From positions 1-64,000 of the forward strand of contig NZ_JAGQEG010000008.1 in assembly GCF_018305005.1 (NCBI RefSeq): a DNA stretch of 64,000 nt, in the 5' to 3' direction. The translations under genes were made by a program, and so were the position numbers. The DNA is from Collimonas silvisoli. GTDB lineage: Bacteria; Pseudomonadota; Gammaproteobacteria; Burkholderiales; Burkholderiaceae_D. Below, in pieces: positions 1 to 64,000 of the stretch (positions are counted from its first letter, which is position 1; the number at the start of each line of letters is the position of its first letter). The notes under the pieces are model-generated. The model saw nothing but the letters and a program-made list of their open reading frames with translations. It was not told the DNA's origin and made no database searches.

Positions 1-1179
1 CAAACCCGCGCCCAGATAGACGAAGTCGGTCTTGGCGCTCGGCACGATCACATAGCCGACGACATCGGCGACCCGCTTGACGTCTTGCTCGGCGCCGTAG
101 ATAGACACCACATCGCCCAGTTGCACGATGGTTTCAGGCAGGATCGGCAGCACCTGTCCCATGCGGCTGATCTGCACCACGTAAATGCCGTGGCGCACGC
201 CGCCGGCGGTCTGGGTGCGGATTTCAGCCACGCTTTTGTTATGGAATTCCTTGTTGGTCAGCACCACTTCGCGATGCTGCATGGTGAGTTCCATGCCGTC
301 GATCGCATACACTTCCTTGCCCAGGAAACCGGAAGTGCTGACCACCGCTTCGCGCCGCCCCACCACTAGCACGATGTCATGCGGCAGCAGCAGCAATTGG
401 GGACTGACCTCGATCACCCGGCCGCCGCGTTTGACTCTTTCGATGGTGACGGCGGTGTCGGGGTCCAGAGTCTCCACTTCGTCGACCGAGATCTTGCTGT
501 GGGTGATTTCATACAGCCGGCCGACCAGTTCCGGCAGCGCCGCGTGCTGTTCCGGCCCCAGCACCTTGACCCCGGTCTGCAGCGCGGTCTCGGCCTTGAT
601 CGCATCTTCGCGGATGGTGCGGCCCATCAGTTTCGGCAGGATATTCACGCAGACGATGATGGCGCCGAAAGAGCCGAACACATAAGTCACCGCATAGCCC
701 ACCGCAACGTTACCCTGCAAACGCGCTACCTCGGCCGCATCCAGCCCCAGCTTGGTGATGGCGTCGCCGGCAGTGCCGATGATCGCCGACTGCGTCAGGC
801 CGCCGGCGGCAATACCTGCCGCCAGACCCTTGTCGAGACCGAACAGCTTGGCCATCACCACCACTGTCGCCAGGCCGGTCAGCGCCAATATCGCTGCCAG
901 GATGATTTCGCGGATCGACTGCTTGCCCAGCGAATTGAAGAATTGCGGACCGCTCTCGTAACCGACGGCATAAATGAAGAGGGCAAACAGCACCGCCTTG
1001 ACGCCAGGATCGATCTGCACCCCGACCTGGCTGACCACCACCGCCACCAGCAAGGAGCCGGCGACGCCGCCCAGCTGGAACTTGCCGAACTTGATCTTGC
1101 CGACGCCATAGCCGACCGCCAGCGACAAAAACAGCGCTATCTCTGGGGACTTCTCGAATAAGTCATGCAACCATGCCAT
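1..1179 (-). CDS. AspT/YidE-family antiporter (partial, C-terminus outside window)
   Basis: Inner-membrane transporter of the aspartate:alanine exchanger (AspT/YidE/YbjL) family. The visible 393 codons begin MAWLHDLFEKSPEIALFL and give a hydrophobic half with several membrane segments and the family motif GGLTQSAIIGTA. Two cytosolic TrkA-C/RCK-C-like domains follow, each ending in a hydrophobic 'L-P-x-D-I-V-L-V-V-G' type strand. The second membrane half should lie beyond base 1. I chose the ATG at 1179 because AAAGGA sits 8 nt upstream; an in-frame ATG at 1188 would overlap that Shine-Dalgarno. Family members exchange amino acids or dicarboxylates; the substrate here cannot be read from sequence. 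Confidence 0.85.
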   Translation of the reverse strand, partial: MAWLHDLFEKSPEIALFLSLAVGYGVGKIKFGKFQLGGVAGSLLVAVVVSQVGVQIDPGVKAVLFALFIYAVGYESGPQFFNSLGKQSIREIILAAILALTGLATVVVMAKLFGLDKGLAAGIAAGGLTQSAIIGTAGDAITKLGLDAAEVARLQGNVAVGYAVTYVFGSFGAIIVCVNILPKLMGRTIREDAIKAETALQTGVKVLGPEQHAALPELVGRLYEITHSKISVDEVETLDPDTAVTIERVKRGGRVIEVSPQLLLLPHDIVLVVGRREAVVSTSGFLGKEVYAIDGMELTMQHREVVLTNKEFHNKSVAEIRTQTAGGVRHGIYVVQISRMGQVLPILPETIVQLGDVVSIYGAEQDVKRVADVVGYVIVPSAKTDFVYLGAGL

Positions 1180-1298
1180 AAGGGACATCCTTTCACGATG
1201 AAAAATACGGATTGCGCAACAAACTGACGTCATTGCCAGAGTATTCGATGCAAGTTGGAAGCCTGATAAGTTGCCAAAAAGCATTTTCATAGTAACAG

Positions 1299-1328
1299 AA
1301 TTGTTATTTCTCAAAAGAAATAACAATT
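1299..1328. promoter_or_regulatory. AT-rich perfect inverted repeat, possible operator
   Basis: A 13-bp perfect inverted repeat (arms AATTGTTATTTCT at 1299-1311 and its complement at 1316-1328) with a 4-nt CAAA loop. It lies about 120 bp upstream of the transporter start in a gene-poor stretch. The stem is AT-rich and no T-run follows, so a protein-binding site is more likely than a terminator. Function is inferred only. Confidence 0.4.
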
Positions 1329-1449
1329 GTTTTACCAGGGAGAAAAGCGCGCCGGACGGCGAACTGAGGAGCACGGGCGTAACCTGGCTGGTTACGCCGG
1401 AGAAACAGGTGTCGGAACGGGAAGAGCGGCTAGGCAGATGCGGCAGACA

Positions 1450-1578
1450 TCAATTTGCAACCGGTTTCTTGGCCGGCCGCCGCTGCAAGGTACGGCGATG
1501 CATGTTCAGGGTGCGCGCAGTCGAAGAGGCATTGCCTTGGTGTTGCGCCAGTACAGATTGAATGTGTTCCCGCTGCTA
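1450..1578 (-). pseudogene. RegA/PrrA-type response regulator, C-terminal remnant
   Basis: Reading the minus strand from about 1572 gives REHIQSVLAQHQGNASSTAR followed by TLNMHRRTLQRRPAKKPVAN and a stop at 1450. This is the DNA-binding Fis-like helix-turn-helix that ends RegA/PrrA/ActR response regulators, whose usual form is 'A-R-x-L-x-M-H-R-R-T-L-Q-R-K-L-A-K-R-P'. A TAG stop in the same frame lies just upstream, and no receiver domain is found; the adjacent sequence is the end of a glutathione S-transferase. About 41 codons remain open. It is therefore the tail of a deleted two-component gene, not a functional regulator. Confidence 0.75.
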
Positions 1579-1594
1579 ACAGGCCTGAGTGTTT

Positions 1595-2227
1595 TCAAAC
1601 CACCATAAGTTCTTCTTCAAGCGCAGTCTGGCGCCACGCATCGAGCTCTTGCACGCGGCTGAACCAGGCTTGCAAGTTGGCGTACTGCTGCAATGGCACG
1701 CGGCCCGGCTCGGCCGCCATCAGGGGCGCGGCAATTGCCAGGTCGGCCAGGGTCAGGCCGCTTCCCGATACCCAAGGCCGCTGCGCCAGATGGCCATCCA
1801 GCACGCCGGCAAACGTCTCCAGATCGGTGAGTCCGCGCCGCAGTTCGACCGGGTCTGGCCGGCCCGCGCCGATCAGACCCTTGATGAAATTTTCCCAGTA
1901 AAAAATGGCTATCGCCGGCGCAAAATGCTGGGCCGACCAAAACATCCAGCGATTGACATCGGCCCTGGCCTGCAACTCGGTTGGGTATATCGTCTGGCCC
2001 GGCGTCTTGTCGGCCAGGTATTGCATGATCGCGCAGGATTCCCACAGGATGAAGTCGCCATCCACCAGCACCGGGATTTTCTCGTTCGGATTAAGCGCCA
2101 GCAAATGCTTGCGCTGCTCGGCGCTGGAGAGGTCAAGCAACACCAGCTCAAGCGGCAGCCCGAGATGGTGCGCAGTCATGACGGCACGCCGCGCATTGGA
2201 TGAAATTGGATGGTGATAGAGGCGCAT
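1595..2227 (-). CDS. Glutathione S-transferase family protein
   Basis: A 210-residue cytosolic GST. The N-terminal thioredoxin-like domain (about residues 1-80) starts MRLYHHPISSNARRAVMTAH and contains the glutathione-binding segment NEKIPVLVDGDFILWESCAI with the cis-Pro and Glu-Ser pair. The all-helical C-terminal domain has 'L-T-L-A-D-L-A-I-A-A-P', the conserved N-capping region of the family. Length is typical. Likely role is conjugation or peroxide detoxification; the substrate is unknown. The gene is single, with a separate regulator gene downstream on the same strand and the RegA remnant against its 3' end. Confidence 0.88.
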   Translation of the reverse strand: MRLYHHPISSNARRAVMTAHHLGLPLELVLLDLSSAEQRKHLLALNPNEKIPVLVDGDFILWESCAIMQYLADKTPGQTIYPTELQARADVNRWMFWSAQHFAPAIAIFYWENFIKGLIGAGRPDPVELRRGLTDLETFAGVLDGHLAQRPWVSGSGLTLADLAIAAPLMAAEPGRVPLQQYANLQAWFSRVQELDAWRQTALEEELMVV

Positions 2228-2320
2228 GATGACGATCTCCCGGGGCTTGTGAATGCGATGTCAGCATCTTAGTCCCCGGCTGCTGACAGTCTGTGTCAGT
2301 AGCGTTCCGACAAGTAATTC

Positions 2321-3028
2321 CTACTGGTTTTCCGTAAATGGATTTTCACGGCGCCAAGCCTGCAACAGCAGGTTGCGCTGCTGCGGATAGCGCACCTTGG
2401 TCACCGTCAATACACTGATCCTGTCGTTACGGAAGTGGCGGAATCCGCCGCGCAGCTCGCACCAGGCGATGACCAGGCGCTTGCCTTCGAAGAACGCCAG
2501 CGCTATCGGCCAGATCAGCCTTTCGCTGGCGTTGCCGCTTTCATCCCGATAGCTGATGCTGACCTTGTGCTGACGCCGGATCGCCTCGCGGATCGGGCCT
2601 AGCGTATTGTTGTTGACCGCTTCCTCTTGGTAGCTCGCGGCCCACAAACCCATATTCGCCATGCTGTCGCGCAGGTCGACCGGCGCAGCGGCGGCAATCT
2701 TGCTCAGCGCGCTCTTGGCGGCTTGCGCCAAACCATCGTCTCCTTGCTGCTTCACCCAGCGCGCGCCCAGCACCAGCGCTTCCAGTTCGTCTTCGTTGAA
2801 CATCAAAGGCGGCAGGAAAAAGCCGGAGCGCAACACGTAGCCAAGGCCGGCTTCGCCCTCGACCGGCGCACCCAGCTCGGTCAGGGTTTGCATGTCGCGG
2901 TAAATGGTGCGTACCGAAACCGACATTTCCTCTGCCAGCCAGGCAGCGGTAACCGGCCGCCGATGGCTGCGCAAGGCGTCCATCAGCATGAATAATCGTC
3001 CGGTACGGCTTGCTGCCTGTGCCAACAT
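2321..3028 (-). CDS. YafY-type HTH and WYL-domain transcriptional regulator
   Basis: A 235-residue regulator. An HTH_11 winged helix lies at about residues 8-60 (RLFMLMDALRSHRRPVTAAW, then 'S-V-R-T-I-Y-R-D-M-Q-T-L'). A WYL ligand-sensing domain occupies about residues 130-220, with the pattern 'I-S-Y-R-D-E-S-G' and 'W-P-I-A-L-A-F-F-E-G-K-R-L-V-I-A-W-C-E-L'. Proteins of this family repress or activate neighbouring genes, sometimes in response to single-stranded DNA or nucleotides. Its target is not evident; the GST gene (1595-2227) lies directly downstream on the same strand, about 93 bp away. Confidence 0.88.
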   Translation of the reverse strand: MLAQAASRTGRLFMLMDALRSHRRPVTAAWLAEEMSVSVRTIYRDMQTLTELGAPVEGEAGLGYVLRSGFFLPPLMFNEDELEALVLGARWVKQQGDDGLAQAAKSALSKIAAAAPVDLRDSMANMGLWAASYQEEAVNNNTLGPIREAIRRQHKVSISYRDESGNASERLIWPIALAFFEGKRLVIAWCELRGGFRHFRNDRISVLTVTKVRYPQQRNLLLQAWRRENPFTENQ

Positions 3029-3046
3029 CCGTCTCCTTAGGACCAG

Positions 3047-4186
3047 CTACTTAGTCAACGTCAGCAAGGTCTGCTGGCCATTCCTGAAGGTGTAGATCGA
3101 CAGCGTACCGTTCTTGATATCGCCTTTATCGTCAAAGGCGATCTTGCCGGTGACGCCGGTGTACTGGATCTTGCTGAGCGCCGGCAGATATTTTTTCGGA
3201 TCGGCCGAATTGGCCTGCTGCATGGCTTTGGCGATGATCATCACGGCGTCGTAGGTATACGGCGCGTACTGGACGATGTCGGCATTGTATTTTTTCTTGT
3301 AAGCCGCCTTGAAAGCCTCAAACGGTGCGGGGTCTTCAACCCCGCCTGCCACCGCGCAATAGACCTTGTCGTCGATCAAGCCTTCGCCGGCCAGGCGCGG
3401 CAGGGCGCCGGTGCAGATCGCATCGCCGCCCATGAAGTTGGCGGTGATGCCCAGTTGGCGCATCTGGCGCAACATGGTGCCGGCGCTGGCGTCGATGCCG
3501 CCGAAGAAAATCAGGTCCGGCTGCTTGGCCTTGACGGCGGTCAGGATCGCGCTGAAATCGGTGGCCCTGTCGTTGGTGTACTGAGTGGCGACAATCTCGA
3601 CGCCGTTAGCCTTGGCGTCTTTGAGGAATTCCGCCGCCAGTCCCTGGCCGTAGGCGGTGCGGTCGTCAATCACCGCGATTTTTTTTGCGTGCAAGGTATT
3701 TGCCGCGTAACGCCCCATCGCAGCGCCGAGCTGGGAATCGTTGGCGACCACGCGGAAGGTGGTGTTGAAACCCTGCTGGGTGTATTTGGCGCTGGTCGCG
3801 GAAGGAGAGATTTGCGGGATGCCGGCGTCGAAATAGATTTTCGAAGCGGGAATCGAGGTGCCTGATTGCAGATGCCCCACCACTCCCGCCACTTTGGCGT
3901 CGACCAGTTTCTGGGCGACGCTGGTGGCCTGTTTCGGATCGCTGGCGTCGTCTTCCGCCTGCAAGACGAATTTGATTTTCTTGCCGGCGATGACCAGATG
4001 CTTGGCGTTCAAATCGTCAATCGCCATGCGCGCGCCGTTTTCGTTATCCTTGCCGACATGCGCAACCGGGCCGGTGATCGGGCCGACGTGGGCAATCTTC
4101 ACTACTTGTTCCTGGGCCTGCACGGTACCGGTCAGCGCCAAGGCGATCGCTACGGCCGGCAAAATGGTATTGGCATTAGTCTGCAT
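3047..4186 (-). CDS. Branched-chain amino-acid ABC transporter substrate-binding protein
   Basis: A periplasmic binding protein of the LivJ/LivK type, 379 residues from the ATG at 4186. That start gives a signal peptide (MQTNANTILPAVAIALALTG, ending V-Q-A-Q) and has GGAGAGA 6-8 nt upstream; a longer open frame to 4279 adds a polar leader and is unlikely. The mature start 'V-V-K-I-A-H-V-G-P-I-T-G-P-V-A' is the classic Peripla_BP_6 beginning, and 'V-V-G-H-L-Q-S-G-T-S-I-P-A-S' forms the ligand loop. No permease or ATPase genes are adjacent, so it is an orphan receptor that must use components encoded elsewhere. The ligand is uncertain (Leu/Ile/Val or a related amino acid or aromatic acid). Confidence 0.9.
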   Translation of the reverse strand: MQTNANTILPAVAIALALTGTVQAQEQVVKIAHVGPITGPVAHVGKDNENGARMAIDDLNAKHLVIAGKKIKFVLQAEDDASDPKQATSVAQKLVDAKVAGVVGHLQSGTSIPASKIYFDAGIPQISPSATSAKYTQQGFNTTFRVVANDSQLGAAMGRYAANTLHAKKIAVIDDRTAYGQGLAAEFLKDAKANGVEIVATQYTNDRATDFSAILTAVKAKQPDLIFFGGIDASAGTMLRQMRQLGITANFMGGDAICTGALPRLAGEGLIDDKVYCAVAGGVEDPAPFEAFKAAYKKKYNADIVQYAPYTYDAVMIIAKAMQQANSADPKKYLPALSKIQYTGVTGKIAFDDKGDIKNGTLSIYTFRNGQQTLLTLTK

Positions 4187-4420
4187 CTGTTCTCTCCGGG
4201 ATTCAAATTGATCACGCCCACCGAACGTGTTGGGATTACCGTTTCTCTGAAGCACCGCAATTATCCCAGCCTCTTCCAAACTGATCCATGCTTATGTGCA
4301 TTTTTTATATCGTCGCCATTTATGAGAAACTAGCGCGCAACTACACGCCTTTCCTGCATTTCGTTCGCGGCTATATCCGGACCGCCTGGTTGCCGACAAA
4401 CCCTTGAAGGATTTTCAATC

Positions 4421-5245
4421 ATGTCATTTCCACCGCGCCCCATCGCTTTTGTGCTAGCCGCCTCCAATCATGGGAGCATGATTGTCAACCGCAACGATTA
4501 TCACATGATCAACGCGACTGAGGGTTATGGAGTCGGCTACCAGATACTAAGCAAATCAAGCTTCGATGAAAGTGAAATCGGTTTCGCCCTGGCGTTGCTC
4601 AACTGTCGCCGCAAACATTTCGGCGATGGCGTCGTTGCGCTAGACGGCGGTGCGAATATTGGCGTGCATACGATTGAATGGGCGCGGCACATGCACGGTT
4701 GGGGCCGGGTGCTGAGCTTTGAAGCGCAAGAGGCGGTGTACTACGCTTTAGCCGGCAATGTAGCCTTGAATAATTGCTTGAACGCCCGTGTCAGGCTTGC
4801 CGCTCTTGGCGAAACATGCGGTGAGTTGACGGTGCCGGCGCCGGACTATTTCACGCCCGCGAGTTTCGGCAGTCTGGAAATGCGTCAGAACGATGGCAAC
4901 GAATTCATCGGACAGCAGATTTCCTACGAAGCCTCGGCTTGCAACACGGTTCCCCTGGTCAGCCTGGATTCCCTCAATATGGGACGTCTGGACTTGGTAA
5001 AACTGGACGTCGAAGGAATGGAAATCGATGTATTGCGCGGCGCCCGGTCAGTGCTGTCCAAGCAGCATCCGATCATGATCGTCGAAGTCCTCAAATCCGA
5101 CCGCGCCGCAATTGAGAATTTCGTCACCGGACTCGGCTATCGCGTCTTTCCGGCTGGGCTAAACATCATTGCGGTGCATACGACCGATCCGACTATCCAT
5201 CAGATCAGCGTGAAGGATAATGTGGTGTTCTTGAACGCGGATTAG
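4421..5245 (+). CDS. FkbM family SAM-dependent methyltransferase
   Basis: A 274-residue methyltransferase. The SAM-binding motif I is LDGGANIGVHTIEWARHM (about residues 74-91), motif II is 'L-S-F-E-A-Q-E' (about 98-104), and the FkbM-specific 'L-V-K-L-D-V-E-G-M-E-I-D-V-L-R-G-A' lies near residues 188-204. FkbM enzymes O-methylate sugars or polyketides. The next gene, on the opposite strand, encodes a glycosyltransferase-like protein, so a cell-surface glycan target is possible, but this is inference. The start at 4421 has GAAGGATTT upstream. Confidence 0.85.
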   Translation: MSFPPRPIAFVLAASNHGSMIVNRNDYHMINATEGYGVGYQILSKSSFDESEIGFALALLNCRRKHFGDGVVALDGGANIGVHTIEWARHMHGWGRVLSFEAQEAVYYALAGNVALNNCLNARVRLAALGETCGELTVPAPDYFTPASFGSLEMRQNDGNEFIGQQISYEASACNTVPLVSLDSLNMGRLDLVKLDVEGMEIDVLRGARSVLSKQHPIMIVEVLKSDRAAIENFVTGLGYRVFPAGLNIIAVHTTDPTIHQISVKDNVVFLNAD

Positions 5246-5316
5246 GGCATCGTTCAAGAAACCTGAAACAGCAGATCTTTAACGCTGACATTCGCCATAC
5301 CATTTTTTCCATTCAA

Positions 5317-6573
5317 TCAGCCCTGGCGAGTCAGTGCTTCGGCCATTTCCGCAATCACCGGCTGCCAATCGCCCAGCCTGGTCTGGCGGTACAGGCGCAT
5401 CGACGAATACCAGGGTGTATAGCGCTGGCTGTCGTACCAGCGATAATCGCTTGCCTGCGCCAGCAACACCCACACCGGCCGGTTGCGGGCGCCGGCCAGA
5501 TGCGCCGGCGCCGAATCGATTGAAATCACCAGGTCCAGCCGTTCCATCACGTGGGCAGTGTCCTCGAACGAGCGCAAGTGCGCTCCCAGATCGACTATCC
5601 GATGATGCGCCATCAGCATTCTTTCCGGTTCGCTCAACTCGCCCACTTGCAGCGAGAAGAATTCTGCGGAAGAATTTTCCAGCAAGGGCAGCAGGGTGGT
5701 CAGTTCGATTGAGCGGAACGGTTCGTGGCGCACTCCGCTGTTGCTGCGCCAGGTCAGCCCTATTCTTTGCCGGCCGCCGGCCTCAACCCGAAGTTTTTCC
5801 TGAATCGATTCCGGCAGTACGTAATCTCTCGCCAGCGTCAAATAGCTGTCGGCCGCACGCGGGAAATACGGGCTTTGCTGGTAGCGGGTAAACAAGGCGA
5901 AAGGCCAGGTGATGAGGTCGCAGTCGCGCATCATGTCATCGGGGTTCTCAGCAACCACGATGCCCAGACCGGCATTTCTCAATAATCCATGAAGAGAGCG
6001 CGGCGCGCTGCAATAAATGGCGGCGGCCCCCTCTTGCCGCAATTTTTCCACATAACGGCATAGCTGCAGCAGGTCGCCAGCGCCGCCTTCGCTGGATATC
6101 AGGATGCTCTTGCCGGCTACCGGCTGCTTGTGGAGCACTTTGTCCAGATACGGTAAAAACCAGCTATTGTCTTGATTCGGCGAGGCAAGGCGGGTCCACA
6201 CCTCGCACCACTCCGGCGCATGCAGCGATTTTTGCAGCAGATGGGCTTGGTGGAACTTGCCCTGGCAGTATTTGACTATCGACAGTTCCAGCTCTACCTG
6301 GTAACTGGCGTCAGGATTGGACGCCAGTTGTGGCGCCGCCTCTTCCAACAATACTTCCGCTTGCGCGAACATGCCGAGATAACTCATGTCGACGCCAAGC
6401 TGAGCGCGCTCCATCGGTGTTGCCGTTTTGGCGGCCCATTGATTGGCAAGGGCAATCGCATCCTCTACCTTCCCGGCTCCGCGTAATTGCCGGATAAGAT
6501 GCAGCGCAGTCCCCACATTGCCATCAGTTTGATAGGCGGCGTAGGCTGCAATTAATTCATTAAGATTAGTCAT
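5317..6573 (-). CDS. TPR-containing glycosyltransferase-like protein
   Basis: About 418 residues from MTNLNELIAAYAAYQTDGNV; an in-frame ATG at 6591 adds six residues. The first third is helical and TPR-like ('A-L-H-L-I-R-Q-L-R-G-A-G-K-V-E-D-A-I-A-L-A-N-Q'). The rest resembles the GT9/GT41-like domain found in TPR glycosyltransferases: 'E-G-G-A-G-D-L-L-Q-L-C-R-Y', then 'D-T-A-H-V-M-E-R-L-D-L-V-I-S-I-D-S-A-P-A-H-L-A-G-A', and the C-terminal 'Y-R-W-Y-D-S-Q-R-Y-T-P-W-Y'. It likely transfers a sugar to protein or glycan. It follows the gene at 6601-7071 closely on the same strand and probably shares its transcript. Confidence 0.72.
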   Translation of the reverse strand: MTNLNELIAAYAAYQTDGNVGTALHLIRQLRGAGKVEDAIALANQWAAKTATPMERAQLGVDMSYLGMFAQAEVLLEEAAPQLASNPDASYQVELELSIVKYCQGKFHQAHLLQKSLHAPEWCEVWTRLASPNQDNSWFLPYLDKVLHKQPVAGKSILISSEGGAGDLLQLCRYVEKLRQEGAAAIYCSAPRSLHGLLRNAGLGIVVAENPDDMMRDCDLITWPFALFTRYQQSPYFPRAADSYLTLARDYVLPESIQEKLRVEAGGRQRIGLTWRSNSGVRHEPFRSIELTTLLPLLENSSAEFFSLQVGELSEPERMLMAHHRIVDLGAHLRSFEDTAHVMERLDLVISIDSAPAHLAGARNRPVWVLLAQASDYRWYDSQRYTPWYSSMRLYRQTRLGDWQPVIAEMAEALTRQG

Positions 6574-6600
6574 GTCGGATGAAAAAAGCACTTCAGAGAA

Positions 6601-7071
6601 TTATGGGGTTTTCACGCTGGCGGCGATGCCGTTCCAGGAAGTGCCGCCGCATTTACCGGTCTGTATCAGCAGCCAGCCTTGCAACTGCTTGCCGATCACC
6701 AAAGGGTTGCTGCTGAAACACTCGCCTTGAGGCGGCGCTTGCACCTGCCTGACCGACACGAACAGCGGCCCCTTCGGCTCGATAATCGGCTCGCTGCCGC
6801 GCACTTTGCCGGTTCCCAGCTCGGCGTTGCAATCGTAACGGCGCCCTGAAGCATCAGCGGTGACGATGCCCACCATGCCGTGGTTCATCGGGTAGACATT
6901 TTCGACAAAAACATTGCCGCCTTTCGGATGTTTCAACAGGCAGGCATTGGCGGCTTGCATCACATCCTTGTCGGCCAGCATGTCGCCGATAGACATCGGC
7001 ATCTCGGCCGCCAACCCCATATCGGAAGCCAGCAAAACGCTAAACAGCCAGGGCGTCAGAGATATTTTCAT
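6601..7071 (-). CDS. Conserved hypothetical secreted protein
   Basis: From the ATG at 7071 the product is about 156 residues, starting MKISLTPWLFSVLLASDMGL with a signal peptide ending 'G-L-A-A'. The mature part has two or three cysteines ('A-N-A-C-L-L-K-H-P', 'G-E-C-F', 'G-K-C-G-G-T') that could form disulfides in the periplasm. I do not recognise the family. It sits 27 bp or less upstream of the TPR glycosyltransferase-like gene on the same strand. The longer open frame to 7107 would bury the signal peptide, so it is rejected. Confidence 0.6.
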   Translation of the reverse strand: MKISLTPWLFSVLLASDMGLAAEMPMSIGDMLADKDVMQAANACLLKHPKGGNVFVENVYPMNHGMVGIVTADASGRRYDCNAELGTGKVRGSEPIIEPKGPLFVSVRQVQAPPQGECFSSNPLVIGKQLQGWLLIQTGKCGGTSWNGIAASVKTP

Positions 7072-7310
7072 AGATAACCTACCTTTTGTTTTGCGAACGC
7101 AACACACTAAATCCCCCGGCGCAATAGGCCGCCCACTCTAAACAATTTGTTGTTTTTTAGCAAATTGAAAACACCTGACATCAGGCAGTCATATTCCCTT
7201 GTGACAATATAAGACTGCTCAGACACATGCTGGCCGCAGCAGTCGCGCATGTTCGTTTTCCTGACGCTGACAACCCTGACTCTAACAACCAATATCAACA
7301 GGATAGTTTC

Positions 7311-9734
7311 ATGAAACCTCGTTCCCTGGCGCTGGCATGCGCAACGCTAGTCTATCTGAGCGGCTGCAGCGGCGGCGGCAATTCGTCCGGCGCAGGCAGC
7401 GCCACGGTAAGCGGCGTCGCCGCGAGCGGTAAAGCCCTGGCTGGCGTCACCGTCACCATCACCGACAGCAGCGGCCAGAACGTGCAGACCACCCTGACCG
7501 ACGCCAACGGCAACTTCACCCTGGCGCTCAAAGGCAGCGCGCCCTTCATCCTGACTGCGCCATTTAACGACGCCGACGGCAGCGCCGCCACCTTATCCTC
7601 CGTCATCAATCCGAGTTCGGCCACTGCAGGTGCGGCCAACACGGTACGCGCCAATCTGAATCCGCTGACCTCGCTGATCACCCAGCGCGTACTCGGCATG
7701 ATCCCGGACGGCAGCCCGAGCGCGACACAAATCAGCGCCGCCAAAATCAGTGCCGCCAGCATAGCGCAGGCCGTCGGCGATGTCTCCTTGCCGCTGCAGC
7801 CTTTGTTTACCGCGCTTGGCGTTCCTGCCAGTGAAACCGGCGATCCGATAGGCAGCACGGTATATCAGGCCAACGCCAGCGACCCGCTCGACAATTTGTT
7901 CGATCTGGCCCGCTTCACCGTGCACACCGGCCAGATCGCGGTCGGCGCCGACGCCAACCGGGCGCTGCTGACGATTCCGGCCAGCGGCAATATCAGCGGC
8001 GCTTTGCCGGCCAGCGCAATCCAGTCGGTAGTGGCGCTGAACAATGGCCCGACCACCACCCCGATCCAGAACGTCATCGTGATCGTCGGCGAAAACCAAA
8101 CCTTCGATGCGGTATTTGGCGCTTATCAGCCGCCGCAAGGGCAGACCGTAAAGAATCTGCTGTCGCAAGGCATCATCAACGCCGACGGCACACCCGGCCC
8201 GAACTTCAGCCTGGCGCTGCAAAACCAAGGCGCGAACCAGACTGCCTACACCATCAACCCGGCCCGTACCGGCGCCTACGCCACGCTGCCGCAGCCAACC
8301 GCGATTGGCGAACTCACGCCGCCGACCTTCCAGGACCCGGGCGGCGTACCGGATACCCGCTTCCCCGGAAATCTGCCGAGCGGGCCGTTCCAGCTCACCA
8401 AATATGTCCCTTACGGCACTGCCAGCAGCGCCCAGACCGGCGATCCGGTGCACCGTTTCTTCCAGATGTGGCAGCAAACCGGCGGCGATAACGCCAAGCT
8501 GGATCTGTTTACCTGGGTTGCGGACAGCGTCGGCCAGGGCGGCGACACCAAAGGCATCACACCTAGCAATCCAGGGCAGGGCGGCGAACTGATGGGTTTC
8601 CTCAACATGGCCAGCGGCGATGCGCCGTTCTTCAAATCGCTGGCGCAGCAATATGCCTTGAGCGATAACTATCACCAAGGCATCATGGGCGGCACCGGCG
8701 CCAACTTCTTCACCATCGCCACCGGCGATCTGCCGTACTTCAATAGCGGCGGCGCGGTTGGCGTCCCGCCGGCGAACCAGATCGAGAACCCGAATCCGCT
8801 GGCGCAAACCCCGAATTTCTATACCCAGGACGGCTATCAGGGCGGCTCCTACGTCAACTGTTCCGACGCCGGCCAGCCTGGCGTCGGCGCCATCCTGAAT
8901 TTCCTGAGCGGTAAAAAGGTCAAGAGCAATTGCGACGCCGGCAAATACTACCTGGTGAATAATTACAATCCCGGCTACGACATGAACGGCACGCCGCAGC
9001 CGATCGGCCCCAACAATTACAACTACCCGCCGCAAACCGTACCGACCATCGCCGAAGGATTGGCCAAGAAAAACGTCGGCTGGAAATGGTATACCGGCGG
9101 CCGCGACCTAGCCGACGTGACGGCAGACGCCGCCGCCCTCGGTTTCCCGGTGGCGATTGCCCAAGCGGCCCAGTACAACGCCATCGGCGACCCGCTGGTA
9201 GCATCCAGCAATGTCATGAACAGCAACCTGAAATCGAATCTGGCCGGCCTGACCACCTTCTATAACGATGTCGCCAAAGGCACTTTGCCGGCGGTATCGT
9301 TCGTGGTGCCGAAAAACCTCGACAGCGGCCATCCCGGTTATTCCGCACCGGCCCGCTACGAAGCGTTCCTGCAAGACCTGATCGCCAAGGTCAAAGCCAA
9401 TCCGACACTCTGGGCGCATACCGCGATCCTGGTCACCACCGATGAAGGCGGCGGCCACTTCGATACCGGCTACATCCAGAACGTCGATTTCTTCGGCGAC
9501 GGCCCGCGCATCCCGTTCCTGGTGGTATCGCCTTACGCCCGCACCGGCTTCATCGATCACACTTATTACGATCACTCGTCGGTGCTGAAATTCATCGAAC
9601 GCAACTGGCGCCTGACACCGCTCTCGCCACGCAGCCGCGACAACCTGCCCAACCCGGTCAGCTTCGCCGCCGACCGGTACCGCCCGGTAAACACCACTGC
9701 CATCGGCGACCTGATGGCGATGTTCAACTTCTAA
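7311..9734 (+). CDS. Phosphoesterase-family lipoprotein (phospholipase C/acid phosphatase-like)
   Basis: About 807 residues from the ATG at 7311 (AGGA 7 nt upstream). The N-terminus is a lipoprotein signal with lipobox 'Y-L-S-G-C' (Cys19). A carboxypeptidase-regulatory-like beta domain follows ('V-A-A-S-G-K-A-L-A-G-V-T-V-T-I-T'), then a large phosphoesterase domain (PF04185-like). It begins with 'V-I-V-I-V-G-E-N-Q-T-F-D-A-V-F-G-A-Y', continues with 'H-Q-G-I-M-G-G-T-G-A-N', and ends with 'T-D-E-G-G-G-H-F-D' and 'Y-Y-D-H-S-S-V-L-K-F-I-E-R'. These hold the metal ligands of the PLC/AcpA group. It would act at the cell surface on phospholipids or phosphate esters. A longer frame from 7227 lacks a signal and is not preferred. 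Confidence 0.85.
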   Translation: MKPRSLALACATLVYLSGCSGGGNSSGAGSATVSGVAASGKALAGVTVTITDSSGQNVQTTLTDANGNFTLALKGSAPFILTAPFNDADGSAATLSSVINPSSATAGAANTVRANLNPLTSLITQRVLGMIPDGSPSATQISAAKISAASIAQAVGDVSLPLQPLFTALGVPASETGDPIGSTVYQANASDPLDNLFDLARFTVHTGQIAVGADANRALLTIPASGNISGALPASAIQSVVALNNGPTTTPIQNVIVIVGENQTFDAVFGAYQPPQGQTVKNLLSQGIINADGTPGPNFSLALQNQGANQTAYTINPARTGAYATLPQPTAIGELTPPTFQDPGGVPDTRFPGNLPSGPFQLTKYVPYGTASSAQTGDPVHRFFQMWQQTGGDNAKLDLFTWVADSVGQGGDTKGITPSNPGQGGELMGFLNMASGDAPFFKSLAQQYALSDNYHQGIMGGTGANFFTIATGDLPYFNSGGAVGVPPANQIENPNPLAQTPNFYTQDGYQGGSYVNCSDAGQPGVGAILNFLSGKKVKSNCDAGKYYLVNNYNPGYDMNGTPQPIGPNNYNYPPQTVPTIAEGLAKKNVGWKWYTGGRDLADVTADAAALGFPVAIAQAAQYNAIGDPLVASSNVMNSNLKSNLAGLTTFYNDVAKGTLPAVSFVVPKNLDSGHPGYSAPARYEAFLQDLIAKVKANPTLWAHTAILVTTDEGGGHFDTGYIQNVDFFGDGPRIPFLVVSPYARTGFIDHTYYDHSSVLKFIERNWRLTPLSPRSRDNLPNPVSFAADRYRPVNTTAIGDLMAMFNF

Positions 9735-9741
9735 ACCCCAT

Positions 9742-9814
9742 CAATTGGGGTCAGAGTCAAATAAATGATCAAATCAATTTGACTCTGACCCCAATTGAAT
9801 TCTGACCCCAATTG
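9742..9814. repeat. REP-like inverted repeat (GGGGTCAGAGTC family)
   Basis: Two 21-bp perfectly complementary arms (9742-9762 and 9777-9797) are separated by 14 nt; each carries CAATTGGGGTCAGAGTCAAA or its complement. A third, partial copy (CTGACCCCAATTG) lies at 9802-9814. This motif is the sort of extragenic palindrome mobilised by RAYT/IS200-like transposases in Proteobacteria. Here it lies 7 bp after the phosphoesterase stop and just before the peroxidase gene, so the transcript would form a strong hairpin that could terminate or protect the upstream mRNA. No transposase gene is nearby. Confidence 0.75.
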
Positions 9815-9829
9815 AATTATTGAAATGGA

Positions 9830-11161
9830 TTGAAAGTTTTGAGTAGCAATCATGGTTGGCTGATTTGTAGGCACTGGTATGTCGGTGCGGCGCTGTTGGC
9901 GGCTGCGCTGCTGGGCGGCTGTCACGACGCGGAAACGCCGGCGCGGGCTGCGCATGCGGATGCTGCCGCGCCGGCGACGTCAAAACCGTCCTTGAAAATG
10001 TGGGTGCGTTACCCTGAGCCGCCAACCACGCTGAGTGTCGCGGCGAATTTGGGTAGGCAACTATTCTTCGATCCTTCGTTGTCGGCTTCCGGCAAGATGT
10101 CTTGCGCTACCTGCCACAGTCCTGATCATGCTTACGGCCCGCCCAACGGCTTGGCGGTGCAACTCGGCGGCGCCGACATGCAACGGCAAGGCAGGCGTGC
10201 CGTGCCGTCCTTGCGCTATCTGGGTTTCACTCCCAAGTTCACCCGCCACTACTATGTGCCAGGGCCGGACGAGACCGAAGACGAAGGCCCTACCGGCGGC
10301 TTTACCCATGATGGGGCGGTCGATTCGCTGCATGAGCAAGCGCTGATTCCGCTGCTTAACGTCAATGAAATGGCCAATCCGAATCCAGCTGCAGTGGTCG
10401 CCAAATTGCAAAAGGCCGCCTATGTCGAACAGTTCCGGCAAGTCTATGGCGCCGATATCTTCGATCATCCGGCGGCGGCACTGCAACAGGCGACGCTGGC
10501 GCTGGAAGCGTTCCAGACCGAAGACCCAAGCTTCCATCCCTACACCAGCAAATTCGATGCGGCGATGTCTGGCAACGCCGATTTCACGGCCGCCGAATTG
10601 CGCGGTTACGGCCTGTTCAATAATCCCAACAAGGGTAACTGCGCCAAGTGCCACGTCGATACGCCGGGGCCGGGAGGACGGCCGGCGCAGTTCACCGATT
10701 TCGGCTTCCAGGCGCTGGGCGTGCCGCGCAACCCGGAGATCGCGGCAAACCGTAATCCGAAGTATTTCGATCTCGGCATCTGCGGCCCCGATCGCAAGGA
10801 CATGGCGCAGGAAGCGCAATTCTGCGGCATGTTCAAATCGCCCACCTTGCGCAATGTGGCGACCCGCGAAGTGTTCTTCCATAACGGCCGTTTCCACACG
10901 CTGCAAGACATGATGCGGTTTTATGTCACGCGCGATACCGATCCCGCCAGGTGGTACCCGAAGGTGAAAGGCAAGGTGATCAAGTTCGACGATCTGCCGC
11001 CGCGTTATCGCGCCAACGTCGATACCCTGGATGCCCCCTTTAACCGCAAGGCAGGCGATGCACCGGCCTTGAATGAGGAAGAAATCGGCGATCTGATCGC
11101 TTTCCTGAAAACCCTCAACGACGGTTATTCGGCCAAGTCCGGCGCCGCCCGCAGCGAATGA
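9830..11161 (+). CDS. Di-haem cytochrome c peroxidase (CcpA/MauG family)
   Basis: A 443-residue periplasmic peroxidase. A hydrophobic leader (about residues 17-30) ends in a lipobox-like 'L-L-G-G-C' (Cys31). Two c-type haem motifs are visible, CATCH (residues 92-96) and CAKCH (271-275), together with 'G-R-Q-L-F-F-D-P-S-L-S' and 'F-K-S-P-T-L-R-N-V-A-T-R-E-V-F-F-H-N-G', which are hallmarks of the CcpA family. It reduces H2O2 with electrons from small cytochromes, or acts as a MauG-like oxidase. The REP element precedes it. It is convergent, 6 bp apart, with the next gene. Confidence 0.9.
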   Translation: MKVLSSNHGWLICRHWYVGAALLAAALLGGCHDAETPARAAHADAAAPATSKPSLKMWVRYPEPPTTLSVAANLGRQLFFDPSLSASGKMSCATCHSPDHAYGPPNGLAVQLGGADMQRQGRRAVPSLRYLGFTPKFTRHYYVPGPDETEDEGPTGGFTHDGAVDSLHEQALIPLLNVNEMANPNPAAVVAKLQKAAYVEQFRQVYGADIFDHPAAALQQATLALEAFQTEDPSFHPYTSKFDAAMSGNADFTAAELRGYGLFNNPNKGNCAKCHVDTPGPGGRPAQFTDFGFQALGVPRNPEIAANRNPKYFDLGICGPDRKDMAQEAQFCGMFKSPTLRNVATREVFFHNGRFHTLQDMMRFYVTRDTDPARWYPKVKGKVIKFDDLPPRYRANVDTLDAPFNRKAGDAPALNEEEIGDLIAFLKTLNDGYSAKSGAARSE

Positions 11162-11167
11162 CGGAGT

Positions 11168-11695
11168 TCAGGGATGCGGCGCCGGCGCCAGCGGATAAGG
11201 TGGTTGGCTGTCGCCTGGCCGACGCAGGTTAACGATCACTCGTTCCACATCCGGTTCGGCACGGACAAAGGCCGCCAGCGCGGCCGCATCGATAGCCGAA
11301 TCGGCGCTGCAACCCTCGACCCAGACGAAGCGGCGTTGAAACGTCAGCCACAGGCTGCTGTTGCGGGCGAATCCCGGCTCGGCGGCAAAATGCGCCTGTA
11401 CCGATCGGGCAATCGGCGCATCGTAGAGATAGGAGTTAGGTTTATCGCACTTGCCGGCCAGCCAGCAAGTGGTGCCGCGCTCCGTGCGCCAATGCGATTC
11501 CTTGCGGGCTTCTTCCTGGCTCACCAGCGGCCCCAGCGGCGGCGGACAATCCGCTACGGCGCTACGGACCTGGATGAAAGGATCGTTGAACCAGTTTTTC
11601 AAGGGTTCACCGGAAGCCGGCGCCATCGTTACCATCATGCCGGCTACCGCCAGCCGCACTGGCCAACCGTATTGCAAGCGAAGCGGTAGTGACAT
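11168..11695 (-). CDS. Secreted BON-like domain protein
   Basis: A 175-residue protein with an N-terminal signal (MSLPLRLQYGWPVRLAVAGM, cleavage near 'A-S-G-E'). The C-terminal half ('Y-D-A-P-I-A-R-S-V-Q-A-H-F' to 'P-D-V-E-R-V-I-V-N-L') has the alpha-beta pattern of a BON domain, which usually binds membranes or peptidoglycan-associated structures. Cysteines at 'V-A-D-C', 'T-T-C-W', 'G-K-C' and 'E-G-C' suggest a disulfide-bonded periplasmic form. The product ends in a proline-rich tail. The gene lies 26 bp downstream of pip on the same strand, so they may be co-transcribed. Confidence 0.6.
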   Translation of the reverse strand: MSLPLRLQYGWPVRLAVAGMMVTMAPASGEPLKNWFNDPFIQVRSAVADCPPPLGPLVSQEEARKESHWRTERGTTCWLAGKCDKPNSYLYDAPIARSVQAHFAAEPGFARNSSLWLTFQRRFVWVEGCSADSAIDAAALAAFVRAEPDVERVIVNLRRPGDSQPPYPLAPAPHP

Positions 11696-11721
11696 GCCTG
11701 GTCCCTTGATGCATAGGTGAA

Positions 11722-12750
<1,029 letters not shown>

Positions 12751-12978
12751 CTAGGGAAACGATGATCATAAGCAAGTCTGGCGTTGCCGTCCAGCCATGT
12801 GCTGCATGTCGCCGTATCAGGCGCCTGGCGTCTGCGCACAGCACTCGCGCCAGGCATTCCGGTAGCGATCCCATCCGACAAGGGCGAGCGGCGAAATGCG
12901 GATTGCCGGTAAAGCTGCCTTCGATCACTAGCGTAAGCCCTCTCCCGCTTTTTGATCGCCCCTGAACGCGGCAAACTG

Positions 12979-15084
<2,106 letters not shown>

Positions 15085-15194
15085 TTATCAACACCAGGCC
15101 GGAATCTACCTGAAAAGCAGCGGCAGATCGCTGAAACAGCCCTGTTTTAGCGGCGATTAGAGGCACTAGCCTATTTCGGCCCCCTCCTTGCCGA

Positions 15195-16490
15195 TCAGCG
15201 TTTCCCCAATAATGTTGCCAGATCAATCGCCTCTGCCATGGCGCGGTAACCTCGGTCGCCGGGATGCAAGTGATCACCGGAATCATAAGCCGGCAGGAAG
15301 CGCCGTGGATGCTGCGGATCCCGCACCGCGGCATCGAAATCGATCACTGCATCAAATTCGCCGCTGCTGCGTATCCATTGATTCACCGCCTGCCGCGCCT
15401 GCTCCTTGCTCTCGGAATAGTAGCTTTTCAGGTCGGTATCCTGCAGTGCGCCCTCGAATGGGGTCAAGGTAGCGCCAAGTATGCGCACGTGACGCAAGCG
15501 GGCGCGCGCTATCAATTGCCGGTATCCGGCGATCAGGCGATCCACCGACAAAGCCGGATCATCCGGTATGAAGCTGCTGCCAGGCCAGCCGATGTCGTTG
15601 ATCCCCATCAGCACGATTACTGTATCCACATTGGCTTGATTCAGCACGTCCCGGTCAAAGCGCGCCATGGCGTTGACGCCCATTTTGTCGTTCAGCATCC
15701 TGGCCCCCGAAATGCCGGCGTTGATCACCGCGATCCGTTGTTTGACCAGCCGTTGCGCCAGCAGATCGGGCCAGCGCTGATTGCTGTTCGAAGTGGAACC
15801 GGCGCCATCGGTGATCGAATCGCCAAAGGCCGCCACCACTCGCGATGCAGGTGGCGCGTCGACCAGGATCGTGCTGAGAAACAGACGTGCTTCCAGCGTC
15901 GTGTCGGTCTTGATCAGAGGCGCTGCCGCGAGGTTGCCCGGTGCGATGTAAGCGGTCTGCTTGCCGTCCCAATGAAAGGTGGTGAGCGGGGTCGTTTGCG
16001 GCAAGAAGATACTGACCGCCACCTGTGCCAGCGGCGCCAGCGCCAGATCGACCGGATCGCTGACAGCCGGTGCGCCCGGCGCAATCGTTACCTCGCTGCG
16101 GCCGCCGAAGGTGAGGCTGCGATCCGAAGCGGCGACGATTTCCGAACCGCCGGCGGCCAACGCGATATGCGCCGCGCCTATCGTCAACGGCGTTGTGCCG
16201 TATTCGTTGGACAACACCACCCTGGCGCGCTTGCCGCCGACGCTGAGCCGGGCGATCTGGCGCACCGTCTGGTTCGACAAGCTGGCCGGGATATTGGTCG
16301 GCAAGGCAAAACCGGCCTCCCAAATCGGCTGCGGTGCGGCAGTCCAGCTGGCGCTCCAGTGCTGTGCAGAGTTCGGCGCAGCATGCTCAAGGTCGGTGGC
16401 GGCCGCCTGCGTTGCTACGGTTGGTACGAACAAGAGTGACAGCAAGCTTAGCGTCGCGGCGATTTTTGGACAGCCCACAGGGAAATGCAT
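15195..16490 (-). CDS. Secreted SGNH/GDSL-type esterase
   Basis: A 431-residue exported hydrolase. The signal peptide starts MHFPVGCPKIAATLSLLSLL and ends near 'T-Q-A-A-A'. After a beta-rich N-terminal part, the SGNH blocks are seen: 'F-G-D-S-I-T-D-G-A-G-S' (Ser nucleophile), 'N-A-G-I-S-G-A-R' (Gly), 'M-G-I-N-D-I-G' (Asn) and 'S-G-D-H-L-H-P-G-D-R-G-Y' (Asp and His). It resembles rhamnogalacturonan acetylesterase or lipase-like members and would act outside the cytosol on acylated sugars or lipids. The divergent LysR gene (16629) may regulate it. Confidence 0.87.
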   Translation of the reverse strand: MHFPVGCPKIAATLSLLSLLFVPTVATQAAATDLEHAAPNSAQHWSASWTAAPQPIWEAGFALPTNIPASLSNQTVRQIARLSVGGKRARVVLSNEYGTTPLTIGAAHIALAAGGSEIVAASDRSLTFGGRSEVTIAPGAPAVSDPVDLALAPLAQVAVSIFLPQTTPLTTFHWDGKQTAYIAPGNLAAAPLIKTDTTLEARLFLSTILVDAPPASRVVAAFGDSITDGAGSTSNSNQRWPDLLAQRLVKQRIAVINAGISGARMLNDKMGVNAMARFDRDVLNQANVDTVIVLMGINDIGWPGSSFIPDDPALSVDRLIAGYRQLIARARLRHVRILGATLTPFEGALQDTDLKSYYSESKEQARQAVNQWIRSSGEFDAVIDFDAAVRDPQHPRRFLPAYDSGDHLHPGDRGYRAMAEAIDLATLLGKR

Positions 16491-16628
16491 GAAGTGACTC
16501 CTTTTATTGGATCAAGAATGTGGCGCAAGCAAGCGATACAAAAGTAAGCGATGCAACCAAGATATACCCTTCTCAATAGGCATGGTAGAAGCCATAATTG
16601 ACTATCACTTATTCCAAAATGGAATGAC

Positions 16629-17546
16629 ATGGATCACATCAAAGCAATGCGCAGTTTCGTGCGGGCGGTTGAACTTGGCAGCCTGTCGGCGGTAGCGCGC
16701 GAGCAGCACAGCACGCAACCGACCGTCAGCAAAACCATCGCCGCGCTGGAACAGGGGCTCGGGGTGCGTTTGCTGGAACGCAGCACCACCAGCCTGACCG
16801 CCACCGAACAAGGCAAGCGCTTTTATGGACGCGCCAAACGGGTGCTGGAAGAATTCAACGAAGCAGTCAGCGATGCGCGCGGCTTGACCGAGAAACCGAC
16901 CGGCCTGCTGCGCGTCAATGCCCCGCTCGGACTTGGCCAGTTGCGGCTCAACGCGCTGGTGCTGGAGTTCCTGGAGTCATATCCGGAAATTGAGGTGGAG
17001 CTGATCCTGAATGACCGCTTTGTCGATCTGGTGGAAGATGGCGTCGACGTGGCGCTGCGGCTTGCCGGCTCGCTGCCGCCGAATATGATCGCCCGCAAAA
17101 TCGCCAATGCGCAACGGTATCTGGTGGCGGCGCCCGCCTATCTGGCGCGCCACCCGGAGATTCGGCGTCCTGAAGATCTGGCACAGCATCGCTATATCGG
17201 TTTCGCACGGCCGGCCAATGGTGAAGTGAGCCAGCTCAGCGGCCCCGGCGGCACGGTCGAAATTGCCACCCGCAGCCGTTATCAGGTTAACAGCTCACTG
17301 GCGATACGCGAGAGTTTCGTCATGGGCGCCGGCCTCGGCATATGCCCGTCCTGGCTGGTGCACGATCTGCTTGAATCAGGCCAGTTGCAGCGCATTCTTC
17401 CTGACTGGAGCGCGCCCGGACAAGAAGCCTCGCTGCTGTATCCCTCGCGCCGCTATCAATCCTTGCGCGCCACGATCTTCATGCAATTCATGACGGAGCG
17501 GCTTCCACAGTTGCCGGGTTTTGCCGCGCCAAGCTTTGGACGTTGA
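16629..17546 (+). CDS. LysR-family transcriptional regulator
   Basis: A 305-residue LysR regulator. The winged HTH is in residues 1-60 (MDHIKAMRSFVRAVELGSLS, then 'Q-P-T-V-S-K-T-I-A-A-L-E'). The periplasmic-binding-like effector domain follows from about residue 90 and includes 'D-G-V-D-V-A-L-R-L-A-G'. The sequence type is that of the AaeR/DsdC-like 'M-D-x-I-x-A-M-R-S-F-V' group. It is divergent from the SGNH esterase gene, 138 bp apart, the usual arrangement for a LysR regulator and its target. Confidence 0.9.
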   Translation: MDHIKAMRSFVRAVELGSLSAVAREQHSTQPTVSKTIAALEQGLGVRLLERSTTSLTATEQGKRFYGRAKRVLEEFNEAVSDARGLTEKPTGLLRVNAPLGLGQLRLNALVLEFLESYPEIEVELILNDRFVDLVEDGVDVALRLAGSLPPNMIARKIANAQRYLVAAPAYLARHPEIRRPEDLAQHRYIGFARPANGEVSQLSGPGGTVEIATRSRYQVNSSLAIRESFVMGAGLGICPSWLVHDLLESGQLQRILPDWSAPGQEASLLYPSRRYQSLRATIFMQFMTERLPQLPGFAAPSFGR

Positions 17547-17563
17547 CAAAATATTTTGGGTTC

Positions 17564-18049
17564 TTATTTTTTCGCGGTTGCCGTAGTTGCCGCAGCCGCC
17601 TTCTTGGCCTGATCGAATACCGGTCCCCACAGCGGATGGCCTTTTTCGCCAGGCGCCAGGTCAAAGTTGGCGTCGAGCTTCAGGGCTTTTTCAAATTGCT
17701 GTTTGCACAGCTTCTTCCGCGAAGTCACGCAATAGCTGAAGGCCATGTATTTCAAGGCTTCAGTCTGTAACGAAATATCAGCCGACCAGATTTCCGGGGC
17801 ATTGGCGAGACGCTTGATCGCCGCGCTGTAACTGCCCTTGTTGTACAAGGAAATGCCATCGTTCAAGGCGGCTGGCGCCGCCGCCGGTTCAGCAGCGACG
17901 GCTGCCGCAACCGGGCTTGACGCGCGTGGCGCCGGAGCGGCGGTTACCGGCTTTTGTTTTTGTACTGGGCCGGGACTTTCGCAACCGCCAAGCATGACGG
18001 CTGCCGCCAGCATGGCAGCGCTGCCGGTACGGTAAAAAGAGGTGGTCAT
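17564..18049 (-). CDS. TssQ-type T6SS-associated lipoprotein
   Basis: A 161-residue outer-membrane lipoprotein. The signal ends in lipobox 'M-L-G-G-C' (Cys23). An Ala/Pro-rich linker follows, then a TPR-like domain ('D-G-I-S-L-Y-N-K-G-S-Y-S-A-A-I-K-R-L' and 'C-K-Q-Q-F-E-K-A-L-K-L-D') ending in 'H-P-L-W-G-P-V-F' and a Lys/Ala tail. This matches the TssQ-family T6SS-associated lipoproteins of Burkholderiales. It is the last gene of the tagH operon, 24 bp after the kinase gene. The assignment rests on this context as much as on sequence. Confidence 0.72.
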   Translation of the reverse strand: MTTSFYRTGSAAMLAAAVMLGGCESPGPVQKQKPVTAAPAPRASSPVAAAVAAEPAAAPAALNDGISLYNKGSYSAAIKRLANAPEIWSADISLQTEALKYMAFSYCVTSRKKLCKQQFEKALKLDANFDLAPGEKGHPLWGPVFDQAKKAAAATTATAKK

Positions 18050-18073
18050 AACGCGTTCTTGGCTGAAATGGAT

Positions 18074-19822
18074 TTAGTGGGATGAAAAATCGTAGTCGAT
18101 ATTACGCGATTTTTTCTGGTTGACGTCGATTTCAAAAACGCGATCCGGAAAACTCGGATTGACCACCTTGATCTGATGCTTGCCTTCCGCCAGAACCAGT
18201 TTTTTCAATGGCGGGCTGACGCCCTTCATGCTGCCGTCGACCAGCACCTTGCCCCAAGGCTTGATGGTCAACAAGACGACGCCGGTCGGGTCGACTGCCT
18301 TTGCATCACTGCCCTTGTCCTTGATATCGGCCGGCTTGGCTGTTGCTGCCGCCGTTGCATTGTTCCCGCCATCCTTGCTCTGCAGCTCCGCCAATCTGGC
18401 TTGCGCCGCTGCCGCATAGGGACTATTCGGGTATTTCTGCAAGAAAGCGCTGATCTGCTGCGGCGTCACGTTGTTCAGCTGTTTCAGGGTTTCCCAACTG
18501 ATGGTTTCTTCATCAAGGATTTGCTCGGCCGAAGCCGCAGCTGCAGCAGAGGCAACTTTCTGTGCTGGTGTTGGCGCGAGCACCGCAGCTGCCGCTTTAG
18601 CCGGCGCCGTATGCGGGTGTACAGAGACCACCGTCGCTGTAGCCGCCGGCTGCTGCGCCGGCTTGAGCCATAGATAGGCGCCGAGCGCCAGCACTGCTGC
18701 CGCCGCGGCTATCGACCAGCCCGGGGCACGCAGCGGTTTGTCCAGAAAACTGGCCGGCTGGGCGACGGCCCTGTTGCCTGCGCGCTTGCCGCCGGCAGCT
18801 GCCAGCTTTTCACCCGGCCTTTCGCCCGGCTTGCCGCTGGCGGCGTGGGACGAGATGGGAGCCGCGACATCATTGTCCGGCATCGGCATCGGGACCGACA
18901 GTTCCAGATCCAGCAACTTGCGGAATTCTTCTATCGATTGCGGCCGGTCTTCCGGCCTGACCGCCAGCCCCTGGTCGATGGCGGCCAGGAATTCCTTGCT
19001 GAAGCCACTGTGCTGGCCATCCTGCAAGGGGACGATCGGATCCTTGATCATGCGCGCCACCGAGGTCGGCGGTGCGCTCTTGACGACGGCGAAATAAATC
19101 ACCGCCGACAGCGAATAGATATCGGTCCACGGCCCCTGCTTCATCTGGGCGTCGTCGGCGTACTGCTCGATGGGCGCATATCCGGGCTTCAGAATCACCG
19201 TCAGCGAATGGGTCATGTCGCCGATAATCTGACGCGCTGCGCCGAAATCCAGCAATACCGCTTCGCCGCTTTTCTGGATCATGATGTTGTCGGGCGAGAT
19301 ATCGCGATGCAGGATCTGCACCCGGTACATGGCGTCGAGCGCTTCCAGCATCGGCTTCAACATGCTTTTCAGCCAGGCTTCGGTAATCTGGGCCGGCGAG
19401 TTCTGCACCACGCTTTTGAGCGTGCGGCCCTCGTAATAACGCATCGCCATATAGGCGGTATTGTTTTGTTCCCAGAACCGGTACACCTTGATCAGCGCCG
19501 GATGGTCGAATTGCGCCAGCAGGCGCGCTTCCTTGATAAAACTCTTGAGGCCTATGCTGAAGGTCTCCTGGTGCCGCTGCGAGCGCACCGCTACTTTCCT
19601 GTCCGGCCCGCGTCCGGCAAGCGTACCCGGCATGTATTCCTTGATGGCCACCATGCGCCGCAACGATCTGTCGAAAGCAAAGTAGACAATCCCAACACCG
19701 CCTTCGCCAATCACGCCTATGATTTCAAAATCGGCCAGGCGGGTACCCTTGGGCAAGCAGTTTTCGACAGCCGTTGCTGATATTTCGTGCTGATCAATCG
19801 GCTTGGCGTTTTGCATATTCAA
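18074..19822 (-). CDS. ppkA: T6SS-associated membrane Ser/Thr protein kinase (PpkA-like)
   Basis: A 582-residue Hanks-type kinase. The kinase domain is at about residues 28-300: glycine loop 'G-E-G-G-V-G-I-V-Y', ATP lysine in 'A-I-K-E-Y-M-P', catalytic loop HRDISPDN, DFG motif 'L-L-D-F-G-A-A' and 'P-G-Y-A-P-I-E-Q-Y'. One membrane segment follows near residue 360 ('P-G-W-S-I-A-A-A-A-A-V-L-A-L-G-A-Y'). The periplasmic part has an Ala-rich linker and a C-terminal PEGA domain (about 515-582). In the threonine-phosphorylation pathway, PpkA phosphorylates the FHA protein to switch on T6SS assembly. The phosphatase gene lies just upstream in the operon. Confidence 0.85.
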   Translation of the reverse strand: MNMQNAKPIDQHEISATAVENCLPKGTRLADFEIIGVIGEGGVGIVYFAFDRSLRRMVAIKEYMPGTLAGRGPDRKVAVRSQRHQETFSIGLKSFIKEARLLAQFDHPALIKVYRFWEQNNTAYMAMRYYEGRTLKSVVQNSPAQITEAWLKSMLKPMLEALDAMYRVQILHRDISPDNIMIQKSGEAVLLDFGAARQIIGDMTHSLTVILKPGYAPIEQYADDAQMKQGPWTDIYSLSAVIYFAVVKSAPPTSVARMIKDPIVPLQDGQHSGFSKEFLAAIDQGLAVRPEDRPQSIEEFRKLLDLELSVPMPMPDNDVAAPISSHAASGKPGERPGEKLAAAGGKRAGNRAVAQPASFLDKPLRAPGWSIAAAAAVLALGAYLWLKPAQQPAATATVVSVHPHTAPAKAAAAVLAPTPAQKVASAAAAASAEQILDEETISWETLKQLNNVTPQQISAFLQKYPNSPYAAAAQARLAELQSKDGGNNATAAATAKPADIKDKGSDAKAVDPTGVVLLTIKPWGKVLVDGSMKGVSPPLKKLVLAEGKHQIKVVNPSFPDRVFEIDVNQKKSRNIDYDFSSH

Positions 19823-19865
19823 TTGGATTCGACGTTAGTCATATTGTTCTGGACAGCCGTCAATA

Positions 19866-20678
19866 CTAACAGTTCGCCGACGCTCGCGGATCAGCGATAA
19901 AAATCGTGAATGCAGTACAGTTATCCAGCGGGATATTGGATGCGCTACCGTTCTTTTCTACGATGGCGTGCATCAGGTCCAGCCATTCTTGTGCCGAACC
20001 GGCTCGCGCCGCCGCCTGCTCCATCTCCGCTTCGTTGATCCATTCCCAGAAGCCGTCGCTGCAGATCAGGAAGGCGTCGCCGTCCTGTAACTGCGTCGCG
20101 CTCTGGGTCACCTCGGCCGGCGCACTACCTTCGACGCCAACCGCGGCAGTCAGGATGCTGCGGCGCGGATGCCGGCGTAATTGTTCGGCCGAGCAATGGC
20201 CGGCCTCGACGAATTGCTGGATCAGGCTGTGATCCTTGGTGACGCTGTGCAGTTTATTGCGACGGAAAAGATAGAGGCGGGTGTCGCCCATGTGCGCCCA
20301 TAGCGCGCAACGGTTTTTTTGATCGACCAGCAATACCGCCACGGTCGAACTCATGTCTTTCAGGCGCGGAATCTGGGCTTGACGCCGGCTCAGCTGCGCC
20401 ACCGCATGCTCGATATAAGATTGCAGCGCGCGCGGGCCGAAAGACGCCTCTTCCACGAACATTTCCATGATCGAATGGACCACGATATTCGAGGCGATCT
20501 CGCCGCCGTATTCGCCGCCGACACCGTCAGAGACAATCACGCAAGCCAGATCTTCCTGCAGCACGCTGCCCCAGGAATCCTGATTGACCTGCCGCCCACC
20601 GGCATGACTCAGCTGCGCCAGACTCAGGACAACCGAAATTGCTGTGTTGCTGTCGCTGAGCAGCGACGGCTCAGGCAT
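19866..20678 (-). CDS. pppA: T6SS-associated PP2C-family Ser/Thr phosphatase (PppA-like)
   Basis: A 270-residue PPM/PP2C phosphatase. The metal-binding motifs are 'V-S-D-G-V-G-G-E-Y-G-G-E' (about 49-60), 'M-S-S-T-V-A-V-L-L-V-D' (about 110), 'A-H-M-G-D-T-R-L-Y-L' and 'C-S-D-G-F-W-E-W'. In T6SS post-translational control PppA removes the phosphate that PpkA adds to the FHA protein and so resets the apparatus. Its start overlaps the end of tagH by 8 bp, indicating translational coupling. Confidence 0.87.
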   Translation of the reverse strand: MPEPSLLSDSNTAISVVLSLAQLSHAGGRQVNQDSWGSVLQEDLACVIVSDGVGGEYGGEIASNIVVHSIMEMFVEEASFGPRALQSYIEHAVAQLSRRQAQIPRLKDMSSTVAVLLVDQKNRCALWAHMGDTRLYLFRRNKLHSVTKDHSLIQQFVEAGHCSAEQLRRHPRRSILTAAVGVEGSAPAEVTQSATQLQDGDAFLICSDGFWEWINEAEMEQAAARAGSAQEWLDLMHAIVEKNGSASNIPLDNCTAFTIFIADPRASANC

Positions 20679-21891
20679 GCTGCGTCTCTTTCCTCAGCTT
20701 CTCGACTTTTCTCTCGTAAGCTTGCAAGAATGCCTTGCCAAACAAGGTCTGGAAATCGTCTTGCGAGGATTCCGCGATAATCCGCTGGAAACGCTCATTA
20801 TAAGCATCCCACAACTTCGCTTTGCGGGTCGACGGCAGCAATGCATCCAGCATGCCGCCTTTTTTTAAATGCCTCTCCATCACCTCGGGATTGAAACGCT
20901 GCAACGTCTCCTTCATAGTCGCGCGCATGCCGGAGACCACGCCCGCCTGGTGCGCCTGCAAATCCAGGTAAGCGTCCCGCATGGCTTCTGTGGCGCCCAT
21001 GAAACCCGGCATTTTCTTGCGCAGCATCTGGATCAGCACGGTCTGGCTATCGGCAAAAAACTTCAGCGGATTATTGTTTCTGACCACCACCTTGGTCACA
21101 TCCGCATGCGCTTCTTTCTTGACCAGCGCACGTGTCGCATTCAAATCTATCGTGCCTTGCACCGCCGTGGCTAATAACTTGCCGATGGTTTCCATCAATT
21201 CCGGCGTCAATTCCGACACCAGAGCCCCGTCAGGCAAACCCGCACCTTTGATGAAAGCCTGAACCAATGCCTCGCTGGATGCAGATGGTTCGGCAACCTT
21301 ATTGCTGTCGTCGCCGGCGGCGACCGGCGCTGGCGCAGGATTTGCGGCTGCCTGCTGCCCCGTATTCACGGGGCGCACCGGTGTTGCCGGCGATTGCAAT
21401 GTTGTCGGCAGGGCGGCATTGGCGGTTGCCGCCAATTCCAGGTTCAATTGCGCCAGCGCCGCCAAGCGGGTTTCGGATACGCTCAATAAGGGCTTGCCGC
21501 CATTTATCCGGCGCACAGGATTGGCCGATGCTTGGCCCGGCTGATTGGTCATGTCAGGGTTATCCTTCATTAGGTTGAGCTGCGCTTCGGCGCGTAGTAG
21601 ATACAGGCCGATCTGGATTTCATCGCCTATCAGCAAATCGTGTTCACGTTCGGCTTCGATCTCATGGCCATTGAGCAAGATCGGATTGGCGCGGCTGAGG
21701 TTGGTAATGGTTTGACGGACACCGTCGCTTTTGATCGCCGCCTGGGTCCGCGATACAAGATTCCTGGGATCGGCCAGCACGAAATAATTCTCTTCGCTGC
21801 GGCCAAGCGTTTTCGGCTCACGGCCGAACACGGCCGACAAGGGCAGCTCGGGCGCCACATTATTGTAAGAAACAACACTAATTTTTATCAT
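20671..21891 (-). CDS. tagH: T6SS-associated FHA-domain protein TagH
   Basis: A 406-residue cytosolic scaffold. The N-terminal FHA domain (about residues 5-100) shows 'L-G-R-S-E-E-N-Y-F-V-L-A-D-P', 'V-S-R-T-Q-A-A-I' and 'L-S-R-A-N-P-I-L-L-N-G', the phosphothreonine-binding face. A low-complexity Ala/Pro linker follows. The C-terminal TagH domain (about 220-400) contains 'F-F-A-D-S-Q-T-V-L-I-Q-M-L' and 'F-L-Q-A-Y-E-R-K-V-E'. It is the first gene of the operon, 56 nt downstream of the predicted start point of the sigma-54 promoter. It would be the substrate of the kinase and phosphatase that follow. Confidence 0.87.
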   Translation of the reverse strand: MIKISVVSYNNVAPELPLSAVFGREPKTLGRSEENYFVLADPRNLVSRTQAAIKSDGVRQTITNLSRANPILLNGHEIEAEREHDLLIGDEIQIGLYLLRAEAQLNLMKDNPDMTNQPGQASANPVRRINGGKPLLSVSETRLAALAQLNLELAATANAALPTTLQSPATPVRPVNTGQQAAANPAPAPVAAGDDSNKVAEPSASSEALVQAFIKGAGLPDGALVSELTPELMETIGKLLATAVQGTIDLNATRALVKKEAHADVTKVVVRNNNPLKFFADSQTVLIQMLRKKMPGFMGATEAMRDAYLDLQAHQAGVVSGMRATMKETLQRFNPEVMERHLKKGGMLDALLPSTRKAKLWDAYNERFQRIIAESSQDDFQTLFGKAFLQAYERKVEKLRKETQHA

Positions 21892-21956
21892 CGGATCGGT
21901 TTCCAGCTGCGCCTAATTTTGCGCAAATTATCCTAGAGCATTATTACATGCTTGAC

Positions 21957-21973
21957 AGCAAGTTCCATGCCCA
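21957..21973 (-). promoter_or_regulatory. Sigma-54 (-24/-12) promoter for the tagH operon
   Basis: On the minus strand the sequence GGGCATGGAACTTGCT lies about 66-81 nt upstream of the tagH start. It matches the RpoN consensus TGGCACG-N4-TTGCT at all but two positions, with the invariant GG and GC exactly 10 nt apart. Transcription would begin near 21947. Sigma-54 control needs an activator ATPase; none is encoded nearby. An inverted repeat at 22101-22115 (TGACA, 5 nt, TGTCA) about 140 bp upstream is a possible activator site. Confidence 0.65.
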
Positions 21974-22168
21974 AGAATTGCCTGTTGGAATCGTTCCGAT
22001 AAACCTGGAAAAGGTGTGAAAAAAGCGCAAAAAACCTTGTGATTTGCAGCTTATTTACAACTTTACAACCTGCAAAACTGCCCTCTCTTGTCATCCATGG
22101 TGACATTTTCTGTCAGCTGGAATCAGCTGAAAAACGGATCGGAGTGTTCCGTGTAAATCTGGAGATAA

Positions 22169-22193
22169 AGGGATAGAGCGGCGCTCTATCCCT
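22169..22193 (-). terminator. Hairpin after alaC, probable terminator
   Basis: A perfect 11-bp stem (AGGGATAGAGC and its complement) with a 3-nt loop begins 20 nt after the alaC stop codon. The stem is GC-moderate and very stable for its size, but the following T-run is weak, so termination may be partial or Rho-assisted. Confidence 0.55.
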
Positions 22194-22212
22194 CAAGCCG
22201 GGCGAATGCCGT

Positions 22213-23406
22213 TTAGGATTGGCGCAACATGGCCTTGATGCCGCGGATCGCCTGGCGGATCCGAGCTTCGTTTTCGATCAGCGCAAAGCGCACGTATTCA
22301 TCGCCGTATTCGCCGAAACCGATGCCCGGCGAGACGCAAACCTTGGCCTTTTCCAGCAGCTGCTTGGAAAATTCCAGCGATCCCAGATGCCGATAGGCTT
22401 CCGGTATGCGCGCCCAGATATACATCGACGCCTTCGGGATATCCACCATCCAGCCGGCCTCGTGCAAACCCTTGGCCAGCACATCGCGCCGGCTCTGGTA
22501 TTTTTTACAGATATCCGCGACGCATTGCTGATCGCCCTCCAGCGCCGCAATCGCCGCCACTTGCACCGGCGTGAAACTGCCATAGTCGTGATAGCTCTTG
22601 ATGCGCGCCAGCGCCGCCACCAGTTCCTTGTTGCCGACCATGAAACCGATGCGCCAGCCGGCCATGTTGTAGCTCTTCGACAGGGTGAAAAACTCCACCG
22701 CCACATCGCGTGCGCCCGGCACTTGCATGATCGACGGCGCCTGCCAGCCGTCGAAGACAATATCCGCGTAGGCCAGATCGTGTACCACCAGGATGTTGTG
22801 TTCCTTCGCCAGCTTGACCACCCGCTCGAAAAATTCCAGCTCGACGCATTGCGCGGTTGGATTCGAGGGAAAACCCAGCACCATCATTTTCGGCTTCGGA
22901 TAACTTTCCCGTATCGCCCGCTCCAGCTCGGCAAAGAAATCCACGCCAGGGCTCATGCGCACCGAACGGATGTCGGCGCCGGCAATCACCGCGCCGTAAA
23001 TGTGGATCGGATAACTGGGATTCGGCACCAGCACCGTATCGCCGCGATCCAGCGTCGCCAGCATCAGATGCGCCAGCCCTTCCTTGGAACCGATGGTGAC
23101 AATCGCCTCGGTATCCGGATTGAATTCGACGTCGTAGCGCTTCTTGTACCAATGGCTGATCGCGCGCCGCAGGCGCGGAATGCCCTTGGATGCCGAATAA
23201 CCGTGGGTGTCGGGACGCTGCGCTACCTCGATCAGCTTGTCGACGATATGCGGCGGCGTAGCGCCGTCGGGATTGCCCATCGACATGTCGACAATATCTT
23301 CGCCACGGCGGCGCGCCGCCATTTTCAGTTCAGCGGTGATATTAAAAACGTAGGGGGGAAGACGATCGATGCGCGAAAATCTGCGCGGAGTTGGGGATTC
23401 AGACAT
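22213..23406 (-). CDS. alaC: Alanine transaminase AlaC
   Basis: A 397-residue class I/II PLP aminotransferase. The start [20 protein letters not shown] and the segment '[16 protein letters not shown]' are typical of AlaC, which makes alanine from pyruvate and glutamate. The PLP lysine lies in '[16 protein letters not shown]', and 'G-F-P-S-N-P-T-A-Q' and 'C-V-S-P-G-I-G-F-G' are also present. Full length and monocistronic; a hairpin follows its stop. Confidence 0.92.
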
Positions 23407-23537
23407 GTTTTTCTTTCACGTTAGCGCCCGGAACCGTCCGAGCGACGTTGGAACAGGTTTTCCATTTGCGTGGAATGTTCCGCTGACGATTCTAGTGAAC
23501 ATCTGGCGATTCTGCAATGCCTGCCAGCGCCCCAATG

Positions 23538-24878
23538 CTAGGCCGGCATTGCAGCCAGCTTCGCACACTGGCTCCGCACACCGCTGAGAATGGCGTCAGA
23601 CAGGTCTTCCGGAAAATCGGCAGGCAGCTGTGCGGCGACATCTGCCAGCACTGCTGCGGTCGCGCCGATCAATTCGGCGATGATTTCCTCTGCGCTGTCA
23701 GCCCCCAACCCAACCTGCCGCGCCTGTGCAACCCAGTGCCTGCGCTGGATCTGGCCGAGCAGGTAGATGTTGTTGCTGTTGCCGCGCACGGCCATCGCCA
23801 GTTTCGCCTTTTGCGGCGCGATCCGGTTGCGTCCGCTGCCCAGGATCGGATGCGCCGAGAGAATATCGTAGAGCGGAGTCGCGCAATAACGGCCGCCGGG
23901 CAGGTGCGCTATGCTGAAATTCTTGGCATGACCGTCAGTCGCCGCCAGCAGCCAAAAGATCAGCTGCGTTTTAAAGAAATTCCGCCGATCCCGTTCAGCC
24001 TGCTCCGAGCCCCGCAACACCTCCATGATGGCGGCAATGCCGGGGCCGCCGTCCGCCTGGTATTTGGCCAGCGGCCAGGTGCCGGTGGCCTGGCAGAAAT
24101 CCTCCTGGGGAAGACGGACAATCCAGCTATCGTCACTCGCCAATTTACGATCGAAGCGTTGGACGATCAACACCTTTTGCTCTTCAAAGCGAGCTATATC
24201 GCAATGCGCCACCGCAAGACCGTAAGCGGCGACCAGTCTGGAACACAGCCATTCGTTTTCCACCGAGGTGCGCATGTCGGCCTGCATATTGCCTACCAGG
24301 CCTAAAGGAAGCTTGAAGATATGCGTCGTCGGCGTGCTGCCTTGCGGGCGCATCCACTGCCCGGCATGCCACAGCAGCGCGGTTTTTTCCTGAGCGCCGG
24401 CAATCGACAGGCGCAGATCGGCGTCATGAGCATGTTGCCCCAGCGCCCCGCCGGCTGTACTTTCGCGCAACTGCTGCGCTACCTGTGCGGTAGTCAGCGG
24501 CTGGCCTGTGAGCGAATACAGAGCACTTGGCTGTTCGTCCTCTGGAAGCAATTGCAAGGCGCCGACACAATCCCGCCCAAGTGCGGCCAAAAGATCGAAC
24601 GGCGCCACGCCGGCTACCTGATAACGCTGCGCCAGACGGCGCCGGATGGCGTCGCTGTCCGGTAAAAGATTATCGAAGAAAGCGCTGACCAGTTGTCCCT
24701 TGTAGACCTGGTTTCCCGGCGTAAATGGCAGAGATAGGGAGAGCGGCCGCCCTTGTTCGTCGGCTATCCATTCATCAAAATAGCGCAGGCTCTCTTCCTG
24801 CGGAGTGCGCTGCCAGACACCGACAGAAATACCGTTCATCCAGACATGCAGCTGCTGTTTTTGCGAGCGGCGCCCCAT
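23538..24878 (-). CDS. hipA: HipA-family serine/threonine kinase toxin
   Basis: A 446-residue HipA-type toxin. The N-subdomain begins 'L-H-V-W-M-N-G-I-S-V-G-V-W'. The autophosphorylation loop 'S-I-A-G-A-Q-E-K-T-A-L-L' (about 157-168), ATP lysine strand 'T-H-I-F-K-L-P', catalytic loop 'A-T-D-G-H-A-K-N-F-S' and metal-binding 'P-L-Y-D-I-L-S' are all present, so it looks active. In E. coli, HipA phosphorylates glutamyl-tRNA synthetase and stalls growth. The gene follows its antitoxin with a 2-bp gap. Confidence 0.9.
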   Translation of the reverse strand: MGRRSQKQQLHVWMNGISVGVWQRTPQEESLRYFDEWIADEQGRPLSLSLPFTPGNQVYKGQLVSAFFDNLLPDSDAIRRRLAQRYQVAGVAPFDLLAALGRDCVGALQLLPEDEQPSALYSLTGQPLTTAQVAQQLRESTAGGALGQHAHDADLRLSIAGAQEKTALLWHAGQWMRPQGSTPTTHIFKLPLGLVGNMQADMRTSVENEWLCSRLVAAYGLAVAHCDIARFEEQKVLIVQRFDRKLASDDSWIVRLPQEDFCQATGTWPLAKYQADGGPGIAAIMEVLRGSEQAERDRRNFFKTQLIFWLLAATDGHAKNFSIAHLPGGRYCATPLYDILSAHPILGSGRNRIAPQKAKLAMAVRGNSNNIYLLGQIQRRHWVAQARQVGLGADSAEEIIAELIGATAAVLADVAAQLPADFPEDLSDAILSGVRSQCAKLAAMPA

Positions 24879-24880
24879 GC

Positions 24881-25288
24881 TTACCAGCTTTCTTTTTTCT
24901 TAGCCGCAGCACGGGCCGATCCGGCTTTCCTGGCCGGCTCTTGCGCCGATTTTCCCTGGTTCAGTGCGCCCGAGCCGGCAGACACGTACGAAGCCGAAGA
25001 TTGATGTGCCGCAAAATCCTGTTGCCCAGGCGTTGCTTCTCCACTCGCATAGGAGGCGCCCGATAAGGATGGCGTCTCGCCACTCAGCACCAGATCGACT
25101 CCCAATACCTGCAAAACCCTGAAAAGTCTTTCAACGCTGGCCGCAGCCGGATTGGCCTCCAGCTGCGCATAGCTTTGCTGCGTGATGCCCAGCTTGTCTG
25201 CCAATGCCGCCTGGGTCAGGCGATTGGTCTTACGGAACCCCTGGAGGATGAGGCGCAATTGACTAAGCGTCTTGATTGGATAATTCAT
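24881..25288 (-). CDS. hipB: HipB-like XRE antitoxin with long low-complexity tail
   Basis: A 135-residue protein. The HTH domain is in about residues 8-70 ('L-T-Q-A-A-L-A-D-K-L-G-I-T-Q-Q-S-Y-A-Q-L-E') followed by the dimerising strand 'L-G-V-D-L-V-L'. The last 60 residues are Ser/Ala/Gln-rich and end in a basic 'A-A-K-K-K-E-S-W'; E. coli HipB is about 88 residues, so this tail is an extension. It should neutralise HipA and repress its own promoter. GGAG lies 7 nt before the ATG. Confidence 0.85.
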   Translation of the reverse strand: MNYPIKTLSQLRLILQGFRKTNRLTQAALADKLGITQQSYAQLEANPAAASVERLFRVLQVLGVDLVLSGETPSLSGASYASGEATPGQQDFAAHQSSASYVSAGSGALNQGKSAQEPARKAGSARAAAKKKESW

Positions 25289-25315
25289 TGCAATCTCCGT
25301 TGTTGCTCATTACCG

Positions 25316-25343
25316 ATTTTACATACTATCTTTTGTAAATCAA
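25316..25343 (-). promoter_or_regulatory. hipBA promoter with overlapping inverted repeat
   Basis: On the minus strand TTGATT (25343-25338) and TAAAAT (25321-25316) are 16 bp apart, a good sigma-70 promoter 28 bp upstream of hipB. An inverted repeat, TTTACA (25318-25323) and TGTAAA (25334-25339), spans the spacer and touches both boxes. That position suits a HipB autorepression operator. Inferred from sequence only. Confidence 0.5.
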
Positions 25344-25470
25344 TAAAACAGTCTATTTAATGTATTTAAATAATACAACTCTTAGGCTGTAAAACATAAA
25401 TACAATACATAACCTGTTATTTCGCACAACTTTGATGCTCCGGATCATCACCGGTTCAGTCCTGCACCAG

Positions 25471-26715
25471 CTATTTCTGTTCCTTGGCAGCTTGCTTGAC
25501 TTTGATATTGCAATTCTCTTTCAAGAATTTCATGGCGCGCGCGTATTTGAGATCGTCATCGTCCACCAGGTATTCCTGCGCATCCGGCAAGAACTCGTCC
25601 TCCCACAAAGACAGCAAATTGTCCTTGATCTCGAACGGTGCAGAATTCCTGATGAAAGCCGCGACCGCCGTGCTATCGAAGCCATGCTGGCGAACCTGGC
25701 GGATCATGGCCCGCGCCTCGGTATCCGACACGGTGGTCTTGGGTTTTGCGCCCGTTGCAATACACATGAAAACAGTCAAACGCGAGTAGGGATCTTCCTT
25801 CCCCTTAGTAACCTCGTGCCATTCCTTCGACACCAGAGCGTCAAAACCGTCGACATCTTCCAGGCCGCCCTCTTGAACGAAGTAACGCAATTCGACAAGA
25901 TTGAGCAAGGAATCGAGCGCCTCTGCAGGATCTGCCAGCGCATCATGCTTCTCGATTTCGCGCCGGACCTTACCTGCGACGTCGCGATATTCCGGCGGCA
26001 CATCGTCCAGCAATTGCTTGGGAAATTTCAACTTCCCGTTGCCAGCGCTGTCGCTGCGCACCGTGGCGATCAATTTGGCAAAACCCAGCCGATTGGGAAA
26101 CTCGTCAGCGCCGCCAAGACGCACCAGCAACGCGGTACGGATGACCGTTTCGGCTCCGGCAAAATCGAGCACGGCACGTTCCAACCCCATGTCGTCGGCA
26201 AACCAGAGCGCCGCAGCGATAACCGTTGCGGTTTCCTCGCGCGCCTTGCGCTCTTTCCGATAGGCGCTAAGGGAAAACGGCTTGGCCAGCGTGCGCTCAT
26301 CCTGGAATTCCTTGAGGCCCTGGCCCTTGGTATCGCCGAAGACGGTGGAATCAGGCAGCGCATGCAGCGCCTTGAGCATCTCGTTGCCGCCGCGCGAATG
26401 CGACAGGAAAGTATTGTCGCGCAGGGATTCCGCCGCTTTTTGCAAATCGCCGTTGTACGTGTGTTCCAGGTAAAGGCTAATCAGATTGACGATGCGTTGC
26501 CGCGCATTTTCAAGATCGGTGTGGAGATGGCTGGTGCCGAAGAATGCGGCGACCTGCACCGTGCCTTTGGCGGCGTCGGCTATCATCGCACGGCATTTTT
26601 CCTGATCGAGGATACCGTTCTTGAGACCAAAACCAAGCGCCTTTTCGAAGAAAGGGCGCTTGTCGATGACGTCGATATTGCGCTGCATATCGGACATGGA
26701 GGACATGGAGGACAT
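25471..26715 (-). CDS. Unrecognised 414-residue protein, last gene of J-domain operon
   Basis: I do not recognise this family. The product is soluble and mixed-charge with no membrane segment or signal; it begins MSSMSSMSDMQRNIDVIDKR and ends in a lysine-rich helix. Long helical stretches are suggested ('Y-R-K-E-R-K-A-R-E-E-T-A-T-V-I-A-A-A-L-W'). The first codons are a 9-nt in-frame tandem repeat giving several possible ATG starts. It lies 61 bp after the 236-residue gene on the same strand and is the fourth gene of the set J-domain, 179 aa, 236 aa, 414 aa. A role with the J-domain protein is inferred from this arrangement. Confidence 0.7.
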   Translation of the reverse strand: MSSMSSMSDMQRNIDVIDKRPFFEKALGFGLKNGILDQEKCRAMIADAAKGTVQVAAFFGTSHLHTDLENARQRIVNLISLYLEHTYNGDLQKAAESLRDNTFLSHSRGGNEMLKALHALPDSTVFGDTKGQGLKEFQDERTLAKPFSLSAYRKERKAREETATVIAAALWFADDMGLERAVLDFAGAETVIRTALLVRLGGADEFPNRLGFAKLIATVRSDSAGNGKLKFPKQLLDDVPPEYRDVAGKVRREIEKHDALADPAEALDSLLNLVELRYFVQEGGLEDVDGFDALVSKEWHEVTKGKEDPYSRLTVFMCIATGAKPKTTVSDTEARAMIRQVRQHGFDSTAVAAFIRNSAPFEIKDNLLSLWEDEFLPDAQEYLVDDDDLKYARAMKFLKENCNIKVKQAAKEQK

Positions 26716-26776
26716 GGGATGCGTGGGTTTCTGGAACAGTTAAAACAGATAAACAGATAACAGATAAGGTTGACGC

Positions 26777-27487
26777 TTAGAGCGCCGACTCTTCGCCAGG
26801 ATCGGCGGCGGCGACGGCTGCCGGCGCAGCAACAGCCGCAGCCACAGGGCGTTCTTGCGATTCCAGCATTTTCTGCTCCGCCAGCTCCAGCTCTGCCTCG
26901 CGCCGCAAGCGTTCCTTCATGCGTTTTTTCAGCACCGGCCAGATCTGCTCGAACATATCGGCGTGCTCATGCTTGAGCAGCCAGGTCAGCTCTTTCCAGT
27001 CGCGATCGCTGATTTCCGATTTGTCGACTTCATCGCCTTCTTCCGTGCGGTTGACGTTGAAAGTGTCATACGTGACGAAATGCACCACCTCTTCGTCGCG
27101 GTCCGACAGATAGTCGATCAGCGCTTCGCAGCCGCCGTCGACCTCGCCGATCGCCTCGATGAATTCGCCGGTCTGGGTATCGTCGCGGAACAGCACCGCA
27201 TTCACCATGCCGCGCAGGCGCACATGGCTATGGTCGCCGTACAGCCTTTCCATGACCACCGCCCGCGCGAACTGCTCCGGCGTCACCAGCAAATTGACCA
27301 CCGATTCTTTCGATGTATCGTATTCGCGTATCACGGCCAGCAGATCTTTCGGCGGCAACGTATCGAGCGCCGCCACCAGCGCGTAATCGCCCTCGGTCTC
27401 AGCCAGGCTGACCAAGGCGAATTCGGCGCCGGCGATGTCGCCGTTGCGGATCAGGTTTGCTGCTTTTACTACGAGCGCGTTTGTCAT
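26777..27487 (-). CDS. Unrecognised 236-residue protein, J-domain operon
   Basis: No known family is recognised. The product is acidic in its centre ('D-R-D-E-E-V-V-H-F-V-T-Y-D-T-F-N-V-N-R-T-E-E-G-D-E') and ends in a charged helix ('L-K-K-R-M-K-E-R-L-R-R-E-A-E-L-E') that looks like a coiled coil, then an Ala-rich tail. It begins MTNALVVKAANLIRNGDIAG. No signal or membrane segment is seen. It follows the 179-residue gene by 28 bp. Confidence 0.7.
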   Translation of the reverse strand: MTNALVVKAANLIRNGDIAGAEFALVSLAETEGDYALVAALDTLPPKDLLAVIREYDTSKESVVNLLVTPEQFARAVVMERLYGDHSHVRLRGMVNAVLFRDDTQTGEFIEAIGEVDGGCEALIDYLSDRDEEVVHFVTYDTFNVNRTEEGDEVDKSEISDRDWKELTWLLKHEHADMFEQIWPVLKKRMKERLRREAELELAEQKMLESQERPVAAAVAAPAAVAAADPGEESAL

Positions 27488-27515
27488 GGAATCACTATGT
27501 CAAAAATGGTTTAAT

Positions 27516-28055
27516 TTAGCCCAGGCGTTCGAAGCCTTGCTCAGCGAGCCAGTCGGCGCCTTCGACTTCGAGGTCGCGGTCGTCTTCGTCGTCATCGCTC
27601 TCCACCTCGTCCACGGCATCGTCCGACTCGCCATGCGCAGACTGATAGGCGCCCTGATAATTGCCGTTGCTCTTCTCGTGCATGTATTCAAGGCAAATCG
27701 TGGTGATCAAAAACCGCTCGCCGCCCGGCTCCTGCAAAGCAACGTCCGCCAGCTTTTGCGCCCACGCCTCGAACTGCACGGCATCGGCAACCTCGGCCCA
27801 GGATGGAAAGTCGTCCGGTTCTTCGGACAACAACATGGTCAGCGCCTGCGGATTGATGAAATCGATACCGCCGTGAAAAGCCACCGCCACCATTTCCGGC
27901 GCAATTTCTATCATCGGCATCATCGGCGCAAACTGCGCGCGCTTGCTTTTCAGGCGCGAGGTCAGGATATCGTTGCCCTCGGAATCGCTTTGCAGGTCTT
28001 CCAGTTCAGCCTGGTAAGCCTTGGTCAGATCCTCGAAAAAAGAAGAAAGCATCAT
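27516..28055 (-). CDS. Unrecognised 179-residue acidic protein, J-domain operon
   Basis: The family is not recognised. The N-terminal part is helical (MMLSSFFEDLTKAYQAELED), the middle contains 'M-V-A-V-A-F-H-G-G-I-D-F-I-N-P', and the C-terminus is very acidic ('D-D-A-V-D-E-V-E-S-D-D-D-E-D-D-R-D'). Acidic tails occur in client-handling or DNA-mimic proteins, but neither role is shown. Its start overlaps the stop of the J-domain gene by 4 bp, so the two are translationally coupled and probably work together. Confidence 0.7.
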   Translation of the reverse strand: MMLSSFFEDLTKAYQAELEDLQSDSEGNDILTSRLKSKRAQFAPMMPMIEIAPEMVAVAFHGGIDFINPQALTMLLSEEPDDFPSWAEVADAVQFEAWAQKLADVALQEPGGERFLITTICLEYMHEKSNGNYQGAYQSAHGESDDAVDEVESDDDEDDRDLEVEGADWLAEQGFERLG

Positions 28056-28330
28056 TGCAAAACCTTGTTCATATAAGTGGTCCAGATTTGTTGGGCGGTT
28101 TCCAGCGGGTTTTCCAGCAGGCTGCGGCGCCGGTTTTCGTCGTATTCCTGGCGTTTCACGGTATCCGACAACAGGTCATAGGCTTCCTGCACTTCGCGGA
28201 AGCGGGAAGGCGCATCGGGCGCTGTATTTCTGTCGGGGTGAAACTCTGAGGCTTTCTTGCGATAGGCGTTTTTCAGAGCGGCTATCGATGCATCACTGTC
28301 TATGCCGAGAACGGCGTAATAATCCTTCAT
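28052..28330 (-). CDS. Small J-domain protein (Hsp40-type co-chaperone)
   Basis: A 92-residue protein that is almost only a J domain. It starts MKDYYAVLGIDSDASIAALK, carries the essential HPD tripeptide at residues 31-33 ('S-E-F-H-P-D-R-N') and helix IV 'F-R-E-V-Q-E-A-Y-D-L-L-S-D'. A short tail with 'P-L-E-T-A-Q-Q-I-W' replaces the Gly/Phe, zinc-finger and client domains of DnaJ. J domains stimulate the ATPase of Hsp70 partners; no Hsp70 gene is nearby, so it would recruit a housekeeping one. It heads a four-gene operon of otherwise unknown proteins. Confidence 0.88.
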   Translation of the reverse strand: MKDYYAVLGIDSDASIAALKNAYRKKASEFHPDRNTAPDAPSRFREVQEAYDLLSDTVKRQEYDENRRRSLLENPLETAQQIWTTYMNKVLQ

Positions 28331-28559
28331 GCGTCCTCACACGTTGGCGGTTATCGTTGACCGTCGGCGACCGTCGTCTTGTTACTGATGGAATACTTGC
28401 AGAGTAAGTCTTTGTTGCCGAACGCAAACAAACACTTTAGAAGAGACCGTGGAGGATACACGAGCGGCGACAGGAAGTCGATGGCGTGGAGGGAATAAGT
28501 GGCTGCAAACAAGGCATTTGTCAAGGAATTCGCAAAAATGGCGATCGCGCTCCACCTCA

Positions 28560-29297
28560 TCATCGATTCAGCAACATCTCCGCCAAACCATCCAGCTCCA
28601 TCTTGCGCTGCTCCCAATCCGGCAAAACCCGCAGCAACAGCCGGTAATACTGCGGGCTATGGTTGTGCTCCTTGAGGTGGCAAAGCTCATGGAAAATCAC
28701 GTAATCGATGCAATGCCGAGGCGCTTTCACCAATTGCGGGTTCAGCACCAGTTCACCCTGGGGCGAGCAACTGCCCCATTGGGTACGCATGCTGCGCAAA
28801 CGAAACGACGGCAAGGCCGGATGCAATTGCTTGAGCCAACGCAGGCCGCCGGCGCATTCCAGCAGACGGCGGCCAAACACCTCTTCTGCGCGTTGCCGGT
28901 ACCACCCATCCAGCAGCCCACGCACTTGCCCGGCTTCCTTCGAGTGGGTGACGATCTCCAGCCGTCCGCCCAACAGTTTGACGCTCTGCGGCGCACTCTG
29001 GTCAAGCAGCACTTTGAGTTGATAACGCTTGCCCAGATAAAAATGGGTTTCGCCGCTGACATACTCACGCGGCAGCACATGCCTGGTGCGGCTGCGTTGC
29101 TCCAGCAAACGTTGCCAAATCCAACGGGCGCGCAGACGCACCGCTGCGATCACCTCGCTGGCCGTGGCCTCTTGCGGCGCATCCACCTGCACCGCGCCGT
29201 TCGGATCGACATGAATGGCGATCCGCCTGGCCGGCGTTGGCAAAAAGCGGATGTCGAAGACGATTCGCTCCTCGCCGTAGTCGATAAAGCGCTGCAT
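28560..29297 (-). CDS. YgjP/SprT-like zinc metallopeptidase
   Basis: A 245-residue protein of the YgjP-like (DUF45, M48-related) family. The zinc site is HELCHLKEHNHS near residue 203, with a downstream 'P-D-W-E-Q-R-K' region. The upstream 'R-T-Q-W-G-S-C-S-P-Q-G-E-L-V-L-N-P' is the family signature. Such genes are frequent neighbours of hsdR. It starts 2 bp after the hsdR stop, so it is the last gene of the type I restriction operon. What it cleaves is not known. Confidence 0.85.
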   Translation of the reverse strand: MQRFIDYGEERIVFDIRFLPTPARRIAIHVDPNGAVQVDAPQEATASEVIAAVRLRARWIWQRLLEQRSRTRHVLPREYVSGETHFYLGKRYQLKVLLDQSAPQSVKLLGGRLEIVTHSKEAGQVRGLLDGWYRQRAEEVFGRRLLECAGGLRWLKQLHPALPSFRLRSMRTQWGSCSPQGELVLNPQLVKAPRHCIDYVIFHELCHLKEHNHSPQYYRLLLRVLPDWEQRKMELDGLAEMLLNR

Positions 29298-29299
29298 GC

Positions 29300-32200
29300 T
29301 CAGAAATTCCCGCGCGCCAGTCCGATGCGCGTGATCTGGATCACCTGCTCCAGCACGGCATTGGTTTTTTCCAGGCCCATTACGGCGAACAATGTCGGCA
29401 ACAGCGCTTTGCGAATCGCCGCTTCAACGTTCTGCGGATTCAAGGAATGCTCAGCCACGGCCGTGCGCACCGCCCGGTCAATATGCAAAGCCAGCTCCGT
29501 GTACTGGCGGGTGACGGCTGTGGCCGTTTCATCGGCGGAAGAAAAATCGCTGTCGCCCAGAATCAATTTGAAGATACCGAAATAGGCACAGGCATGATGG
29601 TTATCGCCAAAGACCTCAGGCACGCCATCTACCTCGCGCTTCTCGACCGCATCCTCGAATTTCTTCAGCAAGGCATATTGTTTCAAGGGGTGCTCAAACA
29701 GCGCCTCGGCCTCGGCAATCGCCTGTTTCAACAGATCGCCGAAGACTTTCTGCGCGTACGGATCGTCGGCCAGATCCTGCTCGATGGTCTTGCGCAGGCG
29801 GGTGCGAATGATATCGCTCTCGTTGCGCGTCTTTTCTTCGCTCCAGCGCTCAGGGTCTTCACCCAGCTTATGCACCAGGTACACACCCTGCGGCTCCCGC
29901 ACCTCGCTACCGATGACCTGCTTGTCCACCAAACGCCGGATCTGTTCTTCATAGACGCTGTAATCCACCGTTTCCAACGCATCGCGCCGGGCCGACTGGC
30001 GCAACTCGGTAAAGAAACGCAGATCGCGCTTGTAGATCTCGACATCTTCTTCAGAAAAATCATTGTCCTCGAAGAAGGTGCGCGACGATAACGCCGTCTG
30101 CAGACACAGGCCGAAAGCAGTCAAAGCTTCATAAAAATCCTCGCGCAGCTTTTGCCGCGTATCGACACTTTCGCCCTGCTCATCCTCGACATACTTCGGT
30201 ATCAGCACCTGGCGGAACTGCTCCATATCGCCGCGATTGCTGACGTTCTTGAATATCTCCCACAACGCTTGATGCAGCGTCGGCAAACGCTTGTATTCGG
30301 TGCTGAACTGGCGGTACAAACCCTCGATATCTTCCAGCGCATAACCGCCCTGGGTCTGCGTCTCCAACTCCTGATAGGCGCGGATCGCGGTATCCAGCTC
30401 TTTCAAGATGCCGCGATAATCGACCAGCAGCCCATAGCGCTTGGCCTCATGTAAACGGTTGACCCGCGCAATCGCCTGAATCAGGCTGTGTTCCTTCAGA
30501 GGCTTGTCGATGTACAGCACGGTATTGGCAGGCTCGTCAAAGCCTGTCAGCAAACGATCCACCACGATCAGCAAATCGGGATCGCCCTCGGTCGAAAAAT
30601 TCTCCAGCACGCGCCGCTCATAAGCGTCCTGTGCATCCTGACCATGGCCGATATTTTCCTTCCACCACTGCTGCACTTCCGGCAGCGTGCTTTCATCGAC
30701 GGCGATATTGCCTTCGCGCGTATCCGGCGCGGAAATAATCACCGCGCTACTCACCAGCCCGGTCAGGTCCAACGCCTTCTTGTAACGGATCGCGTCCTGT
30801 TTGCTGGCGGTGGCGATTTGCCCCTTCAATTCCGGGAACACCTTCTTGATGTTCTCGCTGAAGTGCACCGCGATATCCCAGGCAATCAAATCGATCCGAT
30901 TCGCCGCGCTATAAATCGCGCCCTTGGTGGCGAACTTGCGCTTCAAATCCGCCTTCTGCTGATCCGACAAACCCAGTGTGATCTTGTCGAACCAGCGATT
31001 GACTGCCGCCTGGTTCACGTCCAGCTCGGGGACGCGTTCTTCGTACAGTAAAGGCGCCACGGTTTCATCATCCACCGCGCGCTGCATCGTGTAGGCATGG
31101 ACGATGGGGCCGAATTTGTTGGCCGTCTTTTCATCCTTCAGCAACGGCGTACCGGTGAAAGCCACATAAGCTGCACGCGGCAAGGCGCGGCGCATGCGCT
31201 CGTGGGTTTCGCCGCCGTGGCTGCGATGGCCTTCATCGACCAGCACGATCAGATTATGCGAAGGGTTAAAACATTCCGGCAGTTTAGACGCCGTATTGAA
31301 CTTGTGGATCAGCGTAAAGATAATGCGTTCAGTGCCGGAGCCGATACGCCGCGCCAGATCGCGGCCCGAGCTGACCTTGGATTTCTCGCCTTCCTTCTTG
31401 GTCGCGATCATCGAACCGAAAGCGCCGCTGCTCATGAAGTTTTTCGATAGCTGATCTTCCAGATCGAGCCGGTCAGTCACCACGATCACACGGCAATCCT
31501 TCAGGCTGTCGTGCAGAATCAGCGCCTTGGTCAAGAACACCATGGTGAACGATTTACCGGAGCCGGTGGTGTGCCAGATCACGCCGCCCTCGCGCCCGCC
31601 ATCCGGGCGGCGCAGGCTGACGCGATCGAGCAGGGCGCGGATGCCGAAGAATTGCTGATGGCGCGCCACCAGCTTGCCGACCTTGCGGTCGAACAATACA
31701 AAGTAACGCACAAATTCCAGCAAGCGCGCAGGCGTCAGCAGACTGATCAACAGCCTATCCTGTTCGGTCGGCAACATCGGGCCGGACCACAAGCGCTTGA
31801 AATAGGTCCGCAACTCGGCCGATTTTTCAGCCAGCAACGCAGACTGCACCGAGCCATTCAAGGGCGTGTTCTTCACGTTGTTGAAATGCGCCCCGTCGAA
31901 TTCCTCATCCTTCCAGTGCGCCCAAAACTTGGCGGCGGTGTGCACCGTGCCGTAACGGCCGTCTGTTTGGCTGATTGCCAGCAGTAGCTGTGCGTAGGCG
32001 AACAACAACGGTATCTCATCCACCCGTTGATTGCGCAACTGCTGGCTGATGCCCTCCGTAATCATCGACGCATTCAAGTTGCCCGAATCCGGCCGCTTGG
32101 CCTCGATCACCACCATCGGAATGCCGTTGATGAAACACACGATATCCGGCCTGCGCGTATGCGTGCCCTGTGCCGACAACACCTCAACCTCGTCCGCTGC

Positions 32201-32605
32201 CTCGAAGCGATTCGCTTTCAGATTTTGCCAATCGATGATGGCAATCGTCGGTTGATGCTTTTTACCGTCGGCCATGAATTCGGTGACGGTGATCCCCAAG
32301 GCTAATTTGTTGTACAGGCGCTCATTCGCCGCCGGCAAACCGTCTTGCAAACCCGCAGCAGACAACTCGCGCACGATCTGGTCAATCGCGTTCGCCGAGA
32401 GCGGATGCATCTCGCCCTTGTATTCGAAACGGCGGCTTTGCAGCACCTCAATCAGCGTCGACTTCAACAGAACTTCGCGGTTACTACCGCGCTTTGCAAG
32501 ACTCACCGCAGGCGACAGATAGGTCCAGCCCAGCGTGCACAGCAGGTGCAAGGCTGGGATGTGGGCACTGAATTGTTCTTTGGTTTGCGGGATGTCGTTA
32601 GGCAT
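29300..32605 (-). CDS. hsdR: Type I restriction endonuclease subunit R
   Basis: A 1101-residue ATP-dependent translocase and nuclease. The N-terminal PD-(D/E)xK nuclease has 'R-R-P-D-I-V-C-F' and 'V-V-I-E-A-K-R-P' (about 152-172). The SF2 motor follows with Walker A 'W-H-T-T-G-S-G-K-S-F-T-M', Walker B 'V-L-V-D-E-G-H-R-S', 'F-T-G-T-P-L' and motif VI 'Q-A-I-A-R-V-N-R'. It cleaves unmodified foreign DNA as an HsdR2M2S complex. It lies 13 bp after hsdS in the same operon. All key residues appear intact. Confidence 0.94.
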   Translation of the reverse strand: MPNDIPQTKEQFSAHIPALHLLCTLGWTYLSPAVSLAKRGSNREVLLKSTLIEVLQSRRFEYKGEMHPLSANAIDQIVRELSAAGLQDGLPAANERLYNKLALGITVTEFMADGKKHQPTIAIIDWQNLKANRFEAADEVEVLSAQGTHTRRPDIVCFINGIPMVVIEAKRPDSGNLNASMITEGISQQLRNQRVDEIPLLFAYAQLLLAISQTDGRYGTVHTAAKFWAHWKDEEFDGAHFNNVKNTPLNGSVQSALLAEKSAELRTYFKRLWSGPMLPTEQDRLLISLLTPARLLEFVRYFVLFDRKVGKLVARHQQFFGIRALLDRVSLRRPDGGREGGVIWHTTGSGKSFTMVFLTKALILHDSLKDCRVIVVTDRLDLEDQLSKNFMSSGAFGSMIATKKEGEKSKVSSGRDLARRIGSGTERIIFTLIHKFNTASKLPECFNPSHNLIVLVDEGHRSHGGETHERMRRALPRAAYVAFTGTPLLKDEKTANKFGPIVHAYTMQRAVDDETVAPLLYEERVPELDVNQAAVNRWFDKITLGLSDQQKADLKRKFATKGAIYSAANRIDLIAWDIAVHFSENIKKVFPELKGQIATASKQDAIRYKKALDLTGLVSSAVIISAPDTREGNIAVDESTLPEVQQWWKENIGHGQDAQDAYERRVLENFSTEGDPDLLIVVDRLLTGFDEPANTVLYIDKPLKEHSLIQAIARVNRLHEAKRYGLLVDYRGILKELDTAIRAYQELETQTQGGYALEDIEGLYRQFSTEYKRLPTLHQALWEIFKNVSNRGDMEQFRQVLIPKYVEDEQGESVDTRQKLREDFYEALTAFGLCLQTALSSRTFFEDNDFSEEDVEIYKRDLRFFTELRQSARRDALETVDYSVYEEQIRRLVDKQVIGSEVREPQGVYLVHKLGEDPERWSEEKTRNESDIIRTRLRKTIEQDLADDPYAQKVFGDLLKQAIAEAEALFEHPLKQYALLKKFEDAVEKREVDGVPEVFGDNHHACAYFGIFKLILGDSDFSSADETATAVTRQYTELALHIDRAVRTAVAEHSLNPQNVEAAIRKALLPTLFAVMGLEKTNAVLEQVIQITRIGLARGNF

Positions 32606-32618
32606 GGACTGGTTCGCG

Positions 32619-33809
32619 TCAGGCCGCGGCCATATCGGGTTGATCGCTTTTTACGCGGCGCTTTCCGGCGAGGAGTTGTTGCATCAGCGCTTGCTTCTGT
32701 CTAATAAGAAGATCGCGCTGTTGTATCTCTGCCTGGATTCTTTCATCGGCTGTATCGAGAATTTTTGCGATGGTCAACTGCTGTTCCAGCGGCGGGCATC
32801 TAACCAAAAGACGCTCAACATCGCTGGAATTAATGGAAGGATAACTGGAGCCGATCACGATGGCGTTGATCTGATCCTGGATATGCCTGGAAAACAAATA
32901 GTGAAACAAATAATCCGATGACGTTCCCGACTTTGCCGTCAGCACCGCGAAGCCGGTCGAGGCGATGCAATCGGCATGGGCGCGGGTTACTCGTGCGAAC
33001 CCTTGCAGATTCGGACGCACGGTAGACATCAATAAATCGCCGGGGCGTACCACGCGACGCGCGCGAGAAGGCGCCTCTGACAAACGATAGGTTGCCAAGC
33101 TCTGACTCACATGATGCTCGTTTACGTCCGACAGGGTGATGTAGCGGAACTGAAAATCAGCCGGTGTGGTTTTGCCTAGTGACTCGGCGTCAATATCAGC
33201 CAAATCGCCGAGCGCCATGTAATGCCATTCTCCCGCCGCCAGGTGGAAAGACTCGTATTTTGAAAAAAATCGATCCATCAATGCCGTCTTATGTGCAGCG
33301 CTGTTCTCAATTAATTTCTCTATCGTTTCAACAGCCTGATCCCAAGCTTCCAACATTTCCGCAATCTTCGACTGTTCGGCAATGCTAGGAACATTGACCG
33401 GAATGCGAGCAAAGTCTTGTGCGTACAGCCTCAGCCTATCTTCTGTCAGACCATGTGAATAAGCCCAAAACAGATAGAGCATCCGTTTAGTTTTAAAAAG
33501 CTGCGAAGCAAAAGCAGGATCTACAGTCGGTTTTTGCTTCAGCACCACATACGCTGGGCTAACCAACCCCTCTTTCTCTGCAAGACCAAATGCGCCCTGC
33601 CACATCCGCATCATGTTGTAGGCAATGTCATTTGGCTTGACCAGCAAATGCTCGTCGGCAGTCAGCGTTGTTTCCTGTTTGCGCTCAAGATCATCACGAT
33701 TAACCAGCCCGTTATTCAGCGTGACAGATAGAGTTGGCAGCCCCTCGCGGCCCTTTTCACGACGGCTGGAAAAAAGATCGCCGAGGTGGCAATTACCGTC
33801 ATAACTCAT
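32619..33809 (-). CDS. hsdS: Type I restriction-modification specificity subunit (full, two TRDs)
   Basis: A 396-residue HsdS with two target-recognition domains (about 1-140 and 195-340). Each is followed by a helical conserved region: 'A-E-Q-S-K-I-A-E-M-L-E-A-W-D-Q-A-V' near 145 and 'L-E-Q-Q-L-T-I-A-K-I-L-D-T-A-D' near 345. It sets the DNA sequence recognised by the methyltransferase and nuclease. Its ATG overlaps the stop of the small repeat ORF (ATGA), so it is translationally coupled to it. Confidence 0.9.
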   Translation of the reverse strand: MSYDGNCHLGDLFSSRREKGREGLPTLSVTLNNGLVNRDDLERKQETTLTADEHLLVKPNDIAYNMMRMWQGAFGLAEKEGLVSPAYVVLKQKPTVDPAFASQLFKTKRMLYLFWAYSHGLTEDRLRLYAQDFARIPVNVPSIAEQSKIAEMLEAWDQAVETIEKLIENSAAHKTALMDRFFSKYESFHLAAGEWHYMALGDLADIDAESLGKTTPADFQFRYITLSDVNEHHVSQSLATYRLSEAPSRARRVVRPGDLLMSTVRPNLQGFARVTRAHADCIASTGFAVLTAKSGTSSDYLFHYLFSRHIQDQINAIVIGSSYPSINSSDVERLLVRCPPLEQQLTIAKILDTADERIQAEIQQRDLLIRQKQALMQQLLAGKRRVKSDQPDMAAA

Positions 33810-34102
33810 TGCGCTTCCTCTCTTTGAACCTGTAAGTAACTCTTACAGGTTGCCCCTGCTTTTGATATACAACCGCTCTTGTCGTCAGCGACAGGTATCA
33901 AGTTTTCCTTTACAACTGCCGCGACTTGCAATTTCCACGTCGTTTGAACAGTCAAGCATTCCTTGACTGTTGCCTGCTGCAGAAAAAAGTTTTTGGCCTG
34001 AACTATTAAATCTTCCTTAATAGTTGTTCCGCCAGTCAATTTTCCCATGGCGCACTGATAGAACCGTGCCGCAAAGGGCGGGCTAGCTATCATCTTGTTC
34101 AT
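33806..34102 (-). CDS. Small repeat ORF (K-E-x-L repeats) coded by tandem hairpins
   Basis: An open frame of about 98 codons (MNKMIASPPFAARFYQCAMG; starts at 34117 or 34093 are also possible). It overlaps the 3' end of dinD and overlaps hsdS by 4 bp (ATGA), so it is placed like a real coupled gene. The protein is four imperfect repeats of about 18-22 residues: TIKEDLIVQ, TVKECLTVQ, VVKENLIPV, TCKSYLQVQ. In the DNA three of these are near-perfect hairpins of 25 nt with different stems. The motif faintly recalls a variable V-K-x-x-L segment of RhuM-type proteins (from memory). The function is unknown; the RNA or DNA structure may matter more than the peptide. Confidence 0.55.
   Translation of the reverse strand: MNKMIASPPFAARFYQCAMGKLTGGTTIKEDLIVQAKNFFLQQATVKECLTVQTTWKLQVAAVVKENLIPVADDKSGCISKAGATCKSYLQVQREEAQ
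33827..34025 (-). repeat. Tandem array of four 25-nt hairpin units with covarying stems
   Basis: Units at 34001-34025 (9-bp stem), 33947-33971 (10-bp perfect stem), 33893-33917 (degenerate, about 6 of 10 pairs) and 33827-33851 (10-bp perfect stem). Starts are 54, 54 and 66 bp apart. On the minus strand the pattern is AAC-N4-AA(G), a 5-7 nt loop, then (C)TT-N4-GTT. The N4 differs between units (TATT, AGTC, CTGT type) but stays complementary within each intact unit. This keeps structure rather than sequence and lies wholly inside the small ORF. Confidence 0.75.
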
Positions 34103-34946
34103 TCTTTTTCTTTCCATCGATTTTTTTCTGCTGGCGCTCTATCTGCTGAATGCTTTTGTCCGGCGCCGGCAGATTTTCCGGCATGGTGCCGCCGAGCTCT
34201 TTGATGGTCTGGCGTACTTTCTTGCCAACTTCGAGGTGAGTGTGGTTGGCGGCGGTTTTGCCGTGCACACCTTCGCGACGCAGCTTTTCTTCGGCTTGCG
34301 TTGCGCGGAACAGGTTGGCGGCCAGTTCCGTGCTACCCATGTGATCAAGAATTTTCTGGCTTTTTTTCAAATCCTTGTTACGGTGAATTTCTTTCGCGCC
34401 CAGACCGCCGTAGAGGCCTTTGTATCCATGATCCTGAAATACGGCATAGTCTATCGGCGTCTTGACGCCGGCCTGCTTGGCTGCTGCGGCAAGGTCTTTG
34501 TTGTGACGGGCAAGCTCATTGCGCAACATGAGGCGGCGTTCATCTTCCTTGAGTTGTGCGAAGGAGGTCTCATCTTGCAGCTCTTGACGTCGGCTTTGCA
34601 AGGCGAAGTAAGTTTGGCCGTTAGCAATGACTGGCTTGGCCGGATTGCCGTTCTGAACGATCAGGTAGCAGGCGTAACGCGTCAGCTTAATATCCTCGAT
34701 CGCACGTTGAGCCCGAGAGCCGATTTGGACCATTTCGGTGACGTCACCGAAATGGTCTGAAACCGGATGGTTTGAGAGCGCGCAGGCCTGCTTGGCTTTG
34801 TCGATGACACGCAGAAAATTTCGGTAATCCCGATAATCCAGCAATGGCGCTAGATCACGGGCAAACCAGAATTCATTGCCGTCATTGTCTTCTCGGCGAA
34901 TGCTTTCGAAAGTTTGGTTCGATGTCGAAAGATCTTTATCAGTCAT
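34083..34946 (-). CDS. dinD: DNA damage-inducible protein D (DinD)
   Basis: A 287-residue DinD family protein. The BRO-N-like N-terminal domain has 'F-E-S-I-R-R-E-D-N-D-G-N-E-F-W-F-A-R-D-L-A' and 'L-L-D-Y-R-D-Y-R-N-F'. 'L-T-R-Y-A-C-Y-L-I-V-Q-N-G-N-P' and 'Q-T-Y-F-A-L-Q-S-R-R-Q-E' follow, then a basic C-terminus. E. coli DinD is SOS-induced and inhibits RecA filaments. Here it sits inside the type I restriction operon, its start overlapping hsdM by 8 bp. No obvious LexA box precedes it, so it is probably transcribed with hsdM. Confidence 0.9.
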   Translation of the reverse strand: MTDKDLSTSNQTFESIRREDNDGNEFWFARDLAPLLDYRDYRNFLRVIDKAKQACALSNHPVSDHFGDVTEMVQIGSRAQRAIEDIKLTRYACYLIVQNGNPAKPVIANGQTYFALQSRRQELQDETSFAQLKEDERRLMLRNELARHNKDLAAAAKQAGVKTPIDYAVFQDHGYKGLYGGLGAKEIHRNKDLKKSQKILDHMGSTELAANLFRATQAEEKLRREGVHGKTAANHTHLEVGKKVRQTIKELGGTMPENLPAPDKSIQQIERQQKKIDGKKKNEQDDS

Positions 34947-36507
34947 AACCCAACTCCTTAAGATAACCCGCCATCTTTACTTCCAGCAGCGCCAGCTCAG
35001 TCTTGAGTATTTCGCGTTCTGCACGCACAGCCTTCATGTCGATTTCTGCTTCTTCCTCGAAGGTATCGACGTAGCGCGGAATATTGAGGTTGTAATCGTT
35101 CTCCGCAATCTCGGCGACGCTGGCTAGGTAGGCGTATTTACCCACGCTTTTACGCTGGCGAGCGGTAGTGAGGATGCGTTGCAAATCCTGGTCGCGCAAT
35201 ACGTTCTGGTTCTTGCTATCCAAAAATTCGCGGCTGGCGTCGATGAACAAGACCTTATCGTCTTGCTTCTTCTTACGGAACACCAGTACGGCGGCAGGAA
35301 TTCCAGTACCGTAAAACAATTTTTCCGGCAGGCCGATGACAATATCGAGCAGGTTTTCGTCAATCAGTTGTTTGCGAATGACGCCTTCCGCCGCGCCACG
35401 GAACAGCACGCCGTGCGGCACCACCACGGCCATGCGGCCTGAGCCGGGTTTCATGGTTTCTATCATGTGCAAGACAAAGGCGTAGTCGCCCTTGGTCTTT
35501 GGCGGCAGGCCGCGCTGGAAGCGCAGGAATTTGTCGTCTTGCGCACCGTCGTGCCCCCATTTTTCCAGCGAGAACGGTGGATTGGCGACGACGATGTCGA
35601 AATGCTTGAGCCGCGCATCGCCATCCAGCAGCTTGGGGTTGCGGATGGTGTCGCCCCATTCGATGCGGTGGTTATCCTCGCCATGCAGGAACATATTCAT
35701 CTTGGCCAGCGCCCAGGTGCTGCCGATAGCTTCCTGTCCGTACAGCGCGTATTTGCGCGAGCCGTTGCGCTGGCGGATCAACTGGCCGCAGTTCATCAGG
35801 AGCGAACCGGAGCCGCAAGTGGGGTCGCAAATGTCGTCGCCTTCTTGCGGATCGACCAGCAGCGCCATCAGTTGCGAGACTTCGGGCGGTGTGTAGAACT
35901 CGCCGGCTTTTTTGCCGCTGGTGGAGGCGAAATTCTTGATCAGAAATTCGTAGGCGTTGCCGATCACGTCCAATGTGCCGATACGGCTCGGGCGCAAATT
36001 GAGTGCCGGCTTGGCAAAGTCTTCCAGCAGGTGGCGCAGGATGTCGTTCTTTTGCGCTTCGTCGCCTAGCTTGGTGGAGTTGAAGGTGATGTCCTGGAAC
36101 ACATCGCGCAACTTCTGGATATTGGTTTCTTCTATGGCGTGCAGGGCCTTGTCGATGCGCTCGCCGTTGCCGGGTTCATGGCGCTTGGTGTGCAAGTCAT
36201 AGAAATTGGCGGCGGGCGGCAGCACGAAACGCTCGTTCTTAAGCAGCTCGGCGATCAGTTCCGGATGGTCGCCGTGTTTTTTCTTGTAGCTGTCGTAATG
36301 GTCTTGCCAGACGTCTGAAATATATTTCAAGAACAGCATCGTCAGCACGTAGTCCTTGTAGATGCTGGCGTCGACAGTGCCGCGAAAGGTGTCGCAGGCT
36401 TCCCAGACGGCGCGGTTGATGACGTCTTGTTCGATTGGGGCGTGCTTGCTCACACTGTTGCTTGCATTGTTGTTCACGCTGTTATTTACCTTATCGATTT
36501 CATTCAT
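34939..36507 (-). CDS. hsdM: Type I restriction-modification methyltransferase subunit M
   Basis: A 522-residue N6-adenine methyltransferase. The HsdM N-terminal helical domain ('Y-K-D-Y-V-L-T-M-L-F-L-K-Y-I-S-D') is followed by the SAM site 'D-P-T-C-G-S-G-S-L-L' (about 228-237) and the catalytic NPPF ('V-V-A-N-P-P-F-S-L-E'). The C-terminus is a coiled-coil helix. With HsdS it methylates host sites. The N-terminus is Asn/Ser-rich (MNEIDKVNNSVNNNASNSVS) before the conserved part. It overlaps the half-size hsdS by 8 bp and dinD by 8 bp. Confidence 0.94.
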   Translation of the reverse strand: MNEIDKVNNSVNNNASNSVSKHAPIEQDVINRAVWEACDTFRGTVDASIYKDYVLTMLFLKYISDVWQDHYDSYKKKHGDHPELIAELLKNERFVLPPAANFYDLHTKRHEPGNGERIDKALHAIEETNIQKLRDVFQDITFNSTKLGDEAQKNDILRHLLEDFAKPALNLRPSRIGTLDVIGNAYEFLIKNFASTSGKKAGEFYTPPEVSQLMALLVDPQEGDDICDPTCGSGSLLMNCGQLIRQRNGSRKYALYGQEAIGSTWALAKMNMFLHGEDNHRIEWGDTIRNPKLLDGDARLKHFDIVVANPPFSLEKWGHDGAQDDKFLRFQRGLPPKTKGDYAFVLHMIETMKPGSGRMAVVVPHGVLFRGAAEGVIRKQLIDENLLDIVIGLPEKLFYGTGIPAAVLVFRKKKQDDKVLFIDASREFLDSKNQNVLRDQDLQRILTTARQRKSVGKYAYLASVAEIAENDYNLNIPRYVDTFEEEAEIDMKAVRAEREILKTELALLEVKMAGYLKELGYD

Positions 36508-37102
36508 GGGCTTGATCTGATGAGTGTTGCTCGGCCAGCAATTGCAGGGACAAAGCCTGTATTTGCTGCTGGCGATTGTGGATAAGGCTTTCCAGGTGCT
36601 GGCGCTCTTGCCGCACCGCTTGATCCAGCCGGATCAGCGCATGCTGTTGCGCCATGGCCGGCACAGCGATGGGCAGCGCTTCCAGCACGCCACGGCGGAT
36701 GCTGAGCTGATCGGTGCCTTCGGCATTTTTGCCGAAGTAGCGCTGGGCCGGCAGCTGGTTGATCTGCCAGGCGAGGAATTCGGGCAGCAGTTGCTTGCTG
36801 TCATGCACGCGGATCAGGAAGAAGTATTGCGAGCAGACTGCCGGGGCGGGAACCTGGCCCAGACAGACGGCAAAATTGCGCGCGCCCTTGGCGACAAAAA
36901 GAATATCGCCCGGCTGCAGCCAATCCGGTTGTTTGCGGCCTTGCAGCCGAGTGCGCATCACCGTGCTCCAGTCGACGCCGGCGGCGATGCTGATGTCGCG
37001 CATCTGGATTGCCAACGCCGGGCCGTCAGCCACTTCCGGCACGCTGCCGCGAAAGGGATGCCCGACTAGAACTTCGGCAAACGTAAGTAATTCACCTAAC
37101 AT
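36500..37102 (-). CDS. Half-size HsdS-like specificity protein (single TRD)
   Basis: About 200 residues from MLGELLTFAEVLVGHPFRGS; a longer frame to 37171 adds 23 residues. It has one target-recognition domain ('L-Q-P-G-D-I-L-F-V-A-K-G-A-R-N-F', 'F-L-A-W-Q-I-N-Q-L-P-A-Q-R') and one helical conserved region ('A-Q-Q-H-A-L-I-R-L-D-Q-A-V-R-Q-E-R-Q-H-L'). Full HsdS proteins have two of each; half subunits can work as dimers or are remnants. It is the first gene of the operon and overlaps hsdM. Having it beside a complete hsdS is unusual. Confidence 0.78.
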   Translation of the reverse strand: MLGELLTFAEVLVGHPFRGSVPEVADGPALAIQMRDISIAAGVDWSTVMRTRLQGRKQPDWLQPGDILFVAKGARNFAVCLGQVPAPAVCSQYFFLIRVHDSKQLLPEFLAWQINQLPAQRYFGKNAEGTDQLSIRRGVLEALPIAVPAMAQQHALIRLDQAVRQERQHLESLIHNRQQQIQALSLQLLAEQHSSDQAHE

Positions 37103-37247
37103 TGTGCACCAATCAATTTGATGCAGCAATTTTCCTTGTGAAAGATAAACATTGCAACTAGGATATAGCAATATTTATCGCACCAAGTAGATTGATGCGT
37201 TAAAAGTGATTTTCAATCTTTCGTGAATTATTGCCACTTATGGACTT

Positions 37248-38081
37248 ATGGATCAAAACCCCACACCCGCTCACTGGCTGCACGACACGATGCCGCTTTC
37301 AGATTACTTTTCGCTCAAGGGCAAGGTCGCCGTGGTCACGGGCGCGGCGCGCGGCATCGCCGCCCATACCGCGCACTTGTTGGCGGCGGCCGGCGCGCAA
37401 GTGGCGGTGCTGGATACGCTGGAACAGGAAGGCAGGGCGATTGTCCGAAGTATGAGCAGCAATCAGGCCCAGGCCCGTTTCTGGCGCCTCGATGTGGGCG
37501 ATGAGGTGGCGGTGCGGCGGGTGTTCTGTGAAATAGAAGCGCATTTCGGCCGTATCGATATTTTGATCAACAGCGCCGGCGTGGACGGCGTTGACCTGCC
37601 GGTACAAGCGTTGACACCGGGCGAATGGGAAAGAGCGATGCAAGTCGACAGTTACGGCACGCTTCTTTGCACCATGCAGGTGGTTGACGCGATGGAGCGG
37701 GCGGGCGGTGGCGCTATCGTCAACCTGTCGTCGTTGTGCTGCATATTCAATGAGCACGAAGCGCGCGAGTTCAATATCTCGATCTCTGCGATCAGGAGGA
37801 TGACCAGGATCGATGCGGTGCAGTATGGCGGGCGCAACATCCGCGTCAATTCAGTGCATCCGGGTTTCATCCGCACGCCGATGCTGGAGGCGGCGGTAAG
37901 CCAGCTCGGCAACCTGGAAGTATTGTTGAGCGGCCTGGCGTCGTTCAACCCGATGCGGCAGATCGGCTCGACCGGTGATATCGCGGCGGGAATTCTATAT
38001 CTGGCCTCGGACGCCAGCCGGTTTGTCACCGGGACCGAGCTGGTGATTGATGGTGGATATATTTGCCGTAACTTTGGATAA
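37248..38081 (+). CDS. SDR-family protein lacking the catalytic Tyr and Lys
   Basis: A 277-residue short-chain dehydrogenase fold; an alternative ATG at 37290 gives 263. The NAD(P) motif 'T-G-A-A-R-G-I-A' (about 31-38), 'I-L-I-N-S-A-G-V-D-G', catalytic-type Ser in 'I-V-N-L-S-S' (161-162) and 'V-N-S-V-H-P-G-F-I-R-T-P-M' are present. The Y-x3-K motif reads 'F-N-I-S-I': Phe175 replaces Tyr and Ile179 replaces Lys, with normal spacing from the Ser. Normal dehydrogenase chemistry is therefore unlikely. The frame is fully open, so it may be a pseudoenzyme or early decay. Family neighbours are steroid or bile-acid type SDRs. Confidence 0.85.
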   Translation: MDQNPTPAHWLHDTMPLSDYFSLKGKVAVVTGAARGIAAHTAHLLAAAGAQVAVLDTLEQEGRAIVRSMSSNQAQARFWRLDVGDEVAVRRVFCEIEAHFGRIDILINSAGVDGVDLPVQALTPGEWERAMQVDSYGTLLCTMQVVDAMERAGGGAIVNLSSLCCIFNEHEAREFNISISAIRRMTRIDAVQYGGRNIRVNSVHPGFIRTPMLEAAVSQLGNLEVLLSGLASFNPMRQIGSTGDIAAGILYLASDASRFVTGTELVIDGGYICRNFG

Positions 38082-38090
38082 GAAGCCTTG

Positions 38091-38726
38091 TCAGCTATCC
38101 ACTGAACGCTGCCGATAAGCTGCCTGCTGTTCCACAAAGCCATTAAATGCTGCCAGCAAGGGCCAATATTTTTCCTCACTCTGCTCCAGCTGCATCAAAG
38201 CGTAACAAGTTGCCTCCAGCGTCGAAAGCTGCCCTGGGCCGTGAGCTTTGCGGATCAGGTATTGGGACGCGGGCGTATTGCGTAGCGGCAGGCGCGGCAG
38301 TTGTTGCAGCAACGGATTGAGGTAAAGCATTTTCCGGCTCTTGCGCCAGGTGCCGTCCAGCACCACCAAACGTAATTGCGTTGGCTCATTCAATAAAGCC
38401 TCATCCAGAACAGGCGGCGTGGCCAGATTCAGTCCTTTGTCATCGGGGCTGTCCGGATACAGCAGGATAGTGTGCCTGGCAGCCGGCGTATGGAGTAGTG
38501 CTTGCAAGGTCTGTTCCGCAAACGCTTCACCGACGACCAATTCGCTATGCGGCAAACTCAGCTGGAGCAGGCGCGCACTGCCTTTCGCCTGATGCACTTC
38601 CAATGGATGCTGCAAGATCAGCACTTCGACCGCATGTTCTGTCGGCGTGACCCAGGCGCAGATACAGCTGCGCTGCGGGCGCAGGCACTTGTGGCAAGTG
38701 AGGCGTTTGATGTGGTCTGGCTGCAT
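38091..38726 (-). CDS. DTW-domain tRNA-uridine aminocarboxypropyltransferase
   Basis: A 211-residue member of the DTW/TapT family, which adds an aminocarboxypropyl group from SAM to uridine 47 in the tRNA variable loop (acp3U). N-terminal zinc cysteines are 'C-H-K-C-L-R-P-Q-R-S-C-I-C-A-W'. The DTW box reads 'L-D-G-T-W-R-K-S-R-K-M' near residue 130, preceded by 'Y-P-D-S'. Length is typical. It is convergent with the SDR gene. Confidence 0.85.
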   Translation of the reverse strand: MQPDHIKRLTCHKCLRPQRSCICAWVTPTEHAVEVLILQHPLEVHQAKGSARLLQLSLPHSELVVGEAFAEQTLQALLHTPAARHTILLYPDSPDDKGLNLATPPVLDEALLNEPTQLRLVVLDGTWRKSRKMLYLNPLLQQLPRLPLRNTPASQYLIRKAHGPGQLSTLEATCYALMQLEQSEEKYWPLLAAFNGFVEQQAAYRQRSVDS

Positions 38727-38812
38727 GTCGGACTACTTCGGGAGGTGAAGGATGCTGTAGCAGCCGCAATTCTAACCACCGTATGCAGTATTGTGACCGC
38801 CGTGCCACGGCT

Positions 38813-38962
38813 TCAACACAATAAATTACTTGAAATCAGTTCCAGCAAAAAATCCGGCTGCAAATAGGCCCAAAAACAAGCAGCCAGCAAGGCCAGCAAT
38901 AAAGACCAGCCGGCCAAGAGCGCGACCAATCTTCTCGCGTGTGCGGACGACAATTCAGGCAT
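38813..38962 (-). CDS. Small membrane peptide coupled to MFS transporter
   Basis: A 49-codon frame starting MPELSSAHARRLVALLAGWS with one strong hydrophobic segment ('L-L-A-G-W-S-L-L-L-A-L-L-A-A-C-F-W-A-Y-L'). Its ATG overlaps the last codons of the MFS gene (the transporter ends in A-H-A-stop on the same bases), implying translational coupling. The family is not recognised. It could be an accessory subunit of the transporter. Confidence 0.5.
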   Translation of the reverse strand: MPELSSAHARRLVALLAGWSLLLALLAACFWAYLQPDFLLELISSNLLC

Positions 38963-40157
38963 GAGCAGGTTCGAGCTGAACCGCTCGATCGTCGATTGGT
39001 AAACTGATGATGGCGGCGACGGCGCTGAGACCGATCGCAATCGCCCAGACTGCCTGGTAATTGCCGGTGAGATCGAACAAAACGCCGCCCAGCCACACGC
39101 CGAGAAAACTGCCCAGCTGATGGCTCAGGAAGACAAACCCATACAGCATCGAGATATATTGGTAGCCGAAGATCTGGCCGACCACGCCGTTCGACAAGGG
39201 CACCGTGCCGAGCCAGATCAAGCCCATCACCGCCGCAAATAGGTAGGTCGTCAGCGGCGTTACCGGCAGCATGACAAAAGCGGCGAGGGCGACGCCGCGT
39301 ACCCCGTAGATTGCTGCCAGCAGATATTTCTTGCTGAATCTTTCACCGAAATAACCGCACAGATAGGTGCCCAGGATATTCGCCAAAGCCACGATCGCCA
39401 GCGCCGTCACGCCGACTGCCGGCCGCAAGCCCTGATCCGCCAGATAAGCCGGCAAGTGGGTGGCGATGAAGGCCAGTTGGAAACCGCAGGCGAAGAAACC
39501 CAGCGTCAATAGTAAAAATCCTTGGTGCCGGAACGCCTGCCTGAGCGCCTGCCCCATGCTTTGTCCTGCGGCCTCGGCTTTCGCAGCCGTCGGCGCCGAA
39601 GTGCCGAACGCCAGCGCCACCATGAGCAGGCATGCGCCGCTGCCGATCAGCAAGGCGTGCGCCCAACCCAGATGGCCGATCAATGCCTGACTGGCGGGCA
39701 GCATCGTAAATTGTCCCAATGAACCGAAGGCGCCGACGATGCCCAATGCCGTGCCGCGCTTCTCGGCACTGACCATTTTGCCGACAGCGCCATAGACAAT
39801 ACCAAACCCGGTGCAACTTTGAGCGATGCCGACCAGCAGCCCGGCGCTGGCGGCAAGGCCAACTCCGGTGCTGGCTTGCGACATGCCGTACAAGCCGAGC
39901 GCATAACAAATGCCGCCGGCAATGAAAATCCGCCTGGCGCCGTAGCGATCGGCCAGCATGCCGGTGAACGGCTGGCTGATGCCCCACATCAGGTTTTGCA
40001 AGGCGATGGCAAAGGAAAAAGTGGCGCGGTCCCAACCCAGGTCCATCGTCATCGGCCGCAGGTACAGGCCGAAGCTATGCCGCTGGCCGATACAAAGAAA
40101 CAGGATCATGCCGAAGCAGGTCAGCATTATCCAGTTGGCGCGGGCCTTGGCAGTCAT
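38955..40157 (-). CDS. MFS transporter
   Basis: A 400-residue major facilitator protein with about 12 hydrophobic segments. The between-helix 2-3 motif appears as 'G-M-L-A-D-R-Y-G-A-R-R', and 'G-Q-R-H-S-F-G-L-Y-L-R-P-M' and 'G-S-F-L-G-V-W-L-G-G-V-L-F-D-L-T-G-N-Y' place it in the oxalate/monocarboxylate-like (OFA/MCT) section. The substrate is unknown. A LysR gene lies upstream on the same strand, 160 bp away. Confidence 0.88.
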   Translation of the reverse strand: MTAKARANWIMLTCFGMILFLCIGQRHSFGLYLRPMTMDLGWDRATFSFAIALQNLMWGISQPFTGMLADRYGARRIFIAGGICYALGLYGMSQASTGVGLAASAGLLVGIAQSCTGFGIVYGAVGKMVSAEKRGTALGIVGAFGSLGQFTMLPASQALIGHLGWAHALLIGSGACLLMVALAFGTSAPTAAKAEAAGQSMGQALRQAFRHQGFLLLTLGFFACGFQLAFIATHLPAYLADQGLRPAVGVTALAIVALANILGTYLCGYFGERFSKKYLLAAIYGVRGVALAAFVMLPVTPLTTYLFAAVMGLIWLGTVPLSNGVVGQIFGYQYISMLYGFVFLSHQLGSFLGVWLGGVLFDLTGNYQAVWAIAIGLSAVAAIISLPIDDRAVQLEPAHA

Positions 40158-40317
40158 GGGATGGATACCTTTTAGATGGTTAACTTTTAGAACTCATTTC
40201 ATCAATATCCGCTATCGAGTGAGTAATTGTAGGTGGAGCGGAGAGGTTCGATAAGATGGTTTGGGAACGCATCAGAGTTGAGCATGGTTCAACAATGGCA
40301 TGCGTCCGTTGTCTTTA

Positions 40318-41211
40318 CTAACTACGGCGGCTCAGGAAATCGATCAAGCGCTTGACCCGCGGCGGCAGCATGCGCCCCGGCAGATGCAAGGCATAGGCCT
40401 GATCGCCATATCCTGCGCTGACCTGCCAGTCTGGCAGCAATCGCAACAAGCGTCCCTCCAGCACATCCTGCTTGGCATAGTAGTCAGGCAAGATTGCCAT
40501 GCCCAAGGATCGGATTGCCGCATCGCGGACGAATTCAAGCTCATTCGAAAGCAGTACCGGCGAACGCATCGCAAACAGCTTTTCCTCACCGCGTGTCAAC
40601 GTGATTTCATGCAACTGGCTGGCGCGGGCAAAACCTGCAATCGGTATCGCAGAGAGATCGCCTGCGGCCAGATCGTCGGCAAAGCGTGAAGCCAATTCCG
40701 GGCTGACGCACAGCCACCAGGACACATCGAACAATTTTTTGGCGACCACATTCTCGGGCGGTTGAGAGGTTACGCGGATCGCCAGGTCGAACGGATCCTT
40801 GATGATATCGACGCCGAATTCACTCAAGCGCACATCGATGCTGACCAGCGGATTGGCCTGCATATACGCCATCAGCAAAGGCCGCAGCCAGACCGAAGCG
40901 AGGCCGGACGGCGCTGAAATGCGTACCAGGCCAGCGGTATCCTGGTTCAGGCCGTTGGCCAGCAGGTTGGCCTCGCTCAGGGTGTCGGCAATCCGGCTGG
41001 CGTAGGCGGCCAGCCGGTAGCCGGCGTCGGTCAGGCCGATACTGCGGGTGGTGCGGATCAGCAGCTGGCAGCCGAGCCGCGCTTCAATCGCCTTGATCCT
41101 GTGGCTGAGCGCCGAACGCGACAGCTCCAGCGCCTCGGCCGCCTTGGTCAGGCTGCCGCTGCTGGCAACCTGATGGAAAATGATCAGGGAATTGGCGTCG
41201 AGATTATTCAT
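40318..41211 (-). CDS. LysR-family transcriptional regulator
   Basis: A 297-residue LysR regulator. The winged HTH begins MNNLDANSLIIFHQVASSGS with 'L-E-L-S-R-S-A-L-S-H-R-I-K-A-I-E'. The effector domain includes 'F-G-V-D-I-I-K-D-P-F-D-L-A-I-R-V'. It is divergent from the alpha/beta hydrolase gene at 41317 (105 bp apart) and upstream of the MFS gene, so either could be its target. Confidence 0.9.
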   Translation of the reverse strand: MNNLDANSLIIFHQVASSGSLTKAAEALELSRSALSHRIKAIEARLGCQLLIRTTRSIGLTDAGYRLAAYASRIADTLSEANLLANGLNQDTAGLVRISAPSGLASVWLRPLLMAYMQANPLVSIDVRLSEFGVDIIKDPFDLAIRVTSQPPENVVAKKLFDVSWWLCVSPELASRFADDLAAGDLSAIPIAGFARASQLHEITLTRGEEKLFAMRSPVLLSNELEFVRDAAIRSLGMAILPDYYAKQDVLEGRLLRLLPDWQVSAGYGDQAYALHLPGRMLPPRVKRLIDFLSRRS

Positions 41212-41316
41212 ATTGGTGAGTTTCGCTCAACAAAGATATGCCGGCAGCATACCTTATGCGCAGGTCTTTTGCTCTCTACAATCGAGAGTACGCAGACCGC
41301 CAGGCTCGACCAGAAA

Positions 41317-42315
41317 ATGTTCCCCACAACGCCCCCCAAAACGCACATAGAATCGCCTATCCAGATTCCGGCCACGGACGGCTATCCCTTAAGTGCGAAC
41401 TTGTACTACTCGGATGCATTGCACGTGCCGCAAACGGTGGCGATCATCAATTGCGCTACCGGCGTCAAGGCGGCCTATTACGCGCGCTACGCAAAATTCC
41501 TGGCCGCCAGCGGTTACCTGGCCATCACCTACGATTATCGCGGCATCGGCGCCTCGCGGCCGCCATCGCTGCGCCGCTTGAAAGCGACCAAATTCGACTG
41601 GGGCAGCAAGGATTTCGAAGGCGTCATGCAATGGGTGATGAAGAATTTCCCCGATGCGAAAATCGTCGTGATCGGCCACAGCATCGGCGGCGTGCTGCCC
41701 GGCTTCAGCGCCTCCAACTGGCGCATAGACCGCATGTTGACTGTGGGTGCGCAGTTCGCCTACTGGCAGGATTATGCAGAACGCGTGCGCTACCGGATGC
41801 TGCTGAAATGGCATGTGCTGATGCCCCTGGCGACCAGCTTGGCCGGCTTCTTTCCGGGCCGCTTGCTGGGTTGGCTGGAAGATCTTCCGGCCGGTGTGGC
41901 CTATGAATGGGCGTTTCGCGGCGCGACGCTGGGTAGCGGCAGCGATAGGGCAAGTGATAAGTCCAACGATAGGGCCAATTCAAGCGTCTTTGCCAAATCG
42001 GTAAAACAGCACAACGATCGCACGCGCTATTTCCCGCAATTGCACTGCCCGCTGCTGGCTTATAGCATCAGCGATGACGAGTGCGGCACACCGGCCGCGG
42101 TGTTGCGGCTGTTGCGCTATTACCGCGGCAGCGATAGAACCCATGTGGTCGTGACTCCGGCAGAATTCGCGCTTGCCGAGATCGGCCATTTCGCTTTTTT
42201 CCATGACCGCTTCAGCCGCAGTCTATGGCCGGAGTCGCTGGCCTGGCTGAATACCGGTTGCCTGCTGCGCCAGGCCGCGAACTTCTTGCCGTCCGAAGCG
42301 CCGCCGATTTCCTGA
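41317..42315 (+). CDS. Alpha/beta hydrolase
   Basis: About 332 residues from MFPTTPPKTHIESPIQIPAT. An open frame extends back to 41101, but that part overlaps the divergent LysR gene and is not hydrolase-like. The nucleophile elbow is 'V-V-I-G-H-S-I-G-G-V' (about residue 114), the oxyanion region 'T-Y-D-Y-R-G-I-G-A-S', and the terminal His lies in 'E-I-G-H-F-A-F-F'. A lid-like helical insert sits in the middle. The substrate is unknown; it resembles serine-aminopeptidase-type esterases. Confidence 0.82.
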   Translation: MFPTTPPKTHIESPIQIPATDGYPLSANLYYSDALHVPQTVAIINCATGVKAAYYARYAKFLAASGYLAITYDYRGIGASRPPSLRRLKATKFDWGSKDFEGVMQWVMKNFPDAKIVVIGHSIGGVLPGFSASNWRIDRMLTVGAQFAYWQDYAERVRYRMLLKWHVLMPLATSLAGFFPGRLLGWLEDLPAGVAYEWAFRGATLGSGSDRASDKSNDRANSSVFAKSVKQHNDRTRYFPQLHCPLLAYSISDDECGTPAAVLRLLRYYRGSDRTHVVVTPAEFALAEIGHFAFFHDRFSRSLWPESLAWLNTGCLLRQAANFLPSEAPPIS

Positions 42316-42331
42316 ACCGGGCGCTGGCTCC

Positions 42332-43315
42332 TTACGGTGTTTTTTTGCGCGCTGCCGATTTTTTTGCCGGCGCCGCATCCAAGGGCGCAAGGATGGATAG
42401 CGTCGCGTTCACCGGCTCCTGCAAAACGCGCACTTCCTCATGCAGCCAGCTGCGCAATTTTTGCAACGGCGCCCAATCGCCCAATGCAGGGGGATAGACC
42501 AGGAAATAAGTAGCGTAATCGGCGTCCGGCGCCAGCCTTTGTTCGGACAGCCGCACCAGCAAGCCGTCGCGCAAGGCGTCTGCCACCATGAACTCGCGCC
42601 CCAGCGCGATTCCCAAGCCTTGTTCGGCGGCTTGCAGCATGATGCCGGCGTCGTTGAAGCTGGCCACGGGATTGGTTTTCAAGGTAAGCCCGGCTTGACT
42701 GAACCAGAGATCCCACAACTCGGCGTCGCCCAGCAAGGCTTCGTGCGCCAGCGCGGCCACGCCGCCGCCCTGCAAGCGGCGCGCTGTAGCCGGCGAAGCC
42801 ACCACCACCAAGGGACTGTCGAACAGACGTTCGTCGCTCAGCCCCATCCAGCCGCCGCGCCCCTGCCGTAGCGCCACGTGAAAACCGTCACGCTGCAAAT
42901 CCATCACTTGCTGCGAAGAGTGCAGCTCCAGCGCGATGTCGGGATGACGCTCGCGCCAGCGCTGCATGCGCGGCAACAGCCAACGCTGCAAGAAAGACGG
43001 CATCACCGTCAGCCGCAGCCGTTGCGCAGTACCGGTCGCGGTGGCGGCGGCTGCCAGCACGCCGGCGTCCAACTGGGCCAATGCCGACTCGACACTGCAC
43101 AGCAGCGCCTGCCCCGCTTCGTTGAGTACGATGCGGCGGCCGCGCCGCTCAAACAAGGCGAAGCCAAGCTGCTGTTCAAGCACGCCGATCTGCTGGCTGA
43201 CAGCGCTGTGGGTGAGGTGCATTTCGAGCGCGGTGGCGCGCAAATTCTGCGAGAGCGCCGCGCTGCGGAAGACGGGAAGGGTATGGAGTGGGAGTCGGCT
43301 CATGCTGGTAAGCAT
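42332..43315 (-). CDS. LysR-family regulator (GcvA-like)
   Basis: A 327-residue LysR regulator. The N-terminal HTH has 'L-P-L-H-T-L-P-V-F-R-S-A-A' and 'T-H-S-A-V-S-Q-Q-I-G-V-L-E', typical of GcvA-type members. The C-terminus carries a basic Ala/Lys tail ('P-A-K-K-S-A-A-R-K-K-T-P') not usual for the family. It is divergent from the DUF1127-like gene at 43419, 103 bp apart, a likely target. Confidence 0.88.
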   Translation of the reverse strand: MLTSMSRLPLHTLPVFRSAALSQNLRATALEMHLTHSAVSQQIGVLEQQLGFALFERRGRRIVLNEAGQALLCSVESALAQLDAGVLAAAATATGTAQRLRLTVMPSFLQRWLLPRMQRWRERHPDIALELHSSQQVMDLQRDGFHVALRQGRGGWMGLSDERLFDSPLVVVASPATARRLQGGGVAALAHEALLGDAELWDLWFSQAGLTLKTNPVASFNDAGIMLQAAEQGLGIALGREFMVADALRDGLLVRLSEQRLAPDADYATYFLVYPPALGDWAPLQKLRSWLHEEVRVLQEPVNATLSILAPLDAAPAKKSAARKKTP

Positions 43316-43418
43316 AGCTGACCAAGATGGTTAGAACAAGTCGTTTCCCTAAGTCGCCTTGGTTGGATATTCTGACCAGTATAGAAAACGTTCCCGATAA
43401 TCAACTTGTGAGGCTGCC

Positions 43419-43667
43419 ATGAACTGCGTATCGACACCCAACCAAATCGCTACAACATTGCCACGTCCGCAAAGTCTGCTGGGCGACGTTTTACAGGCCG
43501 TCAAGAACAACTGGTGGCGGCAACGCCTGATCCCGGCGCAACCGGCAGCAACACAGCCAGGGCATCTGCTGGATACCCGCGAGATGAACGATCACCTGTT
43601 GCGCGACATCGGCTATCTCGACTCCCTGCCGCCACGCGAATACGGGCAGCGCGATGCGCATTATTGA
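43419..43667 (+). CDS. Small DUF1127-like protein
   Basis: An 82-residue basic protein whose C-terminal half matches the DUF1127 pattern: 'L-L-D-T-R-E-M-N-D-H-L-L-R-D-I-G-Y'. DUF1127 proteins in alphaproteobacteria bind RNA or regulatory factors; the role in betaproteobacteria is unclear. It is divergent from the GcvA-like LysR gene. Confidence 0.65.
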   Translation: MNCVSTPNQIATTLPRPQSLLGDVLQAVKNNWWRQRLIPAQPAATQPGHLLDTREMNDHLLRDIGYLDSLPPREYGQRDAHY

Positions 43668-43684
43668 AACTGGATGCTGCGCCG

Positions 43685-43738
43685 GCAGGGAGCATATGCA
43701 GTCCTCCATTTCAATCGATAAATCCGCGTGCTCCCTGC
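43685..43738. terminator. Inverted repeat at convergent gene ends, candidate terminator
   Basis: A 10-bp perfect inverted repeat (GCAGGGAGCA at 43685-43694 and its complement at 43729-43738) with a 34-nt loop lies between the DUF1127-like gene and the end of the convergent PLP gene. The right arm falls inside the PLP gene's last codons. No T-run is present, so the call is tentative. Confidence 0.35.
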
Positions 43739-44622
43739 ATGCCCCCGGTATGCACCGCGAGCACCCGCTCATCGGCACCGAAGGCGTGCGCCAGCTGTAT
43801 TTTTCTGAGGGCGTGAAATAACTTTCCGGTGTAAACCGGTTCTATCGGCAAGGCAAATTCCTGCGAAAAATCGCGGCAGAACCGGCGCAGCTCAGGCGGC
43901 GCTTTGCCGTAGCCGCCGTGATGTGCATCGGTGATCAGTTCGTAGTTTTGATAGGCGGGATAGCCGGCTTCTTGCAGCAAGCGGGCAATCTCTTGATGCA
44001 GATAATCGGCATTCTTCAAAACGGCGATACCGATCACCCGGCTGCGGCCTTGCAAACCCGCCAAAATACCGGCCAACGTAGCGCCGGTGCCGCAAGCGAC
44101 CATGATTACTTCGGGAATGAAGGGCAATTCCGCAGCCAGTTCGTCCGCCAGCTCGGCAACACCGCGCAAGGCCGCCGGCGCGCTGCCGCCTTCCGGCAGC
44201 CAGACGTGGCTATCGTCGTCGACAGCCAAGTGCCGGCGCCAGGCATGCGGGTCTTCACGCAACTGGCGGTAGTCCTCACGCGATACGAACCGGATCTGCA
44301 TGCCCAGGCGTCGGCAATCGTCCAGCGTGGCGCTCTCCAGCCCGGCCGCGCCACGCACCAATCCTGTAGTCGGCCAGCCGCCCAAGGCCCCGGCATGAGC
44401 CAGCGCATGCAAATGATTGGACCACGGGCCGCCCATGGTCACTAATGATTTTTGCCCCTGCAACGCCAGCAGCGGATATTTGAGCTTGCGGAATTTATTG
44501 CCGGATACCTCGGCGTGCAGCAGATCGTCACGTTTTACCCAGATATCGCGCCCCAGGAAAGACGCGCTTTCCAGGTGCTGGCAGGGCGAAGACAAGCTGG
44601 AGAACAGGAAGGACATGGGCAT
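43711..44622 (-). CDS. PLP-dependent ACC deaminase/D-cysteine desulfhydrase family enzyme
   Basis: A 303-residue fold-type II PLP enzyme. The PLP lysine is in 'V-S-G-N-K-F-R-K-L' (about 38-46), the substrate loop is 'M-G-G-P-W-S-N-H-L-H-A-L', and the phosphate-binding 'A-C-G-T-G-A-T-L-A-G' is near 180. It could act as D-cysteine desulfhydrase or as 1-aminocyclopropane-1-carboxylate deaminase; sequence alone does not decide. It lies 23 bp after the luciferase-like gene on the same strand. Confidence 0.85.
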   Translation of the reverse strand: MPMSFLFSSLSSPCQHLESASFLGRDIWVKRDDLLHAEVSGNKFRKLKYPLLALQGQKSLVTMGGPWSNHLHALAHAGALGGWPTTGLVRGAAGLESATLDDCRRLGMQIRFVSREDYRQLREDPHAWRRHLAVDDDSHVWLPEGGSAPAALRGVAELADELAAELPFIPEVIMVACGTGATLAGILAGLQGRSRVIGIAVLKNADYLHQEIARLLQEAGYPAYQNYELITDAHHGGYGKAPPELRRFCRDFSQEFALPIEPVYTGKLFHALRKIQLAHAFGADERVLAVHTGGMQGARGFID

Positions 44623-44645
44623 GCGCGTCGAACCGATACCGATGT

Positions 44646-45659
44646 CTAAATGCGTTCCACGCTGCGCGCAACGTCGGCGATGATTTCATAGGAATGCAGC
44701 CGCGCCTGATGCTCGAACACATCCGACACGATCATCAATTCATCCGCGCCGGTACGCAGCAGGAATCGTTCCAGCTCCTCGCGCACGGTTGCCGGCGAGC
44801 CGATGATCGAACATGCCAGCATGTGCGAAGCCTGCGCCTTTTCCAGCGGCGACCAATAAGTTTCGATATCGTCGATAGGCGGCTTGCTCAGGCCGCGTAC
44901 GCCGCGATGCATGTCGGTGAACGACATTTGCTGGGTAGTCGCCAGACGGCGCGCTTCGGCGTCGGTATCGGCGGCAATGATATTCACGCCCACCATCGCA
45001 TGCGGCTTGACCTGCTGTTCGGACGGCTTGAATTGGGCGCGATACAGTTGCAGCGCCATTTCCAGCGAATCCGGCGCGAAATGCGAAGCGAAGGCGTAGG
45101 GCAGGCCGAGCTCGGCGGCCAGACGAGAGCCGAAAGTACTCGATCCCAGAATCCACAGCGGCACCTTGCTGCCATGGCCCGGCACGGCGACGATACGCTG
45201 ATCCGGCTCAGCCGGCGCGAGGAAGGCTTGCAGTTCCAGCACATCCTGCGGAAACGACTCGGCGCTGGCCGGATCGCGCCGCAGCGCCCGGGTGGTGATC
45301 TGATCGGTGCCGGGCGCGCGCCCCAGGCCGAGATCGATACGGCCGGGAAACAGCGCGGCGAGCGTACCGAACTGCTCGGCAATCACCAGCGGCGCATGGT
45401 TCGGCAACATGACGCCGCCGGCGCCCACCCGTATGGTGCTGGTGCCGGCGGCGACATGGCCTATCGCCACCGCAGTGGCGGCGCTGGCGATGCCGCGCAT
45501 ATTGTGATGTTCCGCCATCCAGAAGCGGCGATAGTTCCAGCCCTCGGCGTGCTGCGCCAGATCGCGCGCATGGTCGAGCGCGGTGCGCGCATCGCCGCCT
45601 TGGCGGATACGGACCAGGTCCAGAATTGAAATTGGGATCACAGGGACTTCCTTGCTCAA
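44646..45659 (-). CDS. LLM-class (luciferase-like) flavin oxidoreductase
   Basis: A 337-residue bacterial-luciferase-like monooxygenase. Features are 'I-S-I-L-D-L-V', '[10 protein letters not shown]', '[16 protein letters not shown]' and '[13 protein letters not shown]', typical of the MsnO8/YhbW group. It would use reduced FMN and oxygen on an unknown substrate. It probably forms a two-gene operon with the PLP enzyme. Confidence 0.88.
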
Positions 45660-45883
45660 CTATTTGTGCGGTTTTCGAGTATATCCGCAGCGCTTTAAGC
45701 CTGCTGGCGGCGTGCCGTTTTGCCGTTCGTGAGCGAATTCGGCCGTCTCGGAGGCCGTGGGCGATGCCTTTGGAGTAAACTTGGCGGCAATTCCTCGGTA
45801 ATAGCGCCAATCTGCAGATGCCTGGCTCGGCAAGCTGGCTGACTATGCCTTTGCCCCGATCCGAGGCCAACGTCTCGATTTAT

Positions 45884-45925
45884 CCTTGCGACTTAACCTT
45901 GCGATTCAATTTTGCGATTCAACTT
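45884..45925. repeat. Short tandem repeat upstream of the HAD gene
   Basis: Three imperfect copies, about 13-14 bp apart, of CTTGCGATTCAACT (CTTGCGACTTAAC, CTTGCGATTCAATT, TTGCGATTCAACT) run up to 17 bp before the ATG at 45942. They overlap the likely promoter/leader, so they could bind a regulator or vary in number. Confidence 0.5.
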
Positions 45926-45941
45926 TGATAACTGACGCTTT

Positions 45942-46421
45942 ATGAAAATTCTTTATCTGGACTACAACGGCGTTTTGCACGACGCCAAGGTAATCCGCAA
46001 CCGCCAGCGCGGCCTGTACATCGCCACTCCCGACCGTGCATTCTTTGAATGGATGCCGATCCTGGAACAATTGCTGGAGCCCTACCCGGAAGTCAAAATC
46101 GTCTTGTCCACCAGCTGGATCAGGGCGCTGGGATTCGACGCCACCAGACAGGAACTCACGGAGAGCTTGCGCGAGCGTGTGATCGGCTCCACTTTCCATC
46201 ATCCCAAGTTGACGCCGGCAGAGTTCGACACCATGCCGCGCGGCATGCAGGTCTGGCGCGATGTCGAACGCCGCAAGCCGACCAGCTGGCTGGCGCTGGA
46301 CGACGACGCCTTCGGCTGGCCGGCAGCCTGCCGTAACCATCTATTGGAAACCAAAGGCAACCTGGGCTTGAGCGATCCGCCCACACAGGATGCGCTGAAA
46401 AAAATGCTGGCGGCACTTTAA
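45942..46421 (+). CDS. HAD-like protein (Swiss-Army-Knife RNA repair type) with altered motif I
   Basis: A 159-residue HAD-fold protein of the HAD_SAK type. Motif I reads 'L-Y-L-D-Y-N-G-V-L-H' with nucleophile Asp7; the second Asp of the usual DxD is Asn9. Motif II is 'I-V-L-S-T-S-W' and motif IV 'W-L-A-L-D-D-D-A-F-G-W'. It may act as a small phosphatase on nucleic-acid ends or nucleotides. The next gene (46462) follows by 40 bp on the same strand. Confidence 0.75.
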   Translation: MKILYLDYNGVLHDAKVIRNRQRGLYIATPDRAFFEWMPILEQLLEPYPEVKIVLSTSWIRALGFDATRQELTESLRERVIGSTFHHPKLTPAEFDTMPRGMQVWRDVERRKPTSWLALDDDAFGWPAACRNHLLETKGNLGLSDPPTQDALKKMLAAL

Positions 46422-46461
46422 GCGGAAAATCGAAAACGGGCAGGCGGCACAGGAGAGACAG

Positions 46462-47331
46462 ATGCGGCGCAATCACCACTTATTGATCATCGATCCGCAA
46501 AACGATTTTTGCGATCTGCCGGCCGCTTATCTGCCGCCGGATCCGGCCAACGGCGGCAATGCCGCGCCATCGCTGCCGGTGCCGGGCGCCCACGCCGACA
46601 TGCTGCGCGTGGCAGACCTGATTCAACGCGGCGGCGCAGGCATCAGCGAAATCAGCGTCACGCTCGATTCGCATCACCGGCTAGATATCGCCCATCCCGG
46701 TTTCTGGATCAGCGCGGCCGGCGGCGAGGTCACGCCGTTTACCCAAATCTCGGCAGCCGAGGTACGCGCCGGCGCTTATCTGCCGCGCTTGCCCGCAGCC
46801 CTGCCGCGAGTATTGGCATACCTGGATCAACTGGAAGCGGCAGGGCGTTACCGGCTGATGGTGTGGCCGGTCCATTGCGAGATCGGCTCATGGGGGCACA
46901 ACGTCCACGCCGAGGTGCGGCGCGCCTACAACCGCTGGGAAGAACACACCCTGCGCAGCGTCAATAAAATCAGCAAAGGCAGCAATCCGTGGACCGAGCA
47001 CTATTCCGCGGTGCAAGCCGAAGTGCCCGATCCGGACGATAAGCTGACGCAATCGAACCAGGCCTTTCTCGACAGCCTGGCCAAGGCCGACCGCGTCTAC
47101 ATCACCGGTGAAGCCGGCAGCCATTGCGTGAAAGCGACGACAGAACACATTGCTGACTATTTCGGCCCGCAGCAGATGGCGAAACTGGTGCTGGTCACCG
47201 ACTGCATGAGTCCGGTGAGCGGGTTCGAGCAGCAGTATCGGGAATTTGTCCGGGATATGGCGGCGCGCGGGGCACGCACCGCAAATGCAGCGGATGTGTT
47301 GCTGGAACTGTTGGATAACGCGGGCAATTGA
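46462..47331 (+). CDS. Isochorismatase-like cysteine hydrolase
   Basis: A 289-residue cysteine hydrolase related to nicotinamidases. The catalytic Asp is in 'L-L-I-I-D-P-Q-N-D-F', the substrate-pocket stretch is 'V-W-P-V-H-C-E-I-G-S-W-G-H', and the nucleophile is 'E-A-G-S-H-C-V-K-A-T'. It is longer than PncA (about 210). Its start is 40 bp after the HAD gene, so the two may share a nucleotide or cofactor salvage role; this is inference. Confidence 0.8.
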   Translation: MRRNHHLLIIDPQNDFCDLPAAYLPPDPANGGNAAPSLPVPGAHADMLRVADLIQRGGAGISEISVTLDSHHRLDIAHPGFWISAAGGEVTPFTQISAAEVRAGAYLPRLPAALPRVLAYLDQLEAAGRYRLMVWPVHCEIGSWGHNVHAEVRRAYNRWEEHTLRSVNKISKGSNPWTEHYSAVQAEVPDPDDKLTQSNQAFLDSLAKADRVYITGEAGSHCVKATTEHIADYFGPQQMAKLVLVTDCMSPVSGFEQQYREFVRDMAARGARTANAADVLLELLDNAGN

Positions 47332-47363
47332 CGTGACCTTAGCCCGCGCTAGTTAACCCCAGC

Positions 47364-48149
47364 TTACAGACTCACCGTGAAATAACTGACCCCGAGTCCG
47401 GATTTTTTGAGGAAATCGAAAACCGAATCGGCGGTGACAGTCTCGATCCTGTCGCTGAAACGTTTGTCATTCGGATGATCGTCAAATGCAATATTGGCCT
47501 TGAACATGCGGGCGCCAAGCCGTGTCATCGGGCCGATATTCAGCGTAGACGGTTCATATCCCTTGAACTTGAGCCATGCCTGGGCTTGCTCGCGGTTTTT
47601 TATTTGCGGCTCCATCGCCAGCGCCAGCGTTTCCAGCACCCATTGGTTCGATTGCTGATACTTGTTGCCCCAGGCATAAGCCAGCATGCTGTATTGCGGA
47701 ATGTATTCGGTTAACACCTGTTCCGGATTCTTCAGCACCGCCAATATCCGCTTTTGCACATCGGGTGCGGGCACCGCGATGGCGTCCTCGAATTTGAACG
47801 GATCGTCGAGGAAAAACTGCCCCATTCCCTGTTCAAAAATATTACTGACCGCGGTGCCGCACTCGTTCAGTTTATGCACGATATTCCAGGTCGCTCCGTC
47901 CCTGTAGGCAAAAGCGATGTGCGAATAATGCTGCCCATATTTGCTGAGATCCTGGCCGACACGGCCGATGATCACCACATCCGCGCCGCTGGCATTAAGT
48001 TGCTCGACGGTTTTCACCGCCAGCGCCAGCCCTTGCGTCACCATGGTGGCCATTGGTGATTTTTGCTCGCAAGCCTGGCCGGCATGAACGAGACCGGGGG
48101 CTAAAAAACACAAACTAGCCGTAGCCGCGAGCAGATATCTTTTATGCAT
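47364..48149 (-). CDS. DUF2145 family secreted protein
   Basis: A 261-residue exported protein with a signal peptide (MHKRYLLAATASLCFLAPGL ending 'V-H-A'). The body matches DUF2145: 'S-H-I-A-F-A-Y-R-D-G', 'V-H-K-L-N-E-C-G-T' and 'Y-S-M-L-A-Y-A-W-G-N-K-Y'. The conserved His and Cys suggest a papain/NlpC-like fold, but the activity is unknown. It follows the 136-residue gene at 48201-48611 on the same strand. Confidence 0.8.
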   Translation of the reverse strand: MHKRYLLAATASLCFLAPGLVHAGQACEQKSPMATMVTQGLALAVKTVEQLNASGADVVIIGRVGQDLSKYGQHYSHIAFAYRDGATWNIVHKLNECGTAVSNIFEQGMGQFFLDDPFKFEDAIAVPAPDVQKRILAVLKNPEQVLTEYIPQYSMLAYAWGNKYQQSNQWVLETLALAMEPQIKNREQAQAWLKFKGYEPSTLNIGPMTRLGARMFKANIAFDDHPNDKRFSDRIETVTADSVFDFLKKSGLGVSYFTVSL

Positions 48150-48200
48150 GGTGCGCTTTCATGAAAATTTTGTGGGGATCACCGCAGCAGCTGGCAAGAG

Positions 48201-48611
48201 TTACGATATCTTCTTACTTTTCATCAGCGACTTGCCAAGCTCGCTAGGGATAATCGCCAGAACTCGCCCCGCACTGACCAGCAACATGCCGGCCGAGCTC
48301 GCGGTGACGCTGATGACTTCACCCACGCTGACCGATACCGCACCGCTGGCGTTGGCCGTAACAGTGACCGAACCGCGCACGCCGGTGCCGACTTTTTCCA
48401 GCACGTAGAGCATGCCGTTGCCAGAGGCTTCGACGCCCTTGACCAGATATTCGCCGCCTTCAGAAATGAAATAAGCAGGAGCCACCACCGAAGCAACGAC
48501 CGATATCGCCGACATATCGCTCACGGTGGATTGCGCAAAACTCTGGTTGGCGACCAAGGCGCCGCACAAAGAAAGCGCAACGGCGACACGACGCAGGGTC
48601 AGATTTTTCAT
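48201..48611 (-). CDS. Small exported STM0539-like protein
   Basis: A 136-residue exported protein (MKNLTLRRVAVALSLCGALV, cleavage near 'S-F-A-Q'). The mature part is a long Val/Ser/Ala-rich region ('S-V-S-V-G-E-V-I-S-V-T-A-S-S-A-G') of the sort called STM0539 family; the name gives no function. It is 51 bp upstream of the DUF2145 gene and likely co-transcribed. Confidence 0.6.
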   Translation of the reverse strand: MKNLTLRRVAVALSLCGALVANQSFAQSTVSDMSAISVVASVVAPAYFISEGGEYLVKGVEASGNGMLYVLEKVGTGVRGSVTVTANASGAVSVSVGEVISVTASSAGMLLVSAGRVLAIIPSELGKSLMKSKKIS

Positions 48612-48747
48612 ATTATTTTTCCTAAAAATAGGGTGATTGGAATTCGGCTATGCCCGGTTGATCGCTTCATTAAACGATGAACAGACTGTAACAAAAGTAT
48701 TGATTATTTCAAATAAGTAATGGAAAGAATCATATATTGCTTATTAA

Positions 48748-48766
48748 AGTATTGAAATACAATACT
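48748..48766. promoter_or_regulatory. Inverted repeat upstream of the XRE regulator
   Basis: AGTATTG, 5 nt, CAATACT: a perfect 7-bp inverted repeat 30 bp before the regulator ATG at 48797 and between two divergent genes. A related half site (AGTATTG) occurs at about 48690. It is a likely autoregulatory operator. Confidence 0.4.
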
Positions 48767-48796
48767 GTTTCACATAGCAAAATCGGCGAGGAAAAC

Positions 48797-49534
48797 ATGG
48801 CGCAAGCAGAAGCCTTGGTCGGAGCGCTAAAGAATGTGCTGAAAGCGCGCGGCGTCACTTATGCCCAACTGGCGAAAAGCCTGGGATTGAGCGAGGCAAG
48901 CGTCAAGCGCGTATTTGCGGCGAAAAGCTTCACGCTCGGACGTTTCGATCAGATATGCGCGCTGCTGGGCATACAAATCAGCGACCTGGCGCGCATGATC
49001 TCGCATGAATCGGCAACCCCGTCGCAATTATCCCAGGAGCAGGAAAACAAGCTGGTGTCCGATCCCAAATTACTGCTGATCGCGGTGCATGCGCTGAATC
49101 ACTGGTCGCTGGAAGAAATCCTGGAGGTCTTCGATTTTTCCAAGGCCGAATGCATACGGCTGCTCGCGCGCCTGGACAAGCTTGGCATCATCGATCTGAT
49201 GCCCAACAATAAAATACGCGTGCGCGTGGCGCCGGACTTTACCTGGCTGCCGGGCGGGCCGATACAGCAATATTTTCGCGCACAGCTAAGGAATGATTTT
49301 TTCAATTCGCGCTTCGACCGTGACGGCGAAAAAATGACGATGGTCAGCGGCATGCTGTCGCGGGCCAGCAACGCAATCGTCCAAGACCACATGCGCCGTT
49401 TGAGCGCAGAATTTTCAGCGCTGCATCATCAGGATTTGAGTTTGCCTTTTTCTGAACGGTTTGGCACCAGCCTGATTCTGGCGGTACGGCCCTGGTCTCC
49501 TGAAGCATTTGTAAAGTTCCAGAAAAAGCCGTGA
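48797..49534 (+). CDS. XRE-family transcriptional regulator
   Basis: About 245 residues from the ATG at 48797, which has GGCGAGGAAA close upstream; a longer frame from 48737 lacks an RBS. The HTH is in residues 1-70 ('V-T-Y-A-Q-L-A-K-S-L-G-L-S-E-A-S-V-K-R-V-F'). The remainder resembles a winged/ligand domain ('W-S-L-E-E-I-L-E-V-F-D-F-S-K-A-E-C'). It is divergent from the exported-protein pair. Confidence 0.85.
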   Translation: MAQAEALVGALKNVLKARGVTYAQLAKSLGLSEASVKRVFAAKSFTLGRFDQICALLGIQISDLARMISHESATPSQLSQEQENKLVSDPKLLLIAVHALNHWSLEEILEVFDFSKAECIRLLARLDKLGIIDLMPNNKIRVRVAPDFTWLPGGPIQQYFRAQLRNDFFNSRFDRDGEKMTMVSGMLSRASNAIVQDHMRRLSAEFSALHHQDLSLPFSERFGTSLILAVRPWSPEAFVKFQKKP

Positions 49535-49621
49535 ATATGAGGCCAATGCTTTTCGCGCCGCAGATGAACGCGCATTGCAACGCGCAACAATAAAAACAGA
49601 GACGCTCCCTTATCGCCGGTC

Positions 49622-51505
49622 TTAGATCGTCCGCAACCCGGCAATGTAGCGATCGATCACAGTCGGCAGCACCGTCAGCGGCACGCCGCCGCTTTTCACC
49701 AGCGCGTCATTGAAACCCGCCAGATCGAATTTGCCGCCCAGCGCCAGTTTCGCCCGTTCGCGCTGGCGCAGGATTTCGTTGTGCCCCATCTTGTAGCCGC
49801 AGGCTTGTCCCGGCGACACGCAATAGCGGTCGATCTCGCTGGTCATGGCGGCGACGCCGCGCCCGGTGTTTTCGCCGAGGAACCGGATCGCCTGCTGGCG
49901 CGTCCATTTCATCGCGTGCAGGCCGGTATCGACCACCAACCGGCAGGCGCGGAACTGCTGCGCCTGCAGATAACCGATCTGGCTGAACGGATCCGCCGCG
50001 TACAGGCCGAACTCATCGACCAGCTGCTCGGCATACAACGCCCAGCCTTCGATAAAAGCATTGAAGCCCATCAGCGATGCAATCAGCGGCATCTCCGCAT
50101 GGTGTTCGGCCAGATACGCGCCCTGCCAGGTGTGGCCCGGAATGCCTTCGTGCGCGGTGAGCGTGGCTATTTCGGATTTCGGCCAGAGCGTGGTCGATTT
50201 CAGGTTGATGTAATAAATCGCCGGCCGCGATCCATCCAGCGCGGCGAAATTCATATAACCGAGCGGGGCGCCGGCTTCGATATCGGGCGGCACGCGCTTG
50301 ATCACCAGCGGCGCCTTCAGATCCAGATGCGAAATTTCCGGCATCAGCGCCCGCACCGCGGCCACCCGCTCGTTGCAGTAGGCGATCAGCTGCTCGCGCC
50401 CCTGGTCGTTGTCGGCATAGAAGCGCTTGGGATCTTTCGACAGCGCCAGCAGGCGTTCGCCGACCGTGCCCTGCGTGAGTCCCTGCGCCTTGAGGATGGC
50501 GTCGATACGCGCCTGCAGCATCTTGTTTTGCTCCAGCCCGATCGCATGGATTTCTGCGGCGCTACGGGTCGTCGTCGTTCCCAGCTGCAGCGCCCATTCG
50601 TAGTACGCTGCGCCATCCGGCAAGCGGTGCACGCCGGCGACATCGGTGGCCTTGGCGGTAGCTTTGGCGAAAGTATCGATCTGGCGTTCAAGCGCCGGAT
50701 ACACCAACGTGTTCACCAGCTTGGCCGCGCGCGCCTCCCATGCGCCGTCGATGCCGAGTTCTTTTGTGCGCCCGGCAATCGAGGTAACCAGCTTCTGCTT
50801 CTCGGCCGGAGTGTTCCGATAGTCGCGCAGCTGGCCGAGCGCGGTGCGGGCAATGAAATCCGGCGGCATGACGCCCTTGCCGGCCTGCTCGGCGATGCGC
50901 GCACTTTCCTGATCGAGCAAGCGCGCCATCGCGGTCACGCGTTCAAGATAGGCTTCGGCGTCGGCGGCGTTGGCGATCTTATGCTGCGAGTCTAGAAATT
51001 CGGGCACGGCGGTCAGTGCGCCATTCTGCTGGGTAACCGGGAATGGCGATGTGCCGCCGTAGAAACCGCTGGCCGCGCCGCCATAGGAAAAGCGCAGGCC
51101 GTTGACGCCTTCGGTCGCCGCATAGCGCACGCTGTCGTAGCGGATTTGCGCATCCGGGCTGAGCTTGGCGCGCTCCAGCGCCGCCATCCGGGCCAGCATC
51201 GATTTCACCTGGCCGGCCCACGCGGCGTCGCCGGCAGGAGAAGCATCCGGCAAACGCGATTTGTGCGCGGAGCGGGCTCCAGAATCGAGTCCCAGCGCGG
51301 TCGCCGAGGTTGGCGACAGACGCAGGATTTCTTCCGAGAAATCGGCTAGCAGGGCAGAAAACCGGGCGTCGGGCGGGAGCGCATCCTTGGCCTCGGCGCG
51401 GGCGATGCCAGGTAGTGCGGGTAGTGCGGCAACGGCGGTGGCGGACAGTGCGGCCAGCAGCACTTCGCGGCGGGAAAAAGTCTGAGTCGGGGGCGTCTCG
51501 TTCAT
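49622..51505 (-). CDS. DUF885 peptidase with twin-arginine leader
   Basis: A 627-residue DUF885 protein, related to M3-like metallopeptidases. The N-terminus MNETPPTQTFSRREVLLAAL carries a twin-arginine-type signal and ends near 'A-R-A-E-A'. The zinc-type site is 'L-T-A-H-E-G-I-P-G-H-T-W'. A 'G-Y-K-M-G-H-N-E-I' element near the C-terminus is typical. It would degrade peptides in the periplasm. Confidence 0.87.
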   Translation of the reverse strand: MNETPPTQTFSRREVLLAALSATAVAALPALPGIARAEAKDALPPDARFSALLADFSEEILRLSPTSATALGLDSGARSAHKSRLPDASPAGDAAWAGQVKSMLARMAALERAKLSPDAQIRYDSVRYAATEGVNGLRFSYGGAASGFYGGTSPFPVTQQNGALTAVPEFLDSQHKIANAADAEAYLERVTAMARLLDQESARIAEQAGKGVMPPDFIARTALGQLRDYRNTPAEKQKLVTSIAGRTKELGIDGAWEARAAKLVNTLVYPALERQIDTFAKATAKATDVAGVHRLPDGAAYYEWALQLGTTTTRSAAEIHAIGLEQNKMLQARIDAILKAQGLTQGTVGERLLALSKDPKRFYADNDQGREQLIAYCNERVAAVRALMPEISHLDLKAPLVIKRVPPDIEAGAPLGYMNFAALDGSRPAIYYINLKSTTLWPKSEIATLTAHEGIPGHTWQGAYLAEHHAEMPLIASLMGFNAFIEGWALYAEQLVDEFGLYAADPFSQIGYLQAQQFRACRLVVDTGLHAMKWTRQQAIRFLGENTGRGVAAMTSEIDRYCVSPGQACGYKMGHNEILRQRERAKLALGGKFDLAGFNDALVKSGGVPLTVLPTVIDRYIAGLRTI

Positions 51506-51718
51506 GGAATCCTTTTTTATTGCTTGAAGAAAAGAATTTATGCGTTGCTGACCTTATCGCGAGTGGCGGAATGATGTCAACGGAATTTGCGGCTTCGATG
51601 AAAGAAGCTGCGGATTGCTTATAGTCGATGCGAAAAGGTAATCTTCTCGCCAGTTCGGCAAATAGTTATTCTGTGCGGGGACTGATAGAGTTGTACCTAA
51701 ACTTGCAAGGGAAAATTC

Positions 51719-53320
51719 ATGTTCGGCATTGGGCGACCGTATGGCAAAACCAACTATGCAGCGGCGGGAAATCGAGCGCTGATTAACGGCAGCGACAAAA
51801 GTATTTCAAGCCGCCAATGGCCTCCGCCTGCCGTGCTGTTTACTGTGCTGCCTGTCGTGCGACTTGCCCCGGCCGTACTCTTTGCATTCTGTTTTTGCTC
51901 GCAGGCCCGCGCTGCCGAGGTCTCGCCGTGTCCGCCGGATTGGGAGGCCCAGATCTGCGAGCTTAAATCGGTGGTGGAGCTGCTCAAGAAAGAACACCTG
52001 ACGGAAATCGACGTCCCGGCCTTTCTCGACGAAACGCTCCGCCTGGGCGTCAAAACGCTGCCTTACGCCGGGTTTCGCAGTGCGGAGGAACAGCAAGAAC
52101 AGATCAAGAAAGACGAACGCACGCGCCACGGTGCGCCTGGCATCGGCATCATCTTTGAGACCCTGCCAGACGGTTTGCATATCATCGATGTAGTGCCCGA
52201 CGCACCCGCCGCGCTGGCCGGCGTGCATAGCGGCGACCTGGTGGTGAAGATGGACGACAATAGCGTGGCCGGCGTCGACAATACCGAGATTGCGAAATAT
52301 GCCAACGGCGAGCTTGGTGCGCCGCTCAAGCTCACGCTGCTGCGCGGTATTAAAAACAGCGCGCGGCAACGGCTGGAATTCACTCTGCTGCGCGCAATCA
52401 TCAAGCCGCGCCCCGCAACCGCCAAGCGATTAGATGGCAACGTGCTGTACACCCGGCTTGCCAACTTCCCCGAACCCACCATTGGCGACTACATCAACGT
52501 AGTACAAGCGGAGCGAAAAAATGGGCCGCCGATCAACGCTGTGATTCTCGATCTGCGCATCAACGGCGGCGGCGCGCTTAACGCTGCGATCGGCATTACC
52601 GCGCTATTCACCGGCCGCAACAAGACGGCGATGGTGACGCTGCAACGCGACGACAAAACCCAGCACCGCATCACCACCAATTGGCCCGACTACGACCTGC
52701 CGGTAATGCAGGGCCAGGACCCGCTCGCGCCGCTGCAAGCGGACGACTGGTGGCGCAGCGTGCCGCTCATCGTGCTGATTGACGGCCAAAGCGCCTCCGC
52801 CGCCGAAGCCACCGCCGCCGCGCTGAAAGACCTTGGCCGCGCCAAGCTGCTAGGCACGCCGACCTACGGCAAGGGCATGGCGCAAACCGGCGTCGGCATA
52901 CGCGACGGCGCCTATATCAACTGGACCAACGCCCGCAATTTACGGCCGAACGGCTGCCCGATGGAAGGCTATGGCGTGGCGCCGGACTGGATCGTGCCGC
53001 CGCGCAAAGATGCAGACATGGACGGCGTCTTGCTCAGCTATCGCGAGGTCGACATTGCGCGCCCCGCCTATGCCAGCAAGTCCGCGCCCGATCCCTTCGC
53101 CGATGTACGCAAGGATCGCCAACGGTTGCGCGACCGGCGCGCGCTCGCCAAGCTGGACGAGAGCAAGAGCGCAGCACTGCCGCAAAAGGAATTTGCAAGC
53201 GACAAGGATTGGCAATTGAAACAAGCGCTCAACGCCTTGGCCGGAAGGCCGGTGCAAACGGTAACAGTGAATCCGAGGTTCATGCCGGCGCAGCCGGTGT
53301 GCGTGAAACTCGACGGATAG
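51719..53320 (+). CDS. S41-family C-terminal processing-type protease with PDZ domain
   Basis: A 533-residue exported protease. A long leader holds a hydrophobic core ('A-P-A-V-L-F-A-F-C-F-C'). A PDZ domain ('G-I-G-I-I-F-E-T-L-P-D-G', 'P-A-A-L-A-G-V-H-S-G-D-L-V') precedes the peptidase core with 'V-I-L-D-L-R-I-N-G-G-G'. The serine is in 'D-G-Q-S-A-S-A-A-E' and the catalytic lysine in 'T-Y-G-K-G-M-A'. It resembles CtpA-type proteases that trim envelope proteins. AAGGGAAAA precedes the start. Confidence 0.88.
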   Translation: MFGIGRPYGKTNYAAAGNRALINGSDKSISSRQWPPPAVLFTVLPVVRLAPAVLFAFCFCSQARAAEVSPCPPDWEAQICELKSVVELLKKEHLTEIDVPAFLDETLRLGVKTLPYAGFRSAEEQQEQIKKDERTRHGAPGIGIIFETLPDGLHIIDVVPDAPAALAGVHSGDLVVKMDDNSVAGVDNTEIAKYANGELGAPLKLTLLRGIKNSARQRLEFTLLRAIIKPRPATAKRLDGNVLYTRLANFPEPTIGDYINVVQAERKNGPPINAVILDLRINGGGALNAAIGITALFTGRNKTAMVTLQRDDKTQHRITTNWPDYDLPVMQGQDPLAPLQADDWWRSVPLIVLIDGQSASAAEATAAALKDLGRAKLLGTPTYGKGMAQTGVGIRDGAYINWTNARNLRPNGCPMEGYGVAPDWIVPPRKDADMDGVLLSYREVDIARPAYASKSAPDPFADVRKDRQRLRDRRALAKLDESKSAALPQKEFASDKDWQLKQALNALAGRPVQTVTVNPRFMPAQPVCVKLDG

Positions 53321-53374
53321 CGCATCGTTTCTTTCGGCTACCACGGCACATATCCGCCTCTGGCCTGGCAACTA

Positions 53375-53418
53375 TTGATTTTCGCAAAATCAACCATCTG
53401 CAGAATTTCCGGCAGATG
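53375..53418 (+). terminator. Twin hairpins after the S41 protease gene
   Basis: Two perfect inverted repeats lie 55-100 bp after the stop: TTGATTTT-CGC-AAAATCAA (53375-53393) and CATCTGC with GCAGATG (53395-53418, 10-nt loop). They could end or protect the transcript; neither is followed by a strong T-run. Confidence 0.35.
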
Positions 53419-53539
53419 AGGTCTCGCAAACGGCATTGATTGCACGGATACGAAGTAGGTGCTGCGGGATGGTTTGATCAGGACGAGAACTCGGAGTTAC
53501 TCCACGACGCGTGCAACCGTCAATTGTCTTCAGGGAAAG

Positions 53540-54361
53540 CTAGCCCAGTCGGTCGAACGCACTCATCAAGATGCCGTCCGGTCGCGCAAGGTCGTCGAGC
53601 ACCGAGAAATGGGTACACGCCGGCACGTGAACGTGTTCGACTTTTTCCCCTGCGGCCTCACATGCCGCCGCATATTCGTCCGACTGACGCACCAGCTCGG
53701 GCAATTCCGCGGCACCGACCGCGACGATCATCGGCGCTCCCTTGCCTATATGGTGCAACGGACTGTAGGTGTCGATTTCATCCCTGCTCAGCTGCAGCTT
53801 GTCGTTGAGCCAGGAAAGACTGATCGGTTCAAGATCGACCAGAGCGCTGATCGCAAGCGCGCTCGTGACGACCGGGTGCGCGCGATGCAGCGCCGTCAGA
53901 TGACCGCCGGCCGAGTGACCGCTGAGACACACTTGGCGGCTTGCTGTTCCAAACCCTTCGGCATCTGCTTCGAGGTGATCCAGCAGACGGCCGATGTCCC
54001 CAACGATTTGCGTGATCGATGCTTCCGGCGCAAGCGTGTATTCGGCCAGTACGACATTGAAGCCTTTGGCAAGAGCGCCATCCGCGATGAACGCAAAATC
54101 TTCCTTGGCGCAGTTCTGCCAGTAGCCACCGTGGATGAAGATGAATGTGGGCGCTCCGGAATTGCCGCAGGGAAGCCAATCAAAACGTTGGCGGGGAGCC
54201 TCGCCATAACGCAGGTCGCGCCGGCACGCGACTCTTTCATACAGTTTCGCGCTGCGCGACTGAAAACCCCGCAGCACTTCGGGGAAATTTGGAATTGCCT
54301 GGGTGTTGTTGTAGGCGGCATCGAGAGTCGCCCGATCCATGCCGCGATAGAGAGTCGTCAT
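53540..54361 (-). CDS. Alpha/beta hydrolase (HGG-type esterase)
   Basis: A 273-residue esterase of the kynurenine-formamidase/HSL-like group. It has the oxyanion motif 'F-I-H-G-G-Y-W' (near 90), the nucleophile elbow 'L-S-G-H-S-A-G-G-H' and a terminal His in 'P-A-C-T-H-F-S'. Formylkynurenine hydrolysis is possible but no other kynurenine genes are here. A 24-nt palindrome lies upstream at 54403-54426. Confidence 0.83.
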
Positions 54362-54402
54362 AGTCTGTTAGTTTCGGTCGTAGAGATCTGGTGGGACGGA
54401 TA

Positions 54403-54426
54403 CCCAGGCATCTTAAGATGCCTGGG
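54403..54426. promoter_or_regulatory. 24-nt perfect palindrome
   Basis: The sequence at 54403-54426 is its own reverse complement over 24 nt (half site CCCAGGCATCTT). It sits between the immunity gene and the alpha/beta hydrolase gene, about 40 bp before the hydrolase ATG. It may be an operator or a loop-less terminator; no T-run is seen. Confidence 0.4.
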
Positions 54427-54478
54427 GCTGGTGTGCGTATTGCGTGCGGCGAGACTGTCGAGGTGGTCATGGTTATTG

Positions 54479-54745
54479 CTATTGGCAGATATTAAAGCGG
54501 CGACAGATAAAAAGTATTAACCACGTCATCGCAGAAACAAGAATCAATGACCCAACAAGCGCAACGAGTGAAACTAAATCTGCCGCTTGTTCGGCATTTT
54601 TTGCACCGTACACGCTTGCCAGCCAGTCCCATATAGGAGGCGGTAGATTGAGTGACGTATCGGGATGTGTTTGCCACCAATGAGATAGCGACCATGTTGC
54701 CACCAGCACCCATAAGCCAACCAAAACACGATAAATCATTTTCAT
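54479..54745 (-). CDS. Candidate Tldi immunity membrane protein
   Basis: An 88-residue protein with two hydrophobic segments (MKMIYRVLVGLWVLVATWSL and 'L-V-S-L-V-A-L-V-G-S-L-I-L-V-S-A-M-T-W'), placing the short loop between them in the periplasm. Its ATG overlaps the stop of the DUF2778 effector gene by 4 bp. Effector-immunity pairs show this order and coupling, so immunity is inferred from position; the sequence itself is not recognised. Confidence 0.65.
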   Translation of the reverse strand: MKMIYRVLVGLWVLVATWSLSHWWQTHPDTSLNLPPPIWDWLASVYGAKNAEQAADLVSLVALVGSLILVSAMTWLILFICRRFNICQ

Positions 54746-55206
54746 CGAACAGTCACTCGACCGTACCCTTTGAGCGAAGTGCCGGCAACAGCTACTTGCG
54801 GCCTATCTTTCAATATCGCCCTGATATTCTGGAAATCGGACATATGTTCAATCGTAATGCATCCCTCGCTGATGCCGTAACGCCCTTTGGGATGAAGTCG
54901 AAAATTTCCCCGTTTAATATGATTACAAATCACATAGTCATCAATTTTTTCATCAATGGCATAGAGAGAAAACCACTCGCTTTTATCGCTACCGCTAAGT
55001 ATGTCCCACAGCGGCCCGAGCTTCCCGCCCGATTGCCTATCAAAGATGTGGTACTGCCCGGATGGAATCGGGCCTGTGCTACGGCTGCACATCGCCGCAC
55101 GCCGGTTAACGTCTGCGTCCTTCCCCGAAAATGCCGGGACAGAAAGCGCCCCAATCGAGAAAACGCTCATGGGTTTGTCATTCAGTACAAAGCTGCACTC
55201 AATCAA
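54742..55206 (-). CDS. tlde1: Tlde1-like L,D-transpeptidase-fold toxin (DUF2778)
   Basis: A 154-residue DUF2778 protein. The family pattern is clear: 'F-V-L-N-D-K-P-M-S-V-F', 'P-A-F-S-G-K', 'G-P-I-P-S-G-Q-Y-H-I-F-D-R-Q-S-G-G', and the catalytic block 'F-R-L-H-P-K-G-R-Y-G-I-S-E-G-C-I' with His105 and Cys116. Salmonella Tlde1 is a T6SS effector that cuts or exchanges peptidoglycan stem peptides in rival cells. There is no signal peptide, as expected for T6SS cargo. The start is TTG with AAGGA 5 nt upstream. The upstream DNA is AT-rich, suggesting transfer. Confidence 0.82.
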   Translation of the reverse strand: MIECSFVLNDKPMSVFSIGALSVPAFSGKDADVNRRAAMCSRSTGPIPSGQYHIFDRQSGGKLGPLWDILSGSDKSEWFSLYAIDEKIDDYVICNHIKRGNFRLHPKGRYGISEGCITIEHMSDFQNIRAILKDRPQVAVAGTSLKGYGRVTVR

Positions 55207-55395
55207 AATAGTCCTTCGCCAGCAAATGAAATTTGATTATATTTACAAGCTTTTTTATTGTCAAATATATAATTTTCTGAGTGGCGTGTGCTAGCTCGCG
55301 GTCGATCAGTAGCAATATTTCAGCGCGATTACTTCGATTGTTCGGCAAGAACAGCTTGAACTGCCTTCGCCATTTTTACCAAATATCCCGGTGTA

Positions 55396-55599
55396 GTGCG
55401 GCCACCTGCATTGGCGGCGGCTATGCGCAAGCGAGGTGACCTGACGCAGGCGCTGACCGATACCGCCGCATTGCGGATGCTGGCGAACCGGGGTTCGGCC
55501 ACGGATGTGGCGGCGGGAATCTTGTATCTGGTGTCGGATGCGAGCCGCTTTGTCAGCGGCAGCGAGCTGGTGATTGATGCCGGGTATGGCGGGCTGTGA
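55396..55599 (+). pseudogene. Short-chain dehydrogenase C-terminal remnant
   Basis: The last 45 codons read 'L-A-N-R-G-S-A-T-D-V-A-A-G-I-L-Y-L-V-S-D-A-S-R-F-V-S-G-S-E-L-V-I-D-A-G-Y', the C-terminal SDR signature. The Rossmann domain and active site are missing. It is close in sequence to the end of the SDR at 37248-38081, so it looks like the tail of a deleted paralogue at an island boundary. Confidence 0.75.
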
Positions 55600-55649
55600 T
55601 GCCGGAAATCGGCGGCGATCGGGAATTTTCTGCCGACGAAAAAAAAAGT

Positions 55650-55669
55650 CCCTTGAATTTCTTCAAGGG
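55650..55669 (-). terminator. Bidirectional intrinsic terminator after the HU gene
   Basis: An 8-bp stem (CCCTTGAA and its complement, 4-nt loop) lies 16 bp after the HU stop. On the minus strand it is followed by a run of Us (the A-run at 55639-55647), and on the plus strand by TTTTTT, so it can stop transcription both ways. Confidence 0.85.
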
Positions 55670-55684
55670 GCTTTTTTCGTTACA

Positions 55685-55969
55685 TCATTTCTTCTTTTTG
55701 TTCACTGCATCTTTGAATGCTTTACCAGCTGTGAACTTGACGGTCTTGGCGGCTGCAATCTTGATTGCTTCGCCGGTACGTGGGTTGCGACCGGTGCGTG
55801 CAGCGCGTTTGCCGGAAGAGAACGAACCAAATCCAATCAACTGAACAGTACTACCTTTAGTCACGGCCTTGATCACGTTGTCTACGACGGATTCCAAAGC
55901 GCGCTGTGCAGCGGCTTTCGAGATTTCGCAATCGGTGGCAATGGCGTCGATCAATTCGGTTTTGTTCAT
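55685..55969 (-). CDS. HU-family DNA-binding protein
   Basis: A 94-residue histone-like protein. It starts [20 protein letters not shown]; the arm region is '[21 protein letters not shown]' with the intercalating Pro. The tail is Lys-rich ('V-N-K-K-K-K'). It compacts and bends DNA as a dimer. A strong intrinsic terminator follows. Confidence 0.93.
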
Positions 55970-56147
55970 TTCGTTAAATCCTCAAAAAAAGTGGTGAGTT
56001 GCAAATTCTAGCATCGTATTTGCTCGGAATCGGCGGTGTAGACTACCGCAAACGCGGGTTTCAGACAATTTGCTTTTAAAATTTCGTTTGCAGGCAGTTG
56101 TATCTGTAGCACAGAATCCGGTTTTGCGACAAAAAATGAGAACTCTT

Positions 56148-56771
56148 ATGCTGAAAATATTGGGCAAGGCATCATCGATCAACGTCCGTAAAGTGCTGTG
56201 GACCTGCGATGAGCTGGGCCTGCCGTTCGAACGGGCAGACTGGGGCAGCGGCTTTCGCGCTACCGATACGCCGGAATACCTGGCCTTGAATCCCAACGCG
56301 ATGGTGCCGGTAATCCGCGACGGCGATTTCGTGCTGTGGGAATCCAACGCCATCATTCGCTACCTGGCCACGGCCTACGGCGACGGCGCGCTGCTGCCGG
56401 CGGCGCCGCGCGCGCGGGCCAAAATCGAGCAGTGGATGGACTGGCAGGCGACCGAGCTGAACAACTCTTGGCGCTATGCCTTCGTGGCGCTGGTGCGCAA
56501 GAATCCGGCCTATGCCGACCAGGCCGCGCTGGAAGCATCGGTGACGAGCTGGACCAAACACATCGCCATACTGGAGCGGCAACTGGCGAGTACCGGTGCT
56601 TATATTTTGGGCGATGCGTTCTCGCTGGCCGACGTGCCGCTCGGCTTGTCGGTGAATCGCTGGCTGATGACGCCTTTGCAGCACCCGGAATTTCCGGCGG
56701 TGGCGGCCTATTTTGAGCGGCTGAGCCAGCGGCCTGCTTTTTTGCGGCACGGCTGCAACGGCCTGGCTTGA
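56148..56771 (+). CDS. Glutathione S-transferase family protein
   Basis: About 207 residues from the ATG at 56148 ([20 protein letters not shown]). In-frame ATGs at 56136 and 56070 are less likely because the thioredoxin fold begins at M-L-K-I. Features are '[21 protein letters not shown]' and the C-terminal 'F-S-L-A-D-V-P-L-G'. It belongs to the cytosolic GST superfamily; the substrate is unknown. Confidence 0.87.
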
Positions 56772-56793
56772 AGGCAAGGCCGGCCGCAAAAAT

Positions 56794-57453
56794 CTAGAGC
56801 GCGTTGATGTCAGCTGCCTCAAGCACCTGCTTGGGGCCGCCCTGGCGCGCCAGCTTGATCATCGCGCGGCCCATCTGTTCGGTGGTGGTGATGTGGTTGG
56901 GGAAGAGCCGTCTGGCCAGCGGCAGCAACGGCGCGCTAAGCAGATAGAACAGGCGGTATGAGCTGGTCTTGGAGCGCACGCCGTGCAGCGGCTGGATTAT
57001 GCCGGGGCGGAACATGAAGGCGGCTTTGATCGGCAAGCGCAGCAGAGCATTCTCGGTGCGGCCTTTGACTCTGGCCCACATGCTGCTGCCGTGCTCGCTG
57101 GAATCGGTGCCGGCGCCGGAGACATAGATGAAGGTGATGCCGGGATTTTGCGCCGCCAGCGTGTTGGCGACGGTCAGCGTAAGGTCGTAGGTAAGTTCGG
57201 TGTAGCGCGCTTCCGACATGCCGGCCGAAGATACGCCGAGGCAGAAGAAGCAGGCGTCGTAACCTTGCAATGTCTCGGCCTGGTCGGCGATCCGGGCCAG
57301 GTCCGGGATGACCAGCTGGCGCAACTTGCCGGAGACGTTGGCGCTTGCACTGCGGCCGACTGCCAGCACGGTTTCAACCCCGGCGTCGCGCTGACACTCG
57401 CGCAGCACGCCTTGTCCGACCATGCCGCTGGCGCCAAACAGGATTACTTTCAT
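56794..57453 (-). CDS. NAD(P)-binding epimerase-like protein
   Basis: About 219 residues from MKVILFGASGMVGQGVLREC (ATG at 57453). The Rossmann dinucleotide motif G-A-S-G-M-V-G is at 7-13. 'F-F-C-L-G-V-S-S-A-G' and 'F-M-F-R-P-G-I-I-Q-P' follow, as in YbjT/HTATIP2-like NAD-dependent epimerases. The activity is unknown. It is 106 bp downstream of a 179-residue gene on the same strand. Confidence 0.8.
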   Translation of the reverse strand: MKVILFGASGMVGQGVLRECQRDAGVETVLAVGRSASANVSGKLRQLVIPDLARIADQAETLQGYDACFFCLGVSSAGMSEARYTELTYDLTLTVANTLAAQNPGITFIYVSGAGTDSSEHGSSMWARVKGRTENALLRLPIKAAFMFRPGIIQPLHGVRSKTSSYRLFYLLSAPLLPLARRLFPNHITTTEQMGRAMIKLARQGGPKQVLEAADINAL

Positions 57454-57533
57454 GGCAGATTCCAATCTTGTTGTATTGCCTGTTGTACGGCCGCCGATCA
57501 GGAATAGTGCGGCCCGGCAGGGATGTCAGGCCC

Positions 57534-57547
57534 GGCCCGGCCGGGCC
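57534..57547. repeat. GC-rich palindrome
   Basis: The 14-nt self-complementary GGCCCGGCCGGGCC lies 13 bp after the stop of the 57560-58099 gene and could act as a transcript-end hairpin. Confidence 0.35.
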
Positions 57548-57559
57548 ACAGCACGGCAA

Positions 57560-58099
57560 TCAGAAATGCCGTTCGACTACTGCGTTGAATGCCTCTTCGG
57601 CGGAACTGCCTTTGAGCATCAGCTCGGTGATTTCAGCCGTATGTTCACCTATGCCATCCGGCAGCGTCTGACGGTTGTTGCGGAAATATTCGTATCTGGC
57701 GGCGTCGATCAGATCCTTGGCTTTCATCGCTACCGTGCCGCCGCGAGTGCCGCCGCTGCGGCTGACGACGCGGCCGCCGGCTGTGCTGCGGGTGGCGCTG
57801 CTTGATCTGAAACCGCCGGCGGCGATGGCTGCCTTGATTTGTTCCAGCGTGAATACCGGGGTGGCGTTAGGGCCGGTGAATTCATCTTCCTTCGGGTGCA
57901 GCAGATGGTTGTTGCTGTCGAATGCCATTTTCTTTTCGGCACTGTTGGTGAGTTGATAATACGGGCGCGGCCCCGGGCTGGCCAGCCCGAATTGCACGCG
58001 GTCGCCGTAGACCTCCATCTTGCCCATGACATCTTTCAGATATGCGGTTGTCAGGGAGTCCATCTTGCCGGTCCAGCGGTTGGTTCTTGTCGTGTTCAA
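57560..58099 (-). CDS. Unrecognised 179-residue protein
   Basis: A family I do not recognise. It begins MNTTRTNRWTGKMDSLTTAY and has no signal or membrane segment. A helical start is followed by a Gly/Ser/Arg-rich middle ('R-S-S-S-A-T-R-S-T-A-G-G-R-V-V-S-R-S-G-G') and a helical end ('I-T-E-L-M-L-K-G-S-S-A-E-E-A-F-N'). The Ser/Arg-rich linker suggests two small domains. The coding frame is clean in a non-overlapping position. Confidence 0.55.
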   Translation of the reverse strand: MNTTRTNRWTGKMDSLTTAYLKDVMGKMEVYGDRVQFGLASPGPRPYYQLTNSAEKKMAFDSNNHLLHPKEDEFTGPNATPVFTLEQIKAAIAAGGFRSSSATRSTAGGRVVSRSGGTRGGTVAMKAKDLIDAARYEYFRNNRQTLPDGIGEHTAEITELMLKGSSAEEAFNAVVERHF

Positions 58100-58262
58100 A
58101 ATGCGTTACTTCCAATAATGATGGCTGCATCCGCCCGCCGCCTCCTGGGAGACGGCGCAAATAGTGCGGTAGCAGCCGTTTATGAATCAATTGCAGTACG
58201 CATTATCTCCCGACACGATTTGCTGGGAATGGATCGGAGCAAAATATATTGTTGCTCGCCGA

Positions 58263-59234
58263 TCATGGTTTCAGGCAGGCCAGCCCGATCAGCGTGGCCT
58301 TTACCGCGTCGTCCAGCGCTGTGTGCGGCTCGCTGCCGAGCAGCTGCAGCAGGCGCCGGTTATCCAGGCGCAAAGGCTGGCGCCATAGGTAGCCGACCTC
58401 GCGCAGCTCGCGGAAAACCGGCACAAAGGGCGCGGCCAGCGGCAGCAGCCACCACGGAAATTTTCTTGCCTTTACGCCCGCCTGTCCCATCGCACAGCCT
58501 GCACGGCCGATGGCGGCCACCATTTGCGTACCGTCCGCGTCCCAGTGGCCGTTCATGTGAAAGGTATCGAAAGCGGCCAGCGCCTGTTCGCGCTCGATCA
58601 GTTGCATCATGGTTTCAGCCACATCGGGCAGGTAAGCCCACTGGTGGCCGATGCCGCGTTTGCCGGGATAAGTTACCGAAGCGACCGGCCGTCCCGGCTT
58701 GACCAGCCCTTGCGAGAACCAGGAATTGGCCAGGTGCGGTCCGAAAAAATCGCCGGCGCGCACCACCAAAGTCCGTACTCCGCTTTGCGCGGCGTGGCGC
58801 AGCCTGTCTTCCAGCTGCACCCGGATCGCGCCCTTGCGCGTGGCCGGGTTTTGCGGCGATGTCTCGCTTAAGTCCGGAAAGGCGTCGGGACCGTAGTTGT
58901 AGACCGTGCCGGGCAAGACGATGCGGGCGCCGGAGGCACGTGCCGCCGCAATGCTGTTCTCTATCATCGGCATCACCAGTTGCGCCCAGTTGCGGTATGC
59001 CGGCGGGTTGACCGCATGCACGATGATCGCCGCGCCGGCGGCGGCGGCAACCACGTCTTGCGCTTGCATCGCATCGCCCTGGCGCCAGACGATGCCGCTG
59101 CGGTCCTGCTCCATCATCTGCTCGGCGCGCCGGTGCAGCGCCCGCACCTGCCAGCCGCGCTGGATCAATGTTTTTGTCATGGCGTTGCCGATGCCGCCTG
59201 TTGCTCCGAGTACCAGCGCTATCTTCTGTTTCAT
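58263..59234 (-). CDS. NAD-dependent epimerase/dehydratase family protein
   Basis: About 323 residues from MKQKIALVLGATGGIGNAMT. The nucleotide motif is G-A-T-G-G-I-G. 'V-H-A-V-N-P-P-A-Y' and 'V-Y-N-Y-G-P-D-A-F' place it among sugar-epimerase or isoflavone-reductase-like SDRs. It lacks a clear Y-x3-K of classical SDRs. It is divergent from a LysR gene 95 bp away, which is likely to regulate it. Confidence 0.82.
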   Translation of the reverse strand: MKQKIALVLGATGGIGNAMTKTLIQRGWQVRALHRRAEQMMEQDRSGIVWRQGDAMQAQDVVAAAAGAAIIVHAVNPPAYRNWAQLVMPMIENSIAAARASGARIVLPGTVYNYGPDAFPDLSETSPQNPATRKGAIRVQLEDRLRHAAQSGVRTLVVRAGDFFGPHLANSWFSQGLVKPGRPVASVTYPGKRGIGHQWAYLPDVAETMMQLIEREQALAAFDTFHMNGHWDADGTQMVAAIGRAGCAMGQAGVKARKFPWWLLPLAAPFVPVFRELREVGYLWRQPLRLDNRRLLQLLGSEPHTALDDAVKATLIGLACLKP

Positions 59235-59328
59235 GGAAATCACCTCTTTAAAATGTAAGAGTCCAGCGTAACAGCGCCGCTCTTAGTTTAAAATTGGCGA
59301 TCTCAACATAGCTGCTATACATATTTGC

Positions 59329-60240
59329 ATGACCACGCAAGAACCTGGCTGGGATTTGTACCGGGCTTTCCTGGCGGTGCTGGAAGAAGGCTCATTATCC
59401 GGCGGCGCCCGTAGCCTGGGGCTGACCCAGCCCACCGTCGGCCGCCAGATCGAAGCGCTGGAGCAAGCGCTGGGCGTGAAACTGTTCACCCGCTCGCAAA
59501 CCGGGCTGGCGGCGACCGATACCGCGCTCACCTTGCGCCCGTTTGCGGAAAACCTGCGCGCCACCGCCAACGCCCTGCGGCGCGCCTCGGCCGACGCCAG
59601 CGCCAGCAGCCACGGCACGGTGCGGGTTACGGCGTCGGATGTGGTCGGCGTCGAGGTTTTGCCGCCTATCCTGACCGCGCTGCGCGAGCAGCATCCCGCC
59701 ATCAAGATCGAATTGGTGTTGTCGAACCGGACTCAGGATCTGTTGCAACGCGATGCCGATATTGCGGTGCGCATGGTGCAGCCCAGCCAGGCCGCCTTGA
59801 TTGCGCGCCGGGTCGGCGCGATTCCGCTCGGCCTGTTTGCGCACCGGCGTTATCTGGATCTGTGCGGGATGCCGGCCAGCATCGCCGATCTGAAGCACCA
59901 TGCCTTGATCGGCTTCGACCAGGAAACCAATTACATCCGCACCATGCAAAGGCGCGGGCTGTCGTTGTCGCGCGAGATGTTTTCACTGTGCACAGACAAC
60001 CAGTTGGCGCAACTGGCGGCGATCCGCGCCGGCTACGGCATCGGCATGTGCCAGACGGCGCTGGCCAAACCCAATCCCGATTTATTGCCAGTGCTGCCGC
60101 AAGCGATCGCGGGTGAACTCGAAACCTGGATCGTGATGCATGAAGATCTGCGCTCCAGCGAGCGCTGCCGGCATGTCTTTGATGCGCTGGCGAGCGGCGT
60201 TTCCGATTATATTTCCCGCTATCTTGACGATGACGCCTGA
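59329..60240 (+). CDS. LysR-family transcriptional regulator
   Basis: A 303-residue LysR regulator. The HTH segment is 'S-L-G-L-T-Q-P-T-V-G-R-Q-I-E-A-L-E' and the hinge includes 'L-F-T-R-S-Q-T-G-L'. It starts MTTQEPGWDLYRAFLAVLEE. It is divergent from the epimerase gene. Confidence 0.9.
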   Translation: MTTQEPGWDLYRAFLAVLEEGSLSGGARSLGLTQPTVGRQIEALEQALGVKLFTRSQTGLAATDTALTLRPFAENLRATANALRRASADASASSHGTVRVTASDVVGVEVLPPILTALREQHPAIKIELVLSNRTQDLLQRDADIAVRMVQPSQAALIARRVGAIPLGLFAHRRYLDLCGMPASIADLKHHALIGFDQETNYIRTMQRRGLSLSREMFSLCTDNQLAQLAAIRAGYGIGMCQTALAKPNPDLLPVLPQAIAGELETWIVMHEDLRSSERCRHVFDALASGVSDYISRYLDDDA

Positions 60241-60326
60241 GTTATCCAGCCAGGTCCGTGCCGTGCGGCGACCGAATCATTTGCTGGTGCTCATTGGATA
60301 TAGCCAAGCCAGAAAAACGTGACAGA

Positions 60327-61088
60327 TTAGCGGTAGGCATACCCCAAACCCAGCGACAGATCGCCCGCGCGCTGCACCACCAGATCGATCAAACCTTGCA
60401 GATTATCGGCCGTGATGCGGCTGGCCGGGCCGGCGATGCCCAGGGCCGCGATCACTGCGCCGTCGGCATCCATGATCGGCGCCGCGATCGCTACCGCGCC
60501 GCTGGATCTTTCACCGTAAGAAACGCTGTAGCCCTGCGCCAGCACTTGCTGCAGTTCCTGCTCCAGCTGCTTGCGGTCGATGATCGTGTTGCCGGTAATC
60601 GGCGCCAGGGGATTGGCCAGTATCGCCTGCTGCACCTGCTGCGGCGCATGGGCCAGCAGCACTTTGCCGGAGGCGCCGGCATACAGCGGCCGCCGGTTGC
60701 CGACATCGGTGTGGACCCGCACCGCCTGGGTCGATTCCCAGCGTGCCACGCATACCGTTTCCAGGCCGTCGCGCACCCGCACCTGGACGTTTTCGTTGCA
60801 GATGCCGCCGATATCGCGCAGATGGCTGCGCGCCACCCGCACCAGGCTCACTTGCTCTTGCGCCGCTACGCCCAGGTACAAGGCCTTGTAGCCCAGGTGA
60901 TAGGTGGGCGTATCGCCTTCGCGATGCAACAGGCCGCGTTGTTCCAGCGTGTACAGCAGGCGAAAGGTGCGCGCCTTGGTATTGCCGGACATGACCGACA
61001 ATTCGGTGACGCCATGCCCCGGGCTTTGCGCCACCAGCAAAAGCAGCGCCAATGCTTCATCTACTGCGGCAACGGTATAGTCGGCCAT
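60327..61088 (-). CDS. IclR-family transcriptional regulator
   Basis: About 253 residues from MADYTVAAVDEALALLLLVA (ATG at 61088). The winged HTH ('G-V-T-E-L-S-V-M-S-G-N-T-K-A-R-T-F-R-L-L') is followed by the IclR effector domain ('A-G-A-S-G-K-V-L-L-A-H', 'A-A-L-G-I-A-G-P-A-S-R'). It is 16 bp downstream of hutG on the same strand, suggesting a three-gene operon with the carrier. It probably controls formylglutamate or related catabolism. Confidence 0.88.
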   Translation of the reverse strand: MADYTVAAVDEALALLLLVAQSPGHGVTELSVMSGNTKARTFRLLYTLEQRGLLHREGDTPTYHLGYKALYLGVAAQEQVSLVRVARSHLRDIGGICNENVQVRVRDGLETVCVARWESTQAVRVHTDVGNRRPLYAGASGKVLLAHAPQQVQQAILANPLAPITGNTIIDRKQLEQELQQVLAQGYSVSYGERSSGAVAIAAPIMDADGAVIAALGIAGPASRITADNLQGLIDLVVQRAGDLSLGLGYAYR

Positions 61089-61104
61089 GCTGTGCGGATT
61101 CTCT

Positions 61105-61974
61105 CTAATGTGGTTGGTCGATAAGTTTGCCGACAATATACCTCGACATGCTCTCCGCCAGTTGGCTCAGCTTGCTTTGCAGCGTGGCAAAGCCGGCGCT
61201 GCGCTCCAGGCTTTGCTCATCCATGTACAGGGCGCGGTTGATTTCGATCTGGATGCTGTTGCGGCCACGCCGCGGATCGCTGTAGGCGTGCACCAGTTCG
61301 GCGCCGCGATAGGGATCGTTGATTTTGACTAGATAGCCTTGCGCCTGCAACTGCTGCGCGACCCATAGCGTAAAGGCCGGATCGGCGGCGCTGCCGTTGC
61401 GGTCGCCCAGCACAAAATCGGGACGGCGCGCACCGTTATCGATATTCATGGCGTTGCCGACCGATTTCATCGAATGGCAATCGATATGCCAAACCTGGCC
61501 GCAGCGGGCGTGGGCGGCGTTGATGAGTTGCTGCAATTGCGCGTGATAGGGATCGTAGTAGTGATGGATGCGGTGCTGCACTTCGGCGATGCTCAGCTTG
61601 CGGTCGTACATCTGCACGCCGGGCAAGGCGTAGCGCCGGATCAGGCCCATGCCGGCCTGGCTTTTTTCCGATACCTGTATGGCTTCGGGCCAGGGCTGGT
61701 CCAGCAATTCCGGATCGATATCGCTGCGGGCGCGGTTGAAATCGATGTAGGTGCGGTGGACACGCGCCGCCAGCAGACTTGCGCCGAATTGCGTTGCGCC
61801 GCTCCACAATTCATCGACATAGGCGTCCCAGCCTGACATCAGAGCGGCTTCGGGCGCCGTGGTTTGCATGTCGGGCGGGCAAAAGCGGCTGCTGTGCGGT
61901 GAATCGAATATCAGCGGGATGAACTTGTCGTCATCGGCTGCGGGTGTGATGAGGGAATACGCGTCTTGCATCAT
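61105..61974 (-). CDS. hutG: N-formylglutamate amidohydrolase
   Basis: A 289-residue deformylase that turns N-formylglutamate into glutamate and formate, the last step of one histidine-utilisation route. Markers are 'D-S-P-H-S-S-R-F', 'D-A-Y-V-D-E-L-W', 'H-I-D-C-H-S-M' and 'F-V-L-G-D-R-N-G'. No other hut genes are in view, but a carrier gene lies 41 bp upstream. The first ATG (61974) is followed at once by a second. Confidence 0.87.
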   Translation of the reverse strand: MMQDAYSLITPAADDDKFIPLIFDSPHSSRFCPPDMQTTAPEAALMSGWDAYVDELWSGATQFGASLLAARVHRTYIDFNRARSDIDPELLDQPWPEAIQVSEKSQAGMGLIRRYALPGVQMYDRKLSIAEVQHRIHHYYDPYHAQLQQLINAAHARCGQVWHIDCHSMKSVGNAMNIDNGARRPDFVLGDRNGSAADPAFTLWVAQQLQAQGYLVKINDPYRGAELVHAYSDPRRGRNSIQIEINRALYMDEQSLERSAGFATLQSKLSQLAESMSRYIVGKLIDQPH

Positions 61975-62015
61975 GGTGATCCTTGAAACTTGTGTGACGA
62001 TGGGCCGATGGACTG

Positions 62016-63443
62016 TCAGTAGCCGCTATAAACCGCAAACGCCATGACCACCATCGCCAACATCGTAAAAATGGCGAACAGCGGAAAGACGAAACGCAGC
62101 CAGGTTCCATAGCCTACCTTGCCGGTTGCCAGGTAGGCCAGCAGCATGCCGGAGGTCGGCGTAATCATATTGGTCAGGCCGTTGCCGAACAAGAAGGCCA
62201 ACACCACGCTTTGGCCGCTGACGCCGGACAAATGGCCGATCGGGCCGAGGATAGGCATGCTGATGGCGGCCTTGCCGGAGGTAGACGGGATCAGCACATC
62301 GAGCAGCATCTGCACCAGGATCATGCCTTCGGCGGCAAAGATCCTGCTGCGTCCTTCGACAATGGCGGCCAGGTGGTAGATCACGGTGTCCAGCACCAGG
62401 CTGTCGTGCAGGACGATTTCGATGGCTTTCGCCAGGCCGATCAGCAAACCCGCCAGCATCATGCCTTTCATGCCTTCGACAAAAGCGTCGCAGGCGGTCC
62501 GCACCGACATGCCGGCGACCACGGCGATGATGATGCCTTCGAAAATATAGAATGCGCCGAGCTGGATATCGCCCCATTTCCAGGCGCTGGTGCCAATCAC
62601 CAGCACCACGACGCTGGCGCCGACCACCATCAACACGAAGCGATGCGGCAGCGAGAGCGGGCTGCCCTGGTTCAGCTCGGCAGGGATGGTGTAGCCGCTG
62701 CGTTTTACGTGCAGCAGCAAATAGGCGACGCCGATCGCCAGGAACAATATAAATACGAACAACCGCAAACCGGCGCCGCTCAGCAAGGGCACTTGCACTA
62801 TCGGCTGCGCAATTACCAGCGCCAGCGGATTGGTGACCGAGGCCAGATAGCCGATTTTTGCGGCAATCGCCACCAGCGCGGTGGCGTACAGCGGCCCCAG
62901 GCCGAGACGCTGCGCCAGGATCAGCATCATGGGAATGATCACCAGGTATTCCGAGATCAGGCCGAGGAAGGTGCTGCCGGCGGCAATCGCCAGCATCAGC
63001 GCCGGCGTCAGCAGATAGACATTGCCGCCGGTGCGCACCAGCAGCCGGTCGATGCCGGCGTCCAGCGCGCCGCTCTTGCGCAGCACGCCGAACATGCCGC
63101 CGATGAACATGATCATGAATACCAGCGGCGCACTCTTGGCGAGGCCGGCCGGGATCGCCGCCATGGCGGAAAACAGGCTGGCGGGGTAGGCGCGCTCAGG
63201 GCCACTGACAGGCGTGTCGGCGGCCGGGCTGGCTGCGAGCAGGGCGGCCAGGTCGCGCTCTTTGGGGATCAGCTGGTAAGTGCCGGGGATGACCAGTTTG
63301 GCGTGGCGCTGGAACTGGCCCGAATCGAGCAGATAGGTCAGGCCGATGGCGACCAGCATAATCAGCAGCATCATCGCGACCGGATGCAGCATCCGGCTTT
63401 TGCCGTGTGCATCTTGTTTTTCGCTATCCGTGCTGGTCGTCAT
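62016..63443 (-). CDS. YfcC/DcuC-type carboxylate carrier
   Basis: A 475-residue inner-membrane carrier with about 11-12 hydrophobic segments. It begins MTTSTDSEKQDAHGKSRMLH. The region 'F-I-G-G-M-F-G-V-L-R-K-S-G-A-L' is typical of the YfcC family, and 'I-P-S-T-S-G-K-A-A-I-S-M-P-I' is also present. It likely takes up the compound degraded by the hutG product next to it, or an amino acid. It is the first gene of the hutG operon. Confidence 0.85.
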   Translation of the reverse strand: MTTSTDSEKQDAHGKSRMLHPVAMMLLIMLVAIGLTYLLDSGQFQRHAKLVIPGTYQLIPKERDLAALLAASPAADTPVSGPERAYPASLFSAMAAIPAGLAKSAPLVFMIMFIGGMFGVLRKSGALDAGIDRLLVRTGGNVYLLTPALMLAIAAGSTFLGLISEYLVIIPMMLILAQRLGLGPLYATALVAIAAKIGYLASVTNPLALVIAQPIVQVPLLSGAGLRLFVFILFLAIGVAYLLLHVKRSGYTIPAELNQGSPLSLPHRFVLMVVGASVVVLVIGTSAWKWGDIQLGAFYIFEGIIIAVVAGMSVRTACDAFVEGMKGMMLAGLLIGLAKAIEIVLHDSLVLDTVIYHLAAIVEGRSRIFAAEGMILVQMLLDVLIPSTSGKAAISMPILGPIGHLSGVSGQSVVLAFLFGNGLTNMITPTSGMLLAYLATGKVGYGTWLRFVFPLFAIFTMLAMVVMAFAVYSGY

Positions 63444-63511
63444 GCCGATCTCCGTCTACCGTTTTGCAGAATAATCTGTTTTTAGCTGTTGTTAACTTCT
63501 TTTAATGCACA

Positions 63512-63540
63512 GGCCGGAACTGCTGAACGCCGTTCCGGCC
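63512..63540 (-). terminator. Hairpin after the porin gene
   Basis: A 9-bp perfect stem (GGCCGGAAC at 63512-63520 and its complement at 63532-63540, 11-nt loop) lies 23 bp after the porin stop. It is likely a terminator or attenuator between the porin and the carrier gene; the U-run on this strand is poor. Confidence 0.5.
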
Positions 63541-63562
63541 CGTATTTTTACCCTACACCGTC

Positions 63563-64000
63563 TTAGAACTTATGGCGCAATCCGACCGTGAACGCGGTTT
63601 GCGCGTTGTCAGCGCCGGGAGCACCGCCGGTGATGCCTGGACTGTACATGTCGGAAGCCCGCAGATTGGCCACGTAGCTGTACAGATCGGTGCGTTTCGA
63701 GAATGCGTAATCCAGCCCCAGGTTGACTTGCCTCAAACGGCCCTTGGTGCTGCTGCCGACGAAGTTATAGCGCGACTGCAGCACGCTGCCGACCAGGCGC
63801 AGACTGTCGGAGATGCTGTAGTTGACGCCCAGATCGAGGACATTGGTGCTGTTGTTATTGGAGCCGCCGGCGGTAAACGGTGACAAACCGGCGGTACCGG
63901 AAAATTTGCTGACCAGCGGTGCGGTGCTGCCGCCGTTAGTCGCCAATGGCTGCAACACCTTGGACCAGGCGCCGAAGAAACGCCACGGACCGGCCTTATA
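63563..64000 (-). CDS. Gram-negative porin (Porin_4 type), partial
   Basis: The C-terminal 145 residues of an outer-membrane porin; the 5' part lies outside the window. Alternating beta strands ('V-L-D-L-G-V-N-Y-S-I-S-D-S-L-R-L-V-G-S-V') and the closing 'T-A-F-T-V-G-L-R-H-K-F' with terminal Phe are typical of Burkholderiales Porin_4 trimers. The frame remains open to base 64000. Confidence 0.88.
   Translation of the reverse strand, partial: YKAGPWRFFGAWSKVLQPLATNGGSTAPLVSKFSGTAGLSPFTAGGSNNNSTNVLDLGVNYSISDSLRLVGSVLQSRYNFVGSSTKGRLRQVNLGLDYAFSKRTDLYSYVANLRASDMYSPGITGGAPGADNAQTAFTVGLRHKF

Follow-up and report, generated by a model that had tools for sequence, protein, structure and literature searches.

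The window analysed here, a stretch of 64,000 nucleotides from Collimonas silvisoli, contains a type I restriction operon in which an open reading frame (ORF) between dinD and hsdS is filled with a row of short palindromes. What is such a row of hairpins doing inside a restriction operon, and where did it come from? The gene order is hsdM-dinD-array-hsdS-hsdR, and the features concerned are the following.

34939-36507, minus strand: hsdM (TIGR00497)
34083-34946, minus strand: dinD (PADLOC PDC-S13, E 1.2e-120; NF008573, E 5.6e-133)
33806-34117, minus strand: unit-bearing ORF, 103 codons (starting at 34117 or 34102 and ending at 33806)
34001-34025, minus strand: unit 1, arms AACTATTAAG..TTTAATAGTT, triplet AAG, peptide TIKEDLIV, 9/10 pairs
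33947-33971, minus strand: unit 2, arms AACAGTCAAG..CTTGACTGTT, triplet AAG, peptide TVKECLTV, 10/10 pairs
33892-33918, minus strand: unit 3, decayed, like the CAGTT class of rhuM sites (see below), peptide AVVKENLIP
33827-33851, minus strand: unit 4, arms AACCTGTAAG..CTTACAGGTT, triplet AAG, peptide TCKSYLQV, 10/10 pairs
32619-33809, minus strand: hsdS (PF01420)
29300-32605, minus strand: hsdR (TIGR00348)

Re-reading the sequence and its translations confirmed the array much as the initial annotation had described it: four palindromic units spaced 54-66 bp apart, three well paired and one decayed, in an ORF that overlaps dinD and has the bases ATGA in common with hsdS. The unit-to-unit centre distances are 66, 54, and 54 bp, the core peptides of units 1-4 read KEDL, KECL, KENL, and KSYL, and the single imperfect position of unit 1 is a G-T at the tenth pair. 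Searched as a protein with tblastn, the ORF had no relatives in plasmids, phages, viral contigs, or genome contigs; 60 genomes yielded weak relatives (E 0.05-0.7), and none of the seven loci scanned had such palindromes. A Pfam scan gave no match to PF13310, so that by domain the ORF is not a RhuM protein, and the RhuM profile PDC-S05 matched it weakly and within the unit region only (best E 0.0016). A general repeat finder reported nothing at the array. The frame probably stays open because it couples translation along the operon.

The pairing in this row is far from what composition would give. Units of the form AAC..GTT with at least 9/10 pairs occur three times, whereas 60 dinucleotide shuffles had 0.033 on average and never more than one. 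In 5000 synonymous re-codings of the ORF, the pair count did not exceed 28, against 29 observed. Hairpins of this size are in general no rarity here (20 in the window, versus a shuffle mean of 3.6); the unusual feature is the tight cluster of a single hairpin class. The consensus put forward in the initial annotation is weak on its own, with 4 window matches at up to two mismatches where 1.40 are expected, a number reached by 2 of 100 shuffles. Across the rest of the genome, the pattern occurs at four other places with at most one mismatch, none of them well paired, and the paired ones are found at the array alone.

A link to another gene family arose from hairpins at loci near dinD homologues: at a fixed codon position, genes of the RhuM family (PF13310) contain a palindrome built like the window units. 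It is in register, with 8-10 of 10 pairs each, at 116 of 119 rhuM loci, which are a part of the rhuM places found; L133, L135, and L192, whose profile match starts at residue 9-16, were set aside. In a second set, from viral contigs, 66 of 73 genes have the palindrome with at least 8 pairs. It is 25-27 bp long, lies some 15 codons past the DNA-reading residues, and comes in two main classes, AAC..GTT (e.g., ATVKESLTVQ) and CAGTT..AACTG (e.g., SVVRFFRTTA). Averaged over the 85 distinct 27-mers, 9.49 of 10 positions pair. Synonymous re-coding lowers this to 6.46 (200 trials, none above 6.74), and exchanging halves among the genes lowers it to 5.13 (none above 5.58). Double compensatory changes are seen at all ten pairs, and mirrored codons change together (K/L, R/R, E/S, S/E, A/A, N/L). 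The covariation that had been read from the window's few stems is thus supported in rhuM, as is the idea of a coding palindromic element that spreads; the pattern named as speaking against it, a peptide kept while pairing is lost, appears in reverse, pairing being kept while the peptide changes.

The window units share their length, AAC..GTT ends, AAG triplet, 3' CAA flank, and frame with the rhuM palindrome, and differ from it in standing in a row outside any rhuM gene. We define an AAC-class RhuM-type site as AAC-N7-N5-N7-GTT with complementary arms and an inner triplet found in rhuM; units 1, 2, and 4 are such sites, and unit 3 is not clearly one. A site model built from rhuM genes only recovered unit 2 (E 3.6e-7), unit 4 (E 6.3e-6), and unit 1 (E 9.9e-4) from the 64 kb, and an unfiltered model search placed unit 3 at 33890-33921 on the plus strand (9.4 bits) and at 33889-33920 on the minus strand (4.8 bits). 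Conversely, a model of the array was run against three genomes, G039 and the congeners G009 and G011. Among the strictly filtered matches listed at E <= 0.05, each genome has one site, matched on both strands, inside rhuM; G039 contains a further rhuM (L056), which belongs to the other class and is invisible to the array model. In G042, G038, and G020, array-model matches lie outside any rhuM frame seen (L205, L209, L214).

Every base pair of the palindrome was compared with every RhuM alignment column except those encoded by the palindrome itself. For pairs 5-10, the best columns fall within the recognition helix of a helix-turn-helix (HTH): column 58 for pair 10, 55 for pairs 8 and 9, 54 for pair 7, and 57 and 53 for pairs 6 and 5, respectively (residues 54, 55, and 58 are numbered by the columns of our alignment). 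Pairs 2 and 3 track columns 74 and 84, and pair 4 tracks none clearly. The inner triplet of the half-site follows the helix closely: CGG goes with Glu58 (33/33), CGA with Tyr58 (12/12), GAG with Asp54 and Leu58 (10/10), TCC with Lys58 and Ala55 (8/8), AAC with Lys58 and Asn55 (6/6), and AAG with Leu, Gln, or Met58 (28/30). Among 55 non-overlapping close rhuM pairs, residues 54, 55, or 58 differ in 25/25 pairs with different triplets versus 11/30 with the same triplet, the former being less similar overall (identity 0.71 vs 0.82). Because of this contrast, relatedness alone does not explain the link between helix and triplet. In one pair that is 94% identical elsewhere, a switch from CGG to CGA is accompanied by the replacements Glu58Tyr and Arg54Pro.

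The rules from this first set were then applied to the viral-contig rhuM genes, of which 80 of 122 relatives were kept, with a recognised helix in 73. Overall, 57 unique cases resulted; a rule covered 47 of them and was right for 43, whereas 10,000 permutations gave 10.4 right on average and 21 at most. None of the 57 helix stretches and three of the 57 sites occur in the first set. Some results count against the code: in seven of the 73 genes with a recognisable helix, the part scanned contains no palindrome reaching 8 pairs, and a factorised code gave the third base correctly in 49/51 cases, the first two bases in 38/54, and the whole triplet in 31/48. The choice of synonymous codons is also informative. 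Arg and Lys codons of the first set end in G with a non-aromatic residue 58 in 66/66 cases and in A with Tyr, Phe, or His in 16/16; the corresponding hold-out numbers are 34/35 and 5/5, and one Arg codon (CGT, with Asp58) falls outside the table. Because synonymous codons follow residue 58, with Arg written as CGG beside Glu58 and as CGA beside Tyr58, the palindrome seems to be recognised as DNA, and contacts within the protein cannot easily explain the pattern. The correlation of helix and arms instead suggests that a dimeric HTH protein recognises the double strand.

A predicted RhuM structure (mean pLDDT 74.9) places the read residues at the start of a helix spanning 46-58 and most palindrome-coded residues within a wing strand, 68-77. 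No solved structure matched RhuM by sequence; the best fold match, DdrC (E 3e-3, TM 0.23-0.31), was too weak for use. Judging from these sequence comparisons, the rhuM palindrome most likely serves as an operator for the very gene in which it lies. RhuM begins with a winged HTH, and its dimer would bind the palindrome in its own gene, residues 54, 55, and 58 of the recognition helix fitting the inner triplet of each half-site; owing to this fit, the specificity of the protein and its site would change together within about 90 bp of the gene. A site inside rhuM may provide feedback by hindering elongation, and in an hsd operon this would limit hsdS and hsdR downstream as well. Computation shows the sites, the class to which they belong, the correspondence of helix and site, and the slot described below; that RhuM binds at the rhuM and array sites in the cell is what we infer.

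The congeners show what else can occupy this slot. The G009 operon reads hsdM-rhuM-hsdS-hsdR with overlapping ends and is orthologous to that of the window (tblastn identity 94% for HsdM and 91% for HsdR), and its rhuM fills the place held in the window by dinD and the array; DNA similarity between the two ends at the hsdM end and resumes near the hsdR start. Unit 2 and the G009 rhuM site agree at 28/31 bases, and two of the three mismatches compensate each other as one pair. Similarly, unit 4 matches the rhuM site of G011 at 26/30 bases, two of the four differences being a compensated pair, and its arms are identical to those of a rhuM on a phage contig (L278), while unit 1 differs from the rhuM site of L180 at two positions. 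The rhuM of G011 is shortened and adjoins an hsdM remnant. Upstream of hsdM, the window contains a 223-codon ORF (36500-37171) that by eye resembles half of an HsdS, and a comparable ORF precedes hsdM in G009 (L359:3531-4109). No RhuM was found in the genome of the window, where dinD is the only Bro-N match, and the array is thus without a known reader.

A possible but less favoured reading is that successive rhuM genes once occupied the slot and, as they were replaced, the last time by dinD, left behind operator fragments that now make up the array, which would have no present function. The rhuM in the G009 slot, the shortened gene in G011, the lack of any RhuM found in the own genome, the decay of unit 3, and two adjoining rhuM-like fragments seen by eye in L087 all fit this account. 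It sits poorly with the 9-10 of 10 pairs retained by three of the four units and with the lack of rhuM-like flanks around units 2 and 4 past about 31 bases; four different sites in register would also be unexpected with no gene parts remaining. We consider it probable that the window array is a row of RhuM-family operator sites in the slot between hsdM/dinD and hsdS, without the gene. As the own genome yielded no RhuM, the reader of the array would have to come from elsewhere: a RhuM arriving on another element may bind the array and hinder transcription into hsdS and hsdR. The regulatory or decoy role suggested in the initial annotation gains support as a possible role, while control of hsdS is a step that we infer. 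It is unlikely, in our estimate, that the array represents the self-operators of other elements' RhuM proteins, its units matching different rhuM alleles and serving the hsd operon as a sponge for RhuM proteins that come in or as a landing platform that lowers hsdS on arrival of an element carrying rhuM. If the operon did use operators collected in this way, they would amount to a small sequence memory.

To place the array in a wider setting, we looked for similar rows and for rhuM beside restriction genes. At 17 of 57 rhuM loci, an Hsd neighbour is detectable with the window's proteins within about 1.5 kb on each side. A two-unit pattern with five pairs left free found 25 genome and 9 viral stretches, of which 13 and 2, respectively, have at least 4/5 free pairs in both units; among the 13, L081 and L101 come from one MAG, and the compared arms of L081, L101, and L103 differ by one base only. 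Because the pattern demands AA..TT, AAG-like units are favoured by design, and the A2 array pairing percentage proves little because units were picked for at least 9/10 pairs (L084:2197 has 8). Type I genes also occur in L089 and L103, and L104 has an ORF with two units between hsdM and hsdS, with an ATGA overlap at either end. By eye, L100 contains an hsdM piece, a nuclease-like ORF, and a rhuM-like ORF whose helix predicts AAG, as found in its array. A dinD-like gene lies ahead of the array in L088, and the arrays of L111 and L113 are on contigs classed as viral. In L085 and L092, the array triplets differ from the prediction for the local RhuM-like helix, which counts against the regulatory reading. 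As a separate observation, the Clostridia MAG G709 (L263-L266; also the genome of L081) has 66 array-model matches, counting both strands; those read are mostly intergenic, and their arms are nearly always AACTATTAAG, with a single compensated variant. In this genome the class is thus dispersed in a REP-like manner.

That last genome would also suit palindromes that an enzyme cuts or joins, either as short mobile units or as a means of exchanging the embedded gene and hsdS, as would the units 1 nt apart in L103 and L111, the two tandem copies in a Bro-N-like gene of L275, and the differing hsdM-hsdR block between the window and G009. We find this quite unlikely, since the similarity to G009 breaks at the hsdM end and near the hsdR start rather than at the palindromes, and the helix-site code fits a binding site with no need for cleavage.

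Least likely of all is that the units act as hairpins in the mRNA, for example on the coupling of translation between dinD and hsdS, even though the ATGA coupling, the frame kept open through the units, and the two-unit ORF overlapping both hsdM and hsdS in L104 would suit it: arrays of the same class are also non-coding (L080, L088, L111), Rfam gave no match up to E 1 across 32000-36000, and the arms track the recognition helix of a protein. In an RNA stem, a preference for G-U on one strand would be expected. No such excess is evident among the unpaired cells, albeit with small numbers, either in the rhuM set (10 G-T, 14 A-C, and 19 other among 43) or in the array set (10, 6, and 11 among 27). 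The selection on RNA or single-stranded structure proposed in the initial annotation is thus supported neither by the G-T counts relative to A-C nor by the arms, which the helix of the rhuM product predicts, and the window units are probably not an RNA element.

The neighbouring gene offers a parallel. The window's dinD contains a perfect 30-bp coding palindrome (34728-34757, peptide DHFGDVTEMV); at least 11 of 15 positions are paired at 23 of 27 dinD loci, and homologues keep the palindrome by compensating changes. The 21 distinct dinD palindromes average 13.1 paired positions, compared with 8.85 under a synonymous null and 10.3 under a half-swap null, the best of 29 offsets having been chosen for the palindromes and the nulls not being so scanned. 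By analogy with rhuM, this is probably a self-operator as well. The earlier suggestion that DinD binds the array found no support, dinD having its own palindrome with other letters. Conservation of the array with dinD was likewise rejected: among the 27 dinD loci scanned, that of the window alone has an AAC-class array. Palindromes of the AAC..GTT type were also seen in genes that by eye are Bro-N-like (ELVTNCYQL, ELSTICRQL, ELSEKIGQL) or, in one case, ORF6N-like (ELVKIFDRF), single cases whose frame differs from that of rhuM (L210:510, L269:1041, L272:1044, L275:1045, L270:1023); in L275, the two palindromes stand in tandem. In L043, dinD-like and rhuM stretches occupy one open frame and, together with the PADLOC profile PDLC04871, which matches both families, this suggests dinD-rhuM fusions.

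The RhuM family itself is known (PF13310; PADLOC candidate PDC-S05); the palindrome inside rhuM appears to be new, as we found no earlier report of it or of the helix-site code among the titles and abstracts listed from the open literature. If our reading is true, RhuM, a widespread family of unknown function, has an operator within its own coding sequence, as probably do DinD and other Bro-N genes; what the protein recognises and the site itself would then move and change as one. This would provide a readable protein-DNA recognition code and a direct binding assay for families that are now only candidate phage defences, and it would account for the orphan arrays of hairpins seen next to type I restriction genes.

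Several known systems resemble the array in part. PARCELs (PMC2996958) are tandem coding palindromes spread between bacteria, as here, with a 25-residue (75-nt) amphipathic repeat matching DUF285. A PARCEL/DUF285 element was ruled out, the ORF having no DUF285 match in the Pfam scan and a repeat spacing of 54-66 nt. Palindromes inside reading frames also occur in Rickettsia, whose palindromic elements are inserted in frame into various genes of a single genome; an element of this type was ruled out because the paired pattern occurs in the own genome at the array locus only. The outer boxes of integron attC sites read RYYYAAC and GTTRRRY, which the flanks of unit 2 (GGCAAC/GTTCAA) and unit 4 (TTGAAC/GTTGCC) rule out. 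REP-like intergenic palindromes are also short, and one Clostridia MAG has the same class between genes, but the class found in the window is not repeated over its own genome. A further comparison is with the ordinary operator arrays of HTH repressors. As there, several dyad sites of one HTH family stand beside the genes of one operon; in contrast to them, the window array is without a known reader, and the putative rhuM operator lies inside the coding sequence of its regulator and changes together with the recognition helix.
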